Part shown: one piece after another, positions 1 to 26,599 of the stretch | Layout: every line of letters starts with the position of its first letter | Numbering within the stretch: position 1 is the stretch's first letter | Origin: a virus | Virus record (IMG/VR): IMGVR_UViG_3300027852_000153 | Coordinates: 1-26,599 of that record | Strand: one strand, 5' to 3' | DNA length: 26,599 bases | Position numbers and translations under genes: made by a program | The notes under the pieces: generated by a model | Seen by the model: only the letters and a program-made list of their open reading frames with translations | What the model was told of the DNA's origin: nothing | Databases searched by the model: none

Positions 1-5
1 TGTCC

Positions 6-689
6 TTGCGTCACGCTCTCAAGCCTCACCAGCAATATGGTAACGTCATCACATCCGCGCCTGCCGTCGAGCCGGTGACGGCTGCTGAGTTGCGCGAATA
101 CCTGCGAGAGACAGCAACCGGCTTGCCTGATGCCGAGGCTGACGACCTAGTTGCAGAGGCACGGCAGTATATCGAGGATCAATGCAGTATCGCCATGATT
201 ACGCAGTCCTGGCTGATGGCTATTGACCGCTGGCCCACACAGAATGAGCCGTGGTGGGACGGTGTTCGGCAGGCCCATATCAATGTGCTTTCCGGTCCCG
301 CCTCTCTTTCTTCGGTTTCGCCGCCACGCTTTCCCCTGCAGGCTGTTGATGGCGTGAATGTCTATGACGAGGATAGCAATGCAACGGCTGTTGTGGTTGC
401 TGATACCTTTGACATTGATGTGTACCGCCTGCCGGGTCGCATGACGCTTAAATCTGGTGCTACATGGCCAACTGCCTTTCGCGCAAACAACGCAATCGAA
501 ATTAGCTATACATCAGGATACGGCGATGCGGCGGCGGATGTTCCCGCCCCTGTTAAGCGCGCGGTCAAGCAAATGGCGGCGTACCTATACCAGAACCGGG
601 GCGACGGCTGCGGGTGCGACGTTAGCGAGGCGTTCACGGATAGCGGCGCGGCCTCTCTCCTCTCTGCTTACAAGGTGGCTAGGCTGTGA
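6..689 (+). CDS. Head-tail connector (HK97 gp6 / phiE125 gp8-like)
   Basis: Adaptor protein expected to form a ring under the portal and begin the connector that joins head and tail. The N-terminal stretch PVTAAELREYLR followed by acidic residues and an ARQYIEDQC helix, then a beta-rich centre and a C-terminal PVKRAVKQMAAYLYQNR helix, is the usual pattern of this family, and about 227 aa is its usual length. The first in-frame start is TTG at position 6, but the frame is open to the window edge, so the true start may lie upstream. It is the first of a chain of overlapping head-completion genes and its stop overlaps the next GTG start. Function is inferred from pattern and synteny. Confidence 0.8.
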   Translation: MRHALKPHQQYGNVITSAPAVEPVTAAELREYLRETATGLPDAEADDLVAEARQYIEDQCSIAMITQSWLMAIDRWPTQNEPWWDGVRQAHINVLSGPASLSSVSPPRFPLQAVDGVNVYDEDSNATAVVVADTFDIDVYRLPGRMTLKSGATWPTAFRANNAIEISYTSGYGDAAADVPAPVKRAVKQMAAYLYQNRGDGCGCDVSEAFTDSGAASLLSAYKVARL

Positions 690-946
690 AGACCTTTGAG
701 CTAGATCTTAACCCGAATGAATGGCTTGAAGTTCTCAAAGGCGGGCACTTCCTTGCTTTTGATTTAGTTGCATCTGCAACTGTTCAGATGCTGTTTACCG
801 AGGGGACTGCCACGCCAGCCCCATCAACCAAGGGCAACGATGTGTCATCTTGGGGGGAAAATTGGGATTTCTCAGCAACAAATATGGTCCTTGGCGAGCA
901 ATGCATCTGGGTTAAGGGTGCTGGCATTATAAGGGGCATAAGATGA
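686..946 (+). CDS. Hypothetical small structural-region protein, 86 aa
   Basis: I do not recognise a family. The start is GTG, overlapping the previous stop as GTGA, and the stop overlaps the next start as ATGA, so translational coupling is likely. The protein is soluble, with a short helical start (NEWLEVLKGGHF) and then beta-rich sequence ending CIWVKGAGIIRGIR. Its place between head-tail connector and head-closure genes suggests a virion or head-decoration role, but that is inference from position only. Confidence 0.65.
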   Translation: MKTFELDLNPNEWLEVLKGGHFLAFDLVASATVQMLFTEGTATPAPSTKGNDVSSWGENWDFSATNMVLGEQCIWVKGAGIIRGIR

Positions 947-1116
947 AATCCGTAGACGGCGGAAATCAGGCCGCGCCGATAATTCAAGATGGTGGCGGCG
1001 ATCAATTGGCCATACCCATCACAAGCAATCAGCTTGGCGCAATTCTGGAAGCAGTTCACCAGTTGATTGACGAAGCACGGCTAACTAACGCCATTTTAGG
1101 GGAAATTGCAAAATGA
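943..1116 (+). CDS. Hypothetical protein, 57 aa
   Basis: Short gene fitted between two larger ones. The ATG at 943 overlaps the preceding stop (ATGA), and its own TGA at 1114-1116 overlaps the ATG at 1113 of the next gene. The frame is open over the whole interval. The protein starts MKSVDGGNQAAP, then has a predicted helix (LGAILEAVHQLIDEARLTNAIL) suitable for a small coiled coil. No family recognised. The double 4-nt overlap, identical to its neighbours, is the main evidence that it is real. Confidence 0.65.
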   Translation: MKSVDGGNQAAPIIQDGGGDQLAIPITSNQLGAILEAVHQLIDEARLTNAILGEIAK

Positions 1117-1703
1117 GCGAGTTACGATTAAAGGATGGTACTGGAAGCGGGAACGCGGCCAAGGTTGACGCTCGAAACCGGCTTGAAACGCATTCAACAG
1201 TTATCACAACATCCACGCAACGCAGTTTCGACGGTGCCGGGTACAATCTGAATACAGGAAAAATCGCGCTGTCTGACGGGTCGGAATCTAGCGTGTTCTA
1301 TATGAAATACAACGGGACAACGAAGTTTCACGTCACGCGAATTGTAATCGGTCTTGGCATCCTGGCGGGCACAGTGAGCGATTCTGTTGAGATGTTCGTA
1401 AAGTCAAACCCAACCGCCGGGACAATCGTATCAAACGCAGCCGCTGTGGATATGAACGCGAATCGAGATTTCTCCAGTGCTAACACTCTACCCGCCGATG
1501 TTTACAAGGGTGGGCAGGGTGACACCATAACAAATGGGGATGACGCATTTCTATTTTTCGCTGAAGGGAACCAACGGTCAATCACAGCGGTTGATTTGAT
1601 CTTGTCTCCTGGAAATTCGATGGGGATCACGGTTCAATTGAACGCAACGGGCGGTGGTAATATTTATATTGCCGTTGTTGGTCATGAAACGGAGGCTGAA
1701 TAA
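1113..1703 (+). CDS. Putative virion protein with DGTGSGN-type N-terminus, 196 aa
   Basis: Begins with an N-terminal motif (LKDGTGSGNAAKVD followed by RNRLETHS) that recurs in many phage structural proteins coded near head-completion genes. The rest is beta-rich, with an HVTRIVIGLGI strand, a VSDSVEMF segment and a SPGNSMGITVQLNATGGG region suggesting a jelly-roll-like domain. The next protein (1703-2284) shares the order of these elements, including V-x-DSV and a V-x-MN segment, so the two look like diverged duplicates. A decoration or head-fibre role is inferred. The start ATG overlaps the previous stop and the end shares TAATG with the next gene. Confidence 0.65.
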   Translation: MSELRLKDGTGSGNAAKVDARNRLETHSTVITTSTQRSFDGAGYNLNTGKIALSDGSESSVFYMKYNGTTKFHVTRIVIGLGILAGTVSDSVEMFVKSNPTAGTIVSNAAAVDMNANRDFSSANTLPADVYKGGQGDTITNGDDAFLFFAEGNQRSITAVDLILSPGNSMGITVQLNATGGGNIYIAVVGHETEAE

Positions 1704-2284
1704 TGAGCTTTGAAGTCAACATAAAGAACGCATCAGACGGGTCTATTGCCCAAGTCACGCCTAACAATCAACTCGTTGTCAAATCAGAGAGTAATTCTCA
1801 ACAGCACTACATTTCGCGCAATTTCGGGCAGTCATACCAGATCTTTGGGCGCACCGGAACGCTGACGGCTGCAACAACAACGGTCCTGCACGTCAAAAAC
1901 CTAGACCCCGAGCGCGATATCGTGATCAGCTTTATGCGGGTGCAGCTAGTGGGCGCTAACGTTGCTGACAGTGTAGACGATTATTTCGAATTTGGTTTTG
2001 GCCAAGAGGTGGCCAGCGGCGGGGCAACTGTAACTGCCGTTAATATGAACCGCACAGTTGGGTCGCAAGCGCTCATCACCGGAACAGATAGCGGGCCAAC
2101 AATGTCGGGAACGTTTGTGGGTGCTGAACGTTGGCACCCGCCGACTTCCGGCGCGGCCAACACATTCAATAAAGATGGGTCAATCATTCTCGGACTCGGT
2201 GACACGTTTGAAATCCGTTACGTCGGCACATCTACAACCGGCATTGCCGAAGCCCGCATTACATTCATGATGACAGATCAGTAA
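1703..2284 (+). CDS. Putative virion protein, paralogue of preceding gene, 193 aa
   Basis: N-terminal IKNASDGSIAQVTPNNQLVV matches the layout of the DGTGSGN motif in the gene before. Further shared landmarks are a VADSVDDYFEF stretch (VSDSVEMF in the neighbour), TAVNMNR (AAVDMNANR in the neighbour), and a late glycine-containing segment LGLGDTFEIRYVG. Beta-rich and without membrane segments or signal peptide. It starts at the A of TAATG at the end of the preceding gene. Probably another surface or decoration protein of the particle; exact role unknown. Confidence 0.65.
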   Translation: MSFEVNIKNASDGSIAQVTPNNQLVVKSESNSQQHYISRNFGQSYQIFGRTGTLTAATTTVLHVKNLDPERDIVISFMRVQLVGANVADSVDDYFEFGFGQEVASGGATVTAVNMNRTVGSQALITGTDSGPTMSGTFVGAERWHPPTSGAANTFNKDGSIILGLGDTFEIRYVGTSTTGIAEARITFMMTDQ

Positions 2285-2763
2285 TGACCGTAAGCGCAAA
2301 CATAAGGGACGCCATGGACGGCAAGGCGATAGAGGTCGCCAAGTTTTGGAAGAATGGCCGCGTCAGGGATAAGGACGAGCGGTCAATAGCTGTGGCTGAC
2401 CCGATGAAGGTTCACGGCACTTTCACCAGCATCGAGAGCACGGTAACGGAGACGGTAACGGTTGTTGAGCCAGAGCTTTCCGGCTCGCTGATCCTATCAG
2501 ATATCATTCTAAGCACTGAGCGCCAGAACGGCGGGACTGTAACGATTCAATTCACAGACGGGACGGATACCGCCCTAATATACAAGGCATTCGCTAACGA
2601 TGCCCCCACAAGCGTAGCCCTAGCGATCAGCGGGCGGCTACAGGGGTGGAAGGACGCAAGGGTCGAGCTAATCAACGTGGGCAATACAGACTGCTCTCTA
2701 TTGGTAACCTACGTCAAAGTGCCCGACGCCTTCCCGTTCCAACAATGGGATGAATTGAGATAA
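2284..2763 (+). CDS. Putative virion protein, 159 aa, third member of the small structural set
   Basis: The start IRDAMDGKAIEVAKFWKNGR keeps the spacing D-G-x-A-x-V-x(4)-N-G of the two preceding proteins, while the remainder is shorter: SGSLILSDIILSTERQNGG, then TVTIQFTDGTDTALIYKAF and VELINVGNTDCSLLVTYV, consistent with a single beta-sandwich. TAATG overlaps on both sides put it in the same translational chain. No named family recognised. The role in the virion is inferred from its neighbours and from the resemblance to them. Confidence 0.6.
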   Translation: MTVSANIRDAMDGKAIEVAKFWKNGRVRDKDERSIAVADPMKVHGTFTSIESTVTETVTVVEPELSGSLILSDIILSTERQNGGTVTIQFTDGTDTALIYKAFANDAPTSVALAISGRLQGWKDARVELINVGNTDCSLLVTYVKVPDAFPFQQWDELR

Positions 2764-3110
2764 TGGCCAAATGCTGCAAAATGAATGCCGGAATGCTGAA
2801 AGAGCCTGTGACGTTTCAACGGGCCGCTAAGGTGAGCGACGGCGCTGGCGGATATACCGAGACGTGGGGAACCCTAGCCGGTGCTGCTGATAGGGCGGCT
2901 GTGAAGGCCGTTAGCGGGCGTGAGCGGTTCGCTAGTGACCGGATTGAGGCAACAACCAAGTGGCGCATCACGGTTCGTTACTTTACGGGCCTGCTGGAGA
3001 GTGACCGGGTTATTATCCGCACCAGAGCGTACAACATTCGTTTCATCAACAACATGGAACTTGAGGACCGCTGGCTAGAGATAGATCTGGATGGGGGCGT
3101 TGCAGTGTAA
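2763..3110 (+). CDS. Head closure / head-tail joining protein (SPP1 gp16-like)
   Basis: Member of the phage head-tail joining family that seals the connector after DNA packaging. Signatures: GMLKEPVTFQRAAKV, then DGAGGYTETWGTLAG, a central AAVKAVSGRERFASDRIEAT stretch, TKWRITVRYF, and the C-terminal YNIRFINNMELEDRWLEID, all in the expected order. At 115 aa it has the normal length. The N-terminus carries an unusual MAKCCKMNAG extension with two adjacent cysteines. Coupled by TAATG to the genes on both sides. Confidence 0.85.
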   Translation: MAKCCKMNAGMLKEPVTFQRAAKVSDGAGGYTETWGTLAGAADRAAVKAVSGRERFASDRIEATTKWRITVRYFTGLLESDRVIIRTRAYNIRFINNMELEDRWLEIDLDGGVAV

Positions 3111-3337
3111 TGGCTAAGGTTGAGCTAAAAATAGAAACTAGGGTTTGCCGGATTGTATCGGCTATCTCAGATAAAAATTGGACACATGGAGAGAAGCAGA
3201 AATTTCACGATGAATGGGATAGTCTAGTAAAACACGGTGCCGAAATGATAGATACTCAGTTTGTCGGCAGTAGGTTAGTGGCTTATCCGTCTCCTGACTT
3301 TACTATGCATTGCGCTAAATATGGGATTCATCCATGA
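3110..3337 (+). CDS. Hypothetical protein, 75 aa, inserted in the connector operon
   Basis: Unrecognised small protein with a helical middle (GEKQKFHDEWDSLVKHGAEM) and a C-terminal YPSPDFTMHCAKYGI. It starts at a TAATG overlap with the head-closure gene and its stop overlaps the next ATG. The stretch is visibly more A/T-rich than its neighbours (for example around 3120-3200), and the gene sits between two proteins that are adjacent in most related phages, which suggests a later insertion. Function unknown. Confidence 0.6.
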   Translation: MAKVELKIETRVCRIVSAISDKNWTHGEKQKFHDEWDSLVKHGAEMIDTQFVGSRLVAYPSPDFTMHCAKYGIHP

Positions 3338-3771
3338 CGACCAGAATACACATCAAAGGAGGCGGGTTCCCCAAACTTCAATCATTAGTTGGCAAGATGG
3401 CAGAGGATGCAGAAATCGAAATATCCAAAGCATTGACGGCAACAGGTATAGAGCTTCGTAGCGACATACAGAAGCGCATTCGCAACGGGCCAGCAACTGG
3501 ACGGATATACAGGCGGCGCAGCGTCACGCACCAAGCATCATCGCCAGGAGAGGCCCCAGCAAGCGATGCAGGGCGGCTACGCAATTCCATCACCTTCAAG
3601 AAAGAGGGCGCTAGAGCCGTTAAGGTCTTCTCTGTAGTTAAATATGCAAAATGGCTGGAGTTTGGAACCCGTAAGATAGCAAGACGCCCAGCATTCCACC
3701 CGGCGGCACAGGCTGCGGCCCCCAAGCTCAGGGCACGTATAGAGGCAGCAATTGCGAGGGCTATCCGATGA
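3334..3771 (+). CDS. HK97 gp10-like tail completion protein
   Basis: Member of the HK97 gp10 family needed to complete the head-tail joint or tail neck. The diagnostic C-terminal block is present: VVKYAKWLEFGTRKIARRPAFHPA, split over residues 105-128, with the EFGT and RPAFHPA motifs. The N-terminal ISKALTATGIELRSDIQKRI helix and the RRRSVTHQASSPGEAPASDAG loop are also typical. At 145 aa it is of normal length. Overlaps both neighbours by 4 nt. Assignment is secure at family level; exact location in the neck is inferred. Confidence 0.88.
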   Translation: MTTRIHIKGGGFPKLQSLVGKMAEDAEIEISKALTATGIELRSDIQKRIRNGPATGRIYRRRSVTHQASSPGEAPASDAGRLRNSITFKKEGARAVKVFSVVKYAKWLEFGTRKIARRPAFHPAAQAAAPKLRARIEAAIARAIR

Positions 3772-4181
3772 GGGGTAAGGAGCTACAAGAGGGAATCTAT
3801 ACGGCCCTCACTGGTGATGTAACGCTAATGGCGCTTATCACGGGCGTCTATGCGGATATTCAACAGCCAAACTTACCAGAGGATGCCAGCGCGTTTCCAT
3901 ATGTGGTGATCGGGCAGGACAACCTAGCCACGTTCGATACCAAAACGGACAACGGGGTCCAAGCGCTTGCGCAGATTGATGTGTGGTCGCGTCAAAATAA
4001 CCTGACGGAAGCCAAGGACGTTGGCACCGCTGTTTATGATGTGCTGCAAAAAGGTAGCCTCACAATCACGGGCGCGCACCACATCCTAACGCGGGCTGTG
4101 GGGCAGGACTATTCGACAGATCCAGACGGGCACACCAAGCGGGGATTATTAACTTTCACTGTCCTCTATGACGAAATCTAG
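3768..4181 (+). CDS. Tail completion / terminator protein (DUF3168-like)
   Basis: Resembles the DUF3168 family that caps the top of the tail tube. Seen: LQEGIYTALTGDVTLMALITGVY at the start, PYVVIGQDN after about 40 residues, ALAQIDVWSRQN in the middle and a C-terminal GLLTFTVLYDE strand. The length of 137 aa and the position directly after the gp10-like gene and before the tail tube match related phages and gene transfer agents. It ends the first translational chain; a 62-nt gap with a promoter-like motif follows. Confidence 0.85.
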   Translation: MRGKELQEGIYTALTGDVTLMALITGVYADIQQPNLPEDASAFPYVVIGQDNLATFDTKTDNGVQALAQIDVWSRQNNLTEAKDVGTAVYDVLQKGSLTITGAHHILTRAVGQDYSTDPDGHTKRGLLTFTVLYDEI

Positions 4182-4187
4182 GAAGCG

Positions 4188-4221
4188 TTGCGCGGGGTTG
4201 CGCGGCGTGTTATAACGTAAC
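4188..4221 (+). promoter_or_regulatory. Promoter candidate for the tail operon
   Basis: The extended -10 sequence TGTTATAAC (-10 hexamer TATAAC at 4211-4216) has a TTGCGC box at 4188-4193 at exactly 17 nt. The 14-mer TGTTATAACGTAAC at 4208-4221 recurs with one change at 10571-10584. It lies in one of the two real gaps of the structural cluster, just before the most highly needed tail protein. GTTGCGCGG is repeated directly at 4187 and 4197. Promoter activity is inferred. Confidence 0.55.
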
Positions 4222-4243
4222 AGACAACTAACGAGGTGACATC

Positions 4244-4645
4244 ATGTCATTAGCTGGACGCAAAATACGAATTAACATTAGCCTTGATGGCGGATCGACA
4301 TACACCGCCATTGAAGGTTCCACGTCGGACAACTTCGAGATCACCAAAGAGGGTATCTTGATCACCGACAAGGACGACCTTGGGGTGCAGACCTACATTG
4401 ACGACGATATCGGAACGTGGGCCATTTCTGGCGGTTTTGAAGGCATCATCAAGGACACTGATCTGGTTGCCTTCATGAACGATACAACCCAGTTTACTTA
4501 TGATGCTGAATTGATGATTGGCGCTCTGGGCACTTACACTGGGAAATTCGGAATCACTACACTATCCATCGAGGGCGCAGAGGGCACAGACCCCGCAACC
4601 ATGACCGGTTCGCTTGTGTCATCAGGCTCCATCGCATTTGCATAA
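4244..4645 (+). CDS. Major tail tube protein
   Basis: Tube subunit that polymerises around the tape measure. Seen: MSLAGRKIRINISLDGG, a YTAIEGSTSDNFEITKEG segment, the acidic LITDKDDLGVQTYIDDDIGTW loop, and a C-terminal GTYTGKFGITTLSIEG strand followed by TMTGSLVSSGSIAFA. This matches the TP901-1/GTA-type major tail proteins in length (133 aa) and ending. It is preceded by a good Shine-Dalgarno (CGAGGTGACATC) and its own promoter candidate, in keeping with high expression. The next gene starts 9 nt later. Confidence 0.88.
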   Translation: MSLAGRKIRINISLDGGSTYTAIEGSTSDNFEITKEGILITDKDDLGVQTYIDDDIGTWAISGGFEGIIKDTDLVAFMNDTTQFTYDAELMIGALGTYTGKFGITTLSIEGAEGTDPATMTGSLVSSGSIAFA

Positions 4646-4654
4646 AGGAACGTT

Positions 4655-5008
4655 ATGGGCATTTTTCGCGAGGCTTCTATCGCATGGGCGGGCACGACAT
4701 ATGACTTTGTTCCCGCCCTATCTCTTCTGCGCAGGATCGAGCGCGGGCGTCCAGGTGAAGGCCCTGTAAGCTTGATTGCGGTTGCACAAAGTGCCACATC
4801 TGGCGCGCCTTTGCTTCCCTTGATGTGCCAAATCATCACTGATGTTATGCACTACGCAGGAGCTACAAGCTTCACAGAGGACGATGTGTACCAAGAAGCT
4901 ATGACTGGCAATGCATCAGCGGTCATTTCCTTATGGCACGAGATTTATACGGCTCTTAGCCCGGTGCCTAAAGAGCAAAAAAAAGCCGACGCCCCAGAGG
5001 AAAAGTAG
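4655..5008 (+). CDS. Tail assembly chaperone, short form (G; GTA gp10-like)
   Basis: 117-aa protein between the tail tube and the tape measure, the position of lambda gpG. It begins MGIFREASIAWAGTTYDF and has a helical body (SLLRRIERGRPGEGPVSL, then a second helix around LPLMCQIITDVM). Its end (KEQKKADAPEEK) is read through a run of eight A at 4977-4984. If ribosomes slip back one base there, the product continues in the -1 frame to 5262. Role by analogy: binds and protects the tape measure during tail assembly and is absent from the finished particle. Confidence 0.82.
   Translation: MGIFREASIAWAGTTYDFVPALSLLRRIERGRPGEGPVSLIAVAQSATSGAPLLPLMCQIITDVMHYAGATSFTEDDVYQEAMTGNASAVISLWHEIYTALSPVPKEQKKADAPEEK
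4976..4984 (+). promoter_or_regulatory. -1 ribosomal frameshift site (C followed by A8)
   Basis: The zero-frame codons are CAA-AAA-AAA-GCC. The A AAA AAA heptamer at 4978-4984 allows both tRNAs to re-pair in the -1 frame. The -1 frame is open without a stop from here to 5262, while the zero frame ends 24 nt later. Programmed slippage at this point in the G/T tail genes is widespread in siphoviruses. Confidence 0.75.
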
Positions 5009-5262
5009 AACCTTCTGAGGGCGACGGTTTAATAAAGTGGGATGTCCTGTATCTCTGCGCAAGAGGATGGGGCATCCAGCCTAGCGAGTTCTGGGCAATG
5101 ACGATGAGCGAGTGGTACTGTGAATATGAGCTCCACGCTGAACAACAGGGTGAAGGCACATACGCCGGGAACCTAACGCGGGGCGACGTTGACGACCTGC
5201 TAGATGATCTTGAACTAACCGACGAGGAATGGTGGATAAAACATGGTGCTCCCGGTAGTTGA
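4984..5262 (+). CDS. Tail assembly chaperone T extension, made by -1 frameshift (GT fusion)
   Basis: Reading in the -1 frame after the A8 slip gives 92 further codons ending TGA at 5260-5262, so the fusion is about 202 aa (110 from G plus 92). The extension contains LIKWDVLYLCARGWGIQPSE, then FWAMTMSEWYCEYELHAEQQ, which matches the small GTA/phage tail chaperone family with a W-G-x-x-P-x-E-F-W-x-M-T core. It ends DDLELTDEEWWIKHGAPGS and overlaps the tape-measure start by 20 nt. No good independent start with a ribosome site is seen near 4984, which supports frameshifting rather than a separate gene. Confidence 0.78.
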   Translation, partial: SRRPRGKVEPSEGDGLIKWDVLYLCARGWGIQPSEFWAMTMSEWYCEYELHAEQQGEGTYAGNLTRGDVDDLLDDLELTDEEWWIKHGAPGS

Positions 5263-6973
5263 AGTAAAAATAACCGCAGACCCCACATCTGCCAAGAAGG
5301 GCTTGAAAGATGTTTCTGCGGCTATTTTGGCAGCAGACAAAGCGACAGACATATACGCTAAAGGGCTGAAGGAGCTTTCCCGTGCTGAAAGGTCCGGCCT
5401 TCTTTCCGCTAGGGCGCTTTCGAGGGGAATTGACCAGCTAGAATCTGAATACCTATCAGCATCACGGGCGGCTGCGAAACTTGGTGGCGGTACTGCTGCT
5501 ATGGTTAGGCCTGCACAGCAGGCGGCAACGTCTGTCAAGAAACTAGGCAATCTTAGCCGTAATGCCAGATTCCAGATTCAAAATACAGCATTCCAACTCC
5601 AGGATATGGCCGTACAGTTGGAAATGGGTACAAGTGCATCTCGCGTTATGTCGCAACAGTTGCCGCAGCTTTTAGGCGGTTTTGGTGCCGTTGGCGCTGT
5701 TCTTGGTGTTTTGGCGGGCGTGGGCATCCCTGCTCTGGCTTTCGCTTTCGGAGATCTGAGCGATGAGATAGACGCTACTGACGTTGCGCTTGATAGTTTT
5801 GGGTCCACTGATTTGGGTTCAATACGGGGGTCTATTTCTGGGCTTGTCTCAATTCAAGAGTCCTACACTGACGCCGTAGAGGCAGGCGGTGCGGCATCAA
5901 GCCCAGCAGCGGCACTTGTGGTGGCTAACTCAGAAGCGGAGTTTAATGCACGGAAACGCGTTCTTGATATTGAAACTCAGCTATTGGCGATTCGAGGACA
6001 AGAACAGCGCGAGTCATTGAGGAATCTTCAAGACCAACAGACACAGAGGCGTCAGAATGCGCTAGATGTTGCTTCCACTCTGGGACAAGGTGCGACGGGC
6101 GCTGGCTCAGGTGGCCTTGGCGTTCCGCAACCGAGGTTTGACGTTGAGGCATTCGGCAAAACACTAGATGGGCGACTTGGTGAACTGGGTGAAAATCGTT
6201 TAGTTATCGAGAAGATAACCGCTGAATTGGAACTTTTGGGACTGGCAGAGGAAGAAGCCCGCGCTGTTCTAAACACAGAATTCGGTGAGATATCAACTGT
6301 TGATAGCGATGGTGGGGGTGGCGGTAAAGGCGCAGGCAAGCTCTCAACTTTGCTTGACAGCCTCAAAACAGAACGGACTCTGCTTGATGAGTGGAGGGCC
6401 GAAGGTCTTGAACGACTAAAAACTGCCGGTGAGGCAGAATTGGAGGCGCTTGGTGGCATCAATGCCGCTAAGTTACTGCTTGAGCAGGAGTATCAAGAGA
6501 AACTTGCAGTAATCCGTCAGAAGGAGCAGGACAGCACACTAAGCGGTTACGGCACTCTGTTCGGCAATCTGGCTTCTACATTCTCCAGCGGAAGCGGGAA
6601 GCTGCTGAAGATCAGCAAGGCGTTTTCAGTAGCTCAAGGCGCAATTAACAGCTATCGGGCATATACCGAGGTTCTGGCCGATCCGGCATTAATCGGACAG
6701 CCATTTCTGCGAACTGCTTTGGCAGCGTCAACGCTGGCGTCTGGTTTGGCGCAGGTGGCGAATATCAAGTCAGTGTCCACATCTGGCGGCGGCGGCGGCG
6801 GTGCAGGGGCTGGAGCGGCTGCGGCACCTGTAGCGGCGCAGTCACCGCTTAACGTTCGCCTTAGCGGTCTGGGGGCCGGTGACAGTATCACGGGCTCGCA
6901 ATTGTCCGGTCTATTTGATAGGCTGCAGGACGAAGCCGGGGATAGAGGTTTGCAAGTGAGTTTCGCAACATGA
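5243..6973 (+). CDS. Tail tape measure protein, 576 aa
   Basis: Sets tail length and is injected with DNA. The N-terminus has helical, alanine-rich sequence, then the typical block ARFQIQNTAFQLQDMAVQLE at about residues 110-130 with MSQQLPQLLGGFGAVGAVLG, followed by a hydrophobic segment (about 140-170) that could cross a membrane. The middle is coiled coil, the C-terminus has a Gly/Ala-rich linker (about 515-535). The related GTA-type proteins share the QNTAFQLQDMAVQ block. At 576 aa it is short; at roughly 0.15 nm per residue the tail would be near 85-90 nm (inference). It starts inside the T frame and overlaps the next ATG by 4 nt. Confidence 0.9.
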   Translation: MVLPVVEVKITADPTSAKKGLKDVSAAILAADKATDIYAKGLKELSRAERSGLLSARALSRGIDQLESEYLSASRAAAKLGGGTAAMVRPAQQAATSVKKLGNLSRNARFQIQNTAFQLQDMAVQLEMGTSASRVMSQQLPQLLGGFGAVGAVLGVLAGVGIPALAFAFGDLSDEIDATDVALDSFGSTDLGSIRGSISGLVSIQESYTDAVEAGGAASSPAAALVVANSEAEFNARKRVLDIETQLLAIRGQEQRESLRNLQDQQTQRRQNALDVASTLGQGATGAGSGGLGVPQPRFDVEAFGKTLDGRLGELGENRLVIEKITAELELLGLAEEEARAVLNTEFGEISTVDSDGGGGGKGAGKLSTLLDSLKTERTLLDEWRAEGLERLKTAGEAELEALGGINAAKLLLEQEYQEKLAVIRQKEQDSTLSGYGTLFGNLASTFSSGSGKLLKISKAFSVAQGAINSYRAYTEVLADPALIGQPFLRTALAASTLASGLAQVANIKSVSTSGGGGGGAGAGAAAAPVAAQSPLNVRLSGLGAGDSITGSQLSGLFDRLQDEAGDRGLQVSFAT

Positions 6974-7806
6974 CCATAGTTTACTCAGCAACTAGAGCGT
7001 CTGACCTTTCAACGGCAGGTACAGAAAATAATCCCGCTGTCTTTTGGGAAAATCTAGCCACGGCAGCGAACGTAAGCAGCCTGACCGGAAGTGTTTCTGG
7101 GTTCCCGCCAGCTAGTGCGGTCACTGGAACGACCTACGACGCTTTCGTGCCGCTTGTGCCAGCCACATCTGCGGCGCTAGAGGTTGACTTGGGGTCTGCC
7201 ACATCAGTTAGCTGCGGGGCAATATCCGCTCACAACTTAAGCAGCCTCGGGGCTATCACTCGGATTCAATATAGTGACGATTCGATATCGTGGTTTGATA
7301 GTGGCGCTGGCCCTGTGTCCCCTTCTGATGATCAAGCCATTGTGTGGAGGTTCCACGCGCAATCACATAGGTATTGGAGGCTTGAGATTAGCAGCATCCC
7401 AATGTCATCAGCGCCGGAAGTTAGCATATTTGTTCTTGGCGATGAGACGATCATAGGTCAAAGGATATACCAGGGCTATACACCTCCAATCACGCCAAAC
7501 GTAGTTGAGTTGCAATCCAACGTTAGCGATGGGGGCAACCTTCTAGGCTCTACCCTAGTTCGCAAGGGGTCGCGTACATCAGCCGGATTAACTCATATCA
7601 CTCCCGCATTCCTGCGGGGCACGACATGGGCGGACTTTCAGACGCATTTCAACGGCGGCGGCGGTTTCTTTTGGCTGTGGCGTCCAACCAAATATGGTGA
7701 TGCTTTTTATGCATGGCGTGATGGCGGTGCGATATCACCCACTAACAGTGGGCCAAAGGACTATATGAGTTTCGACATGGGGATGCGCTTCTATGACCAA
7801 CCTTAA
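6970..7806 (+). CDS. Tail-tip / minor tail protein with discoidin-like N-terminal half
   Basis: 278-aa protein directly after the tape measure, where distal tail proteins are coded. The first 160 residues (LEVDLGSATSVSCGAISAHN, ITRIQYSDDSISWFDSG, WRFHAQSHRYWRLEIS) look like an F5/8-type C (discoidin) beta-sandwich, a fold that often binds sugars. The C-terminal half (FLRGTTWADFQTHFNGGGGF then FWLWRPTKYGDAFYAW) is a conserved tail-tip segment in related phages. Overlaps the next gene by 14 nt. Either a Dit-like hub adaptor or a carbohydrate-binding tip protein. Confidence 0.7.
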   Translation: MTIVYSATRASDLSTAGTENNPAVFWENLATAANVSSLTGSVSGFPPASAVTGTTYDAFVPLVPATSAALEVDLGSATSVSCGAISAHNLSSLGAITRIQYSDDSISWFDSGAGPVSPSDDQAIVWRFHAQSHRYWRLEISSIPMSSAPEVSIFVLGDETIIGQRIYQGYTPPITPNVVELQSNVSDGGNLLGSTLVRKGSRTSAGLTHITPAFLRGTTWADFQTHFNGGGGFFWLWRPTKYGDAFYAWRDGGAISPTNSGPKDYMSFDMGMRFYDQP

Positions 7807-9577
7807 GCGCGAGCTAATCCAGATCGTAGAGATTGACATAGAGAGATGCAGCCTGACCTATAGCAACTCGCCATGCACCGCCGTTCTGGGAACAACGGGC
7901 GTTCGTAAGTGCTATAACACATTTTTCACATGCCAAGACACTCCGAACTTTGACACAACGCCTGAAACGCTTCGTTTTGCCATGAACGTGGATGGACTGC
8001 CACGTGACGAGAGGATCTACCCATCCCTTGCCGCCCCTGTGACAACCAACCCCAGCGTGATAAATCTAGGCGGCGTGAGTGACAAGACCGGGCCGCTAGG
8101 CAAGCGCGCTCGAGTAACTGTTAGGCTGCAGGACTTCCAATATAGTGACATCTGGTTTGATCAATACCAATCAGAGCGCATTGATGGCACAGCACAGACT
8201 GACGAGGGCGGATATGACCCCGGCAAGCGCGGCACCTTCTTTGCAAAGCTAAGACGCCGGTTCCCATACTACGTCGGGCGTCCTTTGCGCGTTCTTGAGG
8301 GCGAGGTCGGGCAGGCTTTGTCAGCCATGCGGACAAGAAACTATGTCATATCTGAGTGGGAAGGGCCGGATGCGGCGGGCAACGTCACTATCATTGCTAA
8401 AGATGTTCTGGACCTAGCCGACAATAAGAAAGCGCTGGCTCCCGTCGCTTCAACGGGAAAGATCGCGGCTGACATTGCGGAAAGTGACCTATCTGTATTC
8501 GACCTAGAGCCAGCAGGCGTAGGGGCTGATTATGCGGCGTCTGGTCGGGCTTCGATGGGCTCTGAGGTGGTGACGTTCACTAGATCCACAGACACAATCA
8601 CATTGACCGGAAGGGCGCTGGACGGCACCGCAGGGGCGGCGCACAGCGCGGGCGACCTGTTTCAGGAGGCATTCAGGGTTGAGGGCGTGGCAATTGCCGA
8701 TGCAGTCTATGACCTCCTTGTCAATTATGCTGGCATTGATGCATCATTCATCACCCTGGCAGACTGGCAACTAGAGGGGGAGCGGTGGCTTGCAGGTTTT
8801 GACCTAACGGCCACAATCACGAAGCCCACAGGCGTTACCAGTCTCATTGGCGAGATTTCACAGATGGGCGTAATGTTCTGGTGGGATGATGTAAATCAGA
8901 AGATATTAATGCGGGCCAATCGCCCTCTAGATGTTGGGGAGGTTGCGCCTAGCCTATCTGATAGCAGCACTTTTATAGAGAAGACCATACAAAATAAGGA
9001 TCTGCACGAAGAGAGGATCAGTCGAGTTTTGTTGTGGCATGGTCAGCTTGATGTATCTGGGAGCGCAGTCGACGGAAACAATTTCCGGCGAGTATCGGTG
9101 GCGATTGATGCAGAGGCCGAAAGCGCTGATGAGTACAACCAGGTACAGACGAAAGAAATATTCAACCGGTGGCTTGGGGACGGTGACAATAGCATTGCCG
9201 ACCCAGTTTCTTCGCGACTGCGTAACAGATACCGGAACACTCCCCAGCAGATCACATTCACATATGACGTAAAGGATGATGCGAACGTCACCCTTGGAAG
9301 CCCTGCGGAGATCACTAGCCGCGTTTTGACCGATGATACAGGCAACGCTCTGGCGACACAGATGCAAATTACGTCTGTAGAGGAGACAACCCCAGGCAGC
9401 CGACTTAGGGCAACAGCGCAGAGCTATCAATTTGACAAGAGATATGGTTTTATAACAGAAAATAGCCGTTCGGATTATGCGGCATCTACTGACGACGAGA
9501 AGGCGCAAGGAACCTATGTTGTTGACGAGGGGACGCTAGTCTTCGGCGACGGTTCCGGCCCGTATTTGATGTTCTAA
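7793..9577 (+). CDS. Tail-tip hub protein, 594 aa, four-cysteine N-terminus
   Basis: Large tail protein of a type common in alpha- and gammaproteobacterial siphophages. The N-terminus carries IVEIDIERCSLTYSNSPCTA, then a GVRKCYNTFFTCQDTPNFD block: four cysteines with conserved spacing, possibly a metal or disulphide site. GKRARVTVRLQDFQYSD and TFFAKLRRRFPYYVGRPLRV follow, then a long beta-rich body to about residue 560. It probably forms the baseplate hub under the tape measure. The start overlaps the previous gene by 14 nt. Family pattern recognised, precise function inferred from place and size. Confidence 0.72.
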   Translation: MTNLKRELIQIVEIDIERCSLTYSNSPCTAVLGTTGVRKCYNTFFTCQDTPNFDTTPETLRFAMNVDGLPRDERIYPSLAAPVTTNPSVINLGGVSDKTGPLGKRARVTVRLQDFQYSDIWFDQYQSERIDGTAQTDEGGYDPGKRGTFFAKLRRRFPYYVGRPLRVLEGEVGQALSAMRTRNYVISEWEGPDAAGNVTIIAKDVLDLADNKKALAPVASTGKIAADIAESDLSVFDLEPAGVGADYAASGRASMGSEVVTFTRSTDTITLTGRALDGTAGAAHSAGDLFQEAFRVEGVAIADAVYDLLVNYAGIDASFITLADWQLEGERWLAGFDLTATITKPTGVTSLIGEISQMGVMFWWDDVNQKILMRANRPLDVGEVAPSLSDSSTFIEKTIQNKDLHEERISRVLLWHGQLDVSGSAVDGNNFRRVSVAIDAEAESADEYNQVQTKEIFNRWLGDGDNSIADPVSSRLRNRYRNTPQQITFTYDVKDDANVTLGSPAEITSRVLTDDTGNALATQMQITSVEETTPGSRLRATAQSYQFDKRYGFITENSRSDYAASTDDEKAQGTYVVDEGTLVFGDGSGPYLMF

Positions 9578-9586
9578 GGGAATGAC

Positions 9587-10153
9587 ATGACGACATATAG
9601 AGCCATAGCATCGACTGAGGTGGACCCGGATAGCCCGGTTACTGCAACATTAATGGAAGCCCTCACTGACAACCCTACAGCAATATCTGAGGGGGCCAGC
9701 GGGGCACCATACTTGGGTTCGGCTCCGCATCCTTACGATGGTGTAACTGTTGGCGACGGGAACGACGGACTGCTGTATGATTTCGCTGTTGATGGGGCTG
9801 TTGCGTCCGTCCAAACTCCAAACTTTGAAAGCGGGTATAAATATACGATCAGAGTTGTTAACTCTAGCCATGCGGTCGCATCAAACCAGGACCTTGAAAT
9901 AGAATGGTTTGAGACAGGGCCAACCCTTTTAGGGACAAGTACGCTTGTAGCGGCGGCAGTGTCAGCAGTAACGGCGGGCAGGGCTTCAGCCGACATGTAC
10001 GCGGATGATTTCAGTTTGTCATTCCCCAGCACAATCGCGTCACAAGCGGTTAGGCCGGTTCTATATGGGGTAGTGCAGTACAGTCTAGGCGCGAATTTTG
10101 ACGCAGGTAAAATATACATGTTCCGAGAACTTGACTATTCGGCTCTCCTGTGA
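9587..10153 (+). CDS. Hypothetical tail protein, 188 aa (TEVDPDSPVT type)
   Basis: The N-terminus, MTTYRAIASTEVDPDSPVTA followed by LMEALTDNPTAISEGASGAP, is a block I associate with small tail-fibre-region proteins of alphaproteobacterial phages. The rest is beta-rich (YKYTIRVVNSSHAVASNQ, DLEIEWFETGPTLLGTST). There is no enzyme motif, signal peptide or membrane segment. It lies between the hub gene and other tail genes, 9 nt after the hub stop. A receptor-side or baseplate accessory role is inferred. Confidence 0.65.
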   Translation: MTTYRAIASTEVDPDSPVTATLMEALTDNPTAISEGASGAPYLGSAPHPYDGVTVGDGNDGLLYDFAVDGAVASVQTPNFESGYKYTIRVVNSSHAVASNQDLEIEWFETGPTLLGTSTLVAAAVSAVTAGRASADMYADDFSLSFPSTIASQAVRPVLYGVVQYSLGANFDAGKIYMFRELDYSALL

Positions 10154-10162
10154 AGTTAGGAA

Positions 10163-10537
10163 ATGATGAAAATGACTGATATTTTTAAGCTGGTAGTCGG
10201 GTCAGACGGAAAACGAAACAAAGTGCAAATGAGCACTGAGGAACTTGAATCAATCGCAAGCCTTAAGCCTGATCTTATCACAGTGGACCAGGTGAATGAT
10301 GAAGCGCAACGGCGCATTTATGCCGTAATGCCACAGCACAGGCAAGCCAACCTTACGGCGCGCGCCGTAATCTTGGCCGCTAAGGGTTCGATCAATTGGA
10401 CAGAAGCCGAGGTTGCGGAATGGGCGGCGGGTTTGGCTCAATGGGTGGTTATCGATACCCTTCGAGGCCATTCAAACGACTTGAACTTGATGGACCCGAT
10501 TCCGCAGGATTACGCAGATGATAAGTGGTGGCAGTAA
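10163..10537 (+). CDS. Hypothetical tail-region protein, 124 aa
   Basis: Soluble, mainly helical protein. The segment DEAQRRIYAVMPQHRQANLT, then WTEAEVAEWAAGLAQWVVID, resembles the C-terminal parts of small phage tail-assembly proteins, but I cannot name the family. Three in-frame ATGs lie close together (10163, 10166, 10172). The TTAGGA site at 10156-10161 is best spaced for the third, so the real protein may be 121 aa. It ends the second chain of structural genes before a 63-nt gap with a promoter motif. Confidence 0.6.
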   Translation: MMKMTDIFKLVVGSDGKRNKVQMSTEELESIASLKPDLITVDQVNDEAQRRIYAVMPQHRQANLTARAVILAAKGSINWTEAEVAEWAAGLAQWVVIDTLRGHSNDLNLMDPIPQDYADDKWWQ

Positions 10538-10570
10538 CGACGTAGCGGCCTATACCATCAGTGGATTATC

Positions 10571-10584
10571 TGTTATAACATAAC
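10571..10584 (+). promoter_or_regulatory. Promoter candidate, extended -10 motif
   Basis: TGTTATAACATAAC differs at one base from the motif at 4208-4221. It again sits in an intergenic gap, 16 nt before the next start codon at 10601, with -10 hexamer TATAAC at 10574-10579 preceded by TG-T. No good -35 box is seen at 17 nt, which extended -10 promoters do not need. A purine-rich ribosome site (AAAGAGGGC) precedes the ATG. Confidence 0.5.
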
Positions 10585-10600
10585 GAACAAAGAGGGCATC

Positions 10601-11320
10601 ATGGGTACGAAGGCACAGCTTGAATATCAGATAGTCGAATTGAAACAGTCCAACCGGACGCTTGCCCAGGTGCGTAAAGATCTGAAGCTTGAGCAAATCA
10701 AGTGTGCTGGCTTGCGGCTTCAGGTTGTTAAGGCGAATGAGGCGTCCAGTCGCGCTCAAGGGTTGGCTATGGATAGAGCTGATTCTCGTTCCGAGGCGGC
10801 GTCATTAAAGTCGAAGCTGGCGACTGCTGTGGATTGGCATCAACGTTACGTAACCGAGGCAGGCCCGCTGAAGTCTGAAAATGAGGCATTAAAGTCGAAG
10901 CTGGCGACGGCATTAAGGACGCATCAAGCCGATGCGGTTTCTGTTGCAGATCTAAAGGCCGAGGCGGCGTCATTAAAGTCGAAGCTGGCGACGGCATTAA
11001 GGACGCATCAAGCCGATGCGGTTTCTGTTGCAGATCTAAAGGCCGAGGTCACGGTATTAAAATCGAAGCTGGAGGCGGTGAGTAAAGAAAGAAAAGGGCT
11101 TTTGTCTGATGTTGAGTTGCTAAGTGCTGCCCTTGCGCACTCGGTTCGGGGGGAGTCTTCCAAGATAGCTGCGGCTGCTAAGGAAAGCGCAGATCTTAGA
11201 TCCGAGGTCACGTCATTAAAGTCGAAGCTGGCGGCGGTTGGTTCAAGGTCTGGTAGCTCCGTTATTGCGGGGCTAAAGGCGGAGGTTTCCAGACTAAACC
11301 GGGAGCTTGCGGCAAAATGA
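10601..11320 (+). CDS. Repetitive coiled-coil protein, 239 aa
   Basis: No named family. Nearly the whole protein is a predicted coiled coil with repeated ASLKSKLATA heptads followed by LRTHQADAVSVADLKAE. Copies of [AV]xLKSKL occur at about residues 67, 95, 123, 150 and 203, and one 28-residue unit is repeated almost exactly. No signal peptide or transmembrane segment. It has its own promoter motif and lies between tail-tip genes and the fibre, and its stop overlaps the next ATG. It may be a rod or spacer in the tail fibre complex, or a chaperone; both are guesses from shape and position. Confidence 0.7.
   Translation: MGTKAQLEYQIVELKQSNRTLAQVRKDLKLEQIKCAGLRLQVVKANEASSRAQGLAMDRADSRSEAASLKSKLATAVDWHQRYVTEAGPLKSENEALKSKLATALRTHQADAVSVADLKAEAASLKSKLATALRTHQADAVSVADLKAEVTVLKSKLEAVSKERKGLLSDVELLSAALAHSVRGESSKIAAAAKESADLRSEVTSLKSKLAAVGSRSGSSVIAGLKAEVSRLNRELAAK
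10887..11048 (+). repeat. 84-bp tandem duplication inside the coiled-coil gene
   Basis: The unit beginning CATTAAAGTCGAAGCTGGCG at 10887 is repeated from 10971; the two copies are identical over 78 bp (10887-10964 and 10971-11048). The period of 84 bp equals 28 codons or four heptads, so the coiled-coil register is kept. Shorter diverged copies of the first 20 bp occur at about 10803, 11053 and 11214. Confidence 0.95.
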
Positions 11321-11769
11321 GCCTAGCTCTTCCAAGCCGAATAGTCCTGTCATCTTCCGTGTCTAAGCCGGTATGCACAGAGGCAATAGCTGTAGATGAT
11401 TTGCAAATAGTTAGGGTAGACACAATGGCCTGCTGCGTTAAGAAGATGAACCTTTGCATTGCGCAAAACTCAGATAAAACATTTCAATTCCAAGACACAA
11501 CAGACGTTGATTTCAGTACCGCTACAGAGGTTAATTTCGACATCTGGGAAAGTATAAACGGGGCATCTGTCCTGAGTAAGAGCTTGACGGGCGGAGACAT
11601 CACTGTTGCGAGCCCTAACGTGCTCCAGATGGCAATCACCGACACCGAAAGCGGCGCTATGTCCGCAACGCGAAAATATTGCGAATTGTGGGTAACGGTT
11701 TCCGGCGGGGATCGGTTCCCGGCTGGGGCTGGTGTGTTCCGGGTCATAGATACAAGGAAGTTTGACTAA
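11317..11769 (+). CDS. Baseplate/fibre-adaptor-like protein, 150 aa
   Basis: The portion from MNLCIAQNSDKTFQFQDTTD to the end has the layout of the N-terminal domain of BppU-type baseplate proteins: a K-T-F-x-F-Q-D start, ATEVNFDIWESINGASVL, and a final strand ending WVTVSGGDRFPAGAGVFRV. It may link the fibre to the tail tip. The ATG at 11317 overlaps the previous stop. A shorter start at 11425 (MACCVKK) would remove a non-conserved N-terminus of 36 residues and cannot be excluded. Family resemblance is moderate. Confidence 0.62.
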   Translation: MSLALPSRIVLSSSVSKPVCTEAIAVDDLQIVRVDTMACCVKKMNLCIAQNSDKTFQFQDTTDVDFSTATEVNFDIWESINGASVLSKSLTGGDITVASPNVLQMAITDTESGAMSATRKYCELWVTVSGGDRFPAGAGVFRVIDTRKFD

Positions 11770-14075
11770 TGGCACTAGTAGGGTACAGAAATTGGGCGGT
11801 AACTGACGCGGGTGATACCATTGGGGCGTCGGCTGTTGAGGTTCGGAGAAAGTCGGATAACTCCCTGGCGGATCTGTTTACTGACGCGGGCGGCGGGACT
11901 GGTGTCGTTAACCCATTCACGGCTGACGCAGACGGGTCATTTGAGTTTTATGCTGACGGAGGACTATATGACCTCCTCGTCGGGACTGGCCCCTCGCAGG
12001 AAACAACGCCTCTCAGCCTAATCGACGCGGACGGGAATATTGCATTTGCCTCTAGGGCGGATGCCGAGGCATGGCGGGCAACAGGGGGAACGCTGGACGA
12101 CGGCCAAAGCTTCTCAGCCGATGGCTTGATGTACAAGTGGGAGGCGGGATCAACATTATTGCCGGGGCTGCCTGATATTGTCGCGATAGATCCCACCGTG
12201 CCACATTTCATGCTGTCTACAGACGTGGACTCAGGAAACGCGGCATTCATTGCCATTGCAGCGGGCTTGACGGGTGTTCATATTGATTTGGAAGGTGCCA
12301 CCTATGAAGCGGACACTATGCCAAGCACGAACTTTTTCTACAACGGCTACATTACACACACCACTGACGGCTATACTTTCGACGCGAATAGAAGCAGGTT
12401 TGGTCGGGTCCAAAATTCACAGGTTGCTTTAGGGCGGGATTGCGGTACAGCGTGGCCGAACTGGCCAAAGGACAATATACAAGCAACATCCGACACAGTA
12501 GCCATAGGGTCGCAGTGCCTTTCCGCGCAGACAACAGGCCGGAATAGTATTGCGATAGGTAATAAAAACCTAGAAAAATCGGTAGCGTCTCAGCACAATA
12601 TCGGGATTGGTCTTAACTCCGTACGGTGGGCCAATAATACTGACAGTTTCGCCACCGACGAAGGAACTAGAAATGTAGGGCTTGGATCGACAACGCTGGC
12701 ATTCGTTGAGGGAGGGGCTAGAAATGTTGCCGTAGGCCGGAACAGCGGGCAAACAGTCATGGGGACAGGTAACAGCTCATTTGGCCCTACCGCTAACGGT
12801 GGATACGCTCCGACGACTTGGGACGGTAACAACATCCACAACAGCAGTCCTCTAACGGCTGATTATGGGGTTGGGGTTGGGTTTCAAGCAGGGCAGTTTT
12901 CCAATAAAGATTACAATATCTGCATGGGGTATCAGGCAGGTCAAAACGCTGGCCTTAACGAGTTGCTTGCCATCGGTAAGGGTGCCGGGAAAAACATCGG
13001 CAGCACTCAGGGGTGCAACGGAAATACACTTGTAACCGGGGCCTCCCTGAACGGCACATACGTTGTTAGTGCCTCTACGATCGGCCACAAAGCTACCTGC
13101 ACTCTGACTTCCCACGGCCTGTCAGACGGGTTTGTTGTCTACGTCACAATGACACCGACGGCAGAGTCCGCATATGCTGAACACCGGATGGTAGTTAGCG
13201 GGGCGACTGCAAACACATTCGTTCTTGAGAACAAGTATTGCGACGACGAACCTACAACTCTCGTCGGTGCGTTTGCCATTACGGAATACATCAACAACAC
13301 ACCAGCAACCGTTACCGCAGGAAATCTTGCTATCGGCTTGGGCGCTATGGATAACACAGTTGCGCCGGGACAGTACAACACAACGGTTGGCACTAATTCC
13401 TTGCAAGATGTCACTGGCCAATTTAACAGCGCCTTCGGATACCGGGCGTTGCAGGACGTAACCACAGGGGACGAAAACACAGGGCTTGGTAAGGACGCGG
13501 GGCGGAACATCACAACCGGGTCTGGAAATACTGCTGTGGGCAAAGGGGCGTTGCCCGGCATTGTCACGGCAGACGATAACACCGCGCTAGGAATTGGGGC
13601 TCTTGCTGGGTTAGTTACTTATACAAACAGTACGGGCGTTGGCGCTAATGCAGTTGTTGCCGGGAGCAACGAAGTACAGCTTGGGGACAGCGCCACCACA
13701 ACCTACGCCTATGGCGCAGTTCAGAACCGGTCGGATGAACGGGATAAAGCGGACATCCAGGACACTATTCTCGGACTGACGTTTATCAATAGCCTGCGCC
13801 CTGTTGATTTCAGGTGGGATTACCGGGAAGACTATGACAGCGAGAAAGACGGGTCGAAGAAGCGCACCCGCTTCCATCACGGGCTAATTGCGCAAGAGTT
13901 GCGCGATACCATGACCTCGCTTGGCGTGGACTTTGGGGGCTTCCAGGATCACGCTATAGGCGGCGGCGAGGATGTGCTAACGGTGGGTTATGAGGAGTTG
14001 ATAGGACCGCTAATCAAGGCGATCCAACAGCTATCCTCTCGCGTTGAGGAACTGGAAAATACCAATTCAAATTAA
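11769..14075 (+). CDS. Tail fibre/spike with C-terminal S74 self-cleaving chaperone domain
   Basis: 768-aa receptor-binding candidate. Residues 1-110 look like the attachment domain of spike proteins (YRNWAVTDAGDTIGASAVEV onward). From about 230 to 640 there are many short repeats of the type N-S-[IV]-A-[IV]-G and NTAVGKGAL, as in trimeric YadA-like beta-rolls. The C-terminal domain is a peptidase S74 intramolecular chaperone: NRSDERDKADI with Ser655 and Lys660 (spaced five, as in the endosialidase family), LRPVDFRW, HHGLIAQEL, and a final coiled coil ending LSSRVEELEN. Cleavage before Ser655 would release about 114 residues after trimer folding. Confidence 0.85.
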   Translation: MALVGYRNWAVTDAGDTIGASAVEVRRKSDNSLADLFTDAGGGTGVVNPFTADADGSFEFYADGGLYDLLVGTGPSQETTPLSLIDADGNIAFASRADAEAWRATGGTLDDGQSFSADGLMYKWEAGSTLLPGLPDIVAIDPTVPHFMLSTDVDSGNAAFIAIAAGLTGVHIDLEGATYEADTMPSTNFFYNGYITHTTDGYTFDANRSRFGRVQNSQVALGRDCGTAWPNWPKDNIQATSDTVAIGSQCLSAQTTGRNSIAIGNKNLEKSVASQHNIGIGLNSVRWANNTDSFATDEGTRNVGLGSTTLAFVEGGARNVAVGRNSGQTVMGTGNSSFGPTANGGYAPTTWDGNNIHNSSPLTADYGVGVGFQAGQFSNKDYNICMGYQAGQNAGLNELLAIGKGAGKNIGSTQGCNGNTLVTGASLNGTYVVSASTIGHKATCTLTSHGLSDGFVVYVTMTPTAESAYAEHRMVVSGATANTFVLENKYCDDEPTTLVGAFAITEYINNTPATVTAGNLAIGLGAMDNTVAPGQYNTTVGTNSLQDVTGQFNSAFGYRALQDVTTGDENTGLGKDAGRNITTGSGNTAVGKGALPGIVTADDNTALGIGALAGLVTYTNSTGVGANAVVAGSNEVQLGDSATTTYAYGAVQNRSDERDKADIQDTILGLTFINSLRPVDFRWDYREDYDSEKDGSKKRTRFHHGLIAQELRDTMTSLGVDFGGFQDHAIGGGEDVLTVGYEELIGPLIKAIQQLSSRVEELENTNSN

Positions 14076-14114
14076 CGACAGCCCGACCCAGGGCACAATG
14101 CAAGAGGTGCTTTA

Positions 14115-14309
14115 GTGACTGATAATTCAGACAGCCGACTATCGGTCCTTGAAACCGAGATGAAGAACGAGCGCAAAAACCGTGAGGATCTGGAGGCCAG
14201 GCTGGTGACGAGGATCGTGAAAACAGAAACGAACATTAGAAACGGCGTTTTTGCGGTTGTCGGTCTGCTGGTCAAATCAGCATTTGACTGGCTCAAGGGG
14301 GGCATGTGA
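14115..14309 (+). CDS. Small coiled-coil membrane protein, holin or XhlA-like candidate, 64 aa
   Basis: GTG start at 14115 after an AAGAGGTG ribosome site. Residues 1-43 form a charged coiled coil (SRLSVLETEMKNERKNREDL), followed by a weak hydrophobic helix (GVFAVVGLLVKSAFDWL). The arrangement is that of the XhlA type of cell-lysis accessory proteins or a class III holin. It is the first gene after the fibre and shortly before the endolysin, which supports a lysis role. The stop overlaps the next start by one base. The exact role is uncertain. Confidence 0.55.
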   Translation: MTDNSDSRLSVLETEMKNERKNREDLEARLVTRIVKTETNIRNGVFAVVGLLVKSAFDWLKGGM

Positions 14310-14728
14310 TGCACAATGCAATTGCAACCTGCATTACTGTGACGTCACTCAGTTTTGCTGCGTTGTCTGGCATCGGGACAGTTTCCAAATATGCCCAAGG
14401 CGATGCTATCTATGGCTATGCAACCAGATCCACACCTGTGCATCCAGGCGAGGTTGTGACTATAGAGTGGCACTTAACAAAATTAGTTGACTGCCCTGGC
14501 GAGTTTAGCCGGGTGTGGATTGGTCCTAACGGCTTTCGTGTCGTGGAATCGCAGCGCCATTCGTCAATTCCGATGAGCCCGAGTGAACAGATCTACAGGA
14601 TACCAACTGAGATCCCGACATTGGCCCCCATTGGAAATCTTGAGCTTTATATTGAGGGCGAATATGATTGCGCCTCTGGGGTTCGGTATTATTCCATCGG
14701 CCCTGTCAATCTGATCGTGGAGGAATAG
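14309..14728 (+). CDS. Hypothetical lysis-region protein, 139 aa
   Basis: Unnamed family that I associate with phage lysis regions. It starts MHNAIATCITVTSLSFAALS, a hydrophobic N-terminus that could be a signal or anchor, then GDAIYGYATRSTPVHPGEVV and IEWHLTKLVDCPGEFSRVWI, a beta-sandwich-like domain with two cysteines (in CPGE and DCASG). A GTG lies one codon earlier (14306), but the ATG at 14309 overlaps the preceding TGA and is the simpler start. The predicted location is envelope or periplasm; no enzyme motif is visible. Confidence 0.6.
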   Translation: MHNAIATCITVTSLSFAALSGIGTVSKYAQGDAIYGYATRSTPVHPGEVVTIEWHLTKLVDCPGEFSRVWIGPNGFRVVESQRHSSIPMSPSEQIYRIPTEIPTLAPIGNLELYIEGEYDCASGVRYYSIGPVNLIVEE

Positions 14729-14733
14729 ACCGG

Positions 14734-15282
14734 ATGAGGCACATCAACGAATTGATCATTCACTGCACCGCAACCCGTCCCGAGTGGATGGCCGAGAAAT
14801 CAGGGTGGGCCAAGCGCGATGAGATCCGCAACTGGCACCTTGCGCGGGGCTGGAATGATATCGGATACCATGATTTGATCGACCGAGACGGGTCTATTAT
14901 TGTTGGCCGGCCAATTAACGTGATCGGGGCGCACTGCAAGGGGCACAACGCGGGAACCATTGGTGTTAGCCTGTTGGGCGGGCATGGGTCATCTGAGAAT
15001 GACGCCTTTGCAGATAATTTTACCGCAGAACAAGACACTGCTTTGCGCAAGTATATCGAGCTGAAGCGGATGGAATACCCAAGCATAACCAAGGTATCAG
15101 GGCACAACGAATACGCGGCCAAAGCCTGTCCTGGCTTTCGTGTTGCTGAGTGGATCGGGGAATCGCCCATTGTGCGAACCCCGGAAGCGATTCAGGTCCA
15201 CCACGAAGAGGCAGAACCACAGGGCATCATTGCCGCAATCATGGCATTCATTGCCGCGCTATTCGGAGGAAAGAAAGCATGA
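14734..15282 (+). CDS. Endolysin: T7 lysozyme-type N-acetylmuramoyl-L-alanine amidase
   Basis: Zinc amidase that cuts the bond between MurNAc and L-Ala of the cell wall. Ligands and catalytic residues fall at the places seen in T7 lysozyme: His10 (LIIHCTATRP), Tyr45 (DIGYHDLI), His124 (VSGHNEY), Lys130 and Cys132 (AKACPGF). IGAHCKGHNAGTIGVSLLGG is also typical. The ATG at 14734 begins exactly at the conserved MRHINELIIH; a longer upstream frame is unlikely. At 182 aa it is longer than T7 lysozyme (151) because of a C-terminal tail with a hydrophobic IIAAIMAFIAALFGGKK segment, perhaps a membrane anchor. Confidence 0.93.
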   Translation: MRHINELIIHCTATRPEWMAEKSGWAKRDEIRNWHLARGWNDIGYHDLIDRDGSIIVGRPINVIGAHCKGHNAGTIGVSLLGGHGSSENDAFADNFTAEQDTALRKYIELKRMEYPSITKVSGHNEYAAKACPGFRVAEWIGESPIVRTPEAIQVHHEEAEPQGIIAAIMAFIAALFGGKKA

Positions 15283-15467
15283 AAACCAAAATCAACCATC
15301 CCGCCCTATCCAAAATTAACGCAGCGGCGGGCCTCATGCTGGCGGTTGGCGTTGCCAATACTGCCGGATGGATTCCCGCAGACTACCAAACCCATGCACT
15401 CAGCGCGGCGACACTGGTAGGGCCTGCGGTGATTGTTCTATGGCGCACTTGGTTCACGGCTCCCTGA
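15279..15467 (+). CDS. Holin candidate, 62 aa
   Basis: The ATG at 15279 overlaps the endolysin stop (ATGA) and is preceded by GGAGGA at a good distance. The protein has two hydrophobic stretches, about residues 13-32 (INAAAGLMLAVGVANTAGWI) and 41-59 (LSAATLVGPAVIVLWRTWF), and a basic N-terminus (MKTKINH). Size, two membrane segments and position between endolysin and spanins fit a class II holin. No sequence family is claimed. The 64-aa gene at 14115 is the competing holin candidate. Confidence 0.7.
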   Translation: MKTKINHPALSKINAAAGLMLAVGVANTAGWIPADYQTHALSAATLVGPAVIVLWRTWFTAP

Positions 15468-15715
15468 TGTTCTGGCTGAAACTCCTCACAAGCAAGCTAG
15501 GGCGCGGCATTGCGCTTGCTGGGGCCGCTCTACTGGCAATTGTGACCTTTGGGGCGCTGAAGAAGAAACAGGGCCGCACAGAGGCCGAAACCGATGCGCT
15601 GCGTGATGGTGCTGAGAGACAGGAGAAGGGCCGCAATGCTGTACAAGATTTGCGCGATGCTGACCGTGACGAGCTTGATAGCCAGTTGCGAGACAACGAC
15701 AGCGATTGGAAATAG
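15467..15715 (+). CDS. Inner-membrane spanin (Rz-like), 82 aa
   Basis: Starts in an overlap with the holin candidate (TGATG). Residues 14-31 (IALAGAALLAIVTFGALK) form one N-terminal membrane anchor, followed by a highly charged helix (TEAETDALRDGAERQEKGRN) running to the end: the architecture of an Rz-type i-spanin that crosses the periplasm as a coiled coil. It is shorter than lambda Rz (about 150 aa). The o-spanin gene starts inside it in the +1 frame, the classic Rz/Rz1 layout. Confidence 0.82.
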   Translation: MFWLKLLTSKLGRGIALAGAALLAIVTFGALKKKQGRTEAETDALRDGAERQEKGRNAVQDLRDADRDELDSQLRDNDSDWK

Positions 15716-15836
15716 CGGCTGCGTTGCCTACGGGGAAGCCAGGACGACAATTCCCCGTGACACTGGTTCGCTAGATGATACGTGGATGCGCTGGATCGTT
15801 ACGACTGACACCCGCATGACTGCTGTTTGCCGCTAG
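15636..15836 (+). CDS. Outer-membrane spanin lipoprotein (Rz1-like), 66 aa
   Basis: ATG at 15636 within the i-spanin gene, frame +1. MLYKICAMLTVTSLIASC is a lipoprotein signal with lipobox I-A-S-C, so Cys18 should be lipidated after cleavage. The mature part (about 49 aa) ends TTDTRMTAVCR. AAGGG lies just before the start. Partner of the i-spanin in joining the membranes at lysis. The frame is open farther upstream (to 15594), but that extension has no signal character. Confidence 0.8.
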   Translation: MLYKICAMLTVTSLIASCETTTAIGNSGCVAYGEARTTIPRDTGSLDDTWMRWIVTTDTRMTAVCR

Positions 15837-15840
15837 GGCT

Positions 15841-16005
15841 CTATTCGTAGGGCGTGGCGTCCTTGGTGCACGGCTTAACGCACTTTACAAGCTTGCCGGT
15901 GTGGACGGTATCCCCGTCTCTTACCATAGCGCGCCCCGCCCACTCATGCAGTAAATCCCCTTGAGCATAGATTCCAGGGCTGGTTTCAACTGTTCGGATT
16001 GTCAT
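15841..16005 (-). CDS. Hypothetical protein, 54 aa, last gene of the leftward operon
   Basis: Read leftward from an ATG at 16003-16005, with AGGAG nine nt upstream overlapping the end of the HNH gene. The product begins MTIRTVETSPGIYAQGDLLH and contains VKCVKPCTKDATPYE, with two cysteines four apart. The stop at 15841 is only 4 nt from the convergent spanin stop. No family recognised. Evidence: strong ribosome site, full open frame and fit between neighbours. Confidence 0.55.
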   Translation of the reverse strand: MTIRTVETSPGIYAQGDLLHEWAGRAMVRDGDTVHTGKLVKCVKPCTKDATPYE

Positions 16006-16006
16006 T

Positions 16007-16366
16007 TCACATTTCTCCTACTAGCTTGCGTGTCTGTTCAATATACCCATAGTCTGGGCCGTGCCTCATTGCCCAAGTCAACTTGCCGCTGTGAATAGCC
16101 TCTTTGTGCGGGTAGTCGTGATGTTCTGCGCAAAGCGGAATCGTGTCAAAGTCGCTTTCCTTGCGTGACCCATACCTGCCATGAAAGCAGTGGTGTGCAA
16201 TTGATGGCGCAGCGGCCCCACATCCCGGCACACAGCACGGCAACTGCTTTACGCGACCCATGTATGCATACCCGGCCTTGCCCTCACTGCTGGCGTGTTT
16301 CTTGCGACGCTTGGGGCTAACCTTGTTCATGGGCTTGCGGGGGGAGGTGAAGCCGGTGCGTTTCAC
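16007..16366 (-). CDS. HNH-type nuclease, Ref/DUF968-like, 119 aa
   Basis: Zinc-binding HNH-like nuclease. Lys/Arg-rich N-terminus (SPRKPMNKVSPKRRKKHASS), then CCVPGCGA, SIAHHCFHGRYGSRKESDFD, and PLCAEHHDYPHKEAIHSGK, the order seen in the P1 Ref (RecA-dependent nuclease) and related recombination-region proteins. The probable active-site histidines are in AHH and EHH. It starts at GTG overlapping the upstream stop (GTGA). It lies in an operon with NinB-like and Rad52-like genes, which supports a role in recombination. An ordinary HNH nuclease is the alternative. Confidence 0.72.
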   Translation of the reverse strand: MKRTGFTSPRKPMNKVSPKRRKKHASSEGKAGYAYMGRVKQLPCCVPGCGAAAPSIAHHCFHGRYGSRKESDFDTIPLCAEHHDYPHKEAIHSGKLTWAMRHGPDYGYIEQTRKLVGEM

Positions 16367-16530
16367 AACTCAAACCACCCCTTAGTTCCCTCTCTGATCG
16401 TAAACCCGTAAGCACGGCAGTACAGGCTCCCGTCCCTGGCTGTCCTGACCCTCCTTATAGTTTGTTCAAATCCGAAGTCGAACGACGCATATCTCCATCC
16501 GAACAATGTCTTTCCTAGCCAAATCAACAT
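16363..16530 (-). CDS. Hypothetical protein, 55 aa
   Basis: Starts at an ATG (16528-16530) overlapping the end of the NinB-like gene by 7 nt and ends with a TGA overlapping the GTG start of the HNH gene. The product starts MLIWLGKTLFGWRYASFDFG and contains RTARDGSLYCRAYGFTIREG. Basic and beta-like, no family recognised. Support is the uninterrupted frame filling the space exactly with coupled overlaps at both ends. Confidence 0.55.
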   Translation of the reverse strand: MLIWLGKTLFGWRYASFDFGFEQTIRRVRTARDGSLYCRAYGFTIREGTKGWFEL

Positions 16531-16979
16531 CTCTGCTCATATCCTTGCAATTCGGGGTCGGTCAGATACACGCCTTGGCTGCGATACTCCCGGCCCATTT
16601 CATCCATGTAGCTTGTCAACTGCGGTACGGTCATCTTGCGCGTAAACGGTATGTCAAAAACCATGATAGCCTTGATCTTGGCGGCGTAGCTTAGGCTTTG
16701 GAAAATGTAATCGAAGGCGCTTGCCCATGCTTCATCACCGCGCATGATATCTAGGCCAAACTGCAGGTTGCACTCTGCCTTGACCTCGCGTTCTGTTTTG
16801 TCTCCGCAGTGCGCCGCAATCTCATTGAACCACATGTGAATAGTACGGTTCTGTGGGTTCGTTTTCTTAGCGCCTGCCGTCTGGGCTACCGTGATAGGTA
16901 GGGTTTGAGCAGTGAGAAACTTAACCCACTGCTCCAGGTCCTCCGGCGTTTTCAGTACCTTTGTGACCGTCTTAGCCAT
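16524..16979 (-). CDS. NinB / lambda Orf-like recombination protein, 151 aa
   Basis: Likely recombination mediator that loads annealing protein or RecA on SSB-coated DNA. Matching landmarks: LPITVAQTAGAKKTNPQNRT then IHMWFNEIAAHCGD (the R-T/S-x-x-Q-N-R-x-x-h-x-W pattern), a central helical region, and the C-terminal FTRKMTVPQLTSYMDEMGRE and GVYLTDPE. The ATG at 16979 follows AGGAGGTGTA and overlaps the previous stop (TAATG); a longer frame upstream (13 residues) has no such support. Family level is moderately sure. Confidence 0.68.
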   Translation of the reverse strand: MAKTVTKVLKTPEDLEQWVKFLTAQTLPITVAQTAGAKKTNPQNRTIHMWFNEIAAHCGDKTEREVKAECNLQFGLDIMRGDEAWASAFDYIFQSLSYAAKIKAIMVFDIPFTRKMTVPQLTSYMDEMGREYRSQGVYLTDPELQGYEQRC

Positions 16980-17173
16980 TACACCTCCTTGTCTGGGTCT
17001 AGCCCAAATCGACGGCAAAGCTGATACGAGTAGGTAGACCCAAGGCCGAACACATCAGCCACAACGGACCACCTAACCCGCTTCATTTGCTTGCGCTTGT
17101 ACCCGCTGCGAACATTGGCGACAGCGCGACGCAACAGTTCTTCGTCGGGAATATCTGTAACTGAGTGTTCCAT
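16979..17173 (-). CDS. Small HTH-like protein, 64 aa
   Basis: DEELLRRAVANVRSGYKRKQ, then VRWSVVADVFGLGSTYSYQL and CRRFGLDPD. The central part has the spacing of a helix-turn-helix (A-D-V-F-G-L-G-S-T-Y-S-Y-Q-L). Small proteins with this R-W-x-x-V-A-D-x-F-x-L-G-S core are common in roseophage-type recombination regions, but I know no function. A DNA-binding role is inferred. Coupled by overlaps to the GapR homologue upstream and to NinB downstream. Confidence 0.65.
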   Translation of the reverse strand: MEHSVTDIPDEELLRRAVANVRSGYKRKQMKRVRWSVVADVFGLGSTYSYQLCRRFGLDPDKEV

Positions 17174-17409
17174 TACATGCCCATCGTCTCTTGATACAGC
17201 GACAGCATTGCGTCGGCCTCTGCCAGCTTGTCCGCATCAGCAGCGCGGCGCTTCACAAGCTCACTGATGGTTTTGACGCAGTAGCCTTGGCCTTTGATTT
17301 CGGCATTCAGCTCTTTCTTGTCGTCTGCAATCACCTTGGCGTCATCGTTCAGGCGCTCGATACGCTCGACATAGCTGCGAAGCTGGCCCTCTGTTGCTGA
17401 TGTGGTCAT
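17173..17409 (-). CDS. GapR homologue (DUF2312), phage-encoded nucleoid protein
   Basis: Almost full match to the DUF2312/GapR pattern: TEGQLRSYVERIERLNDDAK, VIADDKKELNAEIKGQGY, a V-K-T-I-S-E-L-V-K-R-R stretch, and LSLYQETMGM at the C-terminus. At 78 aa it has the length of the family. In Caulobacter, GapR binds overtwisted DNA ahead of replication and transcription forks. Here it lies between recombination genes in the early operon, so it may organise or protect phage DNA, or compete with the host protein (inference). It follows a strong AAGGAGAG ribosome site. Confidence 0.9.
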   Translation of the reverse strand: MTTSATEGQLRSYVERIERLNDDAKVIADDKKELNAEIKGQGYCVKTISELVKRRAADADKLAEADAMLSLYQETMGM

Positions 17410-17507
17410 GGTGTCTCTCCTTGTGTCATTGAATCAATCGCGCGCTGCATGTGAGCAGCCGCGATGGTGAAGCCCTGGCGGAATAGCCATAGCCGTTGGC
17501 GTTTCAT
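17406..17507 (-). CDS. Possible small protein, 33 aa
   Basis: ATG at 17505-17507 and TGA overlapping the GapR start (ATGA). The product begins MKRQRLWLFRQGFTIAAAHM, a basic amphipathic helix. No good ribosome site is visible, and the tail of this frame contains the ribosome site of the GapR gene, so it could be chance. It fills most of the 108-nt gap between the GapR and Rad52-like genes. Confidence 0.35.
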   Translation of the reverse strand: MKRQRLWLFRQGFTIAAAHMQRAIDSMTQGETP

Positions 17508-17517
17508 GGTGGCCAAG

Positions 17518-18249
17518 TTACACATTCGCTAACTCCTCCTTGCGCCGGTCATACACTGTCTTTACCTCTAGCTGCATGGGCTCGGGAAGACCGGCCTTGA
17601 CGCTGTTGAAGTTGCCGTTGGTCCACACGTTGTATAGGTGGCCTGGCTCTGCCTGATCGTTAAGCGCATTGATAAGCTCGTCACGCTTTCCGGTGTGGCC
17701 AACTGGCGTCGGCTGTGGTTCTGGTTCTGGTTGCTGTGACTCCTGCTGCGGATCTGGCTTTCCGATGATTTCTGGCCCCTCATCGGCATGTAGGTCGCCC
17801 TTGTGCCACAGGTCCAGCGCAGCACCAAACCGCATTGCAGCATTCCGCAAGGCATCGCCAATCAATTCCTTGACCGCATCGCCGCCCTTTTTGCCGTCAG
17901 CATTGCCATAGCCAAGGCGTGACTGGTCGCATACAGTGAGGCGTATCCACATGCCCCCGTTATTGTCCAGCATCGGCAAGCCCTGATCGTTGAATGACAG
18001 CGGCTCCCAGTTCCAGGCCGAATCGCACTCTAGCAGGCGGTCAGTTAAGGCCGCGTGACCAACGTAATCAAGATGCACCACATCCTTGTGATGCCAGCCC
18101 CCACAGATCTTGCAGCGAATGCCCTGTTTGTAATCCTGTTTAACCTTATCAGTCTGGGCGCGTGTCGGCTTTGGAAGCTTGGATATCTCGGAGCCCTTAA
18201 ACGGTTCACGCATCAAGGCAAGCCCGGTTGGCTTAGGTGTATCAGTCAT
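17518..18249 (-). CDS. Rad52-like single-strand annealing protein, 243 aa
   Basis: Phage recombinase that anneals complementary single strands. The core is residues about 55-145: HLDYVGHAALTDRLLECDSA, WNWEPLSF, WIRLTVCDQSRLGYGN, and VKELIGDALRNAAMRFGAAL, as in phage proteins of the Rad52/Sak superfamily. A CKICGG motif with following WHH near residue 45 may bind zinc. The C-terminus has a Q/P/E-rich linker (about 168-185) and a helical tail, a usual site for SSB contact. ATG at 18249 overlaps the upstream TGA; a GTG one codon earlier is less likely. Its partner SSB is coded at 20251. Confidence 0.8.
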   Translation of the reverse strand: MTDTPKPTGLALMREPFKGSEISKLPKPTRAQTDKVKQDYKQGIRCKICGGWHHKDVVHLDYVGHAALTDRLLECDSAWNWEPLSFNDQGLPMLDNNGGMWIRLTVCDQSRLGYGNADGKKGGDAVKELIGDALRNAAMRFGAALDLWHKGDLHADEGPEIIGKPDPQQESQQPEPEPQPTPVGHTGKRDELINALNDQAEPGHLYNVWTNGNFNSVKAGLPEPMQLEVKTVYDRRKEELANV

Positions 18250-18638
18250 CACTTAGCCCTCTGGTCGGTAATAATGTTCTCGGACAGTGCTTTCATCGCA
18301 GCTGTTAGCGGGTTCATGAGGTCTACCTCAATGCCGATTTCATTGCCCTTGTCTATGAGCTCGGCCAGATCCCTCTGAAAGTCAGCCTTGGCCATATCTG
18401 ATTTGCTGGGGAGGTTTGCGATGAACGTTGCAGCATCGGCTAGAACCCCCTCGAATGTGTCGGATGTCACTGTCCCGATCAAGTAATCCCAGCTTCCCCT
18501 CGAACGGTACAGGGCAATTGAGCACTCGCCGACGTTACTGACCTTGATTGTTGGGGGCAAGAACGGCTGTTCTTCGATCTTATCAACAAGTGCATTCGTG
18601 ATAGCAAGCAAGCGCTCGCCAATTTGTTTCGGTGTCAT
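18249..18638 (-). CDS. Hypothetical early protein, 129 aa
   Basis: Start chosen at the ATG 18636-18638, which has AGGAG seven nt upstream; an upstream extension of 17 residues has no ribosome site and runs through a promoter-like element. The protein begins MTPKQIGERLLAITNALVDK, has a beta-rich centre (IKVSNVGECSIALYRSRGSW) and a helical end. No family recognised. First gene after an internal promoter candidate and coupled to the Rad52-like gene, so a role in DNA metabolism is possible. Confidence 0.65.
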   Translation of the reverse strand: MTPKQIGERLLAITNALVDKIEEQPFLPPTIKVSNVGECSIALYRSRGSWDYLIGTVTSDTFEGVLADAATFIANLPSKSDMAKADFQRDLAELIDKGNEIGIEVDLMNPLTAAMKALSENIITDQRAK

Positions 18639-18661
18639 CTCGTCTCTCCTATGTTGCCACC

Positions 18662-18689
18662 ACCATACCACAACCGATAGGGCGTGCAA
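18662..18689 (-). promoter_or_regulatory. Leftward early promoter candidate
   Basis: On the minus strand, TTGCAC (18684-18689) and TATGGT (18662-18667) are 16 nt apart, and the -10 has a TGG extension (extended -10). The sequence after it, GGTGGCA then ATAGGAGAG, closely repeats that after the leftward promoter at 19279-19307. Confidence 0.5.
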
Positions 18690-18692
18690 GGG

Positions 18693-18920
18693 TTAATCTA
18701 CGTCAACCCCAACATATCCAATGAGCCAATCGTAGAACAGCGGCCAGCCCCAGCTTGCAACGCCAAGTGTCACCAGGCCAACGAGGCACATGGCAAGCAG
18801 CTTGCCGGAGTTGCGCTCTAGGAATGGACGTTGTTCACCGTGCGCCTTCTGATACGCTGCTTCCAGGCGGTCGGCGTTGCTCTGTTGCTTGCCTGCGAGG
18901 TAGTGTACTTTGCGGGTCAT
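18693..18920 (-). CDS. Small membrane protein, 75 aa
   Basis: ATG at 18918-18920, with AAGGAG upstream and an ATGA overlap with the preceding gene. The N-terminal half is charged (SNADRLEAAYQKAHGEQRPF), and residues about 41-66 (LLAMCLVGLVTLGVASWGWP onward) form one long or two short membrane segments. It may act at the inner membrane early in infection, for example in superinfection exclusion, but there is no sequence proof. A longer 205-aa frame running over this region is an artefact. Confidence 0.65.
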   Translation of the reverse strand: MTRKVHYLAGKQQSNADRLEAAYQKAHGEQRPFLERNSGKLLAMCLVGLVTLGVASWGWPLFYDWLIGYVGVDVD

Positions 18921-19252
18921 TGTGTCTCTCCTTGCTGTCTCTGCTGATCTATGAACCAAAGCGGTTCCATGTATCCCGGCTTGGCGCGTAGCTCGTCCAT
19001 CTCGCGCTTCACCTTGGCGGCGTATGCGTCGGCCCGGATGTTGAACGCGGCCTTGCGCGCTGAAACCTTGGCTATCGTTTCGGCGGTCACCTCTGTTGCT
19101 GGCGGCATGGGAATGCGCTGCCCGGCATCCAGAGCCTTGCCTAGATCGCATGAGCACGACACGGCTGTGCCAAGCTCTGCGAATGGGTAGCCTGCTGCTC
19201 GGTGGCCGTTTCCAACGTATGTCATGCCGGTGTATTTGCAATTCACGCACAT
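18917..19252 (-). CDS. Cysteine-containing early protein, 111 aa
   Basis: First gene of the leftward operon. The start at 19252 (MCVNCKYTG) is preferred over 19258 (MSMCVN) because AGGAG lies 8 nt before the former and only 2 nt before the latter. CVNC at the start and CSCDLG near residue 35 could bind zinc. The remainder is helical and charged (TEVTAETIAKVSARKAAFNI, VKREMDELRAKPGYMEPLWF). No family recognised. Confidence 0.62.
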   Translation of the reverse strand: MCVNCKYTGMTYVGNGHRAAGYPFAELGTAVSCSCDLGKALDAGQRIPMPPATEVTAETIAKVSARKAAFNIRADAYAAKVKREMDELRAKPGYMEPLWFIDQQRQQGETQ

Positions 19253-19278
19253 GCTCATCTCTCCTATTTCCTGCCACC

Positions 19279-19307
19279 ACACTAGCCCCTCTCGATATAT
19301 CCGTCAA
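19279..19307 (-). promoter_or_regulatory. Leftward early promoter
   Basis: On the minus strand, TTGACG (19302-19307) and TAGTGT (19279-19284) are separated by exactly 17 nt. The downstream leader runs about 25 nt to the first gene's AGGAG. The -35 is good, the -10 weak, which may mean activation or control. Confidence 0.55.
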
Positions 19308-19331
19308 CATCTAATGTGGGCACAAATGCGC

Positions 19332-19358
19332 TTGACTTGTACCCACGCCGTATATAGT
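19332..19358 (+). promoter_or_regulatory. Rightward early promoter
   Basis: TTGACT (19332-19337) and TATAGT (19353-19358), spacing 15 nt (16 if the -35 is taken one base earlier). Initiation would be near 19365, before the start codon at 19385. Confidence 0.55.
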
Positions 19359-19384
19359 GTGGCGGTATGTTGAAGAGCATATTT

Positions 19385-19543
19385 ATGAAGTACCGCGCCA
19401 CACCAAAGGAGCGGGACCGCATCAAGAAGGCGGCGAAAGTAGCTGGAATGGGTGCTTCTAAGTTGCAGCGAGACGCAATCATGCGCCGCGTTGTGCGTAT
19501 CGAGAAACAGGCCGCACGACAGCCAGAAGGAGAGAGCGAATGA
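19385..19543 (+). CDS. Ribbon-helix-helix (Arc/MetJ-type) regulator candidate, 52 aa
   Basis: Begins MKYRATPKERDRIKKAAKVA, then GMGASKLQRDAIMRRVVRI: a short strand followed by two basic helices with the turn G-M-G-A-S, the layout of a ribbon-helix-helix DNA-binding protein. An ATG at 19367 in the same frame would add six residues, but it falls at the predicted transcription start. The ATG at 19385 has GAAGAG nearby and fits the family start. First gene rightward from the divergent promoters, so autoregulation and control of both early operons is plausible. Its stop overlaps the next ATG. Confidence 0.62.
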   Translation: MKYRATPKERDRIKKAAKVAGMGASKLQRDAIMRRVVRIEKQAARQPEGESE

Positions 19544-20076
19544 CTGACACGAACACAAGCGCGGGTTGGGGGTTTGACTATAACGACCCTGACGTTCTTG
19601 CGCGACAAAACACCACACCCAACGCAACATGCGATATCGACGGGGTGTTCTATGACCTTCAAAACGCTGTGCATGAAATCACCGCCCTAGCAGCCGAACG
19701 TGACAAGTTGCGCCAATTGGACGAAGAGGCCGCAACACACGTTGAGACTGTCATTGCAATGCGAACTGGGTTCACCGGCAACCCGCCCTATGTAGGATGG
19801 AAGGGCTTAGGTCTGGCGCTAACTGAGGCTCTGGACGAACGTGACGCCCTGCTAGACACACACACCGACAAGGCAGACGCTTGGGACGTGATGGCCAGGA
19901 AGAATGAAACCATCGCAGATCTACGTCTAGCCGTGGCAGAGGCAAGGAATGCGGCGCTGGATGAGGCTGCAATGGCCGCAATCATTCCATGCTGCGAGAC
20001 GCGCCATGTGACGCTAGGCGACAAGGTGCGCGACGCCATACTATCCCTCAAGACTGGAGGCAATGAAAATGGGTAA
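19540..20076 (+). CDS. Hypothetical early protein, 178 aa
   Basis: Starts at an ATGA overlap, after GAAGGAGAG. Has a helical middle (NAVHEITALAAERDKLRQLD), the block NPPYVGWKGLGLALTEALDE, and a C-terminal segment with IIPCCETRHVTLGDKVRDAI, which resembles the ends of phage coiled-coil accessory proteins. The two adjacent cysteines stand out. No named family or enzyme motif. It shares the rightward early operon with SSB. Confidence 0.62.
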   Translation: MTDTNTSAGWGFDYNDPDVLARQNTTPNATCDIDGVFYDLQNAVHEITALAAERDKLRQLDEEAATHVETVIAMRTGFTGNPPYVGWKGLGLALTEALDERDALLDTHTDKADAWDVMARKNETIADLRLAVAEARNAALDEAAMAAIIPCCETRHVTLGDKVRDAILSLKTGGNENG

Positions 20077-20248
20077 TTGGTTCGTGACAGCCAAAATAGA
20101 CGGCACGGCGCATTGCTCGATTGAGGCCGACAGCATGGAAGAGGCATGTGAAAAAGCACTGACCTATGGTGATTGGGAGATTGAGGAATATGACATCAAC
20201 ACTGACGGTTATCGCGGCGGTTATATTGAAGCGGAAGAGGACAAATAA
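20069..20248 (+). CDS. Hypothetical acidic protein, 59 aa
   Basis: Start at 20069 ([12 protein letters not shown]) preferred to 20063 because GGAGG at 20056-20060 is 8 nt away rather than 2. Contains [20 protein letters not shown] and ends in a very acidic IEAEEDK. The strand-helix pattern resembles small DpnD/PcfM-like proteins, but the resemblance is weak. It overlaps the gene before by 8 nt and precedes SSB by 2 nt. Function unknown. Confidence 0.58.
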
Positions 20249-20250
20249 AC

Positions 20251-20730
20251 ATGGCCGGATCAGTCAATAAAGTAATCCTAATCGGCAACCTAGGAGCAGA
20301 CCCCGAGGTGCGCAGCTTCCAGAACGGCGGCAAGGTGTGCAATCTGCGCATTGCCACTTCGGAAAATTGGAAAGACCGCAGCACCGGCGAACGCCGTGAA
20401 AAAACCGAATGGCACTCGGTTGCTATCTTTAGCGAAGGTCTGGTTCGGGTCGCCGAGCAATATCTGCGCAAAGGGTCCAAAGTTTACATTGAAGGCGCTT
20501 TGCAAACCCGCAAGTGGCAGGACCAATCAGGCAATGACCGCTACAGCACAGAGGTAGTTCTGCAGGGCTTCGGGTCTACGCTAACCATGCTAGACGGCCC
20601 AAGCGGTAACGGCGGCGGTCAAAGCAACCAGGGCGGCAACCAAGACGGTCAGAGCTATGGCGGTGGCGGTGGGTCATACGGTGGGGGAGGTGCGTCCCAA
20701 AATATCGATGACGATGAGGTGCCTTTCTGA
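20251..20730 (+). CDS. ssb: Single-stranded DNA-binding protein
   Basis: Clear SSB. OB-fold N-terminus [20 protein letters not shown], then [25 protein letters not shown]-like segment [12 protein letters not shown] at about residues 70-82, a glycine-rich linker (about 112-150) and the acidic tail DDDEVPF that binds partner proteins. At 159 aa it is close to the bacterial length, unlike many shorter phage SSBs. It protects single-stranded DNA in phage replication and probably works with the Rad52-like and NinB-like proteins of the leftward operon. Confidence 0.95.
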
Positions 20731-20745
20731 CGGAATGTCTTTACA

Positions 20746-20763
20746 TATACCGTTGTAGGTATA
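20746..20763. promoter_or_regulatory. Inverted repeat TATACC-N6-GGTATA
   Basis: Perfect 6-bp arms around GTTGTA, 10 nt before the HNH gene start. A TTTACA box (20740-20745) and TATACA (20760-20765) nearby suggest a weak promoter, with the dyad as a possible operator. Confidence 0.35.
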
Positions 20764-20773
20764 CAGTGATAGC

Positions 20774-21235
20774 ATGGAAAACAAAACATGCAAAAAGTGC
20801 GGCGATGAAAAGCCATTGGCGCACTTCTACAAGCACCCGAAAACAGCAGACGGGCGAGCAGGCTCATGCAAGGAATGCAACAAGGCTGCGACCCGTGAAA
20901 ACCGAAAGAAGAACGCGGATTACTATCGAGAGTATGACGCTAAAAGGTTCCAAGACGATCCAAAGGTGCGGGCGAGACACAAGAGATACCAAGCCACCCC
21001 AGCGGGCAAGGAATCCGTCAATAAGTCACGCAAGAAGTGGCGGGCTGAGAACCCAGATAAGCGGGCCGCTCATGTAATTCTTGGCAACGCTGTGCGTGAT
21101 GGTCGGGCGTTCAAGCCGGATACATGCGACGATTGTGAGCGCACCGGAAAACTACACGGCCACCATGAGGACTATTCTAAGCCCTTAGACGTTGATTGGC
21201 TCTGCCCTACCTGTCATCGGAGACGACACGCATAA
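20774..21235 (+). CDS. HNH endonuclease with N-terminal zinc finger, 153 aa
   Basis: N-terminal Cys cluster NKTCKKCGDEKPLAHFYKHP and SCKECNKA (two CxxC pairs), a basic linker (ENRKKNADYYREYDAKRF, RKKWRAENPDKRAAHV), then an HNH-like core: CDDCERTGKLHGHHEDYSKP, VDWLCPTCHRRRH. The second part has CxxC, H-G-H-H and CPxCHRxxH, usual for zinc-stabilised HNH nucleases of phages. No ribosome site is obvious in front of the ATG. It sits alone between SSB and a strong hairpin, like a mobile or selfish insertion (inference). Confidence 0.8.
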   Translation: MENKTCKKCGDEKPLAHFYKHPKTADGRAGSCKECNKAATRENRKKNADYYREYDAKRFQDDPKVRARHKRYQATPAGKESVNKSRKKWRAENPDKRAAHVILGNAVRDGRAFKPDTCDDCERTGKLHGHHEDYSKPLDVDWLCPTCHRRRHA

Positions 21236-21242
21236 CACCAAC

Positions 21243-21265
21243 GGGGCCAGTGTATAGCTGGTCCC
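21243..21265. promoter_or_regulatory. Intergenic hairpin without U-tract
   Basis: GGGGCCAG (21243-21250) pairs with CTGGTCCC (21258-21265), eight pairs including one G-U, around a 7-nt loop. No run of T follows, and the next gene's AGGAGAGAGG starts 6 nt later. Could be an attenuator, RNA processing or stability element rather than a terminator. Confidence 0.5.
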
Positions 21266-21282
21266 AGTATAGGAGAGAGGCA

Positions 21283-21480
21283 ATGACCCTCAAAATGGTA
21301 GACATCCCCAAGGTTGAACGGTTCAACGCCTTGCACAACATCGAGAGCTTCGCAGCGGAATTTCCTGACCGGATTGGACCGCGAGATAACTGCGCATACA
21401 GGTCTAGGGTGACCGGGTTTTGCATGTGGGTTTACCGGACCAAGGGGGGTATGATTGTAGCGAGAGGAGAGAGGCCATGA
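21283..21480 (+). CDS. Hypothetical early protein, 65 aa
   Basis: The ATG at 21283 follows AGGAGAGAGG. Product: MTLKMVDIPKVERFNALHNI, then SFAAEFPDRIGPRDNCAYRS and FCMWVYRTKGGMIVARGER. A small beta-rich protein with no recognised family; an upstream extension of 29 residues lacks a ribosome site and runs through the hairpin. The stop overlaps the next ATG (ATGA). Confidence 0.58.
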   Translation: MTLKMVDIPKVERFNALHNIESFAAEFPDRIGPRDNCAYRSRVTGFCMWVYRTKGGMIVARGERP

Positions 21481-21851
21481 TTAAGCTAACCACTATCCGA
21501 GACACAGCATATGCAATGAGGCCCGAGGCCCGCGCCGATTACCTGATGGGCATTATCGAGGACCTGCACCCGGTGATGTGCGGTTCGGATCACGCGACGG
21601 ATGCATGGGGGCTGAAGATGCTCCCAGCAGAGCGAATGCTTCTATGCACTCTTTACGACGCGGCCCCCAGGTGCTTATCCCACTACCACCTACACGGGAT
21701 TGTCTGCGCCAAACTGAACAGCACCGAGCGCACCCAAGTGAAGCTTATACATGTTTGCGTGTCCAGACTTCGCAAGCGTCTACCCGCTGCCTTTGGCCGG
21801 GTCGTGACGCACTGGGGGCGCGGGTATAGCTTTGAGAGGACCGCGCTATGA
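21477..21851 (+). CDS. OmpR/PhoB-type winged-helix DNA-binding protein without receiver, 124 aa
   Basis: From MLPAERMLLCTLYDAAPRCL at about residue 47 to the end, it follows the C-terminal effector domain of response regulators: the helix HLHGIVCAKL, the recognition part KLIHVCVSRLRKRLPAAFGR, and the wing VVTHWGRGYSFER (compare the usual I-x-T-V-R-G-x-G-Y). No phosphoacceptor receiver domain is present; residues 1-45 are helical and unrelated. It could switch host or phage promoters, for instance by mimicking an OmpR/CtrA-class protein (inference). Overlaps both neighbours. Confidence 0.75.
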   Translation: MIKLTTIRDTAYAMRPEARADYLMGIIEDLHPVMCGSDHATDAWGLKMLPAERMLLCTLYDAAPRCLSHYHLHGIVCAKLNSTERTQVKLIHVCVSRLRKRLPAAFGRVVTHWGRGYSFERTAL

Positions 21852-22015
21852 CCGAGGAGGATAGGGCGCGCAAAATCAACTCAATCGCCTGCCTCTGGGA
21901 GCTTAAGGGCTATGAAGATCAGGCTAAGAAACGCGGGATATCGCCCGAAGAACTGAAAGCCCTGCACGACAGAACGACACAACTTACACCGAAAAAGCGA
22001 GGATCAAGGAGATGA
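21848..22015 (+). CDS. Hypothetical protein, 55 aa
   Basis: ATG at 21848 overlaps the preceding stop and the TGA overlaps the next ATG at 22012. MTEEDRARKINSIACLWELK, then a helix around YEDQAKKRGISPEELKALHD and a basic C-terminus ending KKRGSRR. No family recognised. A fully open frame and overlaps at both ends make it likely to be real. Confidence 0.58.
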   Translation: MTEEDRARKINSIACLWELKGYEDQAKKRGISPEELKALHDRTTQLTPKKRGSRR

Positions 22016-22089
22016 TTGACAGACTTACCAAAACAGACGCGGACAAGCAAGTTGAAGCCAAGCTTTGGGAGGCTCAGAGCGTGAGGTAA
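22012..22089 (+). CDS. Possible 25-aa peptide
   Basis: Starts at ATGATT in an overlap with the preceding stop, with AAGGAG 3 nt upstream. It encodes MIDRLTKTDADKQVEAKLWE and ends after AQSVR at a TAA. The next frame starts within it; the two could be halves of one broken or frameshifted gene (frame change near 22065-22087). Confidence 0.3.
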   Translation: MIDRLTKTDADKQVEAKLWEAQSVR

Positions 22090-22271
22090 TACGAATAGCG
22101 CGCGAATTTACCGCAGCAGAGAGCTCCGGCATGGCGACCGAGGAGGAGCTGCTAAACCACTACAAGGCTCGCGGGTATCCGAAGGGGATTATTCGTGGCG
22201 TAGCTGGGGCCGTAAAGCCAGAGACAGTCGAGCGACGCCTTGAGGCATACAGGGGGAAGATCGGGCTATGA
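22065..22271 (+). CDS. Hypothetical protein, up to 68 aa
   Basis: The frame is open from a TTG at 22065; the first ATG is at 22131 (MATEEELLNHYKARGYPKGI), giving 46 aa, with AGAGAG 7 nt before it. The protein is helical and basic, ending VERRLEAYRGKIGL. The true start is unresolved. It may continue the 22012 frame through a frameshift. The stop overlaps the next ATG. Confidence 0.45.
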   Translation: MGGSEREVIRIAREFTAAESSGMATEEELLNHYKARGYPKGIIRGVAGAVKPETVERRLEAYRGKIGL

Positions 22272-22492
22272 GCGCCACATGGCACAAGGCCCAGATCATG
22301 GCCCATTTCCGCAAGGGCCTTACCCTAACCCATCGGGAAAGCTCCAGGCTGTTCGGCAAGGACCGTCTGGCAGCGCGCATACAAGAGCTAAGAGAGGATG
22401 GGCACGACATCCTAACAACTATGGTAGACAACGGCAACGGCGGGCAGCATGGACGGTACTCGCTGATTAAGGAGAAGCCCAATGGCACGTAA
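22268..22492 (+). CDS. Helix-turn-helix protein (HTH_39-like), 74 aa
   Basis: HKAQIMAHFRKGLTLTHRES, then SRLFGKDRLAARIQELREDG and HDILTTMVDNGNGGQHGRYS. This is the pattern of a small phage/plasmid helix-turn-helix family: G-x-T-L-T-x-x-E/R-S, then R-L-A-A-R-I-x-E-L-R and a beta wing. It presumably binds DNA as a regulator or accessory factor. Coupled to the genes on both sides by overlaps of 4 and 11 nt. Confidence 0.7.
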   Translation: MSATWHKAQIMAHFRKGLTLTHRESSRLFGKDRLAARIQELREDGHDILTTMVDNGNGGQHGRYSLIKEKPNGT

Positions 22493-22898
22493 CAAAGACG
22501 TAGAAGGACCAATCCAGAAATCAATCTACGAGGGCCTGCAACGGCAATACCCCAAGGCGCTGATCTTCTCTGTCCCCAATGAGCTAGCGTCTAAGGCTGG
22601 CGGGGGCAAGGATGGCAAGGCCCGTCAGCAAATGATCCGCAACATCCAGGCAAAGGCCAAGGCGATGGGGATGCTTCCCGGTATGGCGGATCTGTGTATG
22701 TTGCTGGAGGGCCTATTCTTTGCATTCGAGGTCAAGGCCAAGGGGAACTACCAACAGCCCAACCAGAAGGACGCACAGGCGGTCATAGAGGCAAATTGCG
22801 GCTATTACTTCGTTGTCCGGTCTGTTGATGAGGCTATCGATGCGGTTCGCGGTGCCGTGCAGGTGACCGACATAGAGCACCGTGGCAAGATAGGCTGA
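22482..22898 (+). CDS. VRR-NUC domain nuclease, 138 aa
   Basis: PD-(D/E)XK-type nuclease. Seen: DVEGPIQKSIYEGLQRQYPK with the conserved N-terminal Glu, GMLPGMADLCMLLEGLFFAF with the active-site Asp, EVKAKGNYQQPNQKDAQAVI with the E-x-K pair, and YYFVVRSVDEAIDAVRG at the end. Phage stand-alone VRR-NUC proteins are often assigned as Holliday-junction or flap nucleases. A role in resolving recombination or replication intermediates is likely here. Last gene of the rightward early run; a bulged hairpin follows 8 nt later. Confidence 0.88.
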   Translation: MARNKDVEGPIQKSIYEGLQRQYPKALIFSVPNELASKAGGGKDGKARQQMIRNIQAKAKAMGMLPGMADLCMLLEGLFFAFEVKAKGNYQQPNQKDAQAVIEANCGYYFVVRSVDEAIDAVRGAVQVTDIEHRGKIG

Positions 22899-22906
22899 AA
22901 AGGAGA

Positions 22907-22937
22907 GCCCGCCAGCAGGGTTTAATCTGCGGCGGGC
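22907..22937. promoter_or_regulatory. Strong bulged hairpin after the VRR-NUC gene
   Basis: GCCCGCC (22907-22913) and GCAG (22915-22918) pair with CTGC (22927-22930) and GGCGGGC (22931-22937): eleven pairs with a single bulged A. No U-run follows on the + strand. It may end or stabilise the early transcript. Confidence 0.5.
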
Positions 22938-22973
22938 CAGTAGAGAGACATACCAGGAGAGGAGAGTCCCCTA

Positions 22974-22987
22974 TGTAATAGCGTAAC
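22974..22987 (+). promoter_or_regulatory. Third, weaker copy of the extended -10 motif
   Basis: TGTAATAGCGTAAC matches TGTTATAACGTAAC (4208) at 12 of 14 positions. It stands just before the structured intergenic block that begins near 23001, so it might drive an RNA. The -10 (AATAGC) is poor, so activity is doubtful. Confidence 0.3.
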
Positions 22988-23000
22988 GGCGGGGGTGGGT

Positions 23001-23260
23001 CAAGCGCGACAAGATGCAAAAGGATTCCCGGCCATTCTGCTAGGGTCGCCGCGCTTGGGAGGATGCAACATGGATTCGAACCAATACACTCCTACGGTCC
23101 TTGGCCCGCGCCATCACGGAGTCGAACCGTGCAGTGACCTTGATTACATCCACCAAAGGGCGGGTAGTTTGAGCGCGGGCAGGGCGTTAATCCTGCGTCC
23201 GTACACCAAGGTCAGTGTTCCTTACCCCTCTCGACGGGCGTCTGGTACGGTCTGTGACGA
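23001..23260. ncRNA. Candidate structured RNA with T-loop-like hairpins (strand uncertain)
   Basis: Part of the 521-nt stretch 22899-23419, in which I find no convincing gene. Complementary segments seen by eye: 23001-23008 with 23050-23057 (8 pairs), 23071-23073 with 23081-23083, 23104-23111 with 23173-23180 (8), 23115-23119 with 23127-23131 (5), 23135-23142 with 23207-23214 (8), 23199-23204 with 23245-23250 (6). Two hairpins read on the minus strand have 7-nt loops TTCGAAT and TTCGACT, exactly like tRNA T-loops, but no full tRNA fold can be built. The helices 23104/23173 and 23135/23207 cross, implying a pseudoknot or alternative states. Open frames here (such as 22995-23342) have no ribosome site. 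Confidence 0.4.
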
Positions 23261-23370
23261 CTCAATGCGTGTCTACTTTCCACGCCGCCGCTCTCATCAG
23301 CACCCTACACCAACACAGTCACCAGAGCAAGTGGGGCAATGAAGAAGGCCCGCCGGAATTAACCAACGAG

Positions 23371-23404
23371 CCTTGCAATTCATCCTTTACCTTGCAACGC
23401 ATCC
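23371..23404 (+). repeat. Direct repeat upstream of HNH gene
   Basis: CCTTGCAATTCATCC at 23371-23385 and CCTTGCAACGCATCC at 23390-23404 agree at 13 of 15 positions, 19 bp apart, just before the gene at 23420. They could be a protein-binding site. A weak promoter (TTTACC, 17 nt, TAGGGT) overlaps the second copy. Confidence 0.55.
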
Positions 23405-23419
23405 CGTGTAGGGTGAGGT

Positions 23420-24055
23420 ATGGAAAGTACAAAAGCAAAATACACTAGGTTCGCAGAGTGCGGGTATTCCGTAAAAGAAACAGCGGATGCTTGTGGGGTC
23501 AGCACCCAAGGCGTGTATGAGGTGGCCAAGAGGTACGGGATCAAATTTGAAAACAAGAGATCTCGATCAGATGCCGACTTGATTATTTCCCTGCATGAAT
23601 CCGGTCTAACAAATCCAGAAATAGCTAAAGAAATTGGTGATCCTGTGGATAGGATTAAGGGGTTTCTAAGTTACAGGGGGTTCAAGCCGAATAAAAAGCC
23701 TGTGAAGTTTCTCGGTCCTTACCCAGATCCTAAAGATAAGAGGCGGTTCAGTCCTGCCGAGATTAAAACGAAATTCGGATACTGCCCTAAGACTGGTATG
23801 GTTAGGGATAAAGATAAGGGCGGAAATCCCTGTGGGTACATAAATTCCGCTGGATATATATACGTTAGGTACAAAGGCATTAATTTACTGGCGCACAGGA
23901 TTGGCTGGGTTGTTCAGCATGGAGGCTGGCCAGATAACGTGATTGATCACATTAACGGCGTGAAGACAGACAACAGATTTTGCAATCTTCGGGATGTAAC
24001 ACAAAGTGAAAATTCGAAAGCATATGCGAGAATGAAGAAAGCCCAAGAGGTGTGA
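23420..24055 (+). CDS. HNH homing-type endonuclease with HTH N-terminus, 211 aa
   Basis: Residues 1-45 (FAECGYSVKETADACGVSTQ, GVYEVAKRYGIKFENK) look like a helix-turn-helix; a second one follows (LHESGLTNPEIAKEIGD). The C-terminal half is an HNH_3-type nuclease: GYINSAGYIYVRYKGINLLA, then HRIGWVVQHGGWPDNVIDHI, NGVKTDNRFCNLRDVTQSEN. The catalytic H of LLAHRI, DHI and the N of CNLRDV are present. Such genes are free-standing homing nucleases spread among phages. The flanking non-coding sequence and less GC-rich coding stretch (23560-23900) support recent insertion. Confidence 0.88.
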   Translation: MESTKAKYTRFAECGYSVKETADACGVSTQGVYEVAKRYGIKFENKRSRSDADLIISLHESGLTNPEIAKEIGDPVDRIKGFLSYRGFKPNKKPVKFLGPYPDPKDKRRFSPAEIKTKFGYCPKTGMVRDKDKGGNPCGYINSAGYIYVRYKGINLLAHRIGWVVQHGGWPDNVIDHINGVKTDNRFCNLRDVTQSENSKAYARMKKAQEV

Positions 24056-24159
24056 CCCTCCTGAGCTTAAATGTTATTAGCAACGAGTGAAATCGCTGGG
24101 TATGTTCTAGCATTTCCGCCAAGAACTAGCAACACCCGGCCTTATCAGAGGTCAAAGAT

Positions 24160-24678
24160 ATGCCAAACGAATACCCCGAACTTGAAAACTGCCCCTTCTG
24201 TGGTGGCGACGATATTGCACCAGAGGTTAACCATGAACGTGACCACGCGCAGTCTAGGTGTGGTGGATGCGGTGCCTGTGGCCCGATGGCCGACCAGATT
24301 GGGAACTACAAGCGGCCCGCAGAGGCATGGAACACCCGCACAGCACCACAGGTAAAGCCGCTGGTGTGGGGCGATATGGAGTGGGATCAAGACGAATACG
24401 GTTGCCAAGAGTGGGGTGAATTTACGGGAGGTTTGATTTCTCTGAGCGAATGCCACACCTATGCAATTTACCAGCATTCAGATTGTGAATACATGTGGAC
24501 GTCTGGAACGCTGCACAACATGCGATATTCGACATACCGGCCACTTAATGACCCCGACTGGGTTCCCGTAATACCTTGGTACTCCACGCCAGATGGGGCT
24601 AGAGAAGGCGCGCAAGCAGCCCTTGCAGCGCATGTCGCAAGCCTCCTAGCAGCGCATGTCGCAAGCCTCCTAGCCTAA
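24160..24678 (+). CDS. Lar-like zinc-ribbon protein, 172 aa
   Basis: N-terminal 55 residues match the restriction alleviation protein (Lar) family: ENCPFCGGDDIAPEV, RCGGCGACGPMA and RPAEAWNTR, with two CxxC zinc pairs. Lar reduces attack by host type I restriction enzymes. The rest (residues 60-150: VWGDMEWDQDEYGCQEWGEF, SDCEYMWTSGTLHNMRYSTY) is a separate domain of unknown role found in phage proteins. The end carries a duplicated 8-residue unit, AAHVASLL, in tandem. A rho-independent terminator follows 9 nt after the stop. Confidence 0.7.
   Translation: MPNEYPELENCPFCGGDDIAPEVNHERDHAQSRCGGCGACGPMADQIGNYKRPAEAWNTRTAPQVKPLVWGDMEWDQDEYGCQEWGEFTGGLISLSECHTYAIYQHSDCEYMWTSGTLHNMRYSTYRPLNDPDWVPVIPWYSTPDGAREGAQAALAAHVASLLAAHVASLLA
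24625..24672 (+). repeat. 24-bp perfect tandem repeat at the 3' end of the Lar-like gene
   Basis: The unit starting GCAGCGCATGTCGCAAGCCT is present twice without gap (24625-24648, 24649-24672), adding eight codons. It probably arose by slippage and could vary in number between isolates. Confidence 0.95.
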
Positions 24679-24687
24679 CACATAGAG

Positions 24688-24714
24688 CCGACCTGTTAAC
24701 GCGGGTCGGTTTTT
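24688..24714 (+). terminator. Rho-independent terminator
   Basis: CCGACC (24688-24693) pairs with GGTCGG (24704-24709) around a 10-nt loop, followed by TTTTT (24710-24714). It ends the rightward transcript of the Lar-like gene and separates it from the oppositely oriented tRNA genes. Confidence 0.9.
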
Positions 24715-24785
24715 CTACGGCTGGTGACTTTGCAACTTAGCAACCTGGACTTTGCAGATTTACAGTTGAGGATTTACTGGGGAAG

Positions 24786-24859
24786 TGGATGCCCGTCTAG
24801 GGGTCGAACCTAGATTTGCTCAGTCAAAGTGAGCCGTCCTGCCATTAGACGAACGGGCA
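24786..24859 (-). tRNA. tRNA-Gln (UUG)
   Basis: Read on the minus strand: acceptor TGCCCGT/ACGGGCA (7 pairs), D-arm GTC/GAC, anticodon stem GCTCA/TGAGC with loop CTTTGAC (anticodon TTG), T-arm CTAGG/CCTAG with loop TTCGACC, discriminator T and encoded CCA. Reads CAA, rare in GC-rich hosts. Confidence 0.9.
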
Positions 24860-24860
24860 A

Positions 24861-24936
24861 TGGAACCGTGTGTGGGATTTGAACCCACTCCTGCCGAGTC
24901 ACAGTCGGCGAATGCTACCCTTACACCAAGCACGGC
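24861..24936 (-). tRNA. tRNA-His (GUG)
   Basis: Anticodon stem GCCGA/TCGGC with loop CTGTGAC gives anticodon GTG. T-arm GTGGG/CCCAC with loop TTCAAAT, encoded CCA at 24861-24863. The acceptor is imperfect (a G-U at the end and a mismatch at 7/66), and the usual extra 5' G opposite C73 is not apparent, so charging may be weak. One base separates it from the next tRNA. Confidence 0.8.
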
Positions 24937-24937
24937 A

Positions 24938-25027
24938 TGGTGGGTTTCCGAGGACTTGAACCTCTCGTTACCCAGCCCCTACGTTTTACAACAACGGTGT
25001 TACAGACCGCCAAGAGGATAGAAACCC
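24938..25027 (-). tRNA. Aberrant tRNA, anticodon ambiguous (GUA Tyr or UGU Thr)
   Basis: Acceptor GGGTTTC/GAAACCC is perfect, followed by A and encoded CCA; T-loop TTCAAGT closed by four good pairs. The body is 87 nt long, as in long-variable-arm tRNAs. Two anticodon hairpins are possible: GCGGT-CTGTAAC-ACCGT (anticodon GTA) or CCGTT-GTTGTAA-AACGT (anticodon TGT, four good pairs). Neither leaves an ordinary D-arm. It may be a degraded, intron-like or unusual tRNA. Confidence 0.55.
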
Positions 25028-25104
25028 TGGTACGCGCCCTCGGAGTCGAACCGAGATTCACGAAATTTTAAGTTTCGCTGCGTTGCCTGTTAGCATAGGC
25101 GCGC
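25028..25104 (-). tRNA. tRNA-Leu (UAA), short variable loop
   Basis: Acceptor GCGCGCC/GGCGCGT (one G-U), D-arm TGC/GCA, anticodon stem CGAAA/TTTCG with loop CTTAAAA (anticodon TAA), variable loop only TGAAT, T-arm CTCGG/CCGAG with loop TTCGACT, A73 and encoded CCA. Bacterial leucine tRNAs normally have a long variable arm, missing here. Abuts the previous tRNA without a spacer. Confidence 0.85.
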
Positions 25105-25105
25105 A

Positions 25106-25183
25106 TGGTACGGGCGGGGGGACTCGAACCCCCAAAACCCAGCTTCTAAGGCTAGTACGCTATTCCAATTACATCGCGCCCGC
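25106..25183 (-). tRNA. tRNA-Leu (UAG), short variable loop
   Basis: Acceptor GCGGGCG/CGCCCGT (one G-U), anticodon stem CTAGC/GCTGG with loop CTTAGAA (anticodon TAG), short variable loop, T-arm GGGGG/CCCCC with loop TTCGAGT, A73 and encoded CCA. Reads CUA, a codon seen often in the phage genes here. Again no long variable arm. Confidence 0.85.
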
Positions 25184-25190
25184 ACATCTT

Positions 25191-25267
25191 TGGTCTGTGT
25201 TGCAGGGTTCGAACCTGCGACCTTCGCATTCCAAGTGCGACACTCTGCCAGACTGAGCTAAACACAG
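25191..25267 (-). tRNA. tRNA-Pro (UGG)
   Basis: Acceptor CTGTGTT/AACACAG (7 pairs), D-arm GCTC/GAGT with AGTCTGGCA loop, anticodon stem TCGCA/TGCGA with loop CTTGGAA (anticodon TGG), T-arm GCAGG/CCTGC with loop TTCGAAC, A73 and encoded CCA. First gene of the leftward tRNA transcript; TATAAAAT on the minus strand (25271-25278) just before it may be a -10 box. Confidence 0.92.
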
Positions 25268-25545
25268 ATTATTTTATATGGGTGGTTTGAAACTCGCTCT
25301 GCTTTCGCTGCACCCACTGGGCGCAATTAAGCACCCGACTAGATCGGTAGTGGATACTGTTGGAGGTGATGAGCTAAAGTTTTCATAGCGCCCTTATACC
25401 CGCATCCGAATAAAGTGGCAACCCATCGGATAATTCATAATGTGGGCCTATGTTTATGAATAACTCGCAAGTTGCCTTGGCTTGGGAAGAATGGTACATG
25501 TAAAAGCGGCGGCGCGATCCGGTAAGATCAAACGCCGCCTTGGAC

Positions 25546-25575
25546 GACACGAAACTTTGGAGGTTTCAACGTGTC
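25546..25575 (+). promoter_or_regulatory. Hairpin masking a ribosome site and GTG start
   Basis: GACACG (25546-25551) pairs with CGTGTC (25570-25575), and AAAC (25552-25555) with GTTT (25563-25566). The loop holds the GGAG of a Shine-Dalgarno (TTGGAGG, 25557-25563), and the GTG start at 25571 lies in the stem. This looks like a translational switch, if the frame is used. Confidence 0.35.
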
Positions 25576-25690
25576 ATCGACTGAATGTATAGGCCAAAAA
25601 GCCGAACCATTCAACCCAGAACCTCCCGGAATAACGCAGTGGCCTTCATACTTGGTAGCGCTGCGTCTGACACTACCAGGGCGTTGCTAG
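25571..25690 (+). CDS. Possible 39-aa peptide from a GTG start
   Basis: GGAGG lies 7 nt before GTG at 25571; the frame runs to TAG at 25688-25690. Product: MSSTECIGQKAEPFNPEPPG, then ITQWPSYLVALRLTLPGRC. Proline-rich, no family. It overlaps several helices of the candidate RNA, so it could be chance, a leader peptide, or the coding part of a dual-function RNA. Confidence 0.3.
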   Translation: MSSTECIGQKAEPFNPEPPGITQWPSYLVALRLTLPGRC

Positions 25691-25964
25691 TTAAGCCTCG
25701 CAAAGCGCCCGCACCAATCATTCACACTTCGGTGTGTGGCCCAACGGTGTAAGCGAGGGACTGCCCCAATAGGCGGTTAGAAAATGGGTCCGGGGTGTGT
25801 GTTGGTGAATGCACCCTGTCAATATCGTGGCGGCTCAAGGCTCTAAGGTTTGATGCAAGATCACGTGAGACAGTTGATACTGGTCGAGTTTCATTCTCAG
25901 GCCCTAAGTATCATTCTGTCTTTCGGACGACTAAGGATAAGGTTTGATATAGGAGATACAGCAG

Positions 25965-26279
25965 ATGACACAGCAACTGATAGAGATGATCACCAAAGAG
26001 AAACTGATGCTGGCGTTTAGAGAGGTTTTCGATGCTGGCAGGGAGCAGGGCGAATGCTCCGCTCTTCAAATGTACGGGACACCGCTTGACGACGTTGCCT
26101 TTGTGGACTTCTTTGCAGATTGGAATACCGACGATGCCAAGAACGCATTGTCTATTCTCAGCACTGTAACAGAAGAACTAGACGCAGCTAAAGCGGCTAT
26201 GTGTGGTGATGAACAGAAGGAAGAAGATCGACGCCGAGAAAATTACAGATTCGAGCAATCATTTTTCAACCAGGGTTAA
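25965..26279 (+). CDS. Hypothetical protein, 104 aa
   Basis: ATG after a good ribosome site (TAGGAG at 25950-25955). Mostly helical and acidic: IEMITKEKLMLAFREVFDAG, ADWNTDDAKNALSILSTVTE, EELDAAKAAMCGDEQKEEDR. It contains FREVFDAGREQGE, a pattern seen in small phage proteins of unknown role. First gene after the structured 700-nt region; the TAAGGTTTGAT repeat lies in its leader. Confidence 0.62.
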   Translation: MTQQLIEMITKEKLMLAFREVFDAGREQGECSALQMYGTPLDDVAFVDFFADWNTDDAKNALSILSTVTEELDAAKAAMCGDEQKEEDRRRENYRFEQSFFNQG

Positions 26280-26314
26280 CCCACCCCACTACAGTAGTTA
26301 GAGAGGAATAGAGG

Positions 26315-26488
26315 ATGTATGTAGGATTTTGGATATTCCCAACACTGGTCACAATTATAGGGGCAATACTAGCCTCAAGGGTGCCCACTGGTGGTGATTA
26401 CAACTTTATGCCGGGCCTAGCTTGGTTGGCGTGGGCGGTTGTGTCTGCGATAGTTTGGATGATGTATGGTGTATCATGGCTATTCTAA
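26315..26488 (+). CDS. Small membrane protein, 57 aa, two TM segments
   Basis: ATG at 26315 with GAGAGGAATAGAGG upstream. Product begins MYVGFWIFPTLVTIIGAILA (first membrane helix), then a short polar loop (SRVPTGGDYN) and LAWLAWAVVSAIVWMMYGVS (second helix), ending WLF. A small two-helix membrane protein of unknown function; a holin-like or exclusion role is possible but unsupported. A run of nine C follows the stop (26489-26497). Confidence 0.6.
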   Translation: MYVGFWIFPTLVTIIGAILASRVPTGGDYNFMPGLAWLAWAVVSAIVWMMYGVSWLF

Positions 26489-26529
26489 CCCCCCCCCACC
26501 CACCAGGGATACACAAGAGAGGATAGAGA

Positions 26530-26599
26530 ATGAGTAAGGAATACATTGCGGCTGCGGCGATTCAGGTTGAAGGCGTAACTATCAGCCTTCCCAAGCCCG
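26530..26599 (+). CDS. Partial gene at window end
   Basis: ATG at 26530 after AGAGGATAGAGA; reads MSKEYIAAAAIQVEGVTISL followed by PKP and runs off the window. The beginning (an alanine-rich strand and SLPKP) resembles N-termini of small phage proteins of unknown function. The third in a row of small genes preceded by similar AGAGGATAG ribosome sites. Confidence 0.55.
   Translation, partial: MSKEYIAAAAIQVEGVTISLPKP

Follow-up and report, generated by a model that had tools for sequence, protein, structure and literature searches.

The analysed stretch of DNA (hereafter the window; 26,599 nt) is a 26.6-kb IMG/VR virus contig with siphovirus genes, among them those for a head-tail adaptor, tape measure, tail fibre, spike and amidase. 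Recombination genes on the minus strand, including NinB and a single-strand annealing protein, are followed by small plus-strand genes, a minus-strand tRNA array, a gene-free block (25268–25964) and plus-strand genes that continue to the contig end. The features discussed below are collected in Table 1. The tRNA array is transcribed leftward, away from the structured RNA described here. The intrinsic terminator upstream of the array was recognized from the sequence and its local fold and is absent from the listing of the consensus terminator scan. Within the array we also noted a degenerate tRNA-like gene (24938–25028, minus strand) missed by ARAGORN. It has an acceptor stem (GGGUUUC/GAAACCC), a T arm, an anticodon arm (GCGGU-CUGUAAC-ACCGU) with GUA (Tyr) as the presumptive anticodon, a long variable region and almost no D arm; tRNA-Sec is the Rfam model that fits it best, at 19 bits and thus under the cut-off. 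Another gene-poor gap of ~520 nt is present at 22899–23419, with a minus-strand fold z-score of -2.8 against 60 shuffles. A search for phage relatives of this gap found none.

Table 1. Features of the locus and elements of the structured RNA (window coordinates unless stated otherwise)
Feature	Position	Strand	Basis or remark
Lar-like restriction alleviation protein	24160–24678	+	PF14354, 31.7 bits (cut-off 28.6); phrog_599; last plus-strand gene ahead of the tRNA array
Intrinsic terminator, GCCGACCUG-UUAA-CGCGGGUCGGU followed by a U run	24687–24714	+	Sequence; local fold -18.3 kcal/mol
tRNA array: Gln(TTG), His(GTG), degenerate Tyr(GTA)-like, Leu(TAA), Leu(TAG), Pro(TGG)	24786–25267	-	ARAGORN, Rfam
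Divergent spacer/promoter region	25268–25498		No alignment with homologs; fold z = -0.09
Putative weak promoter-like element, TTGCCT-N17-TACATG-T	25472–25501	+	Read from sequence; under the consensus-scan threshold
Structured RNA, about 455 nt	25502–25957	+	Homology and covariation
5' GC-rich hairpin, 25508–25514/25533–25539	25508–25539	+	Invariant in all three members
Helix 25543–25551/25570–25578	25543–25578	+	Five pairs with compensatory change
Helix 25582–25587/25608–25613 with inner GGC/GCC stem	25582–25613	+	Five compensatory pairs in all
Hairpin 25634–25644/25654–25666	25634–25666	+	A-U to G-C in phiGT1
H-type pseudoknot: stem 25679–25685/25704–25710; loop CCUCGC (25696–25701) with GCGAGG (25753–25758)	25679–25758	+	Pair comparison
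Tetraloop hairpin: CACAC-UUCG-GUGUG (window), CGCCA-GCAA-UGGCG (phiGT1)	25723–25736	+	UUCG to GNRA swap
Helix 25738–25743/25785–25790 enclosing hairpin 25759–25765/25772–25778	25738–25790	+	Three compensatory pairs in outer helix
Variable hairpin with conserved GUUGGUGAA-like loop	25791–25818	+	Pair comparison, three sequences
Hairpin carrying first copy of repeated motif AAGGUUUGA	25826–25865	+	Pair comparison
Long 3' hairpin, 13 + 7 pairs, 7-nt loop	25867–25922	+	Inner stem compensatory
Second AGGUUUGA copy, then conserved Shine-Dalgarno AUAGGAGAU	25940–25957	+	Predicted unpaired in all three members
First gene of downstream operon, 104 aa	25965–26279	+	No known family; unrelated to relatives' genes in this place
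RNA in phiGT1 (phiGT1 coordinates)	34445–34903	+	

Among 50,697 phage records, a sensitive nucleotide search returned a single match, Sulfitobacter phage phiGT1 (81.5% identity over 455 nt), where the copy sits in a gap without annotated feature. This cultured carrier, whose host is Sulfitobacter sp. HGT1, is a lytic podovirus of tidal flat Sulfitobacter (PMC7427195). The words noncoding, intergenic and promoter are absent from the paper on its structural genes (PMC10386132). Pattern scans of IMG/VR revealed one further copy, in the siphovirus contig 3300019755_000019 (86.4% over 462 nt). The RNA of the window thus has copies with 75–86% identity in two further marine phages, to which the window is otherwise largely unrelated. 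Outside the RNA, the DNA of the window and phiGT1 aligns only at SSB (72.7%; 20251–20730 in the window), and their proteins match at SSB and in a few weak cases. No DNA alignment outside the RNA exists between the window and contig 3300019755_000019, which share two proteins with 44–52% amino acid identity. The RNA is better conserved than nearly all of the surrounding DNA and, therefore, has most likely moved horizontally. It appears to represent a cassette that travels between unrelated phages, the hosts of which probably belong to the Roseobacter group.

When twelve sources (three Rhodobacterales-host phages and one marine siphophage among them) were searched with a covariance model built on the central domain, only the three known members were recovered. 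The remaining IMG/VR viral contigs matching words of 17 to 21 bases or gapped patterns taken from five segments of the RNA were attributed to chance (profile search E > 0.03), with only contig 3300019755_000019 (locus L006) being homologous; nine pattern matches in genome contigs, none of them supported, were likewise ascribed to chance. Plasmids gave no match to the window block, and those matching the L006 query did so over its tRNA genes. Weak phage matches (E 0.05–7) in Rhizobium P10VF, Thomasclavelia TR-TP1 and Fusobacterium JD-Fnp7 were also taken as chance. The former two lie in intergenic gaps of about 90–100 nt, and the JD-Fnp7 record carries no annotation.

The initial annotation had described the block as gene-free and hairpin-rich, and had proposed that it might encode a giant phage RNA of almost 700 nt beside a tRNA array. 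The absence of genes is confirmed: the ORFs listed within the block do not exceed 56 aa, indels between each pair of the three homologs shift the reading frame several times, stops are present in all six frames across the homologs, and substitutions show no codon-position bias. A small gene on either strand of the RNA region is thereby ruled out. A large structured RNA is also strongly supported, but its size is about 455 nt, that is, about two thirds of the block. Hairpin richness likewise applies to 25499–25957 and not to 25268–25498; the latter resembles shuffled sequence in its folding and has the appearance of an ordinary spacer between divergent promoters. Adjacency to tRNA genes holds for the window and for contig 3300019755_000019 but is not general, as phiGT1 has no tRNA.

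The whole block has a fold z-score of about -2.5 on both strands (20 shuffles). For region 25499–25957 alone the single-sequence value is -2.56, and the two homologs gave -2.20 and -4.20. RNAalifold applied to the three sequences yielded -158.8 kcal/mol for the plus strand and -133.1 kcal/mol for the minus strand. Against column shuffles preserving the conservation pattern, these alignment folds correspond to z-scores of -10.8 and -6.5, respectively. A fold more stable than that of shuffled sequence is found for 25499–25957 and for the alignment but not for 25268–25498. Covariation among relatives is evident as well. In a hand-set structure with one pseudoknot, 24 of the 116 pairs are compensatory (both sides changed, still paired). 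Shuffles led to an expectation of 9.0 ± 2.3 such pairs and never reached 24 (0 of 500), while the slid-partner controls contained 2–4. Although 96.3% of the cells are paired in this structure, the slid control flatters the percentage because these very sequences had also helped to define the structure; stronger evidence comes from the compensatory pairs. Wherever a pair varies on a single side, it is retained through a G-U wobble of the plus strand, and the strand was therefore set as plus. With no more than three known members, the support for some helices consists of one or two changes. At the hairpin 25791–25818, MAFFT presumably placed phiGT1 one base off, and the pair counts were left uncorrected. 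Overall, the comparison of the three sequences makes it almost certain that 25502–25957 encodes a conserved, structured plus-strand RNA.

It might be argued that the conserved entity is instead a DNA element (a replication origin, packaging or recombination site) with inverted repeats that mimic RNA structure. The region is indeed intergenic, parts of both strands fold, and phiGT1 has a gene for a protein with a DnaA domain. However, the much better fit of the plus strand (see the z-scores above), the G-U wobbles that make sense only in plus-strand RNA, and a UUCG to GCAA replacement typical of RNA all argue against this explanation, and short direct-repeat arrays were not seen by eye. We consider it highly improbable.

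The comparison of pairs defines a series of helices along the RNA (Table 1). At its center is a pseudoknot, both stems of which are maintained, each across one G-C/G-U change; it qualifies as such because GCGAGG sits within another helix. The tetraloop of hairpin 25723–25736 is UUCG in two of the three members and GCAA in phiGT1. Some of the helices suggested initially were retained in this architecture. Hairpin 25868–25921 is correct, and its inner GAG/CUC covaries. From the nest proposed at 25696–25758, the outer pairing CCUCGC/GCGAGG (25696–25701/25753–25758) and the UUCG hairpin (25723–25736) persist, while the intermediate nesting is wrong. The helix stack at 25399–25446 falls in the unconserved part and finds no support, and the 8-pair helix at 25651–25680 competes with the better supported 25634–25644/25654–25666 and 25679–25685/25704–25710. 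Two copies of the motif AAGGUUUGA are present in the RNA (window positions 25846 and 25940; positions 1843 and 1937 of locus L037 of contig 3300019755_000019), the second copy being directly ahead of the Shine-Dalgarno sequence. Owing to an 8-nt insertion in the IMG/VR homolog (L006), its second copy is similar to the first along ~20 nt. Both copies are complementary to the segment UUAAGCCU (25691–25698), an arrangement that might serve as a switch.

At the 3' end, conservation extends to AUAGGAGAU, 7 nt ahead of the ATG at 25965, and then stops. This Shine-Dalgarno sequence is conserved just ahead of the start codon in all three members. The genes that follow are different. The first products, of 104 aa in the window and 102 aa in contig 3300019755_000019, have no convincing family and no meaningful relationship in a direct BLASTP comparison (E = 2.5), and the one in phiGT1 is an unrelated 172-aa HNH protein. 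The phiGT1 gene for the latter, phiGT1_56, probably begins 93 nt before the annotated start position (L002:6468–6986, phiGT1 34912–35430), directly after the conserved Shine-Dalgarno sequence. An HNH homing intron was considered and rejected, as no intron model matched and an HNH gene directly downstream is found in phiGT1 only. In the window and in contig 3300019755_000019 the RNA heads a same-strand operon; in phiGT1 the upstream genes are also on the plus strand and the RNA lies within a plus-strand run. The small terminase gene is located downstream on the same strand in both relatives, at a distance of 5.1 kb in phiGT1 and 7.2 kb in contig 3300019755_000019, with small same-strand genes in between.

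The position of the RNA might suggest a metabolite- or protein-sensing leader of the single gene that follows, either a classical riboswitch or an autoregulatory element. It ends at a Shine-Dalgarno sequence, to which a CUCC segment is complementary, and both copies of the repeated AGGUUUGA (25846, 25940) are complementary to 25691–25698; together these could form a switch. Yet neither the constant function of the downstream gene nor the Shine-Dalgarno-hiding expression platform that characterize riboswitch-type leaders was found: each of the three phages has a different, unrelated gene in first position downstream, and concealment by CUCC is unfavourable, with forced pairing costing 2.6–11.5 kcal/mol and the Shine-Dalgarno sequence predicted open in every member. 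We therefore regard a sensor of this kind as distinctly unlikely.

To compare the RNA with known classes, we searched all three members against Rfam 15 with permissive filters (E <= 1–2), and nothing credible was found over the RNA. In the window only tRNA models reached their gathering scores. None of the three members matched the Rfam covariance models of GOLLD (modelled on its conserved 3' region), ROOL, HEARO/omega RNA, tmRNA, or group I or II introns, and ARAGORN found no tmRNA in the window or in either relative. The RNA is therefore neither GOLLD nor ROOL as modelled in Rfam 15. Working in a manner like GOLLD or ROOL is nevertheless compatible with the lack of Rfam membership. Both of those RNAs are without known function, carry pseudoknots and are often found near tRNA islands, GOLLD being a large, ornate, phage-borne RNA and ROOL a large RNA of phages and prophages (PMC12286853). 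In contrast to GOLLD, which measures at least 800 nt, the RNA described here spans about 455 nt, runs into a ribosome-binding site and has an unrelated sequence and helix order; it differs from ROOL in preceding unrelated genes and in occurring in phiGT1 without tRNA. A further hallmark of GOLLD is its assembly into a homo-oligomeric nanocage. It also resembles the manA and wcaG motifs, structured leader RNAs of marine phages that occur in T4-like cyanophages ahead of metabolic or exopolysaccharide genes (PMC2864571), but those are other families without an Rfam match here.

The main rival of a cis-acting leader is an independent RNA acting in trans, comparable to GOLLD, ROOL or OLE. Such an RNA would have a promoter of its own and would leave the transcript through RNase cleavage or Rho-dependent release, the next gene merely using the adjacent ribosome-binding site. 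Its size, pseudoknot and tetraloop swap suggest action through its own fold, and both its indifference to the following gene and the neighbouring tRNA genes in two of the three members fit as well. What speaks against it is that conservation runs unbroken up to the Shine-Dalgarno sequence and halts at the gene start. Moreover, a terminator-like 3' end was looked for and not found: in none of the three phages did the consensus scan report such a site between the RNA and the start codon. This explanation has a real, if minority, chance of being correct.

The reading that we favour, with the chances for and against it evenly balanced, is that the RNA forms the promoter-proximal 5' leader of a phage transcript running rightward and works in cis on polymerase or ribosome. 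Transcription from the upstream plus-strand genes should end at the strong terminator at 24687–24714, and the RNA would therefore need its own promoter. The candidate element has equivalents at the same place in the homologs (TTGACG-N17-TACAAG-T and TTGCTT-N18-TAGGAA-T), also under the scan threshold. Transcription would start at about 25502–25508, the RNA would fold with its central pseudoknot, and it would end at an open ribosome-binding site serving whichever gene comes next. As the RNA persists in front of differing genes, its target is probably the general machinery and not a single gene. Conservation above that of nearly all nearby DNA across a podovirus and siphoviruses likewise implies that it interacts with a constant component of the host. 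The initial annotation had recognized that the block might prove to be only an untranslated leader. This may partly apply, since the RNA enters the ribosome-binding site of the next gene without a terminator, yet the leader is conserved and elaborately folded.

The put RNA of phage HK022 and the Bacillus EAR element are promoter-proximal and cis-acting, head long operons and are indifferent to the genes that follow; they offer a model of how the RNA described here could work. Acting like put, it would bind the transcribing host RNA polymerase, giving terminator read-through along the operon to the terminase and structural genes. Processive antitermination is our leading guess for the cis-acting leader and makes up roughly half of that reading; alternatively, such a leader might control the translation or stability of the transcript. 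The weakness of the promoter element and the location of the phiGT1 copy inside a run of plus-strand genes, not at its start, count against a leader or antiterminator. The put RNAs have about 70 nt, and the range for put and EAR is about 70–120 nt, compared with about 455 nt here, and no sequence relation to them was seen; an antiterminator of this length would be unusual. The boldest form of the proposal is a new class of large self-folding RNA, a mobile 5' leader cassette that would reprogram the RNA polymerase of the host (or its ribosomes) across the entire operon that follows, as an RNA-only antiterminator several times any known size. We view this as rather unlikely.

Few large structured phage RNAs of unknown role are known, GOLLD and ROOL being examples. 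With its defined strand, borders and fold, together with a cultured carrier in phiGT1, the RNA described here constitutes a directly testable new class of phage RNA. Two further observations concern contig 3300019755_000019 (loci L006 and L037). In L006, a second tRNA-like gene, probably Tyr(GTA), lies beside tRNA-Trp (L006:1262–1343, minus strand); it was missed by ARAGORN and scores 27.2 bits against the Rfam cut-off of 29. The contig also has two genes for capsid proteins of the HK97 type: besides the usual one, which follows the portal gene (L037:13499–14800), a short one lies in the early region, close to the RNA (L037:2520–3332).
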